Assembly (NCBI GenBank): GCA_022226935.1
Contig: CP092081.1
Span: 3,844,770-3,908,769 of the forward strand
Reading direction: 5' to 3'
DNA: 64,000 nt
DNA from: Nitrospira sp.
Lineage (GTDB): Bacteria > Nitrospirota > Nitrospiria > Nitrospirales > Nitrospiraceae
In this document: piece after piece, positions 1 through 64,000 of the stretch
Numbering within the stretch: position 1 is the stretch's first letter
Layout: each line of letters begins with the position of its first letter
The notes under the pieces: model-generated
What the model was told of the DNA's origin: nothing
The model's database searches: none
Seen by the model: only the letters and a program-made list of their open reading frames with translations
Made by a program: the position numbers and the translations under genes

Positions 1-1
1 G

Positions 2-652
2 CTCAGTGAGCTGGGCGGACAAGGCGCCGACGCCCTGCAAGGCGTGGTGGGGAAACCCGTCGACTTTGGCAGTGCCCCGGCGGCCCCGGGCGACTATTCG
101 ACCCTCCGCAATCAAACCATTGACACCATGATGGCGCGGCCGAAGGAAGACTATGCCCGCGCCGTCTCCCAGAAGCAGGCCGATCTCGTGGCGGCAGGTA
201 TTCGCCCGGGCAGCAGAGCCTATGACGACCAAATGCACCTGCTGCAGCGCGGGCTGAACGACGCCAACACACAAGCCGCCGTCAACGCCGGAGCCCTGAC
301 CGGGCAGGCGTACTCGATGGATCAAGACCGCCGGCGGCAGGCCATCACGGAAGAACTCGCCAAGCGGCAGATCCCGCTCAACGAAATCACGGCCCTCATG
401 TCGGGCTCGCAAGTCAGCAACCCCTTTTCAACGCCAGGCTTCAATGCAGGCGCCCAAGTGGGGGCCGCGCCGGTCTTTGCCGCGCAACAGCTGACCAGTC
501 AATGGGATCGGGATAATGCGAACGCCGCAGCGGCTCAAGCGAGTGGCCTGCAGACCGGCTTATTCCAACTAGGAGCCGCCGGTATTGGGGCTATCGGGGC
601 CGGAATGAGTGGTGGCAAGGGTGGGACGACGAACAACTTCTATCCACGCTAA
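2..652 (+). CDS. Partial phage virion-associated protein
   Basis: The reading frame is open from the first bases of the window, so the 5' end is missing; the GTG at 44 is probably internal. The visible part is rich in Ala, Gln, Asn and Gly. It has a helical stretch with 'GIRPGSRAYDD' and 'LLQRGLNDANTQAA', then 'MSGSQVSNP', and a glycine-rich tail ending in 'NNFYPR'. This layout (repeated Gln/Asn-rich helices, a 'SGSQV' motif, a small hydrophobic C-terminus) resembles uncharacterised proteins found near tail genes of podovirus-like prophages. The AP2-domain gene next to it supports a prophage edge. No enzymatic motif was seen. The phage assignment is inference from resemblance; the exact role is unknown. 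Confidence 0.55.
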   Translation, partial: LSELGGQGADALQGVVGKPVDFGSAPAAPGDYSTLRNQTIDTMMARPKEDYARAVSQKQADLVAAGIRPGSRAYDDQMHLLQRGLNDANTQAAVNAGALTGQAYSMDQDRRRQAITEELAKRQIPLNEITALMSGSQVSNPFSTPGFNAGAQVGAAPVFAAQQLTSQWDRDNANAAAAQASGLQTGLFQLGAAGIGAIGAGMSGGKGGTTNNFYPR

Positions 653-714
653 AAGTCAGGCTGATGGCGCAAGCGTTAGTCGAGCAGCTCTGGGAGCAGC
701 CATCAGCCTGAGTG

Positions 715-1197
715 TCAGGTCCTCATGCCACTGTGGCCGCTCAGGGTGTCATACGGGGAGAAGGTTTGCGAAGCCAGGGCCTCCAGTGCCGTTTCTCGGG
801 CCGCCAGTGCCAGCTGATACGCTCCCTCCTCTCCATACTTGAGAATCGAGAACTTTCTATGGCGTGATCGCCCGTTCTCAATCGGCCATTGCACTTCCCA
901 GTAGAGTCGGCGCATACGCCGTCCCCGAGACAGGTCCCAGCCGTCAACCCGCGACAGTCCTGAAACCCCCGAGCGATTATTCTTTTTCACGATCGCGCAA
1001 TAGTCTGGCTTGCTGAGTGGAGGATGCGTCTCGATGACCGTGTCCCGGTAGGCCAGGGCGGCTTGCAATGCTTGCTCTCGACCTCCATGCACTCCATCGC
1101 TGAAGTCACGCGTGAAGACTTCCGTCCGGCGTTGTACGGTGACTCTCCAACAGTGCGTCGACGACGCGGAATGGTCAACACGGCGAAGATTACGCAT
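715..1197 (-). CDS. AP2-like DNA-binding domain protein, phage type
   Basis: About 160 residues with two units of the kind found in phage and mobile-element AP2 proteins. The first has 'HCWRVTVQRR' followed by 'FSDGVHGGREQALQAALAYRD'. The second has 'NNRSGVSGLSRV', a Trp-rich strand 'YWEVQWPIENGRSRHRKF' and 'YGEEGAYQLALAARE'. AP2-type domains bind DNA through a three-stranded sheet and are common in HNH-associated phage proteins; no HNH motif is present here. I chose the ATG at 1197 because it overlaps the stop of the upstream gene (ATGCGTAA), which suggests translational coupling. A longer frame would begin at 1227 with an unusually Arg-rich leader. Convergent with the phage gene ending at 652. 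Confidence 0.6.
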   Translation of the reverse strand: MRNLRRVDHSASSTHCWRVTVQRRTEVFTRDFSDGVHGGREQALQAALAYRDTVIETHPPLSKPDYCAIVKKNNRSGVSGLSRVDGWDLSRGRRMRRLYWEVQWPIENGRSRHRKFSILKYGEEGAYQLALAARETALEALASQTFSPYDTLSGHSGMRT

Positions 1198-1411
1198 CCG
1201 TCTTCTCCTTGACCGTGATCTGTTCACTGAGTGCGTTTGTTCGTTCGTTCACCTGATTCTGCGGAGTGGCTCCCTCATGCCTGGGCTCCTCCTCACGTTG
1301 ATCGGTCTCAAGTAAGGTTGCTCCCACAAGCCCCACCAGCAGGCCGACCATGCTCCAAAACAGCATGATTTTGACGCGACGTTCTTCCTCTCGGTACTCT
1401 AGATTGGACAT
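1190..1411 (-). CDS. Small single-pass membrane protein, function unknown
   Basis: From the ATG at 1411 this encodes about 73 residues. A charged N-terminus is followed by one hydrophobic segment (IMLFWSMVGLLVGLVGATLL, roughly residues 15-34) and a polar Glu/Arg/Gln-rich tail. The stop overlaps the start of the AP2-domain gene. The frame stays open further upstream, back to a stop at 1613-1615. That extension contains 'VVSVIDGDTIDVQ', which looks like the first strand of a staphylococcal nuclease (SNase) domain, but the rest of the SNase signature (R..G.D.PE) is absent. A GTG at 1522 would include it. Which start is used is not clear. I do not recognise a family. Confidence 0.4.
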   Translation of the reverse strand: MSNLEYREEERRVKIMLFWSMVGLLVGLVGATLLETDQREEEPRHEGATPQNQVNERTNALSEQITVKEKTDA

Positions 1412-1857
1412 GTCAGTAGCCCACACACAGCGGCGCCTCTCCCCATCGCTCGACAACCCGAACCCGTGTGCGTTCCCGTCCTTCTGAACATCAATCGTAT
1501 CGCCGTCAATAACGCTGACCACTTCATCGATATGTCGGCTCGCGCTAGGGATAATACGAGCAAGATCCCAAGCAAAAATGAAGTGCGGTAGGACTGGCCA
1601 GACTTCGGTGTTTCAAGTGCCGGCAGTCTATGCCTGAACGAGCCTGGCCGGAACGCTCAATCGTTTCAAACGGCTATGAAATGGAGTGGAACGATCTTGG
1701 TAGATATGCAAGGCGCGTGAGGTTTTTCTCTAGGTGTGGAGATAGTCACGATCATTCCTTTCCCAATTGTGCTCCAATTTGATACAACGTGCGCACTACA
1801 GTACTTCCATGCCGTGCAGCGCTCTTTGCAGTACTTTCACTGAAAGGAGTGTTTTTC
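1412..1857. other. Gene-poor stretch between prophage edge and TPR gene
   Basis: No convincing gene is seen. The left third holds the open extension of the minus-strand frame with an SNase-like 'DGDTI' motif (about 1480-1612). The right end carries the ribosome site of the next gene. This is a plausible place for divergent promoters and the prophage boundary, but I could not identify a specific promoter or attachment sequence. Confidence 0.4.
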
Positions 1858-3558
1858 ATGCGTCTACTCATGATCAAAGTAATGGTCTTCATTGCTGTCG
1901 GATTAGGGACGTTATCAACACTTGGATGTGCGGAGCTACTGGATTCCCTTCATCGCGCGGAGGATATGAAAGCGCGTGGGCGGTGTAGCACTCCCGAGGA
2001 CTGCCATGCCATCCTTCGTGAAGCAAAAAAAAATCTTAGCAACATAAGTACACCAGTAACGCTCTGGCACTATGATGATCGTCTCCGTTATCAGATTTTA
2101 CTGGGACACCAACGGGATGCGCTTCATGAACTTGAGCAAGTGATCGATCTGAATTATCCAAACTACATTGAACCCTATACTCGAGCAAGAATAGAGTTTG
2201 GAAAAGAACAATGGGAAGCGCCCAGAATGTATGCCGAGACGTGGGAGCTCTATGCTTCGAAAAAAGAAGCAGTCGTGGCAGTTGGCCGCTTCAAAGAACT
2301 ACTTGATAAAGGATTTATATCACCGGGCGTGTACCTTGGAATGTACTTAGCAACTTGCGAGATCTCTTCTTGCCCGACAAGCACCGAGATGCTCGATCGT
2401 GGAGTTGACCTCAATCCACAATCGTTTCGTCTCCGTGCGGCTCGGGCGTTGCATCTCTTGAGCGGGGAGGATGTAAAGAAGGCGGATCTGGATATTCAAC
2501 ACGTTCTCGCGGTGAGACCACAGTTTGCTGAAGGCTATATGCTTCAAGCTTCTGTCTTGGTTCGAGCTGGTCGACTCCGAGAAGCACTCGATCTTTATGA
2601 TAAGGCCTTGGCCATGAATTATAAGGGGCCTGACATTTATTTGGAGCGAGCCTATGCATTTGCAGGCCTGGAACGGTTTGATGACGCCATTTCTGCCCTA
2701 GACCGAGCGATCTATTTAGAGCCTACGGACGATAAAGGGTATGCCTTTCGCGGAGCGATTTATTTATCGCAAGGATCTCCTTTACTTGCATTTAAGGATT
2801 GGGGGGTCGCTCTCAAGATCAATCCTGCACGGTACGCTCAAAAACTGAATGAATTTTATACCACTGCTTTAACCACCGAGCCGGAGAACCCTGAACTCTA
2901 TTATCGTCGTTCAGAGGCGCTAGTAGCGCTCGGGAATTTTCAGCAGGCTTTTGATGACGCGCAAAAGTCCCTATCTCGAAACAATGCCCACGCCGGAGCC
3001 TATTACGTTCGCGGATTGTGTCATCGAGCACTCCAGCAAGATGCGCGGGCAATAACAGATTTTCAGTACGCCGTTTTCATCGATCCAAACTTAGGCGGAG
3101 CACACCTTCAACTTGGGCTGCTTTATTCAGACTTGTTTCGCCAATCAGGTGGGAAAGAGATAGGTCATCTCAAGACGGCTAGTGAGCACCTGATCCAAAG
3201 CGATGAACGGCTTGCACAAATTGACTATCTCCGCGCAGTGCTTTACGCGGGTGCAGGGACAAGGGACTATCTGAGGAAAGCAATCAATTTTAGCGTGAGT
3301 GCCGTTCAAGCGGAACCCAACAACACTCTCTACACGAAGTTGCTTACCAAGCTTCGCGAGGCGGATAGCGAGCTACGAGACAACCAATTAAAAGGGCTTT
3401 TCTGGGGATTTCTCGGGGTCATGGCTTTTGGGGCCCTGGCTGGAGGTGATGTTCCCCCACCGGTAGATTGGACACCACCCGCCAATACACGGCCATTCAA
3501 ACCTTGGCCAGGGGTTATCTGCACAAAGCCTGGAGGCTTCTGTTACCCCACAAGGTAA
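1858..3558 (+). CDS. TPR-repeat lipoprotein
   Basis: The start at 1858 follows AAAGGAG with good spacing; an in-frame ATG at 1789 has no ribosome site and would put residues ahead of the signal sequence. The 566-residue product begins with a lipoprotein signal peptide ending in 'STLGC' (lipobox), so it is probably lipid-anchored. The body is a long array of tetratricopeptide repeats, seen as 'AEGYMLQASVLVRAGRLREA', 'ERAYAFAGLERFDDAISALD', 'FRGAIYLSQGSPLLAFKDW' and 'YYRRSEALVALGNFQQAFDD'. TPR arrays mediate protein-protein contacts. A hydrophobic stretch (FWGFLGVMAFGALAGG) and a Pro-rich tail end the protein. GC is lower than in the core genes downstream. The partner is unknown. Confidence 0.75.
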   Translation: MRLLMIKVMVFIAVGLGTLSTLGCAELLDSLHRAEDMKARGRCSTPEDCHAILREAKKNLSNISTPVTLWHYDDRLRYQILLGHQRDALHELEQVIDLNYPNYIEPYTRARIEFGKEQWEAPRMYAETWELYASKKEAVVAVGRFKELLDKGFISPGVYLGMYLATCEISSCPTSTEMLDRGVDLNPQSFRLRAARALHLLSGEDVKKADLDIQHVLAVRPQFAEGYMLQASVLVRAGRLREALDLYDKALAMNYKGPDIYLERAYAFAGLERFDDAISALDRAIYLEPTDDKGYAFRGAIYLSQGSPLLAFKDWGVALKINPARYAQKLNEFYTTALTTEPENPELYYRRSEALVALGNFQQAFDDAQKSLSRNNAHAGAYYVRGLCHRALQQDARAITDFQYAVFIDPNLGGAHLQLGLLYSDLFRQSGGKEIGHLKTASEHLIQSDERLAQIDYLRAVLYAGAGTRDYLRKAINFSVSAVQAEPNNTLYTKLLTKLREADSELRDNQLKGLFWGFLGVMAFGALAGGDVPPPVDWTPPANTRPFKPWPGVICTKPGGFCYPTR

Positions 3559-3659
3559 CGGCCCTCGCGGTCACGCTTCGATAGCCGCCGGCGACGGATC
3601 CGGACGGGTCAGAGGCGTCCAATAGTAAAGGCCGGGGTGTGAGGGTTCACAGGCAGGGT

Positions 3660-3687
3660 GTTTTTTCGTTAAATTCGTTTCTTTCGT
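3660..3687. repeat. T-rich TTCG intergenic motif, copy 1
   Basis: A 28-base T-rich tract of the form G-T6-CGYT-NNN-TTCGYTT-N-TTTCGY. Copy 2, with the same skeleton, is at 5351-5378. A looser relative lies near 63372-63395. All three are intergenic. The function is unknown; a dispersed genome repeat is the simplest explanation. Confidence 0.45.
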
Positions 3688-3833
3688 CAGAAGGAGTTGG
3701 GCCGGGGGCGGGATGGTGTAAAGACCGATCTGGATGAGGCCGGCGTAATATCTATATCTCCGGCATGGCCGGGTCCTAGGGAATATGTTTGGAATTCACC
3801 ACGGGGTCGCCCTACCACTCGAATTCTGCCAGT

Positions 3834-4616
3834 TTATGGATTCGCGTTTGTGACGATGGTCGAGGGCACGTCTGGGCCAGACTCCCGTCCGAAGAACTGT
3901 CTCCAGAGATAGTCTGCGCATGTTTCTCCCAACGTCTGCATCGCGGCTTTTACGACTGACCCTCCGTCCTCGCCTGTGAGGTCGGCTGGCATGAGCGTAG
4001 GTGTCAACGTTTGGTCTTTCTCGTATGCGCAAGTCCCCTCCCACACGATTGTCTGATTCTCCAGTCGAACGAGGCGGGCTCGGCCGGCGTACGTTGGCCG
4101 ATATGCATTCGGTCCAGAGGACAATCCACCTGACGACACAGGCTCGAGGCTCCACTTCTGTGTCTTGAAATCGATCACATAGCCGGACCCAAACTGCGTC
4201 TGGAGAGTGCTTGTACTATCACTGCTGATGAGGCGTGGAGTAGAAAAGCCGCTTAAGTTCAGTTCGCGTTGCCACGCATATAGGAACCGCTGCTCGACAT
4301 GGGGAGTTGGGTCGGTGAGCTGAGAAGCCGAAATAAACTTGGCCCCAGCCTCTTTGGCCTCTGCCAGTTGGAGCCCTCCCTCCACGGCGCCGCCAATCGC
4401 GCCAAACATGAGCCCCAACGCGGCTCCACGCACGCGGCTCTGACCGCTCCAAATGGTAAATGGTTCGGGATTGTAATGGGCGACCGCAATCGGAGGGGGC
4501 CCACTTGTGAGAGCCTGAATCGTATCAGGCGGAGCTGGCATACGGGCAGTACTACAGGCCGTGAAGGTGAGGAGAGCCAGAAGGGCCAACGGTTGAGCAC
4601 GTCGTGTACGAGTCAT
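3834..4616 (-). CDS. Hypothetical outer-membrane-type lipoprotein
   Basis: A 260-residue protein with a Sec/lipoprotein leader ending in 'LLTFTAC' (cleavage before Cys). A glycine/alanine-rich hydrophobic segment (ALGLMFGAIGGAVEGG) follows at about residues 65-80. The rest is a soluble domain with 'GSGYVIDFKTQKWSLEPV', 'YAGRARLVRLENQTIVWEG' and a C-terminal helix with 'LGETCADYLWRQFF'. The strands around 'IVWEGTC' recall lipoproteins that modify or line the envelope, but I do not recognise a named family. It sits 30 bases downstream of another lipoprotein gene on the same strand, so the two are probably co-transcribed. It converges on the TPR gene. Confidence 0.65.
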   Translation of the reverse strand: MTRTRRAQPLALLALLTFTACSTARMPAPPDTIQALTSGPPPIAVAHYNPEPFTIWSGQSRVRGAALGLMFGAIGGAVEGGLQLAEAKEAGAKFISASQLTDPTPHVEQRFLYAWQRELNLSGFSTPRLISSDSTSTLQTQFGSGYVIDFKTQKWSLEPVSSGGLSSGPNAYRPTYAGRARLVRLENQTIVWEGTCAYEKDQTLTPTLMPADLTGEDGGSVVKAAMQTLGETCADYLWRQFFGRESGPDVPSTIVTNANP

Positions 4617-4646
4617 GGGATCGGTTCCTAATGTGATACTGCCATC

Positions 4647-5015
4647 CTATTTATATTTCACCGCGATGCCACTGACAGTTGTGCACGTAAAGCTATACAC
4701 GTTGTAAATCGGAATGAAGCCATACAGGCTATTGGTCACAGTGACATTGATTAGGGCATCCCCGCCTCGTGAGGACAGCGCCGCTTCAACCGCCTTTGAA
4801 AAGCTCCCGTCACCGAAAGGAATCACTGCGATCACAAAGTGTCGACAGGAGGACCCCTCCACTTGACCGAGTTCTTCGAACTTCACGCCTGAGCGGAGTC
4901 GCTCAGCATTATCGGCTGAGGGCTTAGTCACGATCCCCAAATTGCCCGTCGAACTACATCCGGCGATGACCCCACACATGAAGATCAAAGTGGACCAGCG
5001 AGATACCCTCTTCAT
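4647..5015 (-). CDS. Small envelope lipoprotein, paralogue of 37196-37561
   Basis: The start at 5015 follows AAGGAG six bases upstream. A longer in-frame start at 5102 would bury the signal peptide. The 122-residue product has the leader 'MKRVSRWSTLIFMCGVIAGC' with a lipobox, then a compact domain. That domain carries 'ELGQVEGSSCRHFVI', 'IPFGDGSFSKAVEAAL', 'GGDALINVTVTNSLYGF' and a terminal 'FTCTTVSGIAVKYK'. The two Cys residues in the domain could form a disulphide. The lipoprotein at 37196-37561 has the same order of motifs (G.V.G..C, IPV.GG, a helix ending in DA, VTV, F...C..V.G.AV), so the two are paralogues. The fold resembles TRL-like small lipoproteins. The role is unknown. Confidence 0.65.
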   Translation of the reverse strand: MKRVSRWSTLIFMCGVIAGCSSTGNLGIVTKPSADNAERLRSGVKFEELGQVEGSSCRHFVIAVIPFGDGSFSKAVEAALSSRGGDALINVTVTNSLYGFIPIYNVYSFTCTTVSGIAVKYK

Positions 5016-5594
5016 GTAAACGCTCCTTCTCATGAGGTTCATCGTCATCGCATCGGCTCCAACCTGCCCCAGAGATAAGAAGTACCCGCCAGATGCAGGC
5101 AAAATCTGATAGTGACTCTACCTCCCCGCCAGGCGATCGACTAGTGCACATCAGAGGGAAGCCTGACATCCTTAGGGGTAGGTAAAAACCTGAAGAGAAG
5201 CGAACGCGCTTTTCCCTCGAACGTCAGTAGGAGCCTGGACAAGAAGAACTTGGCTCCATGGAAGCAAAGGGCTGAATCGCCGACTTTGGTCGTTTATGTC
5301 GTTTTGGTCGTAACCGCTGGGTCTAACAGAATGGGGAAAAGCATCAGGGGGTTTTTTCGCTTTCTTCGCTTATTTCGCATCCGTACTCAGGGAAGAGATG
5401 GCCATGGATGTCTGAGCGTAGGGCTAGGAGTCCTCATTGGCCAGGGGGGCCTGCCGACAAAGCCGGGGGGGGGTCTTGCGTGGAGGCCTGTCCGTGTTCT
5501 GTCCGTGAACTGACAGCGACTGGTTTCAACTCAGATCGAAATGGAGAGGGGAGTGAAGCACATAACTATGCGGCTTCTTGGAGTGAATAGGTAT
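5016..5594. other. Intergenic stretch left of the island; T-rich motif copy 2
   Basis: No gene is supported. It holds the second copy of the T-rich TTCG motif (5351-5378) and, just before it, a triple GTCGTTT-like run (5289-5312). The short frames here have no ribosome sites and no recognisable motifs. Confidence 0.4.
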
Positions 5595-5611
5595 GAGTGG
5601 GTACGGTCTGT

Positions 5612-5659
5612 GCCCTTTTAAGGCGAGGGTCCTGGGTTCGAATCCCAGCCGACTCACCA
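5612..5659 (+). other. tRNA 3'-end remnant, likely attachment site of the island
   Basis: The segment contains the 3' half of a tRNA: an anticodon-arm-like stem, a perfect T arm (CTGGG-TTCGAAT-CCCAG), a 3' acceptor strand CCGACTC, a discriminator A and an encoded CCA. No matching D arm or 5' acceptor strand lies at the right distance (only 62 bases from the nearest partial match), so this is not a complete tRNA gene. The integrase gene ends 16 bases beyond. A similar remnant lies at 27301-27346, matching 34 of 38 bases over 5612-5649. Tyrosine integrases often recombine in tRNA 3' ends, so this is a plausible left attachment site. Confidence 0.6.
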
Positions 5660-5674
5660 CCTAAAATCAACAAC

Positions 5675-6760
5675 TTACGAGACGTTCAGGCCTCGAAAAT
5701 CTTCACAAACCGCCCCGTGTGCTAAATTTGTGCTAACCCGTTCTGGTCGGCGCTCATCTAGCACATTCACACCTTCTCTCAAGCTCTCTGGCGAGTGATG
5801 CGCATAACGTTGCGTCATCAAATTCGTCTTATGCCCAAGCAGCCGTTGGACCTTGTAGAGATCCACGCCACGCTGAACCAATCGCGTGGCGAAGGTATGC
5901 CGCATGTCGTGAAACCGGAAGTCTGGAATCCCGGCCCGATTGCGAGCCTCACAAAACTCCCGCACCAGAAAGCGCACTTGTAGGAGATTGCCGAGGGGAG
6001 TCTTAAACACCGGCCCACGTGAGAGGCCGGTTGAGGCCTGTTTCGTGGCTAGCAGTTCATACACCCGGGTATTCAAGGGGATGGTTCGGCGCGTGCCGTT
6101 CTTGCTCTGCATGACGATCAAGGTGCCGCGAGAAAAATCCACTTCCTGCCATTGCAGTTTTAGGATCTCCCCCTGACGCATGCCCGTATTGAGGGCAAAG
6201 ACCATGATCTCTTGCAGCCAAGGGGAAGAAGTCGCCATGAGCCGTTCTTCTTCCTCAGCCGTCAACCAGCGGTCTACCTCGTTTCGGACTTGTTCCATGG
6301 AAACCCGGTGCATGGGGTTTTCCCGGCACCATTCCCATTCGCGCATAGCCAGATTGAAGGCATGCCGGACGAGTTGGAGTTCCTTGTTGATGGTGGCAGG
6401 AGCGGCTTGCTCCGTTCGTCGCTGGGCCTTGTACTGTGCCATCACTTTCGGTGTGATATGCGCGAGAACCTTCTCTCCCAGCACTGGGAGGAGGTGCCCC
6501 AAGGCTGCTTGGTCTCGTAACCGGCTTTTGATCGCTTTCAGGGTTGCCCGCTCCGTGACGTACCGTTCCATCATCTCCTTGAACGTGCGCTCCTGTTCCT
6601 CACGCCGTTCAAAAAACTGACCTTCGGCTATTTGGACCTTCACCTTGGCATAGATGGCTTCGGCCAGCTGCTTTTTGGTGGTGCCGGTACTTCGCCGAAC
6701 TTGTTGCCCGTGGAACATGAAACTCATCCACCACACGTTCTTACGTTTTGTCAGCCCCAT
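5675..6760 (-). CDS. Tyrosine recombinase / integrase
   Basis: 361 residues from the ATG at 6760, which has AAGGAGG six bases upstream; a longer frame to 6964 overlaps the preceding gene and lacks a ribosome site. The N-terminus has an Arm-type DNA-binding region (WWMSFMFHGQQVRRSTGTT), then a core-binding domain. The catalytic set is complete: Arg in 'TGMRQGEIL' (about 195), Lys in 'QSKNG' (220), His and Arg in 'HDMRHTF' (284, 287), His in 'LGHK' (310) and the Tyr nucleophile in 'TQRYAHHS' (319). It catalyses site-specific integration and excision. It is last in the rep-alpA-int order and sits beside the tRNA remnant. One 21-bp repeat copy lies inside its last codons. Confidence 0.93.
   Translation of the reverse strand: MGLTKRKNVWWMSFMFHGQQVRRSTGTTKKQLAEAIYAKVKVQIAEGQFFERREEQERTFKEMMERYVTERATLKAIKSRLRDQAALGHLLPVLGEKVLAHITPKVMAQYKAQRRTEQAAPATINKELQLVRHAFNLAMREWEWCRENPMHRVSMEQVRNEVDRWLTAEEEERLMATSSPWLQEIMVFALNTGMRQGEILKLQWQEVDFSRGTLIVMQSKNGTRRTIPLNTRVYELLATKQASTGLSRGPVFKTPLGNLLQVRFLVREFCEARNRAGIPDFRFHDMRHTFATRLVQRGVDLYKVQRLLGHKTNLMTQRYAHHSPESLREGVNVLDERRPERVSTNLAHGAVCEDFRGLNVS
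5716..5736. repeat. 21-bp direct repeat, left copy
   Basis: Identical over 21 bases to 11372-11392 and in the same orientation. The core is two TGTGCTAA units separated by ATT. It lies within the 3' end of the integrase gene, a common place for an attachment core or integrase arm-binding sites. Confidence 0.8.
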
Positions 6761-7061
6761 CTGCATCCTCCTTCTGGATGAGGCCTGATTTCGGTCTAGT
6801 TTCCCCGTGGCGGGGAGTATAGACCTCGCGTTTGGCCGCTTCAATGACGTGGTCAATGTCGCAACTGTTGTGGCGAATGGGGAAGGGCAGAGGCTTTTGT
6901 GGAATGTTATTGCAGGTGTCCAGCCAGGTCTGGATAGCCTCGCGCTCGAACCGGACAAGGCCATACATACGTCGGCAAGGGATTTTTCCTTTCGCCGCCC
7001 AGCTATAGAGGGTGGCAGGTTTGATATTGAGCCAGTCGGAAACTTCTTGGACCGTGAGCAT
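6741..7061 (-). CDS. AlpA/excisionase-type helix-turn-helix protein
   Basis: 106 residues. The first 50 form a MerR-like winged HTH of the AlpA/excisionase class: 'MLTVQEVSDWLNIKPATLYSW' is the HTH, followed by 'GKIPCRRMYGLVRFEREAIQTWL', in which the wing and the 'RF....I..WL' ending are typical. The remainder is polar and probably disordered. Such proteins act as recombination directionality factors or activate integrase transcription. It lies between rep and integrase on the same strand, and its stop overlaps the integrase ribosome site by about 20 bases, so the two are translationally linked. Confidence 0.85.
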   Translation of the reverse strand: MLTVQEVSDWLNIKPATLYSWAAKGKIPCRRMYGLVRFEREAIQTWLDTCNNIPQKPLPFPIRHNSCDIDHVIEAAKREVYTPRHGETRPKSGLIQKEDADGADKT

Positions 7062-7103
7062 GGTTCAACTGACCGGGGGAGTCTTGCGACACCCCCAGAC
7101 CCC

Positions 7104-8114
7104 CTACAGTGGACTGCCCGCGTTGCCGCCGGCAGGTGTTGAGACAGACCGTTTGGGTTTCTTTTTGAGCAGGTTCCGGTGTCGGTCTTTCCACCGGGAA
7201 ATGCCCCTCACAATTTCATCTTGCAACCAGGCTTCCCCGCCAGGTGTCGCACAGAGGACCGCGAGCATCGGCGTTAATGATCCGCTCACCCAGTTTTTGA
7301 CTCCTGTGAGCGTCTGTTCTTGCTTTTCCAATACTAAGCGGGCTCTCTGAAACCCTTCCGTCAGGATGGCGTACCATTCGACGAGTGGGGCTCGGCAGCG
7401 GTACTCATCGTCATCCTCCCGCGTCGTCTGCCGAAAATCCACATGGGACCGGAGAAGTCCCACGATAAATTCTCGCCAGAGCGATTCATCAAAGTAGGCA
7501 AGGGCATTCCCGCAGATCTTGGCCCGTGTCTTCTTGAATTCGAGCTCCCAGCGCACCCCATAGTCCTGCCAGTTCTCTCGTTCCTTGCTCTGAAGTTCGA
7601 GGCGCTTGTCGTAGATGCGTAACAGGGTCTCGCTTTGAGCGCTTCCCACATAGATCGTCTCCCCTGTGGTGGCATAGCTGTCATGTATGCGATTCGAGAC
7701 AAATCGTCGAACCTCTTTAGCACGAGTCACACATTGCCCAACTTCCAAGGCCTGAGCAATCGTCGCTAAGGGGACCGTTGCGGCTCGATCATCCAGGGCA
7801 CAGTCAATTCGCGTGAGGTGCCCTTGCTTCTCGATCACCCACTGGAGGAGTGAACGGACCTCTTGGCGTGTGTAGGCCGAGACAATGCCGCCTGAAAGAT
7901 CGACGTGGATTTCATTTGGACGGCGGGGAGCATTTGTGCCGAGTTTGCCGACGCCCCGCAGGCCATCGACCCTAATCCAGGAGAGGGGGTATCCGCGAAA
8001 CCCCGCTTTGGCCTTGTTCCACTCTCCACCGAGCATGTGCATGGTCTCTTCGGGATTGCTGGCGGGAACAGTAAACGCGAGCCAATCAATGGAGAGCGTG
8101 AACGGAGAATCCAT
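7104..8114 (-). CDS. Rep_trans-type rolling-circle replication initiator
   Basis: 336 residues matching the replication initiation factor family (Rep_trans, Pfam PF02486). The hallmarks seen are 'LTRIDCALDD' (metal-binding/RCR motif region, about residue 100) and 'IYVGSAQSETLLRIYDKRLE' with the candidate catalytic Tyr. A helical C-terminal half and a basic tail (RWKDRHRNLLKKKPKR) follow. These proteins nick one strand at an origin and can serve as relaxase-like mobilisation proteins in small integrative elements. Overlapping hairpins lie just upstream of the start (8139-8179). It is 42 bases upstream of the alpA-like gene, so rep, alpA and int form one minus-strand unit. Confidence 0.85.
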   Translation of the reverse strand: MDSPFTLSIDWLAFTVPASNPEETMHMLGGEWNKAKAGFRGYPLSWIRVDGLRGVGKLGTNAPRRPNEIHVDLSGGIVSAYTRQEVRSLLQWVIEKQGHLTRIDCALDDRAATVPLATIAQALEVGQCVTRAKEVRRFVSNRIHDSYATTGETIYVGSAQSETLLRIYDKRLELQSKERENWQDYGVRWELEFKKTRAKICGNALAYFDESLWREFIVGLLRSHVDFRQTTREDDDEYRCRAPLVEWYAILTEGFQRARLVLEKQEQTLTGVKNWVSGSLTPMLAVLCATPGGEAWLQDEIVRGISRWKDRHRNLLKKKPKRSVSTPAGGNAGSPL

Positions 8115-8138
8115 AGAATCTATCGACCTCCTAGAATA

Positions 8139-8179
8139 GGCGCTCTAAGTAGCGCCCCCGTGTTACCACGACGGGGGCG
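8139..8179. promoter_or_regulatory. Overlapping hairpins upstream of rep: candidate origin or attenuator
   Basis: Two inverted repeats share bases and cannot form together. GGCGCT pairs with AGCGCC (8139-8156, 6-bp stem). CGCCCCCGT pairs with ACGGGGGCG (8153-8179, 9-bp stem, 9-base loop). They lie 25-65 bases upstream of the rep start. Rolling-circle elements often keep their double-strand origin near rep, so this is a candidate nick-site region; alternatively it may act as a transcript attenuator. More GC-rich inverted sequence continues to about 8215. Confidence 0.4.
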
Positions 8180-8274
8180 GTTCCGCCCCGCCCCGCAGCC
8201 TATCGGCATGCGGCGCCGGGCGGCTTCACCGGTGGAGCACAGGAGATTGCATTGCAGTACATTTCTCATGGCGG

Positions 8275-8691
8275 CTATTGCTTAGATTTCCGCCCTCGCT
8301 TTTGCTTCACGGCGGCATTGCGGGGTGCCCTTACGAGCTTTTCCCCCTTACCACTTGCTGGCTCCTCGGCCTCAAATTGTTTCAGATACTTTTGTGAGAG
8401 CTGAGCGAAGGTCACGCCTGGTCCGATTTGTTCCCACTCTGCTTCGCCATCCTCACGGAAGCCGAGCGGTTTTTCTCCGATATTCTTTGTCGGAAGATCC
8501 TGAGCCAGTTGATCAAGTCCAGCTGCGAGAATATCGCCAATCAGATCGGTCATCGTTTTTCGTGGGTAGAGTTCGCTTAACGCGGCAAGTTGCGCGGCAA
8601 CGCGAACCGGCAAACGGACCGTGTATTGCTTTGCGGTGAGTCGTGAATGGTCCGGTGCATTCCAGATTGCGTGCAGATCTTTTGTATTCAT
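8275..8691 (-). CDS. Ribbon-helix-helix (CopG/Arc-like) regulator
   Basis: 138 residues. The section 'KQYTVRLPVRVAAQLAALSE' followed by 'YPRKTMTDLIGDILAAGLDQL' has the strand-helix-helix layout of a ribbon-helix-helix DNA-binding domain at about residues 22-65. A Lys/Arg-rich tail (KQKRGRKSKQ) ends the protein. GGAGG precedes the ATG at 8691. A good promoter with two tandem palindrome-like sites lies directly upstream (8711-8752), suggesting autoregulation. In small replicons such proteins control copy number or rep expression. It is the first gene of the minus-strand group and is divergent from the cargo operon. Confidence 0.75.
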   Translation of the reverse strand: MNTKDLHAIWNAPDHSRLTAKQYTVRLPVRVAAQLAALSELYPRKTMTDLIGDILAAGLDQLAQDLPTKNIGEKPLGFREDGEAEWEQIGPGVTFAQLSQKYLKQFEAEEPASGKGEKLVRAPRNAAVKQKRGRKSKQ

Positions 8692-8710
8692 ACAGCCTCC
8701 ACCAAGTTAA

Positions 8711-8752
8711 AGACGTTATTGAAAGTCTATGCAAGACGTTGAGTAAAGTCAA
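8711..8752 (-). promoter_or_regulatory. Promoter of the RHH gene with two tandem operator-like sites
   Basis: On the minus strand TTGACT (8747-8752) and TAGACT (8724-8729) are separated by 17 bases, a good vegetative sigma-factor promoter for the gene starting at 8691. Two 16- to 17-base sites of the form GACGTT-N4-AAAGTC, imperfect palindromes, lie at 8711-8727 and 8734-8750, offset by 23 bases (about two helical turns). They cover the -10 and -35 elements respectively. This is the arrangement expected for cooperative repression by an RHH dimer pair. Confidence 0.6.
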
Positions 8753-8957
8753 TAGGGATATTTGGGGCTCTTTCCTATGCGTAGGATTACGAGAACAGTT
8801 CCCAAGCATTGATGTATGTACCTAGTGAGGTTTGACGTGGTTCTTCACAGGGGGTAGTCTGCGCCAGCAAGGAGGCCGAATAGAAAAAGAAGGAAGACGA
8901 GCGTAGCTGCGCGAAAGGCTTCAACGGCCTACGAAGCAAACCCTATGGAGGTCAATC

Positions 8958-10247
8958 GTGGGAGTAAGAACACTAAATATTGTTAGGCTTAACGATTCTC
9001 AACTTCTCAAGGGGCTTGAGGCTGTAGCTCGAGATGTTGGGTCCCACCCAGGAGCGACACTAACTATAACGATGGGTGATCGCCAGAACTCACCTCTGCA
9101 ACTTTCCATAGAAACTATGTATGAAAATGAGCTTATACAGGAGATCCAGAAGGCAGAATCTAGGATCTTCTGGAACGTTGTAGTTCATTTCCCGAAAATA
9201 AATGCTCACTGCACGGTTAAAAGGAATGATGCGTTTGACCAGGTGGAAATCAATTATCAGGATGACAAGCCTGCCAAGTACATTTCTTTAATCTCCTCAG
9301 TCCAAAAATCACTTAAGGCAATCGATAAGATCGAAAGTATCGAAAGAGTATTAGGAGGCGAGGTCGCAGAGTTTTATCGGAAACGAGAGGAAAGTTTATT
9401 TCGGTTAGAGGAATTGAGTCAAAAACTGATTGAGCAGAATGAGCAGTATAGGCGCCACTTGGACCAGCAGAATGCAGATCGTAGCCAGAAGCTGGAAGCT
9501 GACACGGAGATGCAACGTAAGAGCCTCGAGGAGATCTTTTTAACAAAAAGAAATGAGCTTACTGACCGTGAGCAGAAATTGGAAGAACGGACAAAACAAT
9601 TGGATGATAGAAGTAGCAGGCATGCTCGCCGTCAGTTACGGCAGGATCTAAAGAGCGAGCTAGCAAAGAGGAGCCAGATGTTTTCGTTAACGCAAGGTAC
9701 AACTTCCAAGCGGGTGCCGATTCATCTTTTATTCGGGGTTTTAATAGCCATCCCGATGTTTGTTTTTGCTCAATCCTTCTACTATGGTCTTACTCATACG
9801 GATGGCTCCATTTCATGGGTTCTAGTAACCAAATCTCTGATGTCGGCCTCTGCCACTGCTGCAGCTATTATCTATTACATTAAATGGACAAACGATTGGT
9901 TCGACCAGCATGCCGAGGAAGAATTTCACTTGAAACGACTCGAACTGGATATCGACAGGGCAAGTTGGGTAGTTGAAATGGCTCTTGAATGGAGGGATGA
10001 GAAGGGGGCAGAAATTCCAACGGAGCTCATTGATCGATTGTCTCGAAATCTCTTCGTTTCGGAATCCATCGACAGAAAGGGATTAAGTCATCCTACCCAA
10101 GATTTGGCCTCTGCACTTTTGGATGCGTCTACCAACTTGTCCCTTCGTTTTCCTGGCTTTGCCGAGGCTCGTTTTGACCGCAAAGGCCTTAAGAATTTCA
10201 AGCGAGAAACTATTAATAAGCCCCCAATAGAATCTATGACAGTCTAA
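8958..10247 (+). CDS. Coiled-coil membrane protein of unknown function (element cargo 1)
   Basis: GTG start with GGAGG six bases upstream; 429 residues. Layout: a mixed alpha/beta N-terminal domain (1-115), a long charged coiled coil (about 118-245, many Glu/Lys/Arg/Gln heptads such as 'EEIFLTKRNELTDREQKLEE'), two membrane segments (about 253-275 and 287-306) and a soluble C-terminal region of some 120 residues. The coding GC is far below that of the flanking genes. I recognise no family. The architecture (cytoplasmic sensor-like head, coiled coil, membrane anchor) is compatible with a membrane-associated defence or envelope protein, but that is speculation. It is followed 112 bases later by a second cargo gene on the same strand. 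Confidence 0.65.
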   Translation: MGVRTLNIVRLNDSQLLKGLEAVARDVGSHPGATLTITMGDRQNSPLQLSIETMYENELIQEIQKAESRIFWNVVVHFPKINAHCTVKRNDAFDQVEINYQDDKPAKYISLISSVQKSLKAIDKIESIERVLGGEVAEFYRKREESLFRLEELSQKLIEQNEQYRRHLDQQNADRSQKLEADTEMQRKSLEEIFLTKRNELTDREQKLEERTKQLDDRSSRHARRQLRQDLKSELAKRSQMFSLTQGTTSKRVPIHLLFGVLIAIPMFVFAQSFYYGLTHTDGSISWVLVTKSLMSASATAAAIIYYIKWTNDWFDQHAEEEFHLKRLELDIDRASWVVEMALEWRDEKGAEIPTELIDRLSRNLFVSESIDRKGLSHPTQDLASALLDASTNLSLRFPGFAEARFDRKGLKNFKRETINKPPIESMTV

Positions 10248-10359
10248 TTAAGGAAAAGAATAAGGTGAGCGTAACCGCACGGGCCGAAATGCTTTCTCAC
10301 GATGATATGGAAAGTTGAACTTTCAACTAGACAATGTCGTTTGATGGGAGGAGCCGCCT

Positions 10360-11334
10360 ATGATTGGATTGATAGTAGCCTGCTCGCTAATTGTTAGTTT
10401 GTTCTTGGGTAGCGTCGAAGATGTTCTTGGGCTTGAATGTCCAAAAGCCCCGGAGCAGATGAACAAAGAATTAGTATTTGAAGGAAGCGGAAAGGTAAAC
10501 CTTGAATGGAATGCGCTGATAAAGAAGGCGGTGAATCTGTCAGGGGTAGAATTAGCTGCGAAAGCAAAGCAGATTACCACGGACATACTTACTCGGTTAC
10601 CAAGGGCCGATCACTTATATGTAGAGCAGATGACGTTTTCCGCCTATTGTTCTTCACTGAGAGATGATCACGCCATCACTGAGAGCGAGAAGTCAAAACG
10701 TCTGCAAAATTATATAGAAGCTGTTAGAAAGACAATTCAAACACACACTCCGAGAAACAAAAAGCCTGCAAAGCAAATGAGCGGATCAGCCAAGGAGCTA
10801 ATTCAATTATACCGCGCGCGAGCTGCGGAGACTGTGAAAAGAATAGAAGGTGCGATTAAGAACATTCGGTTGGAAACTTCCAAAAAAACAGCAGGCATGA
10901 TGTGTGTTGATATTGGAGGTTCCAATGGTGACTCTTCAGCCAGCTCAAAGAGTAAATCCACTCGCACTCTCAAAAATCGCAATGAAATGATCGTAGCGGA
11001 GCCTGAAGAGAGTGAGTCGGAAATTTGTCAGCGTGTTAAGCGGGAAGCGGTAGATATTACCGACCATCTAGAATACCTCAAGCAGAGGTTCGAGGACCTG
11101 CATAAGTCGCACATTGAATCTATACAGGAGGACAATCGGAATTTAGAGAGAGTGCTCTTAGACCAAATCTTAAACCTGTTGTATCAATACAACGTAATCG
11201 TGGCTGGAAATATTGGTATTGGGCCAGGCACTTATGCAACAGGTTTTAGAGAGGTCATCGTTAACATTCGTGAAGCTGCAGGTTTTTATGAAGCAGATCT
11301 TGACGATATTTATGAGGGTATTGAGCCAAGCTAA
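10360..11334 (+). CDS. Exported or membrane-anchored protein of unknown function (element cargo 2)
   Basis: 324 residues with an N-terminal hydrophobic segment (MIGLIVACSLIVSLFLGSV) that is either a signal peptide or an anchor. The rest is mostly helical. It contains 'FSAYCSSLRDDHAITESEK', a motif style I associate with uncharacterised bacterial proteins having helical effector-like domains; a Ser-rich linker (about 185-215); and a conserved-looking end 'GNIGIGPGTYATGFREVI'. A ribosome-site-like GGGAGGAG lies upstream of the ATG. GC is low, as in the preceding gene, and both lie inside the 21-bp repeats. The two probably work together. No function can be assigned from sequence alone. Confidence 0.6.
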   Translation: MIGLIVACSLIVSLFLGSVEDVLGLECPKAPEQMNKELVFEGSGKVNLEWNALIKKAVNLSGVELAAKAKQITTDILTRLPRADHLYVEQMTFSAYCSSLRDDHAITESEKSKRLQNYIEAVRKTIQTHTPRNKKPAKQMSGSAKELIQLYRARAAETVKRIEGAIKNIRLETSKKTAGMMCVDIGGSNGDSSASSKSKSTRTLKNRNEMIVAEPEESESEICQRVKREAVDITDHLEYLKQRFEDLHKSHIESIQEDNRNLERVLLDQILNLLYQYNVIVAGNIGIGPGTYATGFREVIVNIREAAGFYEADLDDIYEGIEPS

Positions 11335-11371
11335 TGCCAAATTGTCTCTTTGAAGTGGTTCACCCCAAAAT

Positions 11372-11392
11372 CGTGTGCTAAATTTGTGCTAA
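11372..11392. repeat. 21-bp direct repeat, right copy
   Basis: Perfect copy of 5716-5736. Immediately to the right, the truncated Ig-like/RHS reading frame opens at 11403, after an in-frame TAA at 11400-11402. The sharp change of GC and gene content here makes it the best candidate for the right end of the small element. Confidence 0.75.
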
Positions 11393-11402
11393 AACTTTTT
11401 AA

Positions 11403-14400
11403 AATGGACTCCCTAATCCCAAGACGATTCGTGCGGGATCGACCAGTCCGGTACTGGCTGTCCTGTTCCCGGTCCCGCTCCAAGCGACGACCCTGTCGGT
11501 GGTGAGTACCGCGGCGAGCATCGCCAGCGTGCCCAGCAATGTTCCCGTCGGTATCGGCCAGGCCTTCGTGTCGATTCCAGTCACCGGGGTGAGTGCCGGC
11601 ACTACTCAGATCAACGTGACGCTCAACGAGAAGACCATCACCAGCACCGTTCGCGTGGTGGGCGGGGCGGCGACCGTCAGTAGTCTCTCGCCCGCTGCGC
11701 TGAGCATCACCCAAGGAGGGAGCGGGCAACTGACGGTCTCCCTCAACGCCGCCCAGGCGACGAATACGGCCGTGACCTTGAGCAGTTCCGCCGGCAGTAT
11801 CGCGGCCGTCCCGGCGACCGTGATGGTGCCGGCCGGGCAGGTGAGTGCGTCGTTCAACGTGGCGGCCAACACTGCCGGGCAAGCGGATATCACCGCCACT
11901 CTCAACGGCACCAGTGCAACCAGCCATGTCACGGTGACGCCGACGTTGCCCACCGTGGTCTCCCTCACCCCACCGGTGAGCCAGCTCACCCTCGGCGCGA
12001 CGAGTTCGTTAACCGTCACTCTTTCCGCAGCCCAAGTTGGTCCGACCACCGTCGCGCTCACGACCACGCCCAGTGGGGTCGTGACGGTGCCAGCTTCCGT
12101 GATCGTCCCGGCCGGGCAGACGCAGGCATCGTTCACCGTGACGTCGGTGGCCTTGGGCACGGCCATGGTCCGGGCCACGCTCGGTAGTTCATTGGCCGAA
12201 GCCGCTTTGGATGTGGTGCCTCCGATCGTCGCCTTGGTAGATGTCCAACCAGCCAGCCAGTCCCTCGTGGTCGGCGCGATCGGGACTCTCACCGTCACCC
12301 TGAATGCCGCCCAAAGCAGCCCCACGGATATTGCCCTGTCTGTGGATCAACCGACGGTCCTGCAGATCCCTGCCACGCAGAGCGTGACGGTGCCGCCGAA
12401 CCAGACGCAGGCCGCCTTCACGGTCACGGCTCTCGCCACCGGCGCGGCACAGGTGACGGCGACCCTCGGTGGCGCCAGTAAGCAGGCTACGGTGACTGTG
12501 ACGCCGCAACCGCCGCAGGTGCTTGCACTCACGCCGAGTCCCTTGAATGTGGTGCAGGGGGCGACGGGGACACTTACGCTGACGATCAATGCCGCGCAAC
12601 CGACGGATACGATTGTCCCGCTCACGACCACCAACGCCACGATGGTGGGAGTCCCTGTCAGTGTCACCGTGCCGGCCGGGTCCACGACAGCGCCGGTCTC
12701 AGTGAGTGCCCTCACGGTTGGGACGGCGACCGTCACCGCGACGTTGAACGGCACGGCGACGGCCACGGTGAATACCGTTCCGCCTCCGCCGGTCGTCACG
12801 ATCCTCGAGCCGCTCTCGCCGGTGACGGCTCCCTTGACCCTGCCCAAGGGCCGGACGGGTGTGTTGCAGGTCACGATCAATCGAGCCCCGACGGATCCGA
12901 CGGTGATCACGCTGCAGAACAGTGCCACCTCGGTGGTCACCGTGCCACCCAGCGTGACCGTCGCCGCCGGGCAATTGACCGCATCGTTCCCGGTGACCAC
13001 CCAGACCCAAGGCCAGGCGACCATCACGGCCTCGTTCAACAGCACGAGCGCCACCGCGCAGGTGGTCGTCACCGCGCCGGAAGTGGAGTCACTCACGGTC
13101 GACCCAGCTGGACCCACGGCGTTGGTCGGCGAATCCATCGCTTTCACGGCCACCGGCCTGTTCACCGACGGCAGCAGCCAGCTGCTCGCGAATGATGTGA
13201 CGTGGACCTCAACCAATCAGTCTGTCGCGGCAATCGGCAGTACGGGGCTTGCCACCGCGCTCGCCGTGGGCCCCACCACCATTCGCGCCACCCTCACCAC
13301 GTCTGTCGGACCGGTGACTGGCGCGACCACCCTCACGGTGCAGCCGGCGCCGGCCCTAGTGGTCACGCCGCTGACCACCTCTCTGACGGTCGGGCAGAAC
13401 GCGCTCTTCACGGTCGGGACTGCCGTGGCTCCCACGTCGGCGCTTACCGTGACGCTGGCCCTTTCAGGGAGCGGGACGGCGCTGCTCAGTCCCACGTCGG
13501 TCGTGATTTCCGCCGGGCAAACCACCTCGCCGACGCCCGTGCAGGTCACCGCCACCGGCATCGGCTCGGTGTTGCTCACCGCCACGGCCCCGGTGCGCCA
13601 GTCAGCCAGCAGTACCCTCACCATCACCGCCGGGCTTCCCGCGATCACCAGTGTGAGCCCCGCCACAGGGATGGTGGGGACGGTCGTGACGCTGACGGGA
13701 TCGAGCTTCAACACAGTGGCGTCGAATAATCAGGTGCGCTTCGGGGGCGTGCTCGCGACGGTTCTCTCGGTGAGTACGACCGGCGCCTCCTTGACGACGG
13801 CCGTCCCGTCCGGCGCGCTCACCGGGCCGGTCACGGTCACGACCCCTCTCGGAACAGCCACCAGTCCGCTCCCATTCACCTTATTGAATAGTCCGCCTGT
13901 CATCACGCCGATCGGCAACCGGACTCTTTCCTTAGGCAGCACCCTGGCCTTCACCGTCTCCGGCGTGGATCCCAATGGACAGACGGTGACGTACGGGGCC
14001 CAGCAAGCCGCGCCCGCGTCGGCGACCTTGCCGGCGCATATGGCCTTCAACGCGCAGACCGGTGTCTTTAGTTTCACGCCTGATGCGACGCAGGTCGGGA
14101 CGTTCAATATGGTGTTCTCGGCGTCCGATGGATCGGTGTTCTCCTCAGAAACCGTCGCGATCACGGTGACGGGAGCAATCCCGGGCGCACCGACCAGCCT
14201 GTCTGGCCGTGTTGACGATAGTTCCGGCAACCCCGTGGCGGGCGTCGCCGTCTCCTTGCGCGATGTGCCCACGACCACCACCACCAATGCCGCCGGCGAG
14301 TTCACCCTGGCGTTTGCCGGCCATCCGGCGGGCCGCCAGCTCTTGGTGGTCACGGGCGTCTCGGCAGGCTATGCGAATTTGGTCGCCCCCGTGGACCTCA

Positions 14401-17400
14401 TCGGCAACACGGCCAACGTGTTGCCGAGCCCCGTCACTACGCCACCGTTGGATCTTGCCACCGCGGTTACCGTGAACCCGGCGGCCACCACGACTCTGAC
14501 CAGCCCGACGGCCCACGTGACGGTGATCATTCCGCCGGGTCGCGCGAAGAATGCCGATGGGACGCCCTATACCGGCCAGCTGACCATCAGTCCCGTGCCA
14601 GAATACGGCCGTCCGGAATCGCGCCCCGTGGAATTACGCCCGGGTCTCTCCGTCACCATTCAACCGGCTGGGGTGGTACTGGATCCTCCGGTCGCGATTA
14701 CGTTCCCAAATGTCGACAATATGCCGCCGGGCAACGAGTTTGATCTCTGGTCCTTGTATCCGGACACCGGCACGTTCTTGGTGGTCGGGCGCATGCGCGT
14801 CAGTGCCGATGGGGCGACTGTGGAGATGGTTCCGGGAACGGGCGGCGTGCGCAAGACCGCCTGGCATTTTGCCATGCCTCCGGAATCCCGGGCCGAGGTC
14901 CAGGACGTGCCGAGCAAGGATGGCGACTGCGTGGCCTGTCGGACCGCCTCGGAAGTCGATCTCACGGCCGGCGCCCTCTCGCACGATGAAGTGATTCCGG
15001 GCATCCGCACACTGGGCGTCAGTCGCGATCTGACGCTGCACTACCGGTCGACGAATGCCGATGTGCAACGCATTCTCCCGGTCAATGCGACCCTGCGGGT
15101 CCAGGCCGCCGTGCCCGCGACCTTCTCGGCACGACTCTCGATCGGGGGCGTGCAGCTGGGACAGGACCGCTATTGGGATAGCCATACGCTGCCGGAGAAC
15201 GCGGATTCGGTCTCCCGGTTGGGCGTGCAATTTGATGGCAGCACCTTGCCGACCGGCGTCTACCCCTATGAACTGCTCCTGTTCTCCAACTATCCGCAAT
15301 CCAGCATCGGCGGGATCACGCGCAATCAGGTGCTGCTCCGGAACGAACAGGCCAGTCCCTTCGGTGCCGGGTGGACCCTCACGGCGCTCGATCGCCTGTC
15401 TCCGCAAGCAGACGGGTCGGTGGTGTTGGCCAAGGGAAGCGGCAGCACCTTCTTGTATGGCGCGGCCGGCCGGCCGCTCATCGTGGAAAGCTTTGATCAG
15501 GCCCGCAGCCTCACGGTCGGCGGCGTCAACGCCAGCTTTGTCTCCGGCGCGATGCATGCCGCGGCGCGGAACGACCTGCTCAATCCCGTCAACTTCGGCG
15601 CGCTCGGAACCGTTCGCCGTCCCGTCACGATGCGCAGCGGCCTCAACATCGTCACCTTGCCCGCCCTCGCCGGCGTGGATGTGTTCGTGTTGAATCTGCT
15701 GACAACCGACCTGACCCCGACGGAGGTCCAAGTCCTTGAGCAGTTTGTGCGTGGGGGCGGCACCATCCTGGAGATTCGCAATGCCGGCCAGACCAGGCCG
15801 TTGCTGCTGGGCACCTTGCCGGGTCCCTTTATCGGCGACCTCACGGCCGATGTCACCGCTGACGGGCTCACGTCGCCGCTGGGCAACGGCCCGTTCGGCA
15901 CGATCCTCAGTCCGCTCTTGACGGGCGGCACCGACGGCTATGCCACCACGGGGCCGGCCACGGTGCTGGCGCGGAACGACCTGTGGCCCAATGCGCTGTT
16001 GCTGCCACCCGGTACGGTCTTCTCCGGAGCGGGACGGGCGGTGTTGATCGGTGATGAAGAGATCGTGGCCTCGGGTTACACGGGCGGCGCGGGGGCCAAC
16101 CGCTATGCCGAAGGCTCGAATCGCACCTTCTTTCTGAACGCCATGGCCTACCTGGCGAATGCGCCGGGGTACCAACCGGTGCTGCCCAGTGGCCCGACCC
16201 CGGTGACCCTACAAGGGCCACCCGATGAGACGGCGGTTCTGGTGCGTCAGGTGGATGGGACCTACACCCGTACCACCAAGGACGGGGCGGTCTCTCAGTT
16301 CAACGCGCAGGGATGGCTGACGGCCCAGCGGGATCGCAACGGGAATCAGACCGGGTATGCCTATGACGGCAGCGGACGGCTCCTGACGATCACCGATCCG
16401 ACCGGGCAGGTTACCACGCTGGCCTATAGCGGGGGCAAGGTGAGCAGCGTCACCGACCCGGCGGGGCGTGTGACGCAGTTGGAGTATGACGCCAGTGGGA
16501 ACTTGCAGCGGGTGCGCGGCGCGGATGCCACGGCGGTGACCTTCGCCTACGACGCCCAGCACCGGCTGATTCGCCGCACCGATGCGCGCAATCAGGTTTT
16601 CCAGTACCGCTACGATGCCGCTGGCCGGTTTGCCGAGGCCACGCTGCCGGACGGGGCCACCCGAGCCCTAGCGTCGAGCCAGACCGTGGCCGTCCCCAAT
16701 TTCACCACTGGCCAGGGCACGGCCGGCAATCCGGCGCCGTTGAGCGCGACCAGTCTGAATCGGGCGACGTTTACCGATGCCAAGGCGCAGGCGACGACGT
16801 TTGAATTGGATGCGTTGAGCCGGGTCACCAAGCAGACCGATGCGCTGAACCGGGTCACGACCATTCAGCGCAATGCCCAGGGGAATCCCACGCAGATCAC
16901 GCGGCCCAACGGCGCCGTGACCGTGATGACCTATGATGCCAAGGGCAACCTGCTCACGAGCACGGAGCAGGCCATCAACGCGACGACGACGTTCACCTAT
17001 GAGCCGACCTTCAATCAGGTGACCAGCATCCGCGATCCCAAGGGGAATCTCACGCAGATCGCCTATGATGCGAACGGTAACCCGCTCACCATCACCGACG
17101 CGCTCAACCAGGTGACGACCTTTACCTACAACCCGCAGGGCCTCCTCCTCACGACGAAGGACGCGCTGAATCAGGCCACCAGCTTGACCTATGATGCCCT
17201 CGGGCGATTGCTCACCACGACTGATCCGCTAGCCCGTACGACGACGCTGACCTATGACGCGGCGGGCAACGTGGCCACCAGCACCGATGCGCTGAACCGG
17301 GTCACGACATTCACCTATGATGTCAGGAACCGCCTCACCCAGGTGACCGACCCGAATGCGGGCATCACCCGCTACGCCTATGACGGCAACGGGAATCTCC

Positions 17401-19964
17401 TCACGGTCACGGATGCGAAGAACCAGGCTACCACTTTCGCCTACGACAGCCGCAACCGGCTGCTCAGCACCACCGATCCCTTGGGCAAAGTCGAGGCCTA
17501 CACTTACGACGGCAACGACAACCTCACCAAGCGCCACACGCCGAAGGGGGACGACATTCTCTTCGCCTACGATGCGGTGAACCAGCTCGTGAGCAAAACC
17601 CTGCCCGGCACCCAGGTCACCCGTTACGCCTACGACCTCGTGGGCAACTTGACCCGCGTGACCGATCCGGATAGCGTGCTGGCCCTGACCTATGACCAGG
17701 CGAATCGGCTGCTGAGTGTGAAGACCGACGGCTCGCCGAACCAACCGGCCGTGACGCTGGGCTACGCCTATGACCAGAATGGCAACCGGCTGACGCGTGC
17801 GGATCAGGCCACCTCCATCAGCTATCATTACGACGGCGTGAATCGCCTGACGGGCCTGGGCAACGGCGTGACCCTGCCGCCGCCGGCCACCAATCGCGTG
17901 GCCTGGTGGAAGGGGGAAGGTACAGCAGCCGACGAACAGGGGACGAACCCCGGTACCCTGCGCAATGGGGTGAGCTTCGCAGCAGGTTTCGCCGGTCAGG
18001 CCTTTCAGTTCGACGGCGTCGACGATGAGATTGGCTTTACCAGCACGGTGGGCCGCTTCGGATTCCAAGCGACCGTTGAGTTCTGGGTCAAGACGACCTC
18101 GACGCGGCGCGAGACGATCATGAGTGATCGGCTGACCTGCACCGTCACGTCCCCGGCCAACGCGGCCTCCTGGGAGCTACAGATGCAACCGAACGGCACG
18201 GCCAGCTTTGCCGTCGCAGGCCCGGACGCAGGGGCTGGGACCACGTTGGTGAGCGCCGGCGTGGCCACCACGCATCCGGTCAATGACGGGCAATGGCATC
18301 GGATCGCCGCCGTGCGCAATGGCACGGAACAACGGCTCTATCTGGATGGCCAGCTAGAGGGATTCTGGAATTATGTCAACGGCCCGCCGCTGCTCACCGG
18401 ACTCCCGACAGGCGGATTGCGCCTGGGGGCCGGTGGGTGTGGCACCAGTCTGTTCACCGGCCAATTGGATGAAATCACGATCGCCGATCGGGCCTGGACC
18501 CTGGCCGAACTGCAGGCGCCTCGCAGCCAAGAGCAACCCGTCGCCAATTGGAGCTACGACGTGCTGTCGCGTCGGACAGCCATGACCCTGTCGAACGGGA
18601 CCCAGACGACGTATCAATACGATCCGGCCAGCCAGGTGACCCAGATCCTGCATCAACTGACGGCGACGTCGACCCAGATCAACAAAGCGGAGTACCTGTA
18701 CAACGGGGTGGGCAACAGAACGTCATTGACGGATCGCCGTGGGCCGCAGACGTTTGGGTACGACACGCTCGATCGACTGACCAGCGCGAGTCACCCCTTG
18801 CTCCTTGATCCGCAGGCCTTTGCGTACGATGCGGTCGGCAACCGCACGACAGGCGGGAGTGTCGTCAATGCAGGTAATCAGCTGACGGCGGATAGCAACT
18901 TTGCCTACCAGTACGACGACAACGGGAATCTCGCGAGAAAGACCCTCCTCGCGACGGGGAATTACACGCAGTACACGTATGACGCTGAGAATCGCCTGAT
19001 TCAGGTACAGGAATTTGCCGCTGGCAATCCTACCGCCACCACGACGAGTACGTATCGGTATGATGGCCTGGGCCGACGAATCGAAAAGGTCGCCAACGGC
19101 CTAACCAAGCGATACATCTATGATGGCGAGGACATTCTGTTAGAGTACGATGGCGCGAATGTCCTCCAGGCTCGCTACACGCACGGCCCTGGCATTGACG
19201 AGCCAATTGCGGTCACCCAAGGTGCGAGTACCTTCTTTTATCATCAAGACGGCCTTGGATCGGTCGCGGAATTGACGGATTCAACCGGTGGCACGGCCAA
19301 GAGCTATGCGTACGATGCGTATGGGAATATTCTGGAATCCCCTGGTGCCATCGAACAACCGTATACGTATACGGGACGGGAGCTCGATCAAGAGACCGGG
19401 CTCTATTACTACCGGGCGCGGTACTATGATGCGGCGACGGGGAAGTTCTTACAGAAGGATCCGATTGGTCTTCATGGAGGACTGAACCCCTACAGCTATG
19501 TCCTGAACAATCCTATCAACCGAGTAGATCCTTCGGGGCTTTATACCTCCGCTCGGTGGCTTGCCGCGCCGAGGCTTACGGATATCAATACCAAAAAAGT
19601 TGGCAATATGGGCTTTGGTGAATACTGGACTCTAATACCGCCTGCGATTGGCATTGACGGCGAGTGGTACATGCTGTCGGCCGAAGTTACAGGCCGTGTC
19701 GAATGCATTGATGATGGAGCCTGTGACAAGGAGGAAACTAAAGATGTGTTTCAGGTGCAGGAAGCTGTAGGTGCTAGGATTGGCATCGGGTGGGGCATTA
19801 CTACTCTCCCCCGTCTTCAAGCTGCGAGGAAAGTCGGCGAAGCATTCAGCAGGGTTGATGACGCAGTCGAGTTTTACAGAAACCAATGGACGCAGCTTGC
19901 ATTGAAGATGAATAACAATCCGATGACTTGGTGCACGATAATGAGCGTGGGCCAAGCCAAATGA
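11403..19964 (+). CDS. Giant Ig-like/RHS polymorphic toxin, 5' end missing
   Basis: The frame opens at 11403 in the middle of an Ig-like unit, so the start and any signal peptide are lost; the GTG at 11499 is only the first usable codon. Order of domains: about seven Ig-like units ending in 'ATLGG'-type strands, then a Big_2-like unit (DGSSQLLANDVTWTS), an IPT/TIG unit (VSPATGMVGTVVTLTG), a putative-Ig/cadherin-like unit, a carboxypeptidase-regulatory-like unit, and a middle region. Many YD/RHS repeats follow from about 16220, a LamG-like domain (17886-18520) and the RHS core (YTGRELDQETGLYYYRARYY). A unique low-GC tip of about 140 residues comes after 'DPSGL'. RHS cores encapsulate a C-terminal toxin released by self-cleavage. 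The tip (19545-19964) matches nothing I know. A membrane protein gene follows 28 bases later. Confidence 0.85.
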   Translation, partial: NGLPNPKTIRAGSTSPVLAVLFPVPLQATTLSVVSTAASIASVPSNVPVGIGQAFVSIPVTGVSAGTTQINVTLNEKTITSTVRVVGGAATVSSLSPAALSITQGGSGQLTVSLNAAQATNTAVTLSSSAGSIAAVPATVMVPAGQVSASFNVAANTAGQADITATLNGTSATSHVTVTPTLPTVVSLTPPVSQLTLGATSSLTVTLSAAQVGPTTVALTTTPSGVVTVPASVIVPAGQTQASFTVTSVALGTAMVRATLGSSLAEAALDVVPPIVALVDVQPASQSLVVGAIGTLTVTLNAAQSSPTDIALSVDQPTVLQIPATQSVTVPPNQTQAAFTVTALATGAAQVTATLGGASKQATVTVTPQPPQVLALTPSPLNVVQGATGTLTLTINAAQPTDTIVPLTTTNATMVGVPVSVTVPAGSTTAPVSVSALTVGTATVTATLNGTATATVNTVPPPPVVTILEPLSPVTAPLTLPKGRTGVLQVTINRAPTDPTVITLQNSATSVVTVPPSVTVAAGQLTASFPVTTQTQGQATITASFNSTSATAQVVVTAPEVESLTVDPAGPTALVGESIAFTATGLFTDGSSQLLANDVTWTSTNQSVAAIGSTGLATALAVGPTTIRATLTTSVGPVTGATTLTVQPAPALVVTPLTTSLTVGQNALFTVGTAVAPTSALTVTLALSGSGTALLSPTSVVISAGQTTSPTPVQVTATGIGSVLLTATAPVRQSASSTLTITAGLPAITSVSPATGMVGTVVTLTGSSFNTVASNNQVRFGGVLATVLSVSTTGASLTTAVPSGALTGPVTVTTPLGTATSPLPFTLLNSPPVITPIGNRTLSLGSTLAFTVSGVDPNGQTVTYGAQQAAPASATLPAHMAFNAQTGVFSFTPDATQVGTFNMVFSASDGSVFSSETVAITVTGAIPGAPTSLSGRVDDSSGNPVAGVAVSLRDVPTTTTTNAAGEFTLAFAGHPAGRQLLVVTGVSAGYANLVAPVDLIGNTANVLPSPVTTPPLDLATAVTVNPAATTTLTSPTAHVTVIIPPGRAKNADGTPYTGQLTISPVPEYGRPESRPVELRPGLSVTIQPAGVVLDPPVAITFPNVDNMPPGNEFDLWSLYPDTGTFLVVGRMRVSADGATVEMVPGTGGVRKTAWHFAMPPESRAEVQDVPSKDGDCVACRTASEVDLTAGALSHDEVIPGIRTLGVSRDLTLHYRSTNADVQRILPVNATLRVQAAVPATFSARLSIGGVQLGQDRYWDSHTLPENADSVSRLGVQFDGSTLPTGVYPYELLLFSNYPQSSIGGITRNQVLLRNEQASPFGAGWTLTALDRLSPQADGSVVLAKGSGSTFLYGAAGRPLIVESFDQARSLTVGGVNASFVSGAMHAAARNDLLNPVNFGALGTVRRPVTMRSGLNIVTLPALAGVDVFVLNLLTTDLTPTEVQVLEQFVRGGGTILEIRNAGQTRPLLLGTLPGPFIGDLTADVTADGLTSPLGNGPFGTILSPLLTGGTDGYATTGPATVLARNDLWPNALLLPPGTVFSGAGRAVLIGDEEIVASGYTGGAGANRYAEGSNRTFFLNAMAYLANAPGYQPVLPSGPTPVTLQGPPDETAVLVRQVDGTYTRTTKDGAVSQFNAQGWLTAQRDRNGNQTGYAYDGSGRLLTITDPTGQVTTLAYSGGKVSSVTDPAGRVTQLEYDASGNLQRVRGADATAVTFAYDAQHRLIRRTDARNQVFQYRYDAAGRFAEATLPDGATRALASSQTVAVPNFTTGQGTAGNPAPLSATSLNRATFTDAKAQATTFELDALSRVTKQTDALNRVTTIQRNAQGNPTQITRPNGAVTVMTYDAKGNLLTSTEQAINATTTFTYEPTFNQVTSIRDPKGNLTQIAYDANGNPLTITDALNQVTTFTYNPQGLLLTTKDALNQATSLTYDALGRLLTTTDPLARTTTLTYDAAGNVATSTDALNRVTTFTYDVRNRLTQVTDPNAGITRYAYDGNGNLLTVTDAKNQATTFAYDSRNRLLSTTDPLGKVEAYTYDGNDNLTKRHTPKGDDILFAYDAVNQLVSKTLPGTQVTRYAYDLVGNLTRVTDPDSVLALTYDQANRLLSVKTDGSPNQPAVTLGYAYDQNGNRLTRADQATSISYHYDGVNRLTGLGNGVTLPPPATNRVAWWKGEGTAADEQGTNPGTLRNGVSFAAGFAGQAFQFDGVDDEIGFTSTVGRFGFQATVEFWVKTTSTRRETIMSDRLTCTVTSPANAASWELQMQPNGTASFAVAGPDAGAGTTLVSAGVATTHPVNDGQWHRIAAVRNGTEQRLYLDGQLEGFWNYVNGPPLLTGLPTGGLRLGAGGCGTSLFTGQLDEITIADRAWTLAELQAPRSQEQPVANWSYDVLSRRTAMTLSNGTQTTYQYDPASQVTQILHQLTATSTQINKAEYLYNGVGNRTSLTDRRGPQTFGYDTLDRLTSASHPLLLDPQAFAYDAVGNRTTGGSVVNAGNQLTADSNFAYQYDDNGNLARKTLLATGNYTQYTYDAENRLIQVQEFAAGNPTATTTSTYRYDGLGRRIEKVANGLTKRYIYDGEDILLEYDGANVLQARYTHGPGIDEPIAVTQGASTFFYHQDGLGSVAELTDSTGGTAKSYAYDAYGNILESPGAIEQPYTYTGRELDQETGLYYYRARYYDAATGKFLQKDPIGLHGGLNPYSYVLNNPINRVDPSGLYTSARWLAAPRLTDINTKKVGNMGFGEYWTLIPPAIGIDGEWYMLSAEVTGRVECIDDGACDKEETKDVFQVQEAVGARIGIGWGITTLPRLQAARKVGEAFSRVDDAVEFYRNQWTQLALKMNNNPMTWCTIMSVGQAK
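17512..19468. repeat. RHS cassette unit, duplicated at 20349-22294
   Basis: YD repeats, LamG-like domain and RHS core up to 'KDPIG' are repeated in the same orientation at 20349-22294 with high identity and nearly equal length (1957 versus 1946 bases). A partial third copy covers about 23510-24085. Identity stops exactly where the variable tip begins. This is the layout expected for tip exchange by homologous recombination. Confidence 0.85.
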
Positions 19965-19992
19965 TGATTAAAAGCAACCTTGGTGCTGCTTT

Positions 19993-20340
19993 ATGAAGAG
20001 TTTACAATGCGAAGGTGGAAGGGCTCCTAACTGGGCACCTGTTATGTTTGGTTGGCTCTGTGGATGGCATGTGTTCTTGTTCGGCACATTTCTCATAATC
20101 ATTGGTTGTTCGGCGTCACTGTATCGGTTTGGAGAGAATGTGAAAGTCGGAAGCCTATTGTTTTATGCTGAGGTACTCGTTGCATCTATATTATCGGGAT
20201 GGACAGGAATTGTGCTCGGAAAGATAGCCACACGCTGGCTCAGTCAACAAACTGCCATGCTAAATTATGTTTGCCTTGCTGTTGCAATCATTCTCACCGT
20301 TATTTCCTTCCCAAACATTTATAGTTTTTGGACACCTTGA
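19993..20340 (+). CDS. Candidate immunity protein for RHS tip 1, polytopic membrane protein
   Basis: 115 residues with three to four hydrophobic segments: 'WHVFLFGTFLIIIGCSASLY', 'LLFYAEVLVASILSGWTGIV' and 'YVCLAVAIILTVISFP'. It lies 28 bases after the first RHS tip and shares the tip's low GC. Its position directly behind a toxin tip is the normal place for an immunity gene. A membrane immunity protein suggests the toxin acts on the membrane or in the periplasm. No strong ribosome site was seen, so translation may be coupled to the toxin gene. No family was recognised; immunity is inferred from position. Confidence 0.6.
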   Translation: MKSLQCEGGRAPNWAPVMFGWLCGWHVFLFGTFLIIIGCSASLYRFGENVKVGSLLFYAEVLVASILSGWTGIVLGKIATRWLSQQTAMLNYVCLAVAIILTVISFPNIYSFWTP

Positions 20341-20348
20341 GAAGCTCT

Positions 20349-22808
20349 GCAACGACAACCTCACCAAGCGCCACACGCCGAAGGGCGACGACATTCTCTT
20401 CGCCTACGATGCCGTGAACCAGCTCGTGAGCAAAACCCTGCCCGGCACCCAGGTCACCAGTTACGCCTACGACCTCGTGGGGAACTTGACCACTGTGACC
20501 GATCCAGATAGCGTGCTGGCCCTGACCTATGACCAGGCGAATCGGCTGATGACGGTGAAGACCGACGGCTCGCCGAACCAACCGGCGGTTTCGCTCGGCT
20601 ACGCCTATGACCCGAATGGGAATCGGCTGCTGCTCGCGGAAGGCGCCAAGACGAACAGCTACCACTACGATCCGCTGAATCGTCTGACTGGGCTGGGAGA
20701 CGGGATCACCCTGCCGCCGCCGGCGGCGAATCGCGTGGCTTGGTGGAAGGGGGAAGGCACGGGGGCCGACGAACAGGGGACGAACTCCGGCACCCTGCGC
20801 AATGGGGTGAGCTTCGCAGCGGGCTTCGCCGGTCAGGCCTTTCAGTTCGACGGCGTCGACGATGAGATCGGCTTCACCAGCACCGTGGGCCGCTTCGGGT
20901 TTCAGACCACCCTCGAATTCTGGATCAAGACCACCTCGACGCGCCGCGAGACGATCATCAGTGACTGGCCCACTTGCACGGGGGCAACTCCATTCTGGGA
21001 GGTTCGGTTGCAACCCAACGGCACGGTGCTGTTCTCCGCCGCGGGCCCGGATCCGGGGGGTGGGCCCACGTCCGCGAGCGCTAGCGTGGCCACGACGCGG
21101 TCGGTGAACGACGGACAGTGGCACCGGATCGCCGCGATGCGCAATGGATCCGAACAACGGCTGTATCTGGATGGCCAGATGGAGGGGTATTGGAATTATC
21201 TCAACGGCGCGCCGGTGCTCACCGGGCTCCCGACAGGAGGGATGCGGATCGGCGCCGGTGTGTGTGGGAGCAGTGCCTTCACCGGCCAACTGGATGAAAT
21301 CACCATCGCTGATCGGGCCTGGACCCTGGCCGAACTGCAGGCGCCTCGCAGCCAAGAACAGCCCGTCGCCAATTGGAGTTACGACGTGCTGTCGCGCCGA
21401 ACAGCCATGACCCTGTCGAACGGGACGCAGACCACCTATACCTACGATCCCGCGAGCCAAGTCACCAACATCCCTGCATCAACTGACCGCCAGTAGTACG
21501 TAGATCAATAAGTCGGATTACGTCTACAATGGGGTGGGGAATCGGACGAGTCTGACGGATCGACGTGGGCCGAAAAATTTTGGCTATGATGCGTTGGGTC
21601 GCCTGACTGCTGCGAGTCACCCGCTACTGCTCGATCCGCAGACTTTCGCCTATGACCTCGTGGGCAACCGCACGACCAATGGGAGCGTCGTCAATGCAGG
21701 AAACCAACTGACGGCCGATGCGAACGTTACGTATCAATATGACGACAACGGCAATTTGACGAGAAAGACGCTGCTCGCGACGGGCAACTACACGCAGTAC
21801 AGTTACGACGCCGAGAATCGGCTGATTCAGGTACAGGAATTCGCCGCCGGGAATTCCACGGCCATCACGACGAGCAGCTATCGGTATGACGGTTTAGGCC
21901 GACGCATTGAAAAGGTCGCGAATGGCCAGACCTCCCGCTACATCTACGATGGGGAAGATATCCTATTGGAGTATAACGGCAGCAACGTGTTGCAAGCTCG
22001 CTACACGCATGGTCCGGGGATCGACGAGCCGCTTGCGGTCACCAAAGGCGGCTCCACCTTCTTCTATCATCAAGATGGCTTGGGCACAGTGACGGAGTTG
22101 ACTGACAGCACCGGCAGCGTGGCGAAGGCCTACGCGTATGATGCGTATGGGAATATCCTCGAATCCCCGGGCACGGTAAATCAGCCGTATACGTACACGG
22201 GCCGGGAGTTGGATTCAGAGACGGGGCTCTACTACTACCGGGCGAGATACTATGATGCCGCGACAGGAAGGTTCATGCAGAAGGATCCGATTGGATTCTG
22301 GGGAGCCGACATTAATCTTTATCGGTACGTATTGAACGGTCCTGTGAATAATGTTGATCCCCGCGGCACTGATATCGCTGTTATCGAAAACCGCGCGACA
22401 GCCGGCAATCCCGCTGGGCATACAGCCATTGCAATCAGCGGATACGGTGTCCTTAGTTATGGGAATGGTACGCAACTTGGTACAGACCTATCCAGCTATG
22501 TTGCAAGGGAATCTGCAAACCGTGAAACGCTCATTTATCTGATCCGTACCACGCCCGATCAAGACGCTGCTGCCTTAGCTTCACTTCTCGGCGAGGAAGG
22601 GCGACTGCGTGGGATATTTTCCGATAATTGTGCAACGAGAACGAACAAGGCACTTGATGCCATAGGACTTCCGGACACTCTTGCTCCAAACTTCCTGCCC
22701 GGATCAGCAGGTGCCCGTGCTGAAGCATCTGGTGTTAAGCCATTCTTTGTTCCACTCCATGAGCCTAGGCTGCCGGCTGGTTTTGAGCAGTTCCAACTTC
22801 CACGATGA
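20349..22808 (+). pseudogene. Displaced RHS C-terminal cassette 2 with toxin tip, frame-broken
   Basis: This has no start of its own and begins abruptly with sequence identical to 17512 onward. YD repeats and a LamG-like domain read in one frame until a stop at 21494-21496. A frame shift near 21470 and degraded bases up to 21530 separate this from the second part (21534-22808), which carries further YD repeats, the RHS core and a new tip. The tip (about 22370-22805) has 'GHTAIAISGYG', 'IRTTPDQDAAALASLL' and 'SDNCATRTNKALDAIG'. A His before a Cys in this order suggests a permuted papain-like (YiiX/NlpC-type) hydrolase fold. Cassettes of this kind are silent reservoirs that can replace the expressed tip by recombination. 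Confidence 0.75.
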
Positions 22809-23050
22809 ACCGTAAACTGGGGCTGGGAGTATTGGCGCTGGTGGGTTCTTGCATAGCAGTGGGTGCCTCTTGGTGGGTTGGGATACAGGGTCCTTATCTC
22901 GAGGCAGATAACTATGAGGCTCGATGGGACTACCAGTTTTTCTTCTTGATGTATAGCATCTTGCCTATCGTGCTGTTTGGTCTTCTGTGCGTCGGTATTC
23001 TTTTTGTCGTTAGAATTGTGTTCAAGTCGAACACAAAAGACCAAGGTTGA
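22805..23050 (+). CDS. Candidate immunity protein for RHS tip 2
   Basis: 81 residues with two membrane segments (LGLGVLALVGSCIAVGASWW and FFFLMYSILPIVLFGLLCVG) separated by a short charged loop with 'GPYLEADNYEARWDY'. Its ATG overlaps the stop of the cassette 2 tip by four bases (ATGA), a classic toxin-immunity coupling. As for tip 1, the immunity candidate is a membrane protein, which fits a toxin acting in the periplasm, for example on peptidoglycan. No family was recognised. Confidence 0.6.
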   Translation: MNRKLGLGVLALVGSCIAVGASWWVGIQGPYLEADNYEARWDYQFFFLMYSILPIVLFGLLCVGILFVVRIVFKSNTKDQG

Positions 23051-23068
23051 GCTTGGATCAAGCCGGAG

Positions 23069-24108
23069 GTGCCGGTAGGGGCGGAGGGATGGATCTTCAG
23101 CCGGCGCGATCCCTTCGTGAGCGAAGGCTTCTCGGTGGCCCTGTTACAAGACGGTACACTGCAATTGACCCTGCGGACCACGACCAGCCCCACGGTGTCG
23201 GGCTCCACCTTCCGCTCGACGGCCCCGGTGATCACCTTTGGTCAATGGCACCATGTCGCGGCCGCGGTGGATACCGTGGCCGGCACGGCGCAGCTCTGGG
23301 TCAATGGCCAGCCGCTGACCCTGACGACGGTCTTTGGGCCCGCCACCCTGAGTGGCACGCTGTCAACGTGAACCAGCAGTACCTCGGACGGAGGCAGGAC
23401 CCGAACACCGCGGGCGGCGGCGGGCATTTTAAGGGCGAGATCGACGAAGTGCGGCTCTATGGCCGAACGCTCACGCTGGCGGAGGTACAGAGCCGGGCAC
23501 AGAACCAGCCGGTCGCCGCCTATGCGTACGACGCGCTCTCGCGCCGCACGAGTGTGACCCTGTCCAACGGGACGCAGAGCACCTACAGCTATGATCCCGC
23601 GTCTCAAGTCACCACCATCCTGCATCAACTCACGGCCACCAGTACGCCCATTAATCAGGCCGAGTATGTCTACAACCCCGTCGGCAATCGGACCTCACTC
23701 ACCGACCGACGTGGATCGCAGACCTTCGGCTACGACGCGTTGGATCGGCTGACCAGCGCGAGCCACCCCTTGCTGCTCGATCCACAGGCCTTCGCCTATG
23801 ATGCCGTGGGCAACCGCACGACCAATGGCAGCGTCGTCAATGCAGGAAACCAACTCACAGCCGACAGCAACTTTGCCTACCAGTACGACGACAACGGGAA
23901 TCTCACCAGAAAGACGCTGCTGGCGACGGGCAATTACACGCAGTATAGCTACGACGCCGAGAATCGCCTGGTTCAAGTATAGGAATTCGCCACCGGCAAT
24001 CCCACGGCCGTCACGATCTCGACCTATCGCTCTGACGAGCTGGGGCGAAGAATCGAAAAGATCGCGAATGACCAGACCACGCGCTACATCTTGGCTGAGC
24101 TGAACTGA
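23069..24108 (+). pseudogene. Decayed RHS cassette 3
   Basis: A LamG-like half (FSVALLQDGTLQLTLRTTTS, 'FGQWHHVAAAVDTVAGTAQLW') reads in the frame of 23069 and ends at 23371. The frame then shifts to another that continues the domain (GEIDEVRLYGRTLTLAEVQ) and YD repeats close to those of copies 1 and 2. A stop at 23980-23982 interrupts 'ENRLVQV'. After it, the same frame goes on for about 40 codons and ends at 24108, before any RHS core or tip. The LamG part differs from that of the other copies, so this is an independent relic, not a fresh duplicate. Confidence 0.75.
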
Positions 24109-24453
24109 CGTGTACGAATGGTTGTATGTGTGCCCGCCTTCGTACAAGGACTTATCTCATCAGGTGCCCCGTCTTCCACACTCTCTACCGCGCTCTCTAA
24201 ATTATGTGCCTGAGATGAACGGAGCTTATCTCAGGGAATTCCCTATTGCTCCATTCGCTTTTTTCGTGTCACCTTTGTTCTGCCGGGTGTGAGCGTACAG
24301 CAAGACCTCAACCCGATAAGCGGTAGGTAAGCCCCAAATATTGAGCCGTATACGACTGTCGTCATGAGCCGCTCAAACGTCAGATGTTTCGGTAAGGATG
24401 GGGAGATGAGTTCAATTAGGGCGCACGAGTGGATTTGAAAAAGTGGTTCGCCC
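24109..24453. other. Stretch behind RHS relic; nothing firm
   Basis: No convincing gene is seen. A 70-codon minus-strand frame (24243-24455) has a weak hydrophobic stretch but no ribosome site or recognisable motif. The region is lower in GC than the RHS sequence and may be the remains of a lost tip/immunity pair. Confidence 0.35.
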
Positions 24454-24903
24454 ATGCTACTAGCAGTTAAACAATCAGCAATCTATCTGGTGACGGTCAT
24501 GTGGATAGTCTCATGGCTCCTCGCCATTCCTCTTTTTCATATTCACGCGCTTGATGTTCAGGAAATCCCTCTCTCATCGAACTCCTTTCTCGCTCATACC
24601 GTCTTTAGCGGTGATCTTCCGGGTGAATACACAAGCGGGTTTGAGCAGCACTCAGCATCTGACAGCCAACGGACCGTCGAAAGTCATTACCCGCGCTATC
24701 GCGAGATTGATTTCGTCACCTTCGTAGAGGCTGATGACGACATTGAGAGGGGGCCTGGAAATCAACCTCTGCTGTACGATGAGTGGAATTTCCGCTTTCT
24801 TCTATCCGCAACCGATAAGACACTGATTTTCGAACGTAGTGCCTCACCGCCGCTCCGCTATCTGAGTTCCGTCGCCTCACGGGCTCCGCCAAGCATGTCA
24901 TAA
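24454..24903 (+). CDS. Hypothetical exported protein
   Basis: 149 residues. An N-terminal hydrophobic segment (IYLVTVMWIVSWLLAIPLFH) is followed by 'HIHALD' and a polar region with many Ser, Glu and Asp residues. 'SFLAHTVFSGDLPGEY' and 'LLYDEWNFRFLLSATDKTLIF' are the more structured parts. It looks like a signal-anchored periplasmic protein. The short His-containing motif after the membrane segment recalls small proteins found near metal-transport genes, but no metal gene is nearby. The next gene, a glycosyltransferase, starts about 140 bases later on the same strand. I do not recognise a family. Confidence 0.45.
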   Translation: MLLAVKQSAIYLVTVMWIVSWLLAIPLFHIHALDVQEIPLSSNSFLAHTVFSGDLPGEYTSGFEQHSASDSQRTVESHYPRYREIDFVTFVEADDDIERGPGNQPLLYDEWNFRFLLSATDKTLIFERSASPPLRYLSSVASRAPPSMS

Positions 24904-25045
24904 GTTTCCCGCGCGAGTACGTGAGTGATGGCAGAGAACAGTCTCTGCTGGTCGAACATCACGCGTTTTGCTTGGGGCGTCCATTTTGTTTCTACTCGCT
25001 CGGTTCTCAAGCTCTTTGCTGAGAGGACCGGCGCGGGAGGTTGAT

Positions 25046-26305
25046 ATGCCCGATATTGCACCCCGTTCTGTATCCCGTACATCGTCTCGCATCATGGTGA
25101 GTGTGGTCATCCCCACCTATAATCGTGGGCCATTCCTGAGAACTGCTATCGTCTCCGCTTTGGCACAGGAACAAGTAGGCGAGTTATTCGACCTGGAAGT
25201 TATCGTGGTGGATGATTGCTCCTCAGACGACATGAGCCACATTGCGACGGCATTTCCTGGCGTCCAGTACGTCCGGTTACCCCAGAATCGCGGGGCCTCG
25301 GGTGCAAGAAATGCTGGCATTCACCTCGCCAAAGGGAAATACGTGGCCTTGCTTGACGACGATGATGAATTTCTCACCCATAAACTCATGGTGCAGCTGC
25401 CCATCATGGAAGCCAACCCTGAGATCGGCGTGGTCTACGGGCAGAGCGTGGTGACAGGTGCTGATACCCCGCTGCTCCTCTGGCCAGAGTCAGGCCCTTC
25501 AGGAGACGTGTTCGAAGAGTTTCTGACACGGACGGACGATTTTCTCCATCCTCCCACCTGGCTCGTCAGGCGAGAATTATTCGAAGCGGCGGGATGGTTT
25601 GATGAACAGCATCGCACGATGGAACACTATGACATGGCCCTTCGTTTAGCGGCTCTCACGCAATGGAAGTTCCTCTCAGGAGGGCCGGTCGCTCACGGGC
25701 GATTCTCCAAGCGAGGCAAATGGTACAGCAATATCGCGAATGGTACCAACGAGCAGCGACTGCCGCGCATTGTGGAAAATGCCTTGAAGCGCTTACCAGC
25801 CACCCCCGATGCAGAACGGATTCGTCGGAAAGCTCGGGCTGCTGTCTGCGCGACCATCGCGGGGCAGCGATGGTCAATCGGCGCTGGGCTTGAATCGACC
25901 CGAACCTATTTGTTGACGGCGCTCCGTGCCGCACCGTGGCTCATTCAGGAACCAGTTGTCCTTGCATGGATTAATCGCGTGGCGATAACCCATGCGTGTT
26001 CGTCAACACAGCCCGTTCGTGCTGTGAGAACGTTTTGGAGTGAGATTATCGAGAGCATCGGAGGACGTGTGAAAACTCAGACCTGGTGCCCGCGCCGCAT
26101 CTTAGGGGCAATGTTGGAGGCGACCGCACTGGATATGATGGTCCATTCTCCACGGCGGGCTTGGATGGTCGCTCTGAGCGTACTCCTGCATGATCCTCAT
26201 TACTGGATCGAACCCGCTCGGCTCATACATGTGTGCCGAGCGTTGTTGATGAAACGTGACGTTGGACGAGAGGGGAATCCATCGTCTCCTCCTATCACCG
26301 CATAG
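25046..26305 (+). CDS. Family 2 glycosyltransferase
   Basis: 419 residues from the ATG at 25046, with GGGAGG just upstream; the frame extends to 24968 but without a ribosome site. The GT-A domain (about 15-230) shows 'VSVVIPTYNRGPFLRTAIVS', 'LEVIVVDDCSSDD', 'NRGASGARNAG' and the DXD-type 'ALLDDDDEF'. A typical acceptor-side motif 'FDEQHRTMEHYDMALRL' follows. It transfers a sugar from a nucleotide donor to an unknown acceptor, probably in surface polysaccharide synthesis. The helical C-terminal 180 residues may contact the membrane. It is isolated from the other glycan genes at 37.7-40.5 kb. Confidence 0.88.
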   Translation: MPDIAPRSVSRTSSRIMVSVVIPTYNRGPFLRTAIVSALAQEQVGELFDLEVIVVDDCSSDDMSHIATAFPGVQYVRLPQNRGASGARNAGIHLAKGKYVALLDDDDEFLTHKLMVQLPIMEANPEIGVVYGQSVVTGADTPLLLWPESGPSGDVFEEFLTRTDDFLHPPTWLVRRELFEAAGWFDEQHRTMEHYDMALRLAALTQWKFLSGGPVAHGRFSKRGKWYSNIANGTNEQRLPRIVENALKRLPATPDAERIRRKARAAVCATIAGQRWSIGAGLESTRTYLLTALRAAPWLIQEPVVLAWINRVAITHACSSTQPVRAVRTFWSEIIESIGGRVKTQTWCPRRILGAMLEATALDMMVHSPRRAWMVALSVLLHDPHYWIEPARLIHVCRALLMKRDVGREGNPSSPPITA

Positions 26306-26908
26306 CGATCGAGACTGTAAGGAGGCCCAGCGAATTTCAAGAACGTGGTCGGTGGGGGGGGAAGGAACAAGCCTGAAACCTTTGGGTGGGCATCGGGATC
26401 GTACCTCCTTGAGAGGCGTCATGGTTTCCGGTGAGGATGTTTGGCGCGTGACAGCCGCTTTGAGCGTATCGACTGTATGCCGTATGGAAGGCGCAGACGA
26501 ATAGGGGGCTGAGGAAGCTTTGTTAATATTCAAGAGAGTGACTGCAGAACTCTTTCAATACTCGAGGAACGGATCGGTCATTGGGGTCATTAGAAAGATG
26601 CTGCAGAGGCACCTTTCTATGCTATCGGATCAGAGCGACACGTTGATCCCAGGGATGGTTGGTGCTACGCAGACCCTTCGATGTCATCAGTTTCTCATGG
26701 AGCAATATCAGGAGGGCTTAAACGATCCTCATAGCACACGCACAGTTACCTTGCCGGATTTTACCATCGGCAAGCATCTCGAATGTCCCGTAGGGCATAA
26801 AGTTCATCTCGGAGCAAATGGGACCACATGGCCTTGTGACTGTTCGAGTTGGCGAAATTGGTAGAGAATGCAAGACGATCAGAGAGTGCTCGCTTATTGG
26901 AACCCAAA
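26306..26908. other. Stretch without a firm gene at right end of island
   Basis: A 114-codon frame with a TTG start (26520-26864) is present. It has no recognisable motif apart from a Cys pair and a Trp-rich end, so I do not call it a gene. GC is moderate. This may be degraded mobile sequence next to the tRNA remnant. Confidence 0.35.
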
Positions 26909-27133
26909 ATGATGTGGATTCGTCCAAGGTCCAAAGTCCAGCCTTCATCGCCTGTGTGTCCCCGATGCTCTTATCCTATGAGCCGGTCTCACCGGGCTGG
27001 GTTGCGAGACTTTTTAGCAAGTGTTATAGGCCGCTATCCCTACCGCTGTCGAGCCTGTAACTATCGACTTTATGTGGCTCAACGAGAGATAGAGGCGACT
27101 TCGACGCCGCCAAATCGAGCCCCCAGAGTCTAG
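26909..27133 (+). CDS. Small zinc-ribbon protein
   Basis: About 74 residues from the paired ATGs at 26909/26912; a start at 26849 is also open. The protein has a clear zinc ribbon, 'CPRCSYPMSRSH' followed by 'YPYRCRACNYRLY', which gives two CxxC pairs about 30 residues apart with a basic, Arg-rich linker. Such ribbons bind nucleic acid or protein partners. There is no strong ribosome site, and the tail after the second pair is disordered. It lies just before the right tRNA remnant. The motif is clear; the start is not. Confidence 0.5.
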   Translation: MMWIRPRSKVQPSSPVCPRCSYPMSRSHRAGLRDFLASVIGRYPYRCRACNYRLYVAQREIEATSTPPNRAPRV

Positions 27134-27300
27134 GGCATTGGGGGGCACGGTTTTGGTCACGGTTCGGGCACGGTTTTGACCCCGGTTGCCAGTATTTTAA
27201 TTTCGGTCCAGCGTGCTCGACTTCCTGTAACTCCTCTTTCCGCCATAGTTTTTCGGCAGTCAATTTCACTTGATCATGTGTGAGAGCCACCAGTCCAGAA

Positions 27301-27346
27301 GCCCTTTCTAGGCGAAGGTCCTGAGTTCGAATCCCAGCTTCACCAT
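27301..27346 (+). other. tRNA 3'-end remnant, right flank of island
   Basis: This contains a T arm (CTGAG-TTCGAAT-CCCAG) preceded by an anticodon-arm-like 3' half and followed by CTTCACCA. Over 27301-27338 it matches 34 of 38 bases of the left remnant at 5612-5649, in the same orientation. No D arm or 5' acceptor strand is present. The pair could be diverged attachment sites of a 22-kb island, or traces of separate insertions into two related tRNA genes. Confidence 0.55.
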
Positions 27347-27436
27347 TTCATCGTAACTTGCCGATCATCTCTTCGAGGTCGTTGACCAGGGAACATCCTA
27401 GCTCTCAATTCGTAGAGTTGCATGGCATAAAAGAGC

Positions 27437-27835
27437 ATGAGGTGGAAGCGATTACTGCTCCTCATCGTGCTTGGAGCTGGGTGGAGCAGCTCCCTGGGGG
27501 GCGTGTGGTTCGCCTGGGCTCAAACAGGACTCATTACTCCCCAAGCTACCTCTCCGGCTGCGATTTCTCCCATTCAACCGTCATCTGCGGCGACGAGCGG
27601 ACTGCCGGCCAATATCCTCACTCCTTCAACCACCTCTCAGCTCGCGCCGAACACGGGTGCGCGTGCAAACAGTGGCCCACCGCCTTTCACCAGTGCGGGG
27701 CGCGGCTTGCCTGGTATGCAGGGAGGGCCTCCACTCAATGCACCGATGGGAGCGCAAGATCCGTCGCGGAGTTATATGCAGCCTCCGACAGTCGGCCCAT
27801 TGTTTTGTGATCCTGCCCTGAACATTCAATGTTAA
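27437..27835 (+). CDS. Secreted Pro/Ser/Thr-rich protein
   Basis: 132 residues. A Sec signal peptide (LLLLIVLGAGWSSSLGGVWFAWA, likely cleaved after the 'AWA') is followed by a low-complexity chain rich in Pro, Ser, Thr, Ala and Gly (for example 'TTSQLAPNTGARANSG'). It ends in 'FCDPALNIQC', two Cys residues that may form a disulphide. Low-complexity secreted proteins of this kind are often linkers or surface proteins. I do not recognise a family. It is the first gene to the right of the tRNA remnant and is followed by a methyltransferase gene on the same strand. Confidence 0.5.
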   Translation: MRWKRLLLLIVLGAGWSSSLGGVWFAWAQTGLITPQATSPAAISPIQPSSAATSGLPANILTPSTTSQLAPNTGARANSGPPPFTSAGRGLPGMQGGPPLNAPMGAQDPSRSYMQPPTVGPLFCDPALNIQC

Positions 27836-27915
27836 GTCCCTGCGCCAAATGGTTTTTTTCAGCAACTCACGAGAACGTGACGATAAGTTCTTGAACCGAC
27901 AGAGTCCGAATCTAC

Positions 27916-29151
27916 ATGAGCCAGACTGGGGTAGAGGCAACCGACGAAACAGTTCAGCGCCACGCATCGGCCGAACGCATGATGGTCGACGCGCCCTGTT
28001 TAATATGTGGAGGTGCCTATCATGCAACGTTCGCGTCTGCGGCAGAGATTGCCGCCCAAAAAAAGATGCTGCAAAGTTTTCATCAACAGCGCAGGCGCCA
28101 GGACGCGCAGGCGGATCTCAAGGACCGAACCACATTCTCGCAAGATTATTCGGCAGAAGTGGTCCAGTGCCGGAGGTGCGGATTTCTCTACCGCAATCCG
28201 CGGCCCACGCTTCGTGCCGTTACCGCTCAGTATGAGGAAGATGAGTACGGCAACGAGCATCTCGAGGCTGAGTTTGAGGCTCAGCACGCCTGGGCAGAAA
28301 GGAAGATTGCAGCGTTCGCGCACCACTGTCGCTTCTCGTCCCACGGTCCGGTTGTCGTCGAAGTCGGCAGTTTTGTCGGTGGTTTCCTTGCCGCGGCACA
28401 ACGCAGAGGATGGTCAATCCTCGGTGTCGATCCGGGAAAAGACGTGGCGAATTTTTGTCAGGGCCGGGGGCTGCCTGTCTTTCACGGGACGCTGAACGAC
28501 GCCACTATCGCCACGCGCTCGGTCGATGCTGTTGTCATTTGGAATACGTTCGATCAATTGGTGAATCCAGACACTACGCTCAGTGCAGCGCGCCGGATCT
28601 TGCGGGTAGATGGGCATTTGGTACTGCGGGTTCCCAATGGCGAGATGTTTCATCAAGGAGTGCGTTGGCTGAAGGCCGGTGGTGTTCGACGTCGCTGGGC
28701 CATGGTGGCCCTCGCCTGGAACAATCTCCTGTCCTTTCCGTATCTCAATGGCTACTCAACATCGACCTTGGATCAGCTGGTCGCACGCCAGGGTTTCACT
28801 CGCGTATCGCTGGAGGTGGATACGCTCATGACATTGTCGGACCAGCAGACGACCCCGTGGGGCCGGTGGGAGGAACGAATCGTGAAATCTTCCTGCCGAA
28901 TACTGGCCCGGAACCGGACTCTCTTTCCCTCGTTTCACAATATGGTGAGCCCCTGGTTGGATGTCTACTATGCCCTCGGTCGTGATGCCCGGGATCTCTC
29001 ACCGAGTGCCTGTCCTGTCGCCGCCGACCAAGGTGCCACTGCCGGGCAGGCGATCAATCGCAACCTCTTTGACGAGAGTGTTCGCCGGCATACACGACCC
29101 ACAAGAGGCTCTTCGACAGATTGCGCAGAGAGCCGTCGGTCGACATGCTGA
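27916..29151 (+). CDS. SAM-dependent methyltransferase with N-terminal zinc-binding pairs
   Basis: 411 residues. The N-terminal 90 residues carry 'CLICGGAY' and 'CRRCGFLYRNPRPT', a CxxC...CxxC zinc-binding module common in class I methyltransferases of natural-product and sugar pathways. The Rossmann core begins at about 135 with 'VVVEVGSFVGGFLAAAQRRG' (motif I), an acidic strand 'ILGVDPGKD', and 'AVVIWNTFDQL' before 'ARRILRVDGHLVLRVPN' (post-motifs). It probably methylates a small molecule or sugar using S-adenosylmethionine. The last 40 residues are polar and look disordered. The downstream membrane-protein gene begins right behind it. Confidence 0.82.
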   Translation: MSQTGVEATDETVQRHASAERMMVDAPCLICGGAYHATFASAAEIAAQKKMLQSFHQQRRRQDAQADLKDRTTFSQDYSAEVVQCRRCGFLYRNPRPTLRAVTAQYEEDEYGNEHLEAEFEAQHAWAERKIAAFAHHCRFSSHGPVVVEVGSFVGGFLAAAQRRGWSILGVDPGKDVANFCQGRGLPVFHGTLNDATIATRSVDAVVIWNTFDQLVNPDTTLSAARRILRVDGHLVLRVPNGEMFHQGVRWLKAGGVRRRWAMVALAWNNLLSFPYLNGYSTSTLDQLVARQGFTRVSLEVDTLMTLSDQQTTPWGRWEERIVKSSCRILARNRTLFPSFHNMVSPWLDVYYALGRDARDLSPSACPVAADQGATAGQAINRNLFDESVRRHTRPTRGSSTDCAESRRSTC

Positions 29152-29165
29152 AGACCGGAGATCGT

Positions 29166-29642
29166 ATGGCGATGTCGAGAAGCTATCCCGCTCCGAACAG
29201 TCCTCAACCTGAGGCTGCTTCCGAAGTGGCCTCGCATCTCCTCGAAGAGTGCCGCATGGTCCTCCCGGGCATTCAGGCGCTGTTCGGGTTTCAACTCATG
29301 GCGGTGTTCAATCATCAATTTGGCGAGATGCCAAAGATCCATCAGGCGCTGCATTTGGTGGCTCTTATGTTCGTCACGATTTCGATCGCCTTTGTCATGA
29401 CACCGGCAGCCTATCATCGGCAGGCCCATCAATTCTCGATCAGTCGTGCATTCATCCAGCTCTCGTCGACGCTGCTGTTGCTGAGCATGATCTTGCTCAG
29501 TCTAGGCCTTTGCCTCGACGTCTACGTGGTGTCTGCGCTGATCACGGGAAGTGACGGACTGAGTCTGGCGCTGGCCCTCGCGTCGATCCTGCTGTTCGCG
29601 TTGTTGTGGTTTGTCTTTCCGCGGTTTGCCGGCAACTCATAA
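29166..29642 (+). CDS. DUF6328-family membrane protein
   Basis: 158 residues from the ATG at 29166, which has CGGAG five bases upstream. Four membrane segments can be seen: 'VLPGIQALFGFQLMAVF', 'ALHLVALMFVTISIAFVM', 'QLSSTLLLLSMILLSLGLC' and 'LALALASILLFALLWFVFP'. The N-terminal 'LLEECRMVLPGIQALFGFQL' is the usual signature of DUF6328 proteins. The function is unknown; the family is often found near stress or redox genes. It is followed by a hemerythrin gene. Confidence 0.72.
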   Translation: MAMSRSYPAPNSPQPEAASEVASHLLEECRMVLPGIQALFGFQLMAVFNHQFGEMPKIHQALHLVALMFVTISIAFVMTPAAYHRQAHQFSISRAFIQLSSTLLLLSMILLSLGLCLDVYVVSALITGSDGLSLALALASILLFALLWFVFPRFAGNS

Positions 29643-29798
29643 TGGTGTTCTCTCCTCCAAGCAGCGCCACTGTCTTTATGATCCCATATCGTGGGTGTTC
29701 GCTCACGAACTAGGGATGATACGAGCTTTCCCCCCAGGATGCCTTTGATAGGCTGTTGCGAGAAGTGCGCGCAGGTTTACAACCATAAGGAGGCCGTC

Positions 29799-30308
29799 AT
29801 GGCAGGGAAAACCGCATTTGCGTCGGGGGTCGTCGAGATGTTGAAAGAGGATCACGCCAAAGTGAAGGGGTTGTTCGAGGAGTTCGAATCGGCGGAGGGG
29901 CAGGAACAGGCCGAAATCGCCGCGACAGCCATTGTTGAATTGGAAATCCATGCCGAGCTCGAGGAGAAGCTGATCTACCCCGCCATCCGAGAAGCGATCG
30001 ATGACAGCGACATGATGAATGAGGCAGTGGAAGAGCATCATCTCGTGCATGTGTTGATCGCCGAACTGAAAAAATTAAAACCCAAGGATGAAAAGTTTCA
30101 TGCGAAGTTTTGTGTCTTGAGCGAGCTCGTCAAGCATCACATCGAGGAGGAAGAGGGGGAAATGTTGCCGAAGGCCGAACGCCACGACATCGATTGGGAT
30201 GTCCTTGAGGCGGCCGTCATGAAACGCAAAGAGGCGTTGATGGCAAAGTCCTCCAAGAAGTCCGGCACGAAATCCAGGAGCGCCGCCAAGTCTGCACGGC
30301 GAGGGTGA
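29799..30308 (+). CDS. Hemerythrin HHE-domain protein
   Basis: 169 residues from the ATG at 29799, with AAGGAGG five bases upstream. The HHE pattern is complete: 'LKEDHAKVKGLFEEFE', 'ELEIHAELEEKLIYP', 'EEHHLVHVLI' and 'VKHHIEEEEGEMLP' give the His and carboxylate ligands of a di-iron centre. The C-terminal 25 residues are Lys/Ser/Arg-rich. Hemerythrin-like proteins bind oxygen or sense or detoxify oxygen and NO. The location upstream of a CBS protein and cytochrome bd genes fits a role in oxygen or redox handling. Confidence 0.9.
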   Translation: MAGKTAFASGVVEMLKEDHAKVKGLFEEFESAEGQEQAEIAATAIVELEIHAELEEKLIYPAIREAIDDSDMMNEAVEEHHLVHVLIAELKKLKPKDEKFHAKFCVLSELVKHHIEEEEGEMLPKAERHDIDWDVLEAAVMKRKEALMAKSSKKSGTKSRSAAKSARRG

Positions 30309-30653
30309 CCGGTCGTCGTGGGCAGTCAGTGATGAGACATCATCAACATATGCCAGCGGAGGTCGGGTGTGTTTTACCGCTCTGCCATCCGCCGCGCAAC
30401 ATTCGAGCGGCGGCACTGCTCCCGCGGTCATCGGAGGGAAGGCGGGGATTCATAGCGGATCCGGCGGACAAGGGCAGGGACAAGCCGGCCAGCGCCAGTC
30501 CGGACAAGGACAGCCGAGCTCAGGAAAGCAAGGAAGCGGAGGAAGCGAGTCTTCCTTCTACGGCCTGCACATATGCCGGTTCTGGTCGAGGCGGGCGGGG
30601 GTGTCCTCGCCTGCCAAACCCAGAGGATCGGACCGTCGGCGAAAGGAGGACTC
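30309..30653. other. Intergenic stretch before CBS gene; low-complexity frame
   Basis: A 102-codon plus-strand frame (30367-30675) encodes a Gly/Gln/Ser-rich chain that runs past the CBS gene start. It has no ribosome site and is likely an artefact of the GC-rich repeat 'GGACAAGG..CAGG'. The only firm signal is the AAAGGAGGA ribosome site at 30642-30650. Confidence 0.4.
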
Positions 30654-31088
30654 GTGCCCTTACTCAAAGAAATAATGACCCCGAGTGTCGAAGTGATCGC
30701 TCCCAATGCGACCGCCGCAGACGCCGCGCGCAAGATGAAGGATTTGGATGTCGGCGCGATCCCGGTGTGCGACGGAGAAAAACTTCTGGGAATGATTACG
30801 GATCGTGATCTCGTCCTGCGCGTCCTGGCCTTGAGTCGAAGCCCGGTCGATGCCTTGGTCCGTGACGCGATGACGCCAGGGCTGGTGTATTGCTTCGAAG
30901 ATCAGGATGCTGACGTCGCCGCTGAGCTGATGGCGGAGAAGCAGATTCGCCGCATCCCGATTCTCTCTCAAAACAAACAATTAGTCGGCATGGTTTCCTT
31001 GGGAGACCTTGCCGTCGATGGGTTGGATCCGCGCGCGTCCGGCGAAGTGATCCAGAATGTGTCCGATCCGTCACGGGGCAACCATTGA
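30654..31088 (+). CDS. CBS-domain protein
   Basis: 144 residues from the GTG at 30654, which sits behind a strong AAAGGAGGA site; longer frames upstream would add an unrelated leader. Two CBS motifs are seen: 'IMTPSVEVIAPNATAADAAR' through 'DVGAIPVCDGEKLLGMITDRD', and 'DAMTPGLVYCFEDQDADVAA' through 'IRRIPILSQNKQLVGMVSLGD'. A CBS pair forms a Bateman module that binds adenosine nucleotides. No fused effector domain is present, so it is probably a soluble energy or redox sensor. It follows the hemerythrin gene. Confidence 0.9.
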   Translation: MPLLKEIMTPSVEVIAPNATAADAARKMKDLDVGAIPVCDGEKLLGMITDRDLVLRVLALSRSPVDALVRDAMTPGLVYCFEDQDADVAAELMAEKQIRRIPILSQNKQLVGMVSLGDLAVDGLDPRASGEVIQNVSDPSRGNH

Positions 31089-31145
31089 TGTGTCAACCGA
31101 TAAGGGAGGTTCTGTCGGAGGCTCATAGCGCCAAGGAGGGGTACG

Positions 31146-31325
31146 ATGGCCCGATACAGCAAGGGATCTCAAAAAATGGTCAAAGAGGCGATGCACAAGC
31201 GAAAGAAAGGCACGCTCAAAAGCGGCAGCGGAAAAAAGGTGAAAAGCAAAAAGCAGGCGATTGCCATCGGACTTTCCGAAGCTCGGAAAAAAGGCAAGAA
31301 AGTGCCGCCTAAAAAATCGTCCTAA
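31146..31325 (+). CDS. DUF6496 small basic protein
   Basis: 59 residues, extremely Lys-rich: 'MARYSKGSQKMVKEAMHKRK' leads into a Gly/Ser/Lys linker and 'SKKQAIAIGLSEARKKGKKV', the diagnostic end of the DUF6496 family. AAGGAGG precedes the ATG by seven bases. The function is unknown; the charge suggests nucleic-acid binding. A second, frameshifted member lies at 35334-35588. It sits between the CBS gene and cydA, on the same strand. Confidence 0.78.
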   Translation: MARYSKGSQKMVKEAMHKRKKGTLKSGSGKKVKSKKQAIAIGLSEARKKGKKVPPKKSS

Positions 31326-31504
31326 TGCTTCCTCATGCTCGCCACGTCCTGCCGCGGGCTGTAGTATGGCGCGCACTGTAATGAAACGTTTTACGGATTT
31401 CTCCTCGGGTAAGGACTAGTTTTCTCCCTCGCTCTCAAGTGGCAGAATGCTGGCTTCTCGACTGCGGATACGTTCTCCGCACCTGAAAGGCGCGCGTCAT
31501 TCTT

Positions 31505-32854
31505 ATGGATATCGCCCTCCAGTACGATCGCCTTCAATTCGCGATCACGGCGACCTTTCATTATCTCTTCCCGCAACTCACCATGGGGCTGGCGCTGTTC
31601 CTCCTGTACTTTCGCACCAGGGACCTCCTGAGCGAAGGCAATCATTTTCATGAGGCCGCTCGATTCTGGACAGGCATCTTTGCGTTGAGTTTTGCATTTG
31701 GAGTGGTCACCGGCATCCCGTTGGAATTCCAGTTCGGCACCAACTGGGCGGCGTTCTCCAATTACGCCGGAGGGATCATCGGACAGACGTTGGCGATGGA
31801 GGGGGTGTTCGCGTTTTTCCTGGAGTCCTCATTTCTCGGCGTGCTCCTGTTCGGTGAAGCGCGGTGCAGTCGCCGCATGCTCTGGCTGGCCAGTATGATG
31901 TTGTTTGCCGGTGCTTGGCTCTCCGGCTATTTCATCCTGGCTACCAATGCCTGGATGCAGCATCCCGTGGCCTATCGCGTCCTCGACAACGGGCATTTGG
32001 CCATCGAGAGCCTTTCGGCACTCCTGACGAATCCCTGGCTCCTCTGGCAGTTTACCCACAACATGACGGCTGCGATTGCGACCGGCTCGTTCGTCATGGC
32101 GGCCGTGGGCGCCGTATACCTATTGGCCGGTTGCCATGTCGCACATGCCAAGACCTATGTTCGAACGGGAGTTGTTGCGGGAGCGCTGGCATCGGTCCTG
32201 CTGATCACTCCAACAGGACATGAAAGCGCGCGCCAGGTGTTTGAGCATCAACCCATCAAGGGGGCGGCCTTCGAGGGCCTCTTTCGCAGCGAGCGCGGGG
32301 CCGACATCCTCCTGATCGGTCAACCCAATTTAGAGACCATGACGATAGACAATCCGCTCGTGGTTCCGTCGGCGCTGAGCCTTCTCGTGTATTACGATCT
32401 GTATGCCAACGTCAAAGGGCTCGATGCCTTTCCTCCGCAGGAATGGCCGGATCATATTGCGCTCTTGTACTTTTCCTATCACATCATGGCCGGACTGGGC
32501 ACGTGGTTGGTTGCCGTGATGGGACTGGCAGTCCTGTGGTTATGGCGCGGCAGATTGTTTGCCTCCGGATGGCTGCTCTGGTTGCTGGTGTTGAGCGCCC
32601 CTGTTCCGTACATTGCTACCACGGCCGGTTGGATGACGGCCGAATTGGGCCGCCAACCATGGTTGGTGTATGGGTTGTTTCGTACGGCGGAGGGGATTTC
32701 GCCCCTCGTGCATTCGGGTAACGCGCTGTTCACCCTGCTTGGTTTCCTTGGTCTGTATCTCGCCCTGGGGTTGCTCTTTGTGTTGTTGGTTGTCGAGATG
32801 CTTCGCCGGGGACCGGCAGCCCCGATGCCCTGTGTCGGACAATCCGGGAGCTAG
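31505..32854 (+). CDS. cydA: Cytochrome bd-type oxidase subunit I
   Basis: 449 residues with about nine membrane segments. The haem ligands expected for CydA are present: His19 (TATFHYLFPQ), His185 (WQFTHNMTAA) and Met328 (YHIMAGLG). Glu99 and Glu107 of the proton/haem-d region are in 'LAMEGVFAFFLES', and the conserved 'GRQPW' is at 382-386. The Q-loop is short (E. coli CydA is about 522 residues), as in many non-enteric members. It oxidises quinol and reduces oxygen to water, making a membrane potential without proton pumping. The subunit II gene starts three bases after the stop. The start at 31505 lacks a strong ribosome site. Confidence 0.92.
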   Translation: MDIALQYDRLQFAITATFHYLFPQLTMGLALFLLYFRTRDLLSEGNHFHEAARFWTGIFALSFAFGVVTGIPLEFQFGTNWAAFSNYAGGIIGQTLAMEGVFAFFLESSFLGVLLFGEARCSRRMLWLASMMLFAGAWLSGYFILATNAWMQHPVAYRVLDNGHLAIESLSALLTNPWLLWQFTHNMTAAIATGSFVMAAVGAVYLLAGCHVAHAKTYVRTGVVAGALASVLLITPTGHESARQVFEHQPIKGAAFEGLFRSERGADILLIGQPNLETMTIDNPLVVPSALSLLVYYDLYANVKGLDAFPPQEWPDHIALLYFSYHIMAGLGTWLVAVMGLAVLWLWRGRLFASGWLLWLLVLSAPVPYIATTAGWMTAELGRQPWLVYGLFRTAEGISPLVHSGNALFTLLGFLGLYLALGLLFVLLVVEMLRRGPAAPMPCVGQSGS

Positions 32855-32857
32855 GAT

Positions 32858-33907
32858 ATGGAAACCCTGTGGTACGTGGCCCTGACCCTCGTCTTGACCA
32901 TGTATGTGGTATTGGATGGGTATGATTTGGGCGTGGCGATGCTCTTTCCCTTCGTCGCCACCGACGAGGCGGAGCGACGCCTGGTGCGTGCCGCCATCGG
33001 CCCTGTGTGGACCGGAAATGAGGTGTGGTTGATTGCAGGGAGCGCCCTGTTATTTCTTTCGTTTCCCAAGGCCTATGCGGCGGGGTTCAGCGGCTTCTAT
33101 TTGGGCCTGATGATCCTGTTATGGCTGTTGATGGGGCGAGGATTGGCATTCGAGTTGCGGGGGTATGTCGAACACCCGCTCTGGCGCCGGTTTTGGGATA
33201 CGATCTTCTTTGATGCCGGTCTGGCGTTGGCTTTTCTCATTGGCCTGTTCACCGGTAATGTGATTCGCGGCGTGCCACTGGATGCCGAGGGATATTTTTT
33301 CCTGCCGCTCTGGACCGACTTTCGTCCCGGCTTGAGCCCGGGCATTCTCGATTGGTTTACCCTGTTGACCGGTTTGACGATGGTGGTCCTGCTGGCGCTG
33401 CACGGGGCTTCGTATCTCGCCATGAAAACGGTCGGTCCGCTGCAGGAACGGGGACGGACTGTGGCCAGATACGCCACGTTTCCTGCTGTTCTGTTGTTGT
33501 CCGCCTTCGTTGCGGCCGTGCCGTTCGTGCGGGCAACATTCTCCGTGAATTTCGAAACCCATCCTGTCGGGTACGTGTGGGTCGTGGTGGGCCTTACCGC
33601 TCTCGCATCGCTCTTCGTCAATCAGGCGCGCCACAGGCAGGTGGCCGCCTTTGCCTCGTCGAGTCTCTTGGTGGCTTCTTTCCTGATCGTGATTGCTTGG
33701 GGCACCTATCCGAATCTCCTGATCGCGACGACCGACCCAGCCCACAGCGTGACGATCCACAATGGGTCGGCAGGAAAAGACGGCCTTCAAGCGGCCTTGT
33801 GGTGGTTGCCGCTCGGCTTGGCGGTCGTCGTGCTCTATCAGATTCTGATCCACCGCATATTTGCCGGTCCTGTCACTCCAACCTCTCAGCCAATGTCCGG
33901 CCACTAA
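32858..33907 (+). CDS. cydB: Cytochrome bd-type oxidase subunit II
   Basis: 349 residues, hydrophobic throughout, with the CydB landmarks 'VVLDGYDLGVAML', 'AAIGPVWTGNEVWLI', 'GRGLAFELRGY' and 'WGTYPNLL'. Subunit II packs against CydA and may hold a structural quinone. It lies three bases behind cydA, so the two are co-transcribed. No third small subunit (CydX) or CydDC transporter gene is visible nearby. In Nitrospira-type genomes several bd-like oxidases exist; the ligands in the partner gene suggest this one is a genuine quinol oxidase. Confidence 0.92.
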   Translation: METLWYVALTLVLTMYVVLDGYDLGVAMLFPFVATDEAERRLVRAAIGPVWTGNEVWLIAGSALLFLSFPKAYAAGFSGFYLGLMILLWLLMGRGLAFELRGYVEHPLWRRFWDTIFFDAGLALAFLIGLFTGNVIRGVPLDAEGYFFLPLWTDFRPGLSPGILDWFTLLTGLTMVVLLALHGASYLAMKTVGPLQERGRTVARYATFPAVLLLSAFVAAVPFVRATFSVNFETHPVGYVWVVVGLTALASLFVNQARHRQVAAFASSSLLVASFLIVIAWGTYPNLLIATTDPAHSVTIHNGSAGKDGLQAALWWLPLGLAVVVLYQILIHRIFAGPVTPTSQPMSGH

Positions 33908-34202
33908 ATCGGAACCTCTTCCGCTAGGCTCCGGCGTGGCGCCAGGGTTTCGACCAGTTCCAAACCAGTGCGCCGAGCGTACGCTGACGAATGCAGGAGT
34001 CCTGGCGAAGGCCGACATGCCAGAAGCAAGCCGTGACCTGAACAGGTCGCCACAGGTGATGACGTCACAACTGCAGACCACCTTCGGTCTGATTCAAGGT
34101 CAGAATCGGTGCGGCCCGTGCGGCGAAATCGAGATCGTCGCGCGGGGAGTGTCGAAGGTGCCGCACCATTAACTGGAAGATCCCGAGAACGGAGGCTATC
34201 GG

Positions 34203-35339
34203 ATGGATCAGGAAGCAGCGTCGGCGGGGAAGGGAATGAAACAACGCAGGCTTCATCGACCGCGAGTGGTCGTCGTCACCGACGCGTCAGCCGGAGTCGG
34301 TCGGGCGACAGTGCGAGAATTTGCCAGGGAAGGGGCCTGGATTGGGTTAGTCGCGAGGAGCCGCGATGGCCTCGAAGGAGCTCGCAAGGAAGTCGAGGCG
34401 GCGGGAGGCCGGGCATTGGTGCTGCCGACGGATGTGGCGTATCCCGAGCAGGTCGAAGAGGCTGCGGCGACGGTGGAGCGTCGGTTCGGACCCATCGATG
34501 TGTGGGTGAACAATGCGATGACCTCGGTTCTTTCACCGGCCATGGAGATGACGGCCCAAGAATTTCAGCGGGTCACGGATGTCACTTACCTCGGGTATGT
34601 GTACGGAACATTGGCGGCCTTGCGCCGCATGGTGCCGAGAGATGCCGGCGTGATCGTGCAGGTGGGTTCTGCCTTGGCCTACCGGTCGATTCCGCTCCAG
34701 TCGGCTTATTGCGGGGCCAAACATGCGGTGCAAGGATTTGTCGAGTCTCTCAGGTCCGAACTGCTTCACGATGGAAGCCGCGTGCATATCACCACTGTGC
34801 AGTTGCCGGCCGTGAATACGCCTCAGTTCGGCTGGATCAAATCGCGCCTGCCCTGTCATCCGCAACCGGTCCCTCCGATTTATCAGCCGGAGGTCATTGC
34901 GCGGGCCATCGTGTGGGCCTCGCGCCATCGTCGCCGGGAAATGTGTGTAGGGCTGCCGACGGTGAAAGCCATCTTAGGGGATAAGTTCATTCCTGGGCTG
35001 TTGGATCATTATTTGGCATGGAAGGGATATAAGGCTCAGCAAACGACAGAGCCGGTCGCTCCTCATCGTCCCAACAATCTCTTTGAACCTCTTCCGGGTG
35101 ACTATGGCGCCCATGGCCGATTCGACGAGGGGGCTTATGACTTCAGCCTGCAATTCTGGGTCAATCAGCGGCGCCTGTGGTTGGGGGCCGCAGCTCTGGC
35201 TGCGGGCGGATATCTCGCAAGATTCGTCTCAGCCCGACGGAACGAAAAGCCTTCGGAGGGGGAGGCCGTTTCACCGGCCGCCGGAGCCAGTGGAAGCGTG
35301 CGTGCGTGCGCAGCACATCGAGCGGGAATCTATGCCTGA
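34203..35339 (+). CDS. Short-chain dehydrogenase/reductase with C-terminal extension
   Basis: 378 residues. The N-terminal Rossmann domain has 'TDASAGVGRATV' (TGxxxGxG-like, with Thr-Asp-Ala in place of Thr-Gly), 'NNAMTS' (NNAG-like), Ser156 in 'VQVGSALAYRS', and Tyr169 and Lys173 in 'SAYCGAKHAV', so the catalytic triad is intact. It probably uses NAD(P)H to reduce or oxidise a carbonyl or alcohol; the substrate is unknown. The extra 130 residues end in a weak membrane segment (LGAAALAAGGYLARF) and are typical of the subfamily with a hydrophobic tail. Its stop overlaps the start of the DUF6496 gene. Confidence 0.88.
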   Translation: MDQEAASAGKGMKQRRLHRPRVVVVTDASAGVGRATVREFAREGAWIGLVARSRDGLEGARKEVEAAGGRALVLPTDVAYPEQVEEAAATVERRFGPIDVWVNNAMTSVLSPAMEMTAQEFQRVTDVTYLGYVYGTLAALRRMVPRDAGVIVQVGSALAYRSIPLQSAYCGAKHAVQGFVESLRSELLHDGSRVHITTVQLPAVNTPQFGWIKSRLPCHPQPVPPIYQPEVIARAIVWASRHRRREMCVGLPTVKAILGDKFIPGLLDHYLAWKGYKAQQTTEPVAPHRPNNLFEPLPGDYGAHGRFDEGAYDFSLQFWVNQRRLWLGAAALAAGGYLARFVSARRNEKPSEGEAVSPAAGASGSVRACAAHRAGIYA

Positions 35340-35588
35340 GAAAAAGACGGGGCAACGGGCGCGGCACGCAAACCGAGAAGGGAAGGCTCTCACGACTCAA
35401 GCGGGGCATTCGTGAAAGAAGAAATGGAGCCCATGAAGCGCGGCAAACACCGTGTGCAATCTCGACAGCAGGCTGTTGCCATCGGCCTTTCGACGGCCGG
35501 GCGAGCCGGAGTGAAGGTGCCCTCAGCCGGATTCGAAATGGGCCAGAGCTTCTCGCCGGACGTCAGCGTCTCGTGCGAAGACCTCTAA
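35334..35588 (+). pseudogene. DUF6496 gene broken by a one-base frameshift
   Basis: The first 27 codons (MPEKKTGQRARHANREGKAL then 'TTQAGHS') match the start of the DUF6496 family, but the frame ends at a TGA at 35413-35415. In the next frame, from the GTG at 35412, the family continues with 'VKEEMEPMKRGKHRVQSRQQ' and 'AVAIGLSTAGRAGVKVPSAG'. One base is missing near 35407; restoring it would give 'AG.F.KEEME', the normal family joint. Either the gene has decayed, the sequence has an error, or a frameshift is used. A complete member is at 31146-31325. The start overlaps the SDR stop. Confidence 0.65.
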
Positions 35589-35609
35589 GAGCGGGAATGA
35601 CAAAATGCG

Positions 35610-35639
35610 CGGCACCTGCGAAAAAAGCCACCGGTGCCG
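35610..35639. terminator. Hairpin between convergent genes
   Basis: CGGCACC (35610-35616) pairs with GGTGCCG (35633-35639) across a 16-base loop, between the DUF6496 gene (plus) and the SGNH hydrolase gene (minus). There is no T tract, so termination is only possible. Confidence 0.3.
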
Positions 35640-35651
35640 TGAGACGTGACA

Positions 35652-36737
35652 TCATGGTCGGGGAGGCGCGGAGGGAAGTTCTGCTCGCAGGTGTTTCGCC
35701 AGCGCCTGGGCTGCCAGTTCGTGCCCCCGTTCGTTCCAGTGACTACCATCCGCGGCAAATACATCTTCGCCACGGGCGTCCGCGTCTTGAACCAACTGTG
35801 CCACATCGCCCCAATAGGCGATCGCATGGTGCGCAGAAATGTCACGAAACGCCTGGCTGTAGGGTTCGGCTTCTAGGCAATTGAACGCCATAATCGGCCG
35901 GGTCCCGGCCCGTGCCCGTACTCGACCCATCAGGTCGTCCGTGACAGCGACCGCCCGGGCAAATCCGGCATGTCGCAGGCCTTCTGCTTCGATATCCACC
36001 TCAACCGTATCCCGGGTATTGGCGGCTCGTAGACGATCCAACCTCATCACGACGAAATAGAGAAATCGGCTATGTCGGTTGATCCAGTCTCTTATCTGCA
36101 GCGATGATTCCTTCGGAGAGAGGAGCTGGATTTTGCCGTTGCGCCAGTATGGCCGAACCCAGCCATTGTTATTGATGCGGCTGAGGCGCTCGAGTTCATT
36201 GTCGTTATTGATAAAGTCATTCACACAGTATTGCCACAGAATGACATCGGGGCGCACGAGATCGAGGTACCGGTCGAACACGAGATATTCTTGCAACGTG
36301 CCATAGCCTCCGGCCCCGTAGGCGAAGACTTCGACATCGAGAAATTTGGACAACAGCGCGTGATAGGTCCGGTCGTCTGAGACGGCGGTGGCATGAGTAA
36401 ATGAATCGCCGATGACCAACATTTTGAGGCGGCGTGACGTGACATCCCCGAAACTGCGAAACCCATATTGTGTTTGAGACCGGCGGACTGGGTATAGTGT
36501 GCCGTTCTTGGTCTTTTCCACCAACGCTTCGTGATAATGTTCGGTGGCCTTCCAGCCCAGCTCTGGATCAAGGGTAATGGGGCCGATTCGCCCGCCTGCG
36601 TTACTTTCAAAGAATGGAATGCCGTCTCGAATGAGGTGAACGGAACGAATAATCACCTCACCCAAACCCAGGAGCAAGCCGATGAGTATGAGGATCACTG
36701 CGCCTGACGCAGCGATCATGGCGAATTTTTTGCCCAA
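35652..36737 (-). CDS. Membrane-anchored SGNH/GDSL-type hydrolase
   Basis: 361 residues with an N-terminal membrane segment (IAASGAVILILIGLLLGLGE) and an extracytoplasmic SGNH hydrolase domain. Block I is 'LVIGDSFTHAT' with Ser112; the Gly block is 'AYGAGGYGTLQEY'; the Asn block is 'QYCVNDFINN'; block V is 'DGSHWNERGHE' with the Asp-His pair. SGNH enzymes cleave esters such as acetyl groups on polysaccharides or lipids. Several membrane-anchored relatives occur beside surface-glycan genes, and glycan genes follow at 37.7-40.5 kb. It is transcribed opposite to them. Confidence 0.85.
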   Translation of the reverse strand: MGKKFAMIAASGAVILILIGLLLGLGEVIIRSVHLIRDGIPFFESNAGGRIGPITLDPELGWKATEHYHEALVEKTKNGTLYPVRRSQTQYGFRSFGDVTSRRLKMLVIGDSFTHATAVSDDRTYHALLSKFLDVEVFAYGAGGYGTLQEYLVFDRYLDLVRPDVILWQYCVNDFINNDNELERLSRINNNGWVRPYWRNGKIQLLSPKESSLQIRDWINRHSRFLYFVVMRLDRLRAANTRDTVEVDIEAEGLRHAGFARAVAVTDDLMGRVRARAGTRPIMAFNCLEAEPYSQAFRDISAHHAIAYWGDVAQLVQDADARGEDVFAADGSHWNERGHELAAQALAKHLRAELPSAPPRP

Positions 36738-37195
36738 GATCTTCCTATCGCACTCTGTGAGAGATGCGCGATCTCAAGCCGGATCCCGTTTCCACGGATT
36801 GCCTGACGCAGACATCATTCCGGCAGCCGGGGAACGTCTCATGTTCCGGGAATAAATACTATCAGGTATTCCCTGATAGACCATGAAATCACCCATGATC
36901 TCCTCGGTGGCGGCTGGCAAGATCCCGGCTTTCCTCTCCATCAGTTGGCGAATTGGCGGCGAACTTGATCACCCGAGCCTATGGGAGGATGTCGCACATT
37001 CGGTCATGTGGGAGGGCGTCTGTACTTTAGGGTTGAGGCCGAAGCGCTATCTGTGCATGATGGAGACGCGTGCTCGCAGTACTTCCGCCGGTTCCTTGTA
37101 GCACCAATTTCCTCACACATCCTCACAACGGTATGCCCGACGTGGATGTCACACCGCATGTCGTACAGGCATGGGCATGAAAGGAGCGAGACCTC
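36738..37195. other. Divergent intergenic region between hydrolase and lipoprotein
   Basis: No gene is supported. A small perfect hairpin lies at 36859-36879. The right end carries AAGGAG for the lipoprotein gene. This region should hold the promoters of both neighbours, but I see no convincing -35/-10 pair. Confidence 0.4.
36859..36879. promoter_or_regulatory. Perfect 8-bp inverted repeat, possible operator
   Basis: CTATCAGG and CCTGATAG are separated by five bases (TATTC). It lies about 120 bases upstream of the hydrolase start on the minus strand, in a divergent intergenic region. There is no T tract, so it looks more like a protein-binding palindrome than a terminator. Confidence 0.35.
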
Positions 37196-37561
37196 ATGAT
37201 GAATCAGCGCTGGAACAGCTGGTATTTGCGCGGTTGGATGGTCGTGATTCTGGCGGCAGGAGCGTTCACGGCGGGGTGTATGCATCATCCGGGCGGCATC
37301 GCGCCCTCGACCAAGCCGCTCGCTCCGGGTGGATATATCGAACTGGGCAAGGTGCGCGGGCAGGATTGTGTGTACCATCTCTTCGGGTTGATACCCGTGA
37401 CCGGCGGGAATGAGATGCGCAATGCCGTCGAGGATGCGTTGCGCACGAAACCCCTTGCCGACGCGATGGTCGAAGTCACGGTGGATGGCTATTTTCAATA
37501 CTTCATTCTTTTTTCTCGGGCCTGTACCCAAGTCTACGGCACGGCGGTGGAAACAAAATAA
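37196..37561 (+). CDS. Small envelope lipoprotein, paralogue of 4647-5015
   Basis: 121 residues with AAGGAG upstream of the ATG. A lipoprotein leader ends in 'GAFTAGC'. The domain has 'ELGKVRGQDCVYHLFGLIPV', 'AMVEVTVDGYFQYFI' and 'ACTQVYGTAVETK'. The order of motifs and the two Cys positions match the lipoprotein at 4647-5015, although overall identity is modest. The two are paralogues 32 kb apart, one left of the island and one in the core region. The role is unknown; the size and fold resemble TRL-like lipoproteins. It is followed by the ABC ATPase gene 126 bases later. Confidence 0.68.
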   Translation: MMNQRWNSWYLRGWMVVILAAGAFTAGCMHHPGGIAPSTKPLAPGGYIELGKVRGQDCVYHLFGLIPVTGGNEMRNAVEDALRTKPLADAMVEVTVDGYFQYFILFSRACTQVYGTAVETK

Positions 37562-37686
37562 CCATTGCCTTGCGCACGCCGCGCTCAATCCCTCCGCCAT
37601 CTGCTAGGGAAAGTCCGAGGTGATCTGAGACACAATGTGTGACACATCAGTGGAGCGAATAATCTTCCTCCACTGCATGCGGGTTT

Positions 37687-38979
37687 ATGGCCAACGTTGC
37701 TATCTCAGTCGATCATCTGACCAAACGCTATTCTCTCGGCCTGCAGGCGCGTCACGATACGATTCGCGATCGCGTCGCGGCGGCGATGTCCTGGTGGAAG
37801 CCGAGTCGTTCGGAGGACGCCGGGAAGAGGAGGGAGTTTTCTGCCTTGACGGATGTCTCCTTTGACGTGAAACCGGGGGAAGTGTTCGGCATTATCGGCC
37901 ATAACGGGGCCGGAAAAAGCACCCTCCTCAAAATCCTATCGAGAATCACGGCGCCGACATCGGGAAGCGCCGATATCTATGGCCGAGTCGGTTCTCTCCT
38001 TGAGGTCGGTACGGGGTTTCATCCCGAGCTGACGGGGCGCGAGAATATTTTTCTGAATGGGTCCATTCTTGGCATGCGCCGGGCTGAGATCGCTGCCAAA
38101 CTGGACGAGATCATTGCGTTTGCGGGCGTCGAGGAATTCATCGACACGCCCGTGAAACGCTATTCGAGCGGAATGTATGTGCGCTTGGCTTTTTCCGTGG
38201 CCGCCCATTTTGAGCCCGACATCCTCATCGTGGATGAAGTGCTGGCGGTAGGCGATGCCGGTTTTCAGCAGAAATGTTTGGGGAAGATGCGGCAGGCGAG
38301 TCAGGGCGGTCGGACGGTCCTGGTGGTCAGTCACAATTTGCCGATCATCGAGAACCTTTGCCAGCGCGCGCTGTTCCTATCACAGGGACGTGTGGCTTTA
38401 ACAGGTACGGCTCGGGATGTCGTGCAGGCTTATGCAGGCATGACCGCCGATTTGGCGAACAGTGCGTTGGATGCGCGCACCGACAGGCAAGGGACAGGAC
38501 AGGTCGTTGCGACGGCCATCGAGGTGCTCGATCAGCATCGGCATGCCGCCTCGTCGGCCATCTGCGGGCGAGAGACGATCGTGCGATGGCACTATCGGTG
38601 CCGGCCTGACACCATCATTCGGCGATGCCGCGTGGAACTCTCGTTACACGCTCGAATCGGCGATCCCTATGAGACGGCGTATTTTCTCATGTCCACCGAT
38701 CTCGTGAGCCCGTTGCCGCTCGACTTGTCCGGAGAAGGCTACCTTGATTTCCGGGTTCCGGAATGGCCCCTCTCCGGCGGGCAGTATTATGTGATGTCCT
38801 ACGTCGAAAGCGACAAAGAGGTGCAAGATTGGGTGCATAACGCCAGCCTGGTATCGGTCGTCGATGGAGACTTTTACGGGACAGGCAAGAGTTATCCTCC
38901 CAATTGGAGAGGCAAGTCTGTGTTGATCAAGTATGATTGGACGCAAACGGCTCGGGAGGCGGCGCAGTCCTTTTTGTAA
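37687..38979 (+). CDS. Wzt-like ABC ATPase for polysaccharide export
   Basis: 430 residues. The N-terminal ABC domain shows Walker A 'GHNGAGKST' (71-79), signature 'YSSGMYVRLAFS' and Walker B 'ILIVDEVLAVGD'. A C-terminal beta-sandwich of about 170 residues (from 'VVATAIEVLDQHRHAASS') corresponds to the Wzt carbohydrate-binding domain, which recognises the capped end of an O-antigen or similar glycan. Such ATPases pair with an ABC-2 permease (Wzm), but none is in the window. A GT4 glycosyltransferase follows on the same strand. It most likely energises export of a lipid-linked polysaccharide. Confidence 0.9.
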   Translation: MANVAISVDHLTKRYSLGLQARHDTIRDRVAAAMSWWKPSRSEDAGKRREFSALTDVSFDVKPGEVFGIIGHNGAGKSTLLKILSRITAPTSGSADIYGRVGSLLEVGTGFHPELTGRENIFLNGSILGMRRAEIAAKLDEIIAFAGVEEFIDTPVKRYSSGMYVRLAFSVAAHFEPDILIVDEVLAVGDAGFQQKCLGKMRQASQGGRTVLVVSHNLPIIENLCQRALFLSQGRVALTGTARDVVQAYAGMTADLANSALDARTDRQGTGQVVATAIEVLDQHRHAASSAICGRETIVRWHYRCRPDTIIRRCRVELSLHARIGDPYETAYFLMSTDLVSPLPLDLSGEGYLDFRVPEWPLSGGQYYVMSYVESDKEVQDWVHNASLVSVVDGDFYGTGKSYPPNWRGKSVLIKYDWTQTAREAAQSFL

Positions 38980-39120
38980 GCGGCGGTTACGTCGGACGTG
39001 CAATGAAGCGTTTCCTCGGGGTATGCCTAGTGGAGGGTGGTGAATGGATCAGGCATGATCGGGACTCATCTCAAACATGTTCCCTGGCGGCAGGGTGGAT
39101 GATGAAGAGGGAACCCGATC

Positions 39121-40482
39121 ATGTCCAGAAGCACCACTTCCCTTGAAGTAGACGGTCAGGAACAGGACGACGTCAGTCGTCGCCGCCGCGCTCGCATTCG
39201 ACCCCCCAAAGTCGTTCATCTCAGCACCTACGACGTCGCCGGCGGCGCCGCGCGGGCGGCTTATCGGCTGCATGACGGGTTGCGAAAAGCAGGTGTCGAC
39301 TCTTCCATGTTTGTCCGCGAGGCACGGACCTCAGATGATTCCGTGGTCAGGTTCGAACCGACCACCACCTTCTGTAAAAGAGCCGAGCGCCGCATCCGGC
39401 GTGAACACATCGAACGAAAACTCCGTCCGGCCATCCCGCCCGATAGTCATAAAGTGGAGCCATTCCGAACCGATCGCTCGGAATATGGTCCGGATATACT
39501 CTCGAAACTTCCGCCCTATGACATTCTGAACCTGCATTGGATCGCGGATTTTGTGGATTACCCCTCTTTCTTTGGCGCCTTCTCGAAGCACACGCGCATC
39601 GTGTGGACGCTCCATGACATGAATGCGTTTACGGGCGGGTGCCATTACGATCTGGGGTGCGGCCGCTATCTCCATCAATGCGGGGACTGCCCTCAGCTGG
39701 CTGCCGCAGGACCGAATGATCTCTCGCATGAAATCTGGATGCGCAAGAAATCGCTCTTTGACCAACTGTCCGAGGAGCAGATTCACTTTGCGACGCCGAG
39801 CACGTGGCTTGCCGAGGAGGTCCAACGCAGCCCGATTCTCGGCCGTTTTCCCGTGTCGGTGATCCCCTATGGGCTCGACCTCACGGAGTTTTCGCCTCGC
39901 GACGTCGGAAGTGCCAGAGAGGTGTTCGGAATTCCCCCCAAAGCCAAGGTGATCCTCTTCGTGGCCGATGGGCTCCCGCTGTTCCGGAAGGGGTTTGAAG
40001 TCCTGGTGCGGGCGTTGGAGCATATCCGCAGTTGGATCCCCGACCTTCATCTCGTCACGGTGGGCCATCATCACCCTGACTTGGGGCATCATATTCCTCA
40101 TTCGTACCTCGGACACATCAACAGCGATCGGTTGCTCTCCAACATTTACAGCGCAGCGGATCTGTTGGTCATTCCTTCCTTACAGGACAACCTGCCGAAC
40201 ACGGTCCTCGAATCGATGGCCTGTGGAACGCCCGCGGTGGGTTTTGAGGTGGGAGGGATACCCGACATGATTCAGCACCGTCAGACCGGGTTGCTGGTCC
40301 CGTCGGGCGAGGCCGGGGCATTGGGTGCGGCCATATTGGAACTATTGCAGAATCCTGAACGCCGACGGGCGCTGGGGGCAAATTCTCGCCGATATGCTCT
40401 TAGACATTTTTCTCTCGAGGAACAGGCGGAGCGGTACTGCCAACTGTATACGGAGATCCTGAGCGAACGCGTCACTCGTTGA
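39121..40482 (+). CDS. Family 4 glycosyltransferase
   Basis: 453 residues of GT-B type. The N-terminal half has 'HLSTYDVAGGAARAAYRLHD' and 'WTLHDMNAFTGGCHYDLGCG', a Cys-containing motif typical of GT4 enzymes that extend surface glycans. The C-terminal nucleotide-sugar domain has 'FVADGLPLFRKGFEVLV', 'YSAADLLVIPSLQDNLPNTV' and 'ESMACGTPAVGFEVGGIPDM', which include the E-x7-E-like donor site. It transfers a sugar with retention of configuration to an unknown acceptor. It probably acts with the Wzt-like ATPase upstream. The first 20 residues are charged and may be a late start; an alternative could begin near 39190. Confidence 0.9.
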   Translation: MSRSTTSLEVDGQEQDDVSRRRRARIRPPKVVHLSTYDVAGGAARAAYRLHDGLRKAGVDSSMFVREARTSDDSVVRFEPTTTFCKRAERRIRREHIERKLRPAIPPDSHKVEPFRTDRSEYGPDILSKLPPYDILNLHWIADFVDYPSFFGAFSKHTRIVWTLHDMNAFTGGCHYDLGCGRYLHQCGDCPQLAAAGPNDLSHEIWMRKKSLFDQLSEEQIHFATPSTWLAEEVQRSPILGRFPVSVIPYGLDLTEFSPRDVGSAREVFGIPPKAKVILFVADGLPLFRKGFEVLVRALEHIRSWIPDLHLVTVGHHHPDLGHHIPHSYLGHINSDRLLSNIYSAADLLVIPSLQDNLPNTVLESMACGTPAVGFEVGGIPDMIQHRQTGLLVPSGEAGALGAAILELLQNPERRRALGANSRRYALRHFSLEEQAERYCQLYTEILSERVTR

Positions 40483-40524
40483 TGTCGGCTGCTGCGATCG
40501 GCAGGGTCTGCCGTGGAGGTGCGT

Positions 40525-40704
40525 ATGTTTTTGAAATGGGCGGCAATATTTTTCGTTATCGCGATGGTGGCGGCGGCATTTGGATTTACAGGGATTGCGG
40601 AAGGTGCTTCCGATGTGGCGGAGATACTCTTTTATATATTCCTGGCGATCTTCTTCACATTCGTCATATCGGGGGTGGTCGTCGCGCGTAAATTGACGGC
40701 CTGA
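40525..40704 (+). CDS. DUF1328 small membrane protein
   Basis: 59 residues from the ATG at 40525, behind GGAGG at five bases. The sequence 'FLKWAAIFFVIAMVAAAFGF' followed by 'TGIAEGASDVAEILFYIFLA' has the two membrane segments and the 'GFTGIA.GA' joint of DUF1328 (YtjA family). The function is unknown in all species; some members respond to envelope or osmotic stress. It follows the GT4 gene by about 40 bases on the same strand. Confidence 0.8.
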   Translation: MFLKWAAIFFVIAMVAAAFGFTGIAEGASDVAEILFYIFLAIFFTFVISGVVVARKLTA

Positions 40705-41044
40705 GGCTTTCCGCAGGGTGATGAACCTCCCCGATTAGAGAATGAGTTGCCCCGGTGCGGGCCCTCTAGTCTCCCTGTGCGGTGGGGCGGGTTGGATTCT
40801 GCGCCGGCGGCAGGTCTCTCCTGAACTTCTATGTCCATCTCGGCAAGCGTCGACCCGGGGAGCCATGGTGCATTTGCACCGCGGTGGTGTGATTCCACCA
40901 CTCAAGAGAGATTTCCGCGCGATGTATCTGAGACGTCGATCGCTAACCTATTGAATCGGGAGTGTCCATTGCGATCGGTTGAGGGTCTTGTCCTTGCATT
41001 CCCAGACAGAGGGAACCGATGCGTCTGGCGAAGGGAGGGACACC
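40705..41044. other. Intergenic stretch before response regulator
   Basis: No gene is supported. A short frame upstream of the regulator start is open but lacks a ribosome site. The GGAGG site for the response regulator lies just before 41045. No repeat or clear hairpin was seen. Confidence 0.4.
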
Positions 41045-41485
41045 ATGGGAGTGGCATGGCCGTTCGGACGAAGTACGGGCGACAAGGTCAGCCTGGGCCG
41101 GGTGTTGGTGGTGGATGACGAAGAGTCGATCCGCAGCCTGCTTCGCATGATGCTGACACAGGCCGGGTATGATGTGGAGGAAGCGGACGACGGCGGTAAA
41201 GCGGTTGAAGTGTTGAACAGCGGCGACAACCCCCTGATGCTGGATGCGATTATCTGCGACATCCGGATGCCGCGCATCAATGGCGTGGAAGCCATTGCCT
41301 ATTTCCGCGCCCAATATCCTTCTCTCCCCGTCATCGTGTTGACCGGCTATCATGATGAGTCATTGGCCTCCTCCTTGCGCCGGCAGGGCATTGTGGAATT
41401 CCTGGAGAAACCGGCGGAACGGGAGCAGATCCTGGCCTCCGTGGCACAAGCCATCGCCGGACGCCGTATCAGCTTTTATCCGTGA
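41045..41485 (+). CDS. Single-domain response regulator
   Basis: 147 residues from the ATG at 41045, behind GGAGG. After a 17-residue leader the receiver domain has the acidic pair in 'VLVVDDEESIRS', the phospho-acceptor Asp72 in 'IICDIRMPRING', Thr in 'VLTGYHD' and Lys in 'FLEKPAER'. There is no output domain, so it works through protein contacts as a CheY- or Spo0F-type relay. No histidine kinase gene is adjacent; the nearest is at 59.9 kb and has its own regulator. Confidence 0.9.
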   Translation: MGVAWPFGRSTGDKVSLGRVLVVDDEESIRSLLRMMLTQAGYDVEEADDGGKAVEVLNSGDNPLMLDAIICDIRMPRINGVEAIAYFRAQYPSLPVIVLTGYHDESLASSLRRQGIVEFLEKPAEREQILASVAQAIAGRRISFYP

Positions 41486-41579
41486 TGCGAGGGCATTGCT
41501 TCCTGTTTGATTTTCGTGAGTCGGCTTCTTAGAATCCTCCGGAACGACAGCTCTCGCTTGTTCAGGAGGATCAGCCGTT

Positions 41580-42263
41580 ATGTATGATGTCATCGCTCGA
41601 ATGATGTTCCATGCGCCGCTCCGTCATCTGGCGGCCGCGGGGTTGGTGGGAGTTCTTCTCACAGCTCTTCTGCCGGCCTCGCTCAACGCTGCACGCAGCG
41701 GCACCAGTCCCGGTGGAGGCAAAACGGAGGTCTTGCCGGTTCAAAAAGCCGCTCCTTCGGTTGTGATCATTGATGCGCCGGGAAGTGAAGCGGACCTGCG
41801 TCGGCAGTTACGCAGCAAGAACGGAGTGGCGGAACTGGGCGCGTCGACCTCGAAGACGATGTTTTCGCAAGCCCCGACGGGCACATTCGGCTTTATTCTA
41901 CCCAAATTCCTGGGGCTGGCCCTAGTCACGCAGAGTCCGGATCTCGCGCTGGAGCGGGTGTCTCCTTCAACCAGCGCCTATGAGGTTCATAAGCTGGCTG
42001 ATGGAAGCGGCTTGCTGGTCGGGTTTATGGGCAAGGATGTGCTCACTCAGGTGGCGCCTAGTCAGCGGCCGAAGAGCGTTCGTATTGCACTCCATTCGAA
42101 TCCATCGGAGAAAGCTCCGCACATTGTGGCGGTGCCATTGGTGAAACTTGCGGCCGACATGATGCCCCTCCGGACCGATCCGAAAAACCCTGACAGTCCG
42201 GTTGTGTTTGAAATGGATCTGCAGAGCTCGTCCACCCGTGCGTCGACACATGGCGGGCAATAG
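41580..42263 (+). CDS. Hypothetical exported protein
   Basis: 227 residues. A signal peptide or anchor (LAAAGLVGVLLTALLPASLN) is followed by a soluble domain with 'APSVVIIDAPGSEADLRRQL', 'GTFGFILPKFLGLALV', 'YEVHKLADGSGLLVGFMG' and 'VRIALHSNPSEKAPHIVAVP'. The domain looks mixed alpha/beta. I do not recognise a family. AGGAGG lies about ten bases upstream. A perfect hairpin follows the stop (42281-42309). It converges on the DUF4399-like gene on the other strand. Confidence 0.6.
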   Translation: MYDVIARMMFHAPLRHLAAAGLVGVLLTALLPASLNAARSGTSPGGGKTEVLPVQKAAPSVVIIDAPGSEADLRRQLRSKNGVAELGASTSKTMFSQAPTGTFGFILPKFLGLALVTQSPDLALERVSPSTSAYEVHKLADGSGLLVGFMGKDVLTQVAPSQRPKSVRIALHSNPSEKAPHIVAVPLVKLAADMMPLRTDPKNPDSPVVFEMDLQSSSTRASTHGGQ

Positions 42264-42280
42264 GCGCTGAACACTGGTGA

Positions 42281-42309
42281 GGAAGGCGGCGGACGGTGGG
42301 CCGCCTTCC
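42281..42309. terminator. Strong 10-bp hairpin between convergent genes
   Basis: GGAAGGCGGC (42281-42290) and GCCGCCTTCC (42300-42309) form a perfect stem with a nine-base loop. It lies 18 bases after one stop and 63 bases before the stop of the opposing gene. There is no T tract on either side. It probably terminates or protects both transcripts. Confidence 0.55.
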
Positions 42310-42372
42310 GGTCGTGCGATCCTGGATACCGTGCCGTGTCAGGCGAACCTCGCCACCCCCGAAGCCTCCCTC

Positions 42373-42711
42373 CTACTCCCTGACCTTCACCGTTACACTG
42401 TCAGTCGCCGTTCCTGCATCTTTGTGGTCATGATCGGCGATTTTGACCGTAATGGTATGCTCGCCTTTGGGCATCTGGGTGAATGTGCCCTTGAATCCCT
42501 TCTGGTAAGCGCCATCAAGGTAGACGTGAGCGTGATTTCCCGCCGGGGCATTCAAAATTTCATAGTGGATTTCGAAGGTCTCCGGCACGGTGTCGCCGTT
42601 GCGCGGAGAAAGGATGTTGATGGTGGTCGAATTTTCAGCGGCGCACCAGGAGCTCATGGCCAATGTTGCGCCAAGGGCCACAGTGCAGGCGGATAGAATC
42701 AGACGTGTCAT
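42373..42711 (-). CDS. Exported DUF4399-like protein
   Basis: 112 residues from the ATG at 42711, behind GGGAGG. A signal peptide (LILSACTVALGATLAMSSWC) precedes a small beta domain with 'INILSPRNGDTVPETFEIHY', 'GNHAHVYLDGAYQKGFKGTF' and 'MPKGEHTITVKIADHDHKD'. Several His residues lie where metal could bind. The order (a 'SP..G..V' strand, 'H.H...DG', 'G.HT..V....H') resembles DUF4399 or related periplasmic domains, but the match is not strict. It is 23 bases behind the MOSC gene on the same strand, so the two are probably co-transcribed. Confidence 0.6.
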   Translation of the reverse strand: MTRLILSACTVALGATLAMSSWCAAENSTTINILSPRNGDTVPETFEIHYEILNAPAGNHAHVYLDGAYQKGFKGTFTQMPKGEHTITVKIADHDHKDAGTATDSVTVKVRE

Positions 42712-42734
42712 AGGACCTCCCGAAAGCGTGATGA

Positions 42735-43451
42735 TTAAAGGGGATTGCCGAATTGTCGATGCTGCGGATCCGGATTGTTCTGTTGCCGGCTTCGTTGCCG
42801 CAACGTGTGTTGCCAACTGGAGGACAGCAGGGGGCAGAGGCTCAAATGTTCAGCGGCCTTCAGATTGTCCTGCTCCTGATGCATGATGCGATTGGCGGTG
42901 GTGACCGTCCATTCGGGATAAGGGCGATCGAGCAGACGCAGCGGCGTCTTCGATTCGACGAGCCCTTCTTGGAGAACGCGAAAATACCACCCCGTGAATC
43001 CGGTCTGTTGAACCTGCACCGCCAGATTCTTGATCTGCCAGCGCCGGGCCAGTTTCCAACAGGGCTGGCGTGGTTGAGAAATCTGGACGACGGCGGACCC
43101 CACTGAAAAAACGTCCCCAATGCAGACGTCTGTTTCCGTCAGTCCTTCGAGGGTAAAATTTTCACCGAACTCGCCCCCGATCATCTGCCGCTGCGGCAGG
43201 ATGTCGCTCCAGTGGAACCAATGCTCGGAGGGATACACACAGACGGCCTTGTCGAGGCCACCATGGTGGATCAGATCTGCCTGGCCATCACCTTCCAGGT
43301 TCTGTTGTCGCAGGCGGATGGGGCCGCGAACGGGACGCTTGAAGATGCCGGTCGACCAAGGCTGTGGCGGTTGATCGTCCAGGCTTTCGGGGCGGTTGTC
43401 TTCAGGAAGTCCCACCTGAATGGATCGTATCAAGCCGGTAATCTGCTGCAT
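42735..43451 (-). CDS. MOSC-domain protein, YiiM type
   Basis: 238 residues from the ATG at 43451; a GTG at 43484 is also possible and neither has a strong ribosome site. The MOSC domain shows 'LIHHGGLDKAVCVYPSEHW', 'GGEFGENFTLEGLTE', 'CIGDVFSVGSAVVQISQPRQ' and then a conserved Cys in 'PCWKLARR'. The C-terminal helical part (GWYFRVLQEGLV) fits the YiiM subgroup. MOSC proteins handle the molybdenum cofactor and detoxify N-hydroxylated compounds or carry sulphur. It is divergent from a LysR regulator at 43579, which may control it. Confidence 0.88.
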   Translation of the reverse strand: MQQITGLIRSIQVGLPEDNRPESLDDQPPQPWSTGIFKRPVRGPIRLRQQNLEGDGQADLIHHGGLDKAVCVYPSEHWFHWSDILPQRQMIGGEFGENFTLEGLTETDVCIGDVFSVGSAVVQISQPRQPCWKLARRWQIKNLAVQVQQTGFTGWYFRVLQEGLVESKTPLRLLDRPYPEWTVTTANRIMHQEQDNLKAAEHLSLCPLLSSSWQHTLRQRSRQQNNPDPQHRQFGNPL

Positions 43452-43578
43452 GTGTGTCTCTTCAGACTCAGGGGGCTGCCGCACGGGTGATCGACGCCAC
43501 CCTAGTGCCCGGCCGGTTATGGCGTCAAAGTGTTTGTTCTGATTAGATCAATCACTTCCAATTATGATAAGAGGTGGC

Positions 43579-44487
43579 ATGGAATTTCGCCATCTTCGGT
43601 ATTTTCTCGCGGTGGCCGACGCGCTGCATTTTACGAAAGCGGCCGAGGGGCTTCCGGTCTCTCAGCCGGCCTTGTCCGCGCAGATCAAGCAGTTGGAGGA
43701 GGAAGTCGGAGTGCCGCTCTTCGACCGGGTGGGGCGATCGGTCCAATTGACGCGGGCCGGATCGATCTTTCGGGAACATGCTCGGCGCGCCTTGCGAGAA
43801 ATGGAACTGGCGCAAGTCGCCATTGCTGAGGAGGAAGGGCTGCAGCGCGGCACCCTCACCGTCGGCGTGGTGCAAACCGTCAATGCCTATCTGGTCCCTG
43901 ACATCGTCGGCCGTTTCTCGACCCTGCATCCGCAGGTCTCGCTCAAACTCGATGAATTGTCCGGGCCGGACATCGAAGCCGGCGTGAAGAGTGGATTGCT
44001 GGAATTGGGCATCGGATTCGTTCCCGCCGGATCCGACCGTCTAGAGACCCAGGCGCTCTTTGAGGAAGATTTTGTCTTGATCACCTCGCCTCGGCATCAC
44101 TTTGCGGCGCGCCGCCACCTGCCGCTGGCCTCCCTGGCTGACGAGCCTCTGGTCCTCCTGCCGAACATCTTTTGTACGCGTCGGTTGTTGAATGCGAGTT
44201 TCGAGCAGGCGGGGATCCTGCCCAAGGTGACCGTGGAAATGAACTCGATTGAAGGAATTCTCGCGACGGTGAAGATCGGTAAATTGGCGACCGTACTTCC
44301 CCGACTGTCTCTCGGATTGCAGAGCAATGAGGGGCTTCGTGGTATTCCGCTCAAAAATCCGACACCCAGACGGGGTCTCGGGCTCTTATGGAGAAAGGGC
44401 GGCTACCGGAGCGGGGCGGCCCAGGCTCTGGCCGATCAGGTACGCCTTGTCGTCAATAAGCGCTGGAGACGAAAACCGGACAGGTGA
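43579..44487 (+). CDS. LysR-type transcriptional regulator
   Basis: 302 residues from the ATG at 43579, behind GAGGTGGC. The winged HTH is 'MEFRHLRYFLAVADALHFTK' through 'VSQPALSAQIKQLEEEVGVP', followed by the linker helix 'RRALREMELAQVAIAEEEGL' and a periplasmic-binding-protein-like effector domain from 'GTLTVGVVQTVNAYLVP'. Such regulators bind a small molecule and control divergent neighbours. The MOSC gene is divergent 127 bases away and is the natural target. The ECF/RND operon begins 135 bases downstream on the same strand, so regulation of that is also possible. Confidence 0.92.
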   Translation: MEFRHLRYFLAVADALHFTKAAEGLPVSQPALSAQIKQLEEEVGVPLFDRVGRSVQLTRAGSIFREHARRALREMELAQVAIAEEEGLQRGTLTVGVVQTVNAYLVPDIVGRFSTLHPQVSLKLDELSGPDIEAGVKSGLLELGIGFVPAGSDRLETQALFEEDFVLITSPRHHFAARRHLPLASLADEPLVLLPNIFCTRRLLNASFEQAGILPKVTVEMNSIEGILATVKIGKLATVLPRLSLGLQSNEGLRGIPLKNPTPRRGLGLLWRKGGYRSGAAQALADQVRLVVNKRWRRKPDR

Positions 44488-44622
44488 CACCGAAAAGAAG
44501 GTTCGATCTTGTAGCGGCCCCACTTGAGACCCCGTCTCGATCATTTTGTTGATTGCCTGTAACCTCTGCCTGCCGGCCGGCGACTAGAATGATAGGGGCC
44601 ATGCCTGTGGTCCTGAGGGCGG

Positions 44623-45282
44623 ATGGGGTATGATGCAGCAGTCCAAGCTCCGGCAAGGAATAAGGTCCGTTTCACAGGAGTGCAGGCACTCGTGTCCGAT
44701 GACGACGAATGTATCGACCGAGTCTTGCGCGGTGATATCGATCGATTCGGCGAATTGATCGCCCGGTATCAGCATCATGTGCTCAAAATTGTGCAAGGAC
44801 ATGTGCCGGCGGACCGCGTGGCAGAGGTCGCGCAAGACGTCTTTGTCCGCGCCTATGCAGGGCTTGAGCAGTACAGGGGAACCGTTCCATTCGAACATTG
44901 GTTGTCTCGCCTCAGCGTTCGGGCTTGCTATGATTTTTGGCGTGCACATCGGCGGACGGAGGTGCCCGTCAGCGGGCTGACCGACGACCAGGTCGGATGG
45001 CTGGATCGCGCACTGGCGGCAGAGTCGAGTCATCACTTCCGTGATCAGGCCGATCAGCGCGACTCGCTGGAGGTGTTGGAATGGGCGTTGGCGCAACTGT
45101 CACCAGAACATCGTCTCGTCTTGACGTTGGTGTCCCTGGAGGGCCATTCCGTGCGTGAGGCGGCGGAGCTGTTGGGGTGGACGGTGGTCAACGTGAAGGT
45201 GCGGTGTTATCGAGCCAGGCAAGCCTTGCGGACGATTTTTCTTCAGGAATGGGAGCGACATCACCATGACCGTTCATCGTAA
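44623..45282 (+). CDS. ECF-type sigma-70 factor
   Basis: 219 residues. Region 2 has 'ECIDRVLRGDIDRFGELIAR' and 'VAEVAQDVFVRAYAGLEQYR', with 'FEHWLSRLSVRACYDFWRAH'. Region 4 has 'LAQLSPEHRLVLTLVSLEGH', and the HTH is 'SVREAAELLGWTVVNVKVRC'. The domains are those of an extracytoplasmic-function sigma factor. It overlaps the next gene by 17 bases. It heads an apparent operon with an anti-sigma-like membrane protein, a Spy/CnrX-like protein and an RND pump, so it probably activates them when the envelope is stressed or metal is present. The ATG at 44623 is accepted; a GTG near 44692 is possible. Confidence 0.87.
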   Translation: MGYDAAVQAPARNKVRFTGVQALVSDDDECIDRVLRGDIDRFGELIARYQHHVLKIVQGHVPADRVAEVAQDVFVRAYAGLEQYRGTVPFEHWLSRLSVRACYDFWRAHRRTEVPVSGLTDDQVGWLDRALAAESSHHFRDQADQRDSLEVLEWALAQLSPEHRLVLTLVSLEGHSVREAAELLGWTVVNVKVRCYRARQALRTIFLQEWERHHHDRSS

Positions 45283-45586
45283 GGATCCACGCGAGCGGAT
45301 TGAGGCGCTCTTGGCACAGGCGCATCGCACTCGCGGCGAGGTGGCTGCGGGGGAAGACTGGGCTCAGGAGGTCATGCGCACGATCCGGCGAGAGGCCGCG
45401 GAACATCCTGTTCCTTCTCTCTTTGTTGGGGCAGAGCCGTTGGTGTGGCGCGCAGCTGCCTGCGCGGCGCTCGTGGCCCTGGTCTTTGCCGGGTCGGTGG
45501 CCGTCTACACCAAGCAACATGCGGTTCCGGTCGCCGCCGTCTGGCTTGAAGAGTTTGATGCAGGATCACCGTTTCCTGAGAGATGA
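45266..45586 (+). CDS. Probable anti-sigma membrane protein
   Basis: 106 residues. A charged N-terminal cytoplasmic half with 'DPRERIEALLAQAHRTRGEV' and 'WAQEVMRTIRREAAEH' precedes one membrane segment (AAACAALVALVFAGSVAVYT) and a short periplasmic tail. This is the layout of small single-pass anti-sigma proteins such as CnrY, and the position directly after the sigma gene, with overlap, supports it. No zinc-binding HxxxCxxC motif is present. The assignment rests on position and topology. Confidence 0.6.
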   Translation: MTVHRKDPRERIEALLAQAHRTRGEVAAGEDWAQEVMRTIRREAAEHPVPSLFVGAEPLVWRAAACAALVALVFAGSVAVYTKQHAVPVAAVWLEEFDAGSPFPER

Positions 45587-45613
45587 ATCGGTTGGAGGAT
45601 CGAGGCGCGCGGT

Positions 45614-46036
45614 ATGTCACGCACCGGTTTGTGGATCGGATTGATCGTCCTTTTTTGCGCCGGGGCCGTGATGGGCGCCGTGGGGACGTCACTCTACTAT
45701 CAGTACGAAGATGAGCATCGATGGGAGCGGGGCCCGGGGGCACGGCAGGATCGGATTATGAAACGGCTGACTCAGGAACTGGGTTTGTCGGCGACTCAAC
45801 AAGCGGCGGTTGAGCCGATCGTGGCGCGGGCCTATGTTGAATTGTTACGGTTGCGGGTGAGCCATCAACCGGACGTCGATCGAGTGCTCGATCTGGGGAT
45901 CCAAGAACTGAAGGCGACGTTATCGCCGGAGCAGCAGGTCAAGTTAGACGGGCTCCATGCGCAGCTGCAGCAGCGCTGGCGCATGACTCGCGAATATGTC
46001 CGGCAGGCGCAGGATGCCGGGGGACGGAAGGAATAG
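45614..46036 (+). CDS. Spy/CnrX-like periplasmic protein
   Basis: 140 residues. One N-terminal membrane segment ([20 protein letters not shown]) is followed by a long helical periplasmic domain. This has '[20 protein letters not shown]' and '[19 protein letters not shown]', which match the LTxxQ-type repeats of the Spy/CpxP/ZraP/CnrX group. Such proteins act as chaperones or metal sensors that control an anti-sigma complex. Between the anti-sigma-like gene and the RND genes, its role is most likely sensing. No obvious His-rich metal site was seen. Confidence 0.72.
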
Positions 46037-46041
46037 CGGCG

Positions 46042-47280
46042 ATGGCTGAGTCGGTAAGATTCTCCACTCTTTTGAAACGATGGATGATCGGGCTTTCCGC
46101 GGCCTGCCTATTGGCCGTAGGAACCTATGTCCTCATGACGCGGTCGGGTGAAGCGCAACCAAACCGCGCGGAGAAGCGTCCAGCCCTGGCCGCGCGGAAT
46201 ACGCCCGTCGTGGCGGCGGTAGCGAAAACCGGCGAGATCAATATTTATCTCAACGGTTTGGGTTCCGTCATCCCGATGAATACGGTGACGGTGAAAAGCC
46301 GGGTCGACGGCCAACTGATGCGCGTGCTCTTCAAGGAAGGGCAGTTGGTGCGCAACGGCGAGCTGCTGGCGCAAATCGACCCGCGCCCCTTTGAAGTGCA
46401 GTTGATCCAGGCGCAAGGACAAATGGCGCGCGACCAGGCGCAGATGAAAAATGCGCAATTGGATTTCGAGCGCTATCGCGATCTGTACAAGCAGAACTTC
46501 ATACCCAAGCAGCAGCTCGATACCCAAGAAGCCCTGGTGCGTCAGTACGAGGGCATCGTCAAAGCCGATCAAGGGCAGATCGACAATGCCAAACTGCAGC
46601 TGACCTATTCGAGCATTACCGCACCGATCGACGGGCGTGTCGGACTGCGCCTCGTCGATGCGGGCAACATCGTCCATGCGAACGACCCCAATGGATTGCT
46701 GGTGATTACGCAATTGCAACCGATCACCGTCGTCTTTGCCTTAGCGGAAGACCATCTGCCGGCCGTGTTCGAACGGCTCAAGGGCGGGAAACCACTGGTC
46801 GTCGAGGCCTTCGATCGCGAGCAGAAGCGCAAATTGGCGACGGGGACCTTGCTTACCGTCGATAATCAAATCGACCCCACCACCGGGACCGTCCGCCTGA
46901 AGGCGGTGTTTCCGAACGACGACAGCGCGCTCTTTCCCAATCAGTTCGTCAACGCCCGCTTGCTGCTCGATATCAAACACGGTGCGACCGTGGTGCCGTC
47001 CGCCGCGATTCAACGCGGCCCCAAGGGGACGTTCGTCTATGTGGTCAACGAGGCGGAACAGACGGTCAGCGTGCGCGCAGTGACCGTGGGGGTGTCGCAG
47101 GGCGAAGAGAGCTCGATCGACACCGGTCTGACGCCGGGTGAAAGCGTCGTGGTCGATGGAACCGAAAAATTGCGCGAAGGCAGCAAAGTGGAGATGCGGC
47201 CATCGAGCGGAGCGGTTCCGACCGGGCAGGAGAATCCGCCGGCGGGAGGAGAACGGAAAAAACAGGGGACACGCACGTGA
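46042..47280 (+). CDS. mdtA: RND efflux periplasmic adaptor (MdtA-type)
   Basis: 412 residues. An N-terminal membrane segment ([18 protein letters not shown]) is followed by the usual adaptor order: barrel-sandwich hybrid ('[20 protein letters not shown]'), helical hairpin ([20 protein letters not shown] through '[19 protein letters not shown]'), beta-barrel ([18 protein letters not shown]) and membrane-proximal domain ([20 protein letters not shown]). It links the inner-membrane pumps to an outer-membrane channel. Its stop overlaps the next gene by four bases. No TolC-type gene is in the window. Confidence 0.92.
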
Positions 47281-50200
47281 ACCCCTCGCGCCTGTTCATC
47301 GTGCGGCCGGTGGCGACGGTCTTGACGATGATCGCGATTCTGCTGGCCGGGGCGCTGGCGTATCGCCACCTACCGGTGTCCGCGCTTCCGCAGGTCGATT
47401 ACCCGACCATTCAAGTGTTGACGTTTTATCCCGGCGCCGGGCCGGACGTGATGACGTCCTCCATTACGGCTCCGCTGGAACGGCAGTTCGGGCAAATGCC
47501 CGGCCTCAACCAGATGACGTCGACGAGTTCCGGGGGCAGTTCCGTCGTCACGCTCCAATTCAGTCTCGATATCGACCTCGACGTGGCCGAGCAAGAGGTG
47601 CAGGCGGCCATGAATTCGGCGGCCACGTTCCTGCCCCGCGATCTTCCCGCGCCGCCGGTCTACAGCAAGGTCAACCCGGCAGACGCGCCGATCCTCACCT
47701 TGGCCTTGACCTCGGCCACGCTGCCCCTGTCGCAGGTGCGGGATTTTGCGGAAACTCGGTTCGCGCAGAAGATTTCGCAATTGTCCGGCGTCGGCCTCGT
47801 GAGCATCAGCGGGGGGCAACGTCCGGCTGTGCGCATTCAGGCGAATCCTCGCGCGTTGGCCGCGTACGGGTTGACGTTGGAAGATCTCCGCGTCGTGGTG
47901 GCTGCCGCCAATGTGAACCAGGCCAAAGGCGGGTTCGATGGGCCGCGCCGCGCCTCGATCATCAACGCCACGGACCAGTTATTCGCCGGCAAGGACTACA
48001 AGGCGTTGATCGTGGCCTATCGCAATGGCGCGCCGGTTCGGCTGTCGGAGGTCGCCGAGGTGATCGATGATGTCGAGAATACCAAACAAGCGGCCTGGAT
48101 GAACGAGACGCCGGCGGTGATCGTCAACATCCAGCGCCAGCCGGGGACGAATGTCATCGAGGTGGTCGACCGGGTGAAGCAGTTGCTGCCGCAACTGCAG
48201 GGAACGTTGCCCTCTTCCGTGCAGGTCTCGGTGCTGACCGACCGCACGACCTCGATTCGCGCGACCGTCCGCGATGTGCAGGTCGAATTAGTGTTGGCGG
48301 TCGCCCTCGTGATCCTGGTGATTTTCTTGTTTCTCCGGACGTTGCCCGCCACGGTGATTCCGGCGGTAGCGGTACCCCTCTCCCTGATCGGCACCTTCGG
48401 CGTCATGTACCTCATGGGCTTCAGCCTGAACAATCTGACACTGATGGCGCTGACGATCTCCACCGGCTTCGTCGTGGACGATGCCATCGTGATGATCGAG
48501 AACATCGCGCGCTATATCGAACGGGGCGAATCGCCCTTTCAGGCCGCCCTCAAGGGATCGAAGCAGATTGCCTTTACCATCTTGTCGTTAACGGTGTCCC
48601 TGATCGCGGTGCTGATTCCCTTGTTGTTCATGGGCGATGTGGTCGGGCGCCTGTTCCGGGAATTTGCCGTGACGCTGAGTATCACCATTCTCATTTCGGC
48701 AGTCGTGTCGCTCACGCTGACTCCGATGATGTGCGCCAGGCTGTTGCGCGAGCGGCGGGAGGAGCATCCCGGGCCGTTGTCGCGGGCATCGCAGCGGATG
48801 TTGGATCGCATCATCGCCGGATATGGACGAAGTCTGCAGTGGGTGTTGCGGCGTCAAACGGCGACGCTGGTCGTGACCGGCGCCACTCTGGTGGTCACCG
48901 TCGCGCTGTTTGTGCTGATTCCCAAAGGATTCTTTCCGCTCCAGGACACCGGCGTCATTCTCGGCATCACGGAGGGACCGCAAGCAGTGTCGTTCGGCAC
49001 GATGGCGGAACGGCAGCAGGCCCTGGCTCGGGTCATTCTCGAGGAGCCGGCCGTCGAAAGCCTCACCTCTTTTATTGGGGTAGACGGAACGAATACGACG
49101 CTGAACAGCGGGCGTATGTATCTCAACCTGAAGCCGCTGGGAGAACGGCTGGCCGCCGCCGGGGACATCATCAGACGGCTGGAATCACGCGTGGCCGAGG
49201 TGGACGGCATCACCTTGCACATGCAGCCGGTGCAAGACCTCACGGTGGAAGATCGGGTGAGCCGGACGCAATTTCAATATACGCTGGAAGATGCCGATCC
49301 CGAGGAGCTGAACCGCTGGGCCCCGAAACTGCTGGAAAGTCTGCAGGCGCGACCTGAACTGCGGGATGTCAGCAGCGATCAGCTGAACCAGGGATTGGCC
49401 TCCCTCGTGGAAATCGACCGCAATACCGCTTCGCGCATGGGCATCACGCCACAACTCATCACGGATACCTTGTACGATGCCTTCGGCCAGCGGCAGGTCT
49501 CGACCATGTTTACGCAGTTGAATCAGTATCGCGTCATCCTGGAGGTGATGCCCGAATTTCAGAAGGGGCCCGAAGCACTCCAGGCGCTGGAGGTGCGTGG
49601 AACGGGCGGGTCCGTGCCGTTGAACGTCTTCACCCGAGTGACGGATACCACGGTGCCGCTCGTCATCAGCCGGCAGGGGCAGTTCCCCGCGGTGACGATC
49701 TCGTTCAACCTTGCGCCGAATGGTTCTCTTGGCGAGGCGGTGGAGGCGATTCGGCACGTGACGCAGGAGTTGGGCCTTCCCGCCAGTATCCGCGGGAGTT
49801 TTCAGGGCGCCGCACAGGCCTTTCAAAATTCCTTGGAGCATGAACCGCTGTTGATCCTAGCCGCCTTGATCACGGTCTACATCGTGCTCGGTATTTTGTA
49901 TGAAAGCTACATTCATCCGCTCACGATTCTTTCGACGTTGCCGTCCGCCGGGGTGGGCGCGCTGCTGGCCCTCATGCTGTTTCGCACGGAATTCAGCATC
50001 ATCGCGTTGATCGGCATTATCCTGCTCATCGGGATCGTGAAGAAGAACGCCATCATGATGATCGATTTCGCCTTGGACGCCGAACGCACGGAGGGTAAAG
50101 CGCCGGAACAGGCTATTTATGAAGCCGGGCTCCTGCGCTTTCGTCCCATCATGATGACGACCATGGCGGCGCTCTTCGGGGCCCTGCCGCTGGCGATGGG

Positions 50201-50390
50201 GTCGGGGGTGGGGTCGGAGTTGCGGCGGCCGCTGGGCATCGCGATCGTCGGCGGGCTGATCTTGAGCCAGCTCCTGACGCTGTACACCACGCCGGTTGTG
50301 TATCTCGCCCTGGATCGGCTGGCCGCCCGTTTCCGCCGGAGTCCGGGACAGGTCTCGGTGGGGAATGCGGTGCCGATAGGTCCTCCATGA
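47277..50390 (+). CDS. mdtB: RND efflux inner-membrane pump (MdtB-type)
   Basis: 1037 residues with the 12-membrane-segment, two-periplasmic-loop plan of HAE1-type RND pumps. The proton-relay Asp401-Asp402 is in '[14 protein letters not shown]' of the fourth membrane helix. The N-terminus '[20 protein letters not shown]' and '[20 protein letters not shown]' are characteristic. Two RND genes in tandem after an adaptor is the MdtABC pattern, where the pumps form a mixed trimer. Substrates in enterobacteria include bile salts, novobiocin and copper or zinc. Stop and next start overlap (ATGA). Confidence 0.93.
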
Positions 50391-53300
50391 ATATTTCGGC
50401 TCCTTTTGTGCGTCGTCCCGTGGGGACCACATTGCTCACGATCGGCGCGACGCTGGTCGGGATCGTGGCCTTTCCCTTTCTGCCGGTGGCTTCGCTTCCG
50501 CAGGTGGAGTTTCCCACGGTCAACGTGTCGGCGTCGTTACCCGGAGCCAGCCCGGAGACGATGGCTTCCTCCGTGGCCGCTCCGTTGGAGCGCCAATTCA
50601 CTCGTATCGCCGGTGTCACGGAGATGACGTCCTCCAGCACGATCGGCGGAACCAACGTTACGCTTCAGTTTGAGCTCAACCGGGATATCGACGGCGCCGC
50701 GCGGGATGTGCAAGCGGCGATCAATGCCGCCCGGGCCGATCTCCCGTCGAATCTGCCGACCGCGCCCAAGTACAGTAAGGTGAATCCCGCCGACGGACCC
50801 ATTCTCATTTTGGCCATCACGTCTGAACTCGTCACGCGCGGGCAAATGTACGATGCGGCGTCGAGCATCCTGCAGCAGAAGCTGTCACAGGTGGAAGGAG
50901 TCGGGCAGGTGGCCGTGGGCGGAGGATCCTTGCCGGCTGTTCGGGTGGATCTCAATCCCACCGCGTTGAACAAGTATGGCATCGGGTTGGGAGAGGTGCG
51001 CCAGGTTCTGAACAGTACCAATGTGAATCGTCCGAAAGGCCAGCTGACCGCCGACGATCGCACATGGGAAATCAGAACCAACGATCAACTGCACAAAGCC
51101 GATGAGTATCTGCCGCTGGTCGTGGCCTATCGAAACGGGCGCGCCGTGCAATTGTCCGATGTGGCGGCGGTGGAGTCGTCGGTCGAAGATTTGCGGACTA
51201 TGGGGGTGGCGAACGGAACGCCGGCCGTGTTGGTGATCATCTACCGGCAAGCCGGCGCGAATATTATTGAAACGGTGGATCGTCTCCGTGCGCGCCTGCC
51301 GCAGCTGGAGGCGTCCCTGCCGGGCAGTATGTCCCTATCCATCGTGATGGATCGCACGCCGGTCATTCGCGCATCGTTGCATGACGTCGAGCGAACGCTC
51401 GCCATTTCCGTAGCCCTCGTGATTCTGGTGGTGTTTGCGTTTCTCCGCGATCTGCGCGCCACGTTGATTCCGGCCGTGGCCGTTCCCGTGTCGCTGGTGT
51501 CTACGTTTGGTGTCATGTACGTGCTCGGCTATAGCCTCGACAATCTGTCGCTCATGGCGCTGACGATCGCCACGGGATTCGTGGTGGACGACGCGATCGT
51601 GGTGTTGGAAAACATCACACGCTATCGCGAGCAGGGGGTGCCGGCTATGGAGGCGGCCCTGCGAGGCGCCAAGGATATCGCGTTTACGGTCGTCTCGATG
51701 ACGCTCTCGCTGGTCGCGGTGTTCATCCCGATTTTTCTGATGGGCGGGATGCTCGGCCGGCTGTTTCGTGAATTTGCCGTCACGCTGTCGGTCGCCATTC
51801 TGGTGTCGCTCCTCATCTCGCTGACAACGATTCCCATGCTGTGCGCACGTGTGCTGAAGTCGGATTCGGCCCCAAAACATGGTTGGTGGTATCGCATGAG
51901 TGAACGCGGGTTCGGCATCATGCTGCGTGGGTATGCCAGGAGCCTGACCTGGGTCCTCCGCCACCCGCGGACCATGCTTGTGGTGACGTTAGGCACGATG
52001 GCGCTTACCGTGTATCTCTACATCCTCGTGCCTAAAGGGTTCTTCCCCCAGCAGGATACCGGGCGGTTGTTCGGAAATATTCAGGCGGCGCAGGATATCT
52101 CGTTTCAAGCGATGCGGGCGAAACTGACCGAGGTGGTAGAGATCATCAAAAGCGATCCGGCCGTCGCCAGCATCACCGGCTTCACGGGCGGCGGGGGCCA
52201 TGCCGGCACGACCAATACGGGGCGGATGTTTATTGCCCTGAAGCCGCTCGAAGAACGCGGCCTCAGTTCCGACGAGGTGATCGGCCGGTTGCGCCCCAAA
52301 CTGGCGAAGGTGCCGGGCGCTCCCACCTATCTGCAGGCCATTCAGGATCTGCGTATCGGGGGCCGTGCCAGCAGCGCACAATATCAGTATACGCTGCAAA
52401 GTATGGATCTGGCCGAACTCAACACCTGGGCGCCGAAGGTGGACGCCAAACTGCGCACGCTTCCGGAAATTGTGGATGTGAACAGCGATCAGCAGGATCG
52501 GGGACAGCAATCCCTGGTCGTCTTTGATCGGACCACTGCGTCTCGACTCGGGTTGAGCCCCCAATTGATCGACGATACCTTATATGACGCCTTCGGCCAG
52601 CGCCAGGTGTCGATCATGTATACACCGCTCAACCAGTACCACGTGGTGATGGAGGTGGCGCCGCAATATTGGCAGAACCCTTCCGCATTGCATGAAATCT
52701 ATGTCCGCTCCTCGAGCGGTGCGCAGGTGCCGTTGAGCGCGGTGACGCGGTATGAGCCGGCCAATACCATTCTGTCCGTCAACCATCAGGGACAATTTCC
52801 TGCGGTGACGCTGTCCTTCAATATGGCTCCTGGCGTGTCGTTGGGCGAGGCGGTACTGGCTGTCGATCTGGCGATGCGCGATATCGGTTTGCCGGCGAGT
52901 GTGCGCGGGACGTTCCAGGGAACGGCCAAAGCCTTCCAATCCTCTGTTGAGAATCAGCCTTGGTTGATTCTGGCGGCGTTGGTCACCGTGTACATCGTGT
53001 TGGGGATTCTCTATGAGAGTTACATCCATCCCCTCACGATTCTGTCCACCCTGCCTTCCGCCGGCGTGGGCGCCTTGCTGGCGTTACTGTTGTTTAAGGC
53101 GGAGTTGAGCATGATCGCTTTGATCGGAATCATGCTCCTGATCGGCATTGTGAAGAAAAATGCCATCATGATGATCGATTTCGCCTTGCAGAGTGAACGA
53201 GCGGGAGAAGGGAAAACTCCCCAAGCGGCGATCTACGAAGCTTGCCTGCTGCGATTTCGTCCAATCATGATGACCACCGCGGCGGCCCTGTTGGGTGCGT

Positions 53301-53488
53301 TGCCCTTGGCGGTAGGCATGGGAGTAGGGTCGGAACTCCGGCGCCCGCTCGGCATCGCCATCGTCGGCGGCCTTCTGGTGAGTCAGGTCCTCACCCTCTA
53401 CACGACTCCTGTCGTGTACCTGTTCCTCGATCGCCTGAGACTTCGATGGATACGAGCCCGGGCGGCCGCTCTGCACCCTGCCGCCTAA
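50387..53488 (+). CDS. mdtC: RND efflux inner-membrane pump (MdtC-type)
   Basis: 1033 residues and clearly paralogous to the preceding pump, with Asp401-Asp402 in '[14 protein letters not shown]', '[20 protein letters not shown]' near the N-terminus and '[15 protein letters not shown]' at the end. It is the second subunit of an MdtBC-type heteromeric pump. The operon ends here; 182 bases separate it from the start of the FecI-type sigma gene. Because the sigma, anti-sigma and Spy-like genes precede the adaptor, expression is probably coupled to an envelope signal. Confidence 0.93.
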
Positions 53489-53670
53489 CGTCCTAGCCAC
53501 CGATTCTTGTCGGCCGGCGCCGCCCTCACAATCGAGTTCTCTTCTGACGAGATCCGGAATCCGATCATTCTCTTTTCGCAAGGAAAGCACTAGGCTGGCG
53601 CCTTCGACGTTGCAAGTCCCCGGCCGTGCCGACGGCTGAGATGTGTCCTGATGGTCCTCGAAACGATGAC

Positions 53671-54192
53671 ATGAGCGCCTCCCCTTCGATCGATCTGGAA
53701 CGATTGTTTCATGAGCATCAACGCGATCTCCTAGCCATGCTTCGGCGCATGGTGGGGTGCCAGGAAACGGCAGCCGACCTGGCCCAGGAGGCCTATATTC
53801 GTCTCGCCGATGTCCCCACATCGCAAATCATTGCCTCTCCGCGCGCCTTTTTGTTTCGGACGGCCACCAATCTCGCCCTGGACCATTTCAGAAAGCAGAA
53901 ATTCCGGGGTCAGCGGCAGACCTCGCTCGAAGAAGCCGAACAGGTTCCGACCGACACGCGACCGATCGATGCCCAGGCGCATGACAAGCAGTTGGTCGCC
54001 ACGCTGGAGAAGGCGCTGTCTACGCTCCCGGACCGCACGCGGGCCGTCTTTGCCATGCGGCGAGTGTACGGCTATTCCTACCAGGAAATTGCGGCGCAAT
54101 TGGGCATGTCGGAACGCGCAGTCGAAAAACATCTGGTGAAAGCGATGACCTGCTGTCAGGAAGCGTTGGTCTCCGAAGATCTGCCTGCCTGA
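53671..54192 (+). CDS. fecI: FecI-type ECF sigma factor
   Basis: 173 residues from the ATG at 53671; in-frame starts at 53626 and 53641 also exist and no ribosome site decides between them. Region 2 has 'LFHEHQRDLLAMLRRMVGCQ' with 'AADLAQEAYIRLADV', and region 4 has 'LSTLPDRTRAVFAMRRVYGY' with 'SYQEIAAQLGMSERAVEKHL'. FecI-type sigma factors drive TonB-dependent receptor genes after a signal passed by FecR. The fecR-like gene begins at the stop codon, and the receptor follows. Confidence 0.88.
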   Translation: MSASPSIDLERLFHEHQRDLLAMLRRMVGCQETAADLAQEAYIRLADVPTSQIIASPRAFLFRTATNLALDHFRKQKFRGQRQTSLEEAEQVPTDTRPIDAQAHDKQLVATLEKALSTLPDRTRAVFAMRRVYGYSYQEIAAQLGMSERAVEKHLVKAMTCCQEALVSEDLPA

Positions 54193-55288
54193 TGGGGGGA
54201 GGGGAAAAGAGCGAGCTGACACGTCGGACAGAAGAGACTATAGTGAATCGATCGCTCTCATCTTCTCAGTTTGCCGAGCCGCCGTGGGCCACAATGCGAC
54301 CTGATGACAACCGTTCGCCGGGGCCGTCCGAACTCCCGCCCCCTGATCCGCAACTGATGAAAGAAGCGACCGCGTGGTTTATGCGCCAGGCGGCCGACGA
54401 TTTCCCGAGGCCGAGCGACGCCGCTTGGAGGCATGGCGCGCGCACAGTCCGGCGCATGCGCGCGCGTATCATCAGGTTCAGGTCTTGTGGAATAGGCCGG
54501 AATTGCAGCAAGCTTCGGCCCGGAGCGTAGCGCGCGAGGCGATCGATGCATTGCGGCGGCCGGCGCGCCATGCTTGGCGCAAGGGCAACATGGCTGCCGC
54601 AGCCGTCTTCTTACTCGTCGGCATGGCTCTTTGGAGCGATGTGGTATTGATCTGGCTCAAGTCCGACTATTCGACGGAAGTCGGAGAACAGCGGGTCGTG
54701 ACCCTTCCAGACCGATCGAGTGTCACCTTAAACACCGGCACATCCATCGCGGTGCGATATGAGTCCGATCGGCGCCGTGTGGAATTATTGCGAGGAGAAG
54801 CGTCCTTTGCCGTTCAGCCCAATCCTGAGCGGCCTTTTACCGTTGAAAGTCGTGGAGTCTCCACGACGGCCGTCGGCACTCAATTTGTGGTCAAGGATCG
54901 CAAGACAGACGTGCAAGTCACCGTGCTGAGTGGCTCCGTCCTGGTTGCCGGCGGGAAGAGACCCGACGAAGCCGTGCAGTTGGCCGCCGGCGACCAGGTC
55001 GCCGTGGGACCGCAAGGCGCCGGTGCGGTCGATCGCGTGGACACGGCCGCCGTCGCCGCATGGATGCAGGGCCGCCTGGTGTTCGTCCGTACCCCCTTGG
55101 CCGATGTGGTTCAAGATCTTGCCCGCTACCATCGCGGCTATATCGTCATCTGGAATCCCGCCCTCCAATCGCTCCCGATCACCGGGATCTATCATCTGTC
55201 CGATCCTACTCATATCTTTACCACTCTGGCGGATACGCTGCCTATTCGTATGGTTCGGCTTACGGACCATCTGATCGTGATTCGCTAG
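54192..55288 (+). pseudogene. fecR: FecR-like anti-sigma gene, frameshifted
   Basis: The N-terminal DUF4880 motif is split across two frames. 'DPQLMKEATAWFMRQAADDF' reads in the frame that starts at 54192. The continuation 'RRLEAWRAHSPAHARAYHQV' reads in the frame of 54374, which goes on to the membrane segment (AAAAVFLLVGMALWSDVVLI), the FecR beta domain (VVTLPDRSSVTLNTGTSIAV, 'RRRVELLRGEASFAVQ') and the C-terminal STN-like region (VVQDLARYHRGYIVIWN). One base is missing near 54400. As written, the second frame could start at the GTG or ATG near 54374 and give a protein without its sigma-binding N-terminus. Either the gene is damaged or the sequence has an error. Confidence 0.75.
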
Positions 55289-55645
55289 CAGGCTGTCGAC
55301 ACAGACCGCCGGCGGCGTTCTCGCGTCGCCCACGTCTTCGACGTACCGGAACCGTACGCCTCAGTCGTTCACTCGCTGCGGCCTTGCTGGACGGCCCTTT
55401 TCCAGAGCCTGCGGGGATTCCGCAACATCGGTGGCTCTGCTGGGTCCCACCCGGCTCCGAATAGACCGTGTGTCGACACAGGGCTCACCTCCCTTGCAGA
55501 TTCTTCAGGCCTGCAGCGAATAAATCCGCGCCCTCTCGCTTCTGCCGGGGGGAATTTCTCTTCGCCATACGTCCAGGCACAGGGAGAACACAACGATCGA
55601 GGAGAAGGGGCTCCCTCTCCTCGAAGTCCACCGATGGAGGTTTGA
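55289..55645. other. Intergenic stretch before receptor; short direct repeat
   Basis: No gene is supported. TGTCGACACAG occurs twice, at 55294-55304 and 55471-55481, in the same orientation. GC-rich, partly palindromic sequence lies between them. GGAGG for the receptor lies at the right end. No clear Fur box was seen. Confidence 0.45.
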
Positions 55646-58141
55646 ATGCGGAACAGTGCCTGTTACCGATGCGCACCGATGCTCTCATGGAACCGATGGC
55701 ATGACGCCTTTACCACGACTCTGCGAATCCCGCTCCTGCTCGTCATGCTGGCATTCACCCCGGCGGGCGTCGAGCACGCATCCGCGCAGGGCGAGGGAAC
55801 GAACGGCGGCGGGGACCCCAGACCGAAAATCCACTACCAGATTTCTCCACAACCCTTGAACATGGCGTTGCGCGACTTTGCCTTGGCCTCAGGTCTGCAA
55901 GTCAGCTTTCCGGACGATGTGGCGCATGGACGGACGTCGCCCGAGGTCGCCGGGTCCTATACGCCTGAAGAAGCCCTCTCAGCGTTACTGGCAGGAAGCG
56001 GACTCTCGTTCCGCTTTACCAGTGTCGATACGGTGACGTTGGAGCGGGGAGGCCCATCGATGGCGCCTACGGCGCCGGCTGCGAACTCTCATCATGCCGC
56101 CGCGGTGACGGACGCGCGGCAGGGAGGCGAGCCGAAAGTCACCAAGCCGGTTCTGGTCCCGGAAGTCGTGGTGAAAGATGTCCATGAACGGAACGAGCCG
56201 GACCAGGAACTCGTGAAGGAAATAGCCGGGGCGGTCAATGTCGTCACGCGCGAGGAAATCCAGCGCACAAGGCCTAAAAATGCGGATGAAATGTTGCGAC
56301 GCATTCCGGGTGTCAATGTGCTGGACGAATATGGCCAAGGGTTGCGCCCGAACATCGGCATACGGGGCATGGATCCCCGGCGCAGCAAAAATATTTTGCT
56401 GATGTTGGACGATATTCCGATCCAACCGGCCCTTTTCGGAGATGCCTCGACGTACTACATGGTCCCGATCGAACGGATCGACCACATCGAGGTGATCAAA
56501 GGCGGAGCCACGGTGCTCTATTCCCCTAATACTCAAGGGGGCCTGATTAATTTCATTCAAAAACGGATTCCCACGACGCCGACCTTCTCCACCACGAATA
56601 CCTTCGGCAGTTTCAACTTGTTTCAGTCGGACACCCAATACGGCGGCTATTTCGGAAATTTTGGCGCGCAACTCGGGTACGTCCGGCGGCAATCAGATGG
56701 CTTCAGAGATCGTAGTAAATCGCAATTGGATGATTTCACGATGCGATTCGAAGCCAACCCTGACGATCGGACTCGTATTACGACGAACATCTCCTGGTAT
56801 GACGAAACCACGCAGACGCCGGGAAGTCTCACGCCCACGCAATATCGAAACGACCGCACGCTGGCCGGCAAGCCGCTGGATGAATTCAAAGGCCAGCGCG
56901 GAGCCATCGACGTGACGGCAAGCCGGGAGATCGACGCCCACAACACGGCCAAGATCATCGTCTACGGCAACGTGTTCGAACGGAACTGGTATATCCAGGA
57001 CCAAGCCGCCAACGGCACGTTGCTCTCGACCAGCACGAACTTTTTGCGCAAGTTCAATGTCTTCGGCGTCGTGCCGCAACATCAGTTCAAATTCTCACTG
57101 TTTGGATTGGATCAACAGATCACCTCCGGGGTGCGGTATCACGCCGAGCGCCTGACCGACATCACCGGCATCGGGACGGCCGGCTCGAAGATCAGCCGCA
57201 CCACCAACAACGCCGATCTGGAATCGGTGGCCTACGCCGCCTATACGGAAACGGCCATTCGCCTGACCGAAGCCCTCACCATTTCACCGGGGATACGCTG
57301 GGAGCAGGTGAATCAAAGTCGCGAGACGATGAACGCGATCCCTCCGGCGGCGCAGCCGAATTTTAAAAGCTACAAGACCACGCAAGGACTGATCTACGGG
57401 ACCGGGATCAAGTATCAGCTCACCCCCGACAGCATGTTGTTCGGCCATGTCCATACGACGTTCCGGCCGCCGACCTTCGCCAATGCGGTTGATCCGACCA
57501 GCGGAACCACCCAAGATCTCTCCGCAGAACGCGCCTTGAGTTCGGATATTGGGATCCGGTCCATCCTCGTGCCCGGTGTCAGCGCGGAAGTCGCCCTGTT
57601 TCGCACCGAATTCAGCAATCAAATCGTCCAGCAGGGCAGCCAGTTCGTGAACGCGGGAAAGACACTCATGGAGGGAATCGAGAGTACCGTCAGCCTCGAT
57701 TGGGGCGAACTCGTTCGCCCGCTGCAAGGTTTCGTCACCAGAGGCAGCATTACACTCTTGCGACCAAAATCGCTGTTTGGAACGACGGATGGGAAAGACC
57801 TTCCGTATGCCCCGCGCATGACGTTCTACGGATTGGTGGGGTACTACCACCCGACCGGTGCATCGATTGAAGCCGATGCCATGTATGTCGCGCAGCAGTT
57901 TACCGACGGTGCGAATACCCAGACGGAAAATGCCCTGGGAACGAACGGCGCCATCCCGTCCTATACGATCTGGAACCTGCGGCTCAATTATGCCCCGCCG
58001 AAAGCGAAGTGGGCCATTTTTGCCGGTGTGCGCAACCTTACTGATGAATCGTTCATTGCACAACGCACCACCGGCAGTTTCATCGGGATTCAGCCCGGTG
58101 AAATCCGGAATTTTTACGGCGGTGTCTCCTGGAGATTTTAA
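55646..58141 (+). CDS. TonB-dependent receptor with STN signalling domain (FecA-like)
   Basis: 831 residues from the ATG at 55646, behind GGAGG. A signal peptide (IPLLLVMLAFTPAGVEHASA) is followed by an STN domain (YQISPQPLNMALRDFALASG to 'ALLAGSGLSFRF', about 65-135), which contacts FecR in the periplasm. A linker follows, then the plug ('NVVTREEIQRTRPKNADEML', 'NIGIRGMDPRRSKNILLMLD', 'VIKGGATVLYSPNTQGGLIN') and the 22-strand barrel, ending in 'GVSWRF' with a C-terminal Phe. It imports a ferric siderophore or another metal chelate with TonB energy. The FecI/FecR pair upstream indicates surface signalling. Confidence 0.92.
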   Translation: MRNSACYRCAPMLSWNRWHDAFTTTLRIPLLLVMLAFTPAGVEHASAQGEGTNGGGDPRPKIHYQISPQPLNMALRDFALASGLQVSFPDDVAHGRTSPEVAGSYTPEEALSALLAGSGLSFRFTSVDTVTLERGGPSMAPTAPAANSHHAAAVTDARQGGEPKVTKPVLVPEVVVKDVHERNEPDQELVKEIAGAVNVVTREEIQRTRPKNADEMLRRIPGVNVLDEYGQGLRPNIGIRGMDPRRSKNILLMLDDIPIQPALFGDASTYYMVPIERIDHIEVIKGGATVLYSPNTQGGLINFIQKRIPTTPTFSTTNTFGSFNLFQSDTQYGGYFGNFGAQLGYVRRQSDGFRDRSKSQLDDFTMRFEANPDDRTRITTNISWYDETTQTPGSLTPTQYRNDRTLAGKPLDEFKGQRGAIDVTASREIDAHNTAKIIVYGNVFERNWYIQDQAANGTLLSTSTNFLRKFNVFGVVPQHQFKFSLFGLDQQITSGVRYHAERLTDITGIGTAGSKISRTTNNADLESVAYAAYTETAIRLTEALTISPGIRWEQVNQSRETMNAIPPAAQPNFKSYKTTQGLIYGTGIKYQLTPDSMLFGHVHTTFRPPTFANAVDPTSGTTQDLSAERALSSDIGIRSILVPGVSAEVALFRTEFSNQIVQQGSQFVNAGKTLMEGIESTVSLDWGELVRPLQGFVTRGSITLLRPKSLFGTTDGKDLPYAPRMTFYGLVGYYHPTGASIEADAMYVAQQFTDGANTQTENALGTNGAIPSYTIWNLRLNYAPPKAKWAIFAGVRNLTDESFIAQRTTGSFIGIQPGEIRNFYGGVSWRF

Positions 58142-58185
58142 CGGGAGACAGCGGTCTTTTGCCGAACTTGAAAGGAGTGGCGCCG

Positions 58186-58995
58186 ATGAATCGCAACATC
58201 GTCAATCGCGGATTGTTGGGAATCGTATTGATGGCAGGACTGTTGGAGGCAGCTCCGGTACAGGCGCATTTCGTCTGGGTGGAGACGGAAGCCACGGCCC
58301 CGGCGGAGCAGGGACAGCCGGTGAAGGTGTATTTCGGTGAATATGCCGAATTCTTGCGAGAAGAGCGCGGAGGGCGGCTCGATTCCATCGACGGCGTTAC
58401 ATTACGCGTGCAAGATCCGAAGCGGGGAAAGACCGAGATCCCGCTGACGAAGCAGGTCAATCACTTTGCCGGTGCCCTCTCCTCCTGTGTGCCGGGGCGG
58501 AACGCGGTGGTGGCGGAGCAGGCGAAAGCGCCGGTTCAGGATCTACGCAAGCATGACCTGGGCATCGTCAAGCCGATGTTCTATGCACGGACCTACTTCG
58601 TTTGCCTGGAGGACAGTCGCGTCAACGAGCATGAGCGGGATCATTCGACGCCGCTGGCGCTGGACCTGATCCCGCTCACGACAGGACTCAACCTTGCCTC
58701 CGGCCGCGTGACCCCAGGCCCGGGGGGCGAGATCGTCGTGAAGGCACTTTTCAATGGGCAACGCCTGCCGGGGACGCAGGTGTTGGTGCATGCGCCCAAT
58801 GGTTGGGATAAGGAACTCAAAACGGACGCCGAGGGCATCGTGTCCTTCACTCCGCTGTGGCCCGGCCGGTATGTGCTGGAGATGATCCATGTGGAAAAGA
58901 CCCCCGGGGAGTTCGAAGGGACGGCCTATGAGGCGTTGCGCCATCGCAGCACCTTGGCGCTGCAGGTGAGGGCCGAGCGCCCAGCGGAGCAGTAA
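58186..58995 (+). CDS. DUF4198 periplasmic protein
   Basis: 269 residues from the ATG at 58186, behind AAAGGAG. A signal peptide (LLGIVLMAGLLEAAPVQAHF) is followed by the DUF4198 fold: 'AHFVWVETEATAPAEQGQPV' near the start, 'YFGEYAEFLREERGGRLDS', a carboxypeptidase-regulatory-like unit (VVKALFNGQRLPGTQVLVHA) and 'LWPGRYVLEMIHVE'. DUF4198 proteins are linked to nickel, cobalt or copper uptake and often lie beside TonB receptors. It directly follows the receptor and precedes a PepSY protein, so it is probably a periplasmic partner in uptake of the same metal. Confidence 0.85.
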   Translation: MNRNIVNRGLLGIVLMAGLLEAAPVQAHFVWVETEATAPAEQGQPVKVYFGEYAEFLREERGGRLDSIDGVTLRVQDPKRGKTEIPLTKQVNHFAGALSSCVPGRNAVVAEQAKAPVQDLRKHDLGIVKPMFYARTYFVCLEDSRVNEHERDHSTPLALDLIPLTTGLNLASGRVTPGPGGEIVVKALFNGQRLPGTQVLVHAPNGWDKELKTDAEGIVSFTPLWPGRYVLEMIHVEKTPGEFEGTAYEALRHRSTLALQVRAERPAEQ

Positions 58996-58996
58996 C

Positions 58997-59803
58997 ATGA
59001 GTCGCGGCGGCTCTGAACGGATTATCAGACTGACCCATCGCTGGCTTGGCATGGGGGCAGTAGGGTTTCTCTTGCTCTCCGTCGTCACCGGCCTGTTGTG
59101 GGCGGACGCGAAATTCCTCTATTGGGAAGATCATTATAAGGAGAAGGTGCGGCCGCTGGCTGGCCCGTCGCTGGAAGCGGCCACGCTGCCGGTGGATCGC
59201 GCGATCGTCGTGGCGAAGGAGGCGGTGGGCGGGCGGGCCTTGGTCGAGCAGGTGTCGCTGCGATCGGATTTCGGCCGCCTGTTGTATGAACTCAAATTGC
59301 GCGTTGAGGGGGTGCCTACCACGCTCCTGCTCGATGCCATCAGCGGTGAGCGCCTGTCGCCGATTTCACCGGATTTGGCACCGGTCATTGCGCAGCAATA
59401 CGTGCGGCCGCCGGCGACAGTAACGGCCGTGGAACTCGAGCGGTATACACCCCGGAAGAAGAAGCGGGCCCAGGATGCGGTCCGTGTGCGGTTCGAGAAT
59501 GCCGATGCCACGGAGATTGTGCTGGACCGGCAGACAGGGGAGATCCTTGAGGATGAAGGTCGATGGCGGCGGGTGCATTTTGCCGTGATGCAACTGCACC
59601 AGCTGAATTTCTTCGGGTTTGAGAAAACCCTGTTGAACATTCCGGGCGTGCCCATTCTTTTGATGAGTTTGTCGGGATGTCTATTGTGGATCTTTCACCG
59701 TGCCAGGAAGCGGCGTGCACAATCGGTCACTGCCTCCAGGGAGCCGGCGCTGTATCCCACCCGCTCGAATGGCGAACCCAAGGAGGTTCCTCCCCTGTCC
59801 TGA
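58997..59803 (+). CDS. PepSY-domain membrane protein
   Basis: 268 residues. It starts one base after the previous stop. An N-terminal membrane helix with 'LTHRWLGMGAVGFLLLSVVT' carries the conserved His of PepSY-associated proteins. Two PepSY-like units follow (PVDRAIVVAKEAVGGRALVE, 'LLLDAISGERLSPISPDL', 'VRFENADATEIVLDRQTGEI'), then a C-terminal membrane segment (VPILLMSLSGCLLWIFHRAR). PepSY membrane proteins of this type are often found with TonB receptors and may reduce ferric iron or help metal release in the periplasm. It ends the fec-like operon. Confidence 0.85.
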   Translation: MSRGGSERIIRLTHRWLGMGAVGFLLLSVVTGLLWADAKFLYWEDHYKEKVRPLAGPSLEAATLPVDRAIVVAKEAVGGRALVEQVSLRSDFGRLLYELKLRVEGVPTTLLLDAISGERLSPISPDLAPVIAQQYVRPPATVTAVELERYTPRKKKRAQDAVRVRFENADATEIVLDRQTGEILEDEGRWRRVHFAVMQLHQLNFFGFEKTLLNIPGVPILLMSLSGCLLWIFHRARKRRAQSVTASREPALYPTRSNGEPKEVPPLS

Positions 59804-59874
59804 TGGTCGGCCGAGTGACGGTACGGTGGCGTTTTCTTCCGCCGGTTGTTTAGAATGTCTCCTCTGGGGTGGGG

Positions 59875-61908
59875 ATGACGATTCGTACGATCAAGGGCCG
59901 TATTGTACTCGCCATCGTGATGGTGGGCTGCATTCCGTTATTGATCGGGCTGATCCTTGCCTATATGTCCGGTATGCAGTCGCTGCGCGATGTCATCGGC
60001 GGCAATCTGCAGGCGGTGGCGATCCAAGCCGCCGACCGGGTAACGATGCTAGTGCAAAGCGAGATCCAGGCCGCTCGGTTGCTGGGGTCGGCGCCGTTGC
60101 GGGTCCGCCAGCCGGTCGAGGCGGCCAATGCCTCCTACCCGCAAGACCGCGCCGAAACCGAGCGCATTATTCAGACCCGCACACAGGTGTGGGAGAAGGG
60201 CAAGGAAGCCGCTGCCCAGTTGCTCCATCGGGACCTGTCACGGTTTCTCCTCGATACGAAGGTCAGAAGCGGCGATAAGCTCGTCGGATTGTTGATTGTC
60301 GACCAATATGGGGCGCTGGTCGCCTCCAGTTCCGAGCCGGATCATTACTCGTTCAGCGGGGAGCCGTGGTGGGAAGCGGTGCGCGCCGGCGGCATCGACC
60401 ATGTCTATCTCAGCGGAATGATGCCCGCGCAGGTCGGGTCGTTTCGAACGCCGGAAGAAACGTTCGATATCGCCGTCCCCATCCTCGATGACCGGCATCA
60501 TACGGTGATCGGTGCCGTCAAAGCGTCCTACCGGTTCGATACCCTCTTCGGCATGATCAATCAGATCCGTATCGGACAGACGGGCCATGCCATGTTGTTC
60601 AATGCTGCGGGGGATCCGCTCGTCTGTCCCATTCTTCCCCGCCAAGCGCATCGTATTCCCGGGCAACTGATGACCATGATCGTGTCTGCCGGGCCGGGCT
60701 GGGGCATTGCGGATGACGACGGCCATGGCGGCACGGACACGGTCGTGGGGTTTGCTCCGGTCACCGGCCTGATGTTGCCGGATAACACCTGGCACATCTT
60801 TGTGCGGCAGCAGCCCGTGGAAAGTTATGCCCCGATTCGCGATCAGCTGAGGAATCTCGCGGCGATCGGGCTGGTCATGATCGGGCTCCTGTGGGCGATG
60901 GGCCGTTACGTGGCGACCCGAATCGCCCGACCGATTCAGGTGCTCAAGACGGGCGTGGAAGCTATCAGCCGCGGCACGTATGATGGACCGCTCGATGTCA
61001 AAACCGGCGATGAATTTGAGGAATTGGCCGTCGCGGTGCACCGCATGGCCGACCGGTTGCAGGCGTCCCGTACAGAATTGGAATCGTTGAACGCGGAACT
61101 GACACATCGAGTAGAAGAAAAAACAGCCGAGATTACTCGGCACATGCGAAAGCTGGAATTGTCGGAACGGTTGGCGACGCTGGGCAAGGTCGCCAGCGGC
61201 ATCGCGCATGAAATCAACAACCCGTTGAGCATCATTTTGAACCGGATTGAGTGTATGGAGGCCGATGCGGCCCAATCCACCGTCCCGGAGGAGGTCACCC
61301 GCGATCTGGTCACGATCCGCTCGCAGGCGGAACGGATCTCCCGGGTGACACGCAGTATTTTGACATTCTCCCGAGGGACCGTGTCGATGCTGAAACCGCT
61401 GGATTTGAACTGCGTGGCACGGACGTGCGTGACCATGGCGGGGGAGCGTGTGGCGGCGCTCTCTGTGCGCATCGAGGCGGAACTGGCGCCGGAGTTGCCC
61501 CCGGTGATGGGAGACCGCGATCGATTGGAAACCGTGTTGCTGAATGTGCTCAATAATGCCATCGATGCCGTGATTGCCTCCGGTGATCACGGCGTGGTGA
61601 CAGTACGTACCGCCTGGATGCAGATCAATGGGGATGAGTGGGTGCGAGTCAGCGTATCGGATAATGGCCCGGGTGTGCCGGCCACGATCGTCGACCGTAT
61701 CTTCGATCCCTTTTTTACCACCAAACCGGCCGGCCAGGGGACGGGCTTGGGGTTATTTCTGAGCTATGGAATTGTCTCGGACCATCGCGGGCGCATCGAG
61801 GTGCGCAACGGCACGGTCGGCGCGGTCTTCGATGTGTACCTGCCGGCGGTGGGGCTCGGCGAGAGAGTTCATGAAGGAGCAGCATGGGGATTGCAGGAAA
61901 AATCCTGA
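59875..61908 (+). CDS. Cache-type sensor histidine kinase
   Basis: 677 residues from the ATG at 59875. Layout: membrane segment (IVLAIVMVGCIPLLIGLILA); large periplasmic Cache domain with 'LLIVDQYGALVASSSEPDHY' and 'IRIGQTGHAMLFNAAGDPLV'; second membrane segment (NLAAIGLVMIGLLWAMGRYV); HAMP domain; coiled coil; HisKA with His445 in 'VASGIAHEINNPLS'; and HATPase with 'LNVLNNAIDAV', 'VSDNGPGVP' and 'GLGLFLSYGI'. It phosphorylates the NtrC-family regulator whose gene overlaps its end by 25 bases. The ligand is unknown. Confidence 0.92.
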   Translation: MTIRTIKGRIVLAIVMVGCIPLLIGLILAYMSGMQSLRDVIGGNLQAVAIQAADRVTMLVQSEIQAARLLGSAPLRVRQPVEAANASYPQDRAETERIIQTRTQVWEKGKEAAAQLLHRDLSRFLLDTKVRSGDKLVGLLIVDQYGALVASSSEPDHYSFSGEPWWEAVRAGGIDHVYLSGMMPAQVGSFRTPEETFDIAVPILDDRHHTVIGAVKASYRFDTLFGMINQIRIGQTGHAMLFNAAGDPLVCPILPRQAHRIPGQLMTMIVSAGPGWGIADDDGHGGTDTVVGFAPVTGLMLPDNTWHIFVRQQPVESYAPIRDQLRNLAAIGLVMIGLLWAMGRYVATRIARPIQVLKTGVEAISRGTYDGPLDVKTGDEFEELAVAVHRMADRLQASRTELESLNAELTHRVEEKTAEITRHMRKLELSERLATLGKVASGIAHEINNPLSIILNRIECMEADAAQSTVPEEVTRDLVTIRSQAERISRVTRSILTFSRGTVSMLKPLDLNCVARTCVTMAGERVAALSVRIEAELAPELPPVMGDRDRLETVLLNVLNNAIDAVIASGDHGVVTVRTAWMQINGDEWVRVSVSDNGPGVPATIVDRIFDPFFTTKPAGQGTGLGLFLSYGIVSDHRGRIEVRNGTVGAVFDVYLPAVGLGERVHEGAAWGLQEKS

Positions 61909-63302
61909 TCGTCGATGACGAGCAGGATGCGCTCGATAATTGCCGCCGGATTCTCAGTCGTGGGCCCTATGATTGTCTGACCGAGTGTAATTCCACCCGT
62001 GCCCTCGACGTGATTCAACGCGAACGGCCGGGACTGATCCTGACGGATCTGCGCATGCCCGACCTCGACGGGATTGAAGTGTTGGCGGCGGCCAAACGCT
62101 TCGACCCGTCGGTGCAGGTGGTGTTGTTGACGGCCCATGCCACGGTGCAGACGGCGGTCACCTCGATGCGGTACGGCGCATTCGACTACATCACCAAGCC
62201 GTTCACGAGTACCGACCTCCTGCAAGTGGCCCGGCGCGCGTTCAGCGAGGATGGGGAGGGGGCTCCCACGGCGCAGAGCGCGGGGGAGGGGGCCACTTCA
62301 CTCGATCAGACCCGGTCCGGAAAACGGATGGGGCTGTCACGCGTCATCGGGGAAAGTCCCGCCATGGAATCGGTCTTCAGCTTGATCGACAAGGTGGCGC
62401 CCACGCATTCCAATGTGCTGGTGTACGGGGAAAGCGGGACGGGAAAAGAACTCGTGGCACGCGCGATTCATGACGCCAGTCTGCGCGCAGATCGTCCCTT
62501 CATTCCGGTGGACTGCGTGTCGTTGCCGGATACGCTCCTCGAGTCGGAACTGTTCGGCCATGAGAAGGGCGCCTTCACCGGCGCGCATGTCTCGAAGCCG
62601 GGGTTGTTCGAAGTGGCGGCGGGCGGCACCGTCTTTCTGGACGAGGTCAGCGGGATGAGCCAGACCCTGCAGTCGCGATTGCTGCGGGTCTTGCAGGAAC
62701 GTCAGATGCGGCGAGTCGGAGGAATCCGGTTTTTAGATGTCGATGTCCGGGTGATTGCGGCATCGAACCAGGATCTCGAAGCCGCCTGCCGGCGGGGAGA
62801 GTTTCGCGAAGACCTTTATTATCGCCTCAATGTTATTCCGATCGTGTTACCGCCGTTGCGGAGCAGGGAAGGCGATATTCCGATTCTGGCTCAGGAATTT
62901 CTCCGGCGATTCATGAAGCAGCAGGATGCCGCCCTTGGATTCGTTCCGAACCTGGATCCCACCGCCACCGAATTGCTGTGCGGGTATGCGTGGCCGGGAA
63001 ACGTGCGCGAGTTGCAAAACGTCATTGAACGGGCTGCCGTGCTGGCCGATGGCCCGCTGATTACCGCCGCGCATTTGCCTGAGCGATTGCGCCAGGTGGT
63101 GGTGGACGAATCAGGACCGGGAGAGGCTGGCTCCTTCAAGCATGCCAAGCAAGCGGCGGTCACGACATTCGAGCGGAGTTTTCTGATCGAACTCCTCAAG
63201 CGAAACGATGGCCATATGGGGCGAGCCGCTCGCGAAGCCGGAGTGGATCGGAAGACCATCGAGCGCATGGTCAAAAAGCATGGCTTGCGCGAACTGTTCT
63301 AA
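61884..63302 (+). CDS. NtrC-family sigma-54 response regulator
   Basis: 472 residues. The receiver domain has the phospho-acceptor Asp55 (LTDLRMPDLDG). The AAA+ domain has Walker A 'GESGTGKE' and the sigma-54-contacting 'ESELFGHEKGAFTGA', with 'GGTVFLDEVS' as Walker B and the arginine-finger region 'REDLYYRLN'. A Fis-type HTH ends the protein (MGRAAREAGVDRKTIERMVK). It activates sigma-54 promoters when phosphorylated by the upstream kinase. Target genes are not apparent in the window; I saw no convincing -24/-12 promoter near it. Confidence 0.93.
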   Translation: MGIAGKILIVDDEQDALDNCRRILSRGPYDCLTECNSTRALDVIQRERPGLILTDLRMPDLDGIEVLAAAKRFDPSVQVVLLTAHATVQTAVTSMRYGAFDYITKPFTSTDLLQVARRAFSEDGEGAPTAQSAGEGATSLDQTRSGKRMGLSRVIGESPAMESVFSLIDKVAPTHSNVLVYGESGTGKELVARAIHDASLRADRPFIPVDCVSLPDTLLESELFGHEKGAFTGAHVSKPGLFEVAAGGTVFLDEVSGMSQTLQSRLLRVLQERQMRRVGGIRFLDVDVRVIAASNQDLEAACRRGEFREDLYYRLNVIPIVLPPLRSREGDIPILAQEFLRRFMKQQDAALGFVPNLDPTATELLCGYAWPGNVRELQNVIERAAVLADGPLITAAHLPERLRQVVVDESGPGEAGSFKHAKQAAVTTFERSFLIELLKRNDGHMGRAAREAGVDRKTIERMVKKHGLRELF

Positions 63303-63901
63303 CGTGGCGAAGCATGAGACGCACAACGTGAAATGTAAGACGCGAGGCGTGCTCTTTCAGGCCTTTCACGTCTTATTTTTCGTCTTTCGTTTCACGGTTT
63401 GCATCTTACGTTCACCGTTTCCATCAACGCCCTCACCGTTTGTATTCACGGTTCGCCTGATGGCTCTCGCTCATTTTTGTATGGGGCGTTGATGTCCCAT
63501 TGGGACAAATTTTCCGGACACTCACATTTCGCCAGTCCCTTCGCAGCATTCTTGCGTATCGCTGATTTTTGATGGGGCGGCGTCGCCCCATTTTTATTCT
63601 TTCCTCCATCGTCACTGTCTGAAATTTCCAACAAAGTCTACGTTTCTGGACGTAATCAATTTGGAACGAGAGTTGCTCTGATATCCGCCGTCTTTTTATG
63701 CGCATTGCATTTCATGCGCATTGTGAAGTGCGCCATCGTCTCGTTGTCGCGAATCAAGGTGTGGAAACCGAAGGACCGGCCTCCTGGTGTTTCCACTCCA
63801 TGAGGTGCAGGTCTTCACGGGCCTGCACCGTGCGCGACGAGAGTGCGATGGCAGAGCGTGGGGATGCGGAGGTTGTATGGTTTCAAGAGGAGGTAGGTCT
63901 A
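63303..63901. other. Repeat-rich intergenic region
   Basis: This holds several small structures and no firm gene. There are CACG/CGTG-rich sequences (63305-63425) with many TTCACG or CGTGAAA variants. A near-perfect palindrome TGTCCCA-T-TGGGACA lies at 63493-63507. A terminator lies at 63572-63597. A direct repeat of ATGCGCATTG lies at 63698-63707 and 63714-63723. A minus-strand frame (63433-63705) has no recognisable motif and overlaps the terminator. AGGAGG before 63902 serves the next gene. Confidence 0.45.
63572..63597 (+). terminator. Factor-independent terminator
   Basis: ATGGGGCG (63572-63579) pairs with CGCCCCAT (63584-63591) over a four-base loop and is followed by TTTTATT. This is a good terminator for the sensor kinase/regulator transcript, though 270 bases behind the stop. 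Confidence 0.75.
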
Positions 63902-64000
63902 ATGAGATCGGTACGTAGCGGGCCTAAGAAACTCAGTCAGCGCAGGTCCCAGGCGGCCTGGAAGCTCCTGTTAGGAGTGATGCTTCCATCGGTCTGTGTC
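63902..64000 (+). CDS. Partial gene with signal-peptide-like start
   Basis: The ATG at 63902 has AGGAGG about eight bases upstream, and the frame is open to the end of the window (33 codons). The visible N-terminus is basic (MRSVRSGPKKLSQRRSQAAW) followed by a hydrophobic stretch (LLLGVMLPSVCV), typical of a Sec signal peptide. The product cannot be identified from this fragment. Confidence 0.5.
   Translation, partial: MRSVRSGPKKLSQRRSQAAWKLLLGVMLPSVCV

Follow-up and report, generated by a model that had tools for sequence, protein, structure and literature searches.

Repeated half-sites on the promoter of a predicted ribbon-helix-helix gene suggest a self-repressing switch ahead of rep, xis and int in an integrated Nitrospira element

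The window, that is, the whole stretch of 64,000 nucleotides which we analyzed, contains an integrated element whose minus-strand genes stand in the order RHH-rep-xis-int (Table 1). The preliminary description of this DNA had inferred that the element controls its own replication or excision genes through a switch at the promoter of a ribbon-helix-helix (RHH) gene. In the gene order the 138-aa RHH-like protein comes first. A Rep_trans gene, xis and a tyrosine integrase gene thus occur together in the window. Among 40 related loci, which we describe below, 38 show xis and int by rep, a count which includes one locus (L065) with only a 30-residue piece of int away from the rep end. The other two, L046 and L058, have no match to xis or int, and their contigs break off right behind rep.

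The int-side att corresponds to just the 3' half of a tRNA-Lys(TTT) gene. The intact gene lies 1.3 Mb away from the element, with one partial match to the arm-type repeat within 4 kb. A search of the window for a distal copy of the att core found none. Past the distal arm-type repeat the family-like sequence ends soon and a very large open reading frame (11499-19964) starts. The product of this reading frame beside the missing distal att has 2,821 aa and is rich in repeats; we take it to be an Rhs-like sequence. This copy of the element may be rearranged or may sit at an unusual site, and the failure to find a distal att core makes its present ability to excise doubtful. In the relatives, the arm-type repeat is present on both sides in at least 20 of the 40 loci and direct repeats of 44-56 bp flank the element in at least 23, 21 of which have a tRNA gene on the int side. 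The tRNA genes found there are of the types Glu, Thr, Val, Arg or Gly. The element is best read as a tRNA-targeting, Rep_trans IME-like element.

Table 1. Features of the element (positions within the window)
Feature	Position	Strand	Remark
int-side att	5612..5659	plus	48 bp identical to 3' part of tRNA-Lys(TTT) gene
int	5675..6964	minus	tyrosine integrase
arm-type repeat TGTGCTAAATTTGTG, int-side copy	5718..5732	.	
xis	6741..7061	minus	HTH_17/excisionase-like; TIGR01764 above cut-off
rep	7104..8114	minus	Rep_trans replication initiator/relaxase-like, PF02486, E 2.4e-30
leader between RHH and rep	8115..8239	minus	kept whatever the regulator; candidate nick/origin region
GC-rich hairpin, GGTAA in loop	8155..8177	minus	candidate nic site (dso/oriT)
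138-aa RHH-like regulator gene	8275..8691	minus	predicted RHH core = residues 17-66; no Pfam/PHROGs/NCBIfam match
operator-like site 2 GACGTTATTGAAAGTC	8712..8727	.	covers -10 and start region
promoter-like element TTGACT-17-TAGACT	8724..8752	minus	consensus match only; position confirmed
operator-like site 1 GACGTTGAGTAAAGTC	8735..8750	.	covers -35 and spacer
429-aa ORF, likely cargo	8958..10247	plus	between arm repeats; no Pfam family above cut-off
324-aa ORF, likely cargo	10360..11334	plus	between arm repeats; no Pfam family above cut-off
arm-type repeat TGTGCTAAATTTGTG, distal copy	11374..11388	.	family-like distal end lost just past

Upstream of the RHH gene the sequence GACGTT-N4-AAAGTC occurs in two exact copies (8712-8727 and 8735-8750) whose starts are 23 bases apart. 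The two sites had been described as lying on the -10 and -35 elements of a promoter with 17-base spacing, and we find them exactly there. The -35 hexamer TTGACT (8752-8747) and the -10 hexamer TAGACT (8729-8724) are separated by a spacer of 17 bases and together match 9 of the 12 consensus bases; promoter-like sites of this kind number two in the 951 bases scanned, compared to a mean of 0.7 in shuffled sequence. Each site is an imperfect palindrome in which GACGTT pairs with GACTTT (5 of 6 bases). The preliminary description spoke of tandem palindromes. What stands of this wording is the presence of two exact sites. Palindromy near the window promoter does not exceed chance (best 9-base arms 7/9, shuffle p 0.226), nor does a direct repeat at 9-13 bases in this region (p 0.317), and only the recurrence of the half-site beats the shuffles. 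Palindromy as the signal fails against shuffles for the orthologous locus L047 as well.

The half-site GACKTT is present four times within the 120 bases upstream of the ATG, at positions -59, -49, -36 and -26 (steps of 10, 13 and 10 bases). Dinucleotide shuffles contain 0.13 half-sites on average and none of 20,000 reaches four, with a motif that was picked after the sequence had been viewed. An array of repeated half-sites describes the signal better than strict palindromes do. When the whole genome of 4.23 Mb was scanned with the pattern GACKTTN4AAMGTC, exactly two sites were retrieved, both at this promoter; as a control, the pattern read backwards is found once per strand. Since the genome holds just these two sites, a role in a host regulon, which we had also considered, is unlikely. 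Within the genus the tandem pair is present in one of 29 genomes, namely in this one.

Carriers of the 138-aa protein are rare. Only two of 395 genomes of the phylum encode it, this genome and G024, and likewise two of 41 in the smaller set. The protein of the second locus, L047, is 77% identical to that of the window, and the putative strand residues KQYTVRLP are the same in both. Its gene is preceded by half-sites at -56, -44 and -35 relative to the ATG. They follow each other in steps of 12 and 9 bases and occupy nearly the same place as in the window. Three half-sites per 120 bases are reached by 2 of 20,000 shuffles, and this count is a more independent test than the count in the window. 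Conservation of the motif upstream of orthologues had been proposed as a check of the switch. With L047 as the single orthologue, the half-sites are kept (1/1) and their spacing and arrangement are different (0/1). By eye, the two upstream regions have little in common beyond the half-sites, and a simple consensus scan for promoters in the L047 upstream region detected none. At least three half-sites within 40 bp are found only at the promoters of the window and of L047, as counted over the 827,658 bases of the window and the loci with their 720 half-sites. The comparison, with too few orthologues for a firm conclusion, hints that a half-site array may accompany the 138-aa RHH protein.

The protein itself has no match in the sequence libraries Pfam, PHROGs and NCBIfam, and a sequence search of the PDB returned a single unrelated row (E 0.23); three distinct sequences of the protein, the window's included, were available for such comparisons. 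The full-length model is poor (mean pLDDT 54.6) and the fold search with it gave nothing usable. For residues 17-66, however, a prediction from two aligned sequences has a mean pLDDT of 88.9 and consists of an extended segment followed by helices 13-25 and 31-49. These residues agree in the model with the strand-helix-helix core of about 45-50 residues which characterizes RHH (MetJ/Arc/CopG) proteins, the model being that of a monomer in which no strand is assigned. In a second look at the core with VIA-align the best row is NikR (Z 6.2, rmsd 1.9, 48 residues), and further rows are HicAB (Z 5.8), ParD2 (5.7 and 5.5), the RHH domain of PrpA (5.4) and the Arc-operator complex (5.3), where a Z below 8 can reflect merely a common arrangement. 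Foldseek gave for the core a best E-value of 0.36, which is not significant; three of its first ten rows are NikR chains, and the other seven are chains of eukaryotic transcription factors, presumably of the plant TCP type. In its predicted core of an extended segment and two helices, the protein resembles the RHH domains of Arc, NikR and ParD type (Z 5.1 to 6.2), but the identity within the core is just 9-26% and there is no significant sequence match. The 138-aa protein is thus predicted to have an RHH-like core, in agreement with the preliminary description, which had taken the gene downstream of the sites to encode an RHH protein.

In a search of viral contigs and plasmids we found no confirmed relative of the 138-aa protein. 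An uncharacterised protein of 114 aa (counted from its ATG) in the unannotated Pseudomonas sequence OQ572403.1 is 33% identical over residues 1-119, the RHH core included. It differs from the protein of the window in its surroundings, which look chromosomal; by eye, a stretch of 6.4 kb around it contains no rep, xis or int, and no GACKTT array is visible upstream of it. The entry (L076) is named Pseudomonas phage Y1, is marked UNVERIFIED and resembles a bacterial chromosome around 53-59 kb. Its neighbouring reading frames are, as we assume, PEP-carboxylase-like (878 aa), MerR-like and metal-ATPase-like. We therefore rejected the idea that the 138-aa protein came from a phage or a plasmid, as the lone phage hit sits among chromosomal-looking genes.

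Between the RHH gene and rep lies a leader of about 160 bases. Of 40 leaders from the first rep subfamily, the window's included, 38 have the hairpin CCCCCGTCTTGGTAACACGGGGG or a form that differs from it in one base, and L041 and L063 lack it. In the second rep subfamily, all 19 leaders examined show a hairpin of related type, with GGTAA or GGTAG; both counts exclude L072, whose rep start is unclear, and L098, which is too short. Within 180 bases upstream of rep, the window has no GACKTT half-site and L047 has one. For Rep_trans/MobT systems a nic hairpin with CT'AA is described in PMC9371924, and the leader hairpin with its GGTAA loop resembles this hairpin without being identical to it. We consider the leader a good candidate for a nick or replication origin.

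The rep gene is spread genus-wide, with 27 of 29 genomes carrying it and several copies in many of them. The genomes G015, G018, G006 and G042 contain many copies; the highest number of matches, 14 in G015, includes several fragments at contig ends. For comparison we retrieved another 40 loci whose rep belongs to this subfamily, which makes 41 with the window. Directly upstream of rep, 16 of these 40 relatives encode an RHH protein of 82 aa, one encodes the 138-aa RHH protein and 23 have neither; some of the latter hold other reading frames in this slot. The 82-aa protein matches a NikA-like RHH mobilization model in all eight cases scanned, with an above-cut-off score shown for the first. A profile comparison between the 138-aa and the 82-aa proteins gave no match. 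In L041, L063 and L072, a large part of the leader or of the region upstream of it is replaced by unlike DNA, as if insertions had severed the module. The replacing DNA contains reading frames which we take to be transposase-like in L072 and IstB-like in L063. The loci L040, L043 and L048, all without either RHH protein, have in common a reading frame of 136-138 aa about 520-940 bases before rep, presumably a PIN/VapC-like protein and possibly a cargo toxin.

Both of the larger groups carry repeats of their own. In the loci with the 82-aa protein, AT-rich repeats with a period of 12 bases span the region of the promoter. Their matches average 8.0 of 10 versus 5.1 in shuffles, from 14 of the 16 loci after the near-copies L067 and L068 were excluded. 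The period has a z of 9.5 and is reached by none of 300 shuffles; 7 and 14 bases are raised too. Twelve is the best spacing in 13 of the 16 loci taken singly, the direct repeat has p < 0.05 in four of 16, and palindromy has p < 0.05 in one of 16 regions (L054). This 12-base period is absent from the promoter region of the window. In the loci without either RHH protein the period is 10 bases, with repeats of the type TGNCCCCTNN (z 19.3, computed on 20 of 23 loci without L041, L063 and L072), and 11, 12 and 18 bases are raised too. All these shuffles treat the loci as independent, so that shared descent inflates the z values. The TGNCCCCTNN-type repeats sit 215-300 bases upstream of rep, for example in L037, L040 and L044. 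By eye, similar-looking repeats apparently also occur before the second rep subfamily. None of the other 39 loci has more than two GACKTT half-sites in the scanned stretch, which was 120 bases for the 18 RHH loci and 370 bases for the 23 others.

In a tree of all 41 Reps of the first subfamily with 3 of the 20 from the second, the regulator labels are scattered. The 82-aa RHH label requires 12 changes compared to 13.2 in shuffles, and well-supported branches force three of the 12, with bootstrap values that had not converged. L047 shares 96.7% identity in Rep with L058, a carrier of the 82-aa protein, but 70.1% with the window; thus near-identical Reps stand behind different regulators. A single clade of the window and L047 Reps is not rejected (AU p 0.254), the window Rep being a long branch. 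The best reading is that an RHH gene and its cognate operator would form a module which can be exchanged between elements, the slot in relatives being occupied by another RHH gene with other repeats or by a 10-bp repeat array without either RHH protein. One could go further and regard the slot before rep as a swappable immunity cassette, in which different pairs avoid cross-repression and allow several elements to coexist in one genome. The swapped units would then be the RHH-operator pairs and, in addition, the 10-bp repeat system without either RHH protein. We offer this extension as a speculation which we rather doubt.

We suggest that the sites are probably the operator of the 138-aa RHH protein, which would act as an autorepressor and keep its own gene and, by read-through, rep, xis and int at a low level. 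The repeated sites overlap the promoter of the RHH gene itself, as judged by the consensus match, which is the arrangement of an autorepressor. For this switch we infer binding of the protein, the number of dimers, repression, read-through and a trigger which lifts the repression, and these could act together as follows. RHH dimers would bind to the GACKTT half-sites across the -35 element, the spacer and the -10 element. The bound dimers would then block the promoter of the RHH gene and thus establish a negative feedback. Transcription is presumed from gene order and strand to reach rep, xis and int by reading through the leader. RHH protein, Rep, Xis and Int would in this way stay at a low, self-limited level until some trigger lifts the repression. 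The loci without an RHH protein carry another repeat array before rep, which fits with this region being the place where the gene run is controlled.

A different role for the RHH protein would be that of an accessory of the relaxosome or of replication similar to TraY, NikA or MobC, which mainly aids Rep in nicking at the hairpin and for which binding to the promoter is secondary. It is well established that RHH proteins serve as auxiliaries at oriT (PMC5675868, PMC9371924); moreover, the 138-aa RHH gene directly precedes the Rep_trans gene with the nick-like hairpin in between, and the 82-aa protein in the same slot of the relatives matches the NikA-like mobilization model. The sites, however, are about 540 bases away from the hairpin and lie on the promoter match, and the leader of the window has no half-site. 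In addition, 23 of the 41 loci have the same rep without either RHH protein, while 38 of 40 leaders keep the hairpin. The hairpin therefore does not track the RHH protein, and we regard a mainly accessory role as unlikely. Still less probable is that the repeats serve another regulator, such as Xis, Rep or a host factor, and that the RHH gene merely happens to be downstream. A regulator other than an RHH protein may exist for this slot, as the 10-base repeat arrays (z 19.3, 20 of 23 loci) of the loci without RHH protein indicate. Yet clusters of GACKTT occur only together with the 138-aa protein (two of 41 loci), while xis and rep are shared, and the genome has no further paired sites.

That the sites arose by chance or by recent duplication of a promoter segment and have no regulatory role is very improbable in our view. 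The two 23-base units agree at 16 of 23 positions and palindromy does not go beyond shuffles, as would be expected in such a case. But every one of the 12 site bases matches, whereas the four spacer bases all differ, which argues against a mere recent duplication; four half-sites are seen in none of the 20,000 shuffles, for the motif chosen post hoc, the half-sites recur at L047 (2 of 20,000) and there is no third cluster in the 827,658 bases. We give hardly any weight to the RHH protein being the antitoxin of a toxin-antitoxin pair with the sites as its operator: no toxin-like neighbour is recognised, rep is located downstream and the upstream reading frame is divergent with no Pfam family above cut-off, even though ParD2 and the KacTA complex are among the structural matches. 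We therefore retain the autorepressor as the preferred reading, and the earlier view of a self-repressing switch for the replication or excision genes appears to have been largely right, with two corrections, namely a half-site array more than strict palindromes and the doubtful mobility of this copy.

The type of switch is of a known kind; the element family is poorly described. Copy-number control of rolling-circle plasmids is exerted by CopG. This protein is an RHH repressor, as stated in PMC4803016. As in plasmids with CopG-type autorepressors, a small RHH gene stands before a rolling-circle-type rep and operator-like sites lie on its own promoter. The 138-aa protein differs from the CopG type in sequence (no Pfam match), in its C-terminal extension and in the GACKTT half-sites, and the window element differs from such plasmids in being integrated, in carrying int and xis along with rep in one gene run and in its rep of the Rep_trans family. 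Closer in gene content are the MobT/Rep_trans ICEs (ICEBs1, Tn916, ICESt3) and the streptococcal Rep_trans IMEs, which, according to PMC9371924, PMC7563843 and PMC5704250, also have a Rep_trans-type gene, a tyrosine integrase and an excisionase, as well as a GC-rich hairpin with a nick-like loop. In contrast to these, the family of the window belongs to another bacterial group and targets tRNA 3' ends where tested, and its Rep scores far below the cut-off of the MobT model (43.3 against 600). As in the window, a regulator gene is present, in all IME_oriTs except two (PMC7563843); the word ribbon does not occur in the two IME papers PMC7563843 and PMC5704250. A narrow literature search, which combined Nitrospira with mobile-element terms, found among the papers listed nothing on such elements in this genus.

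In summary, the locus would provide a compact and testable pair of regulator and operator from integrated elements of Nitrospira-type bacteria, a family which carries a replication gene and is spread genus-wide. Of greater interest is the apparent exchange of regulator modules ahead of a common rep. Three types of regulator share the same slot in front of closely related rep genes, which makes the family a natural experiment on the joint change of repressor and operator.
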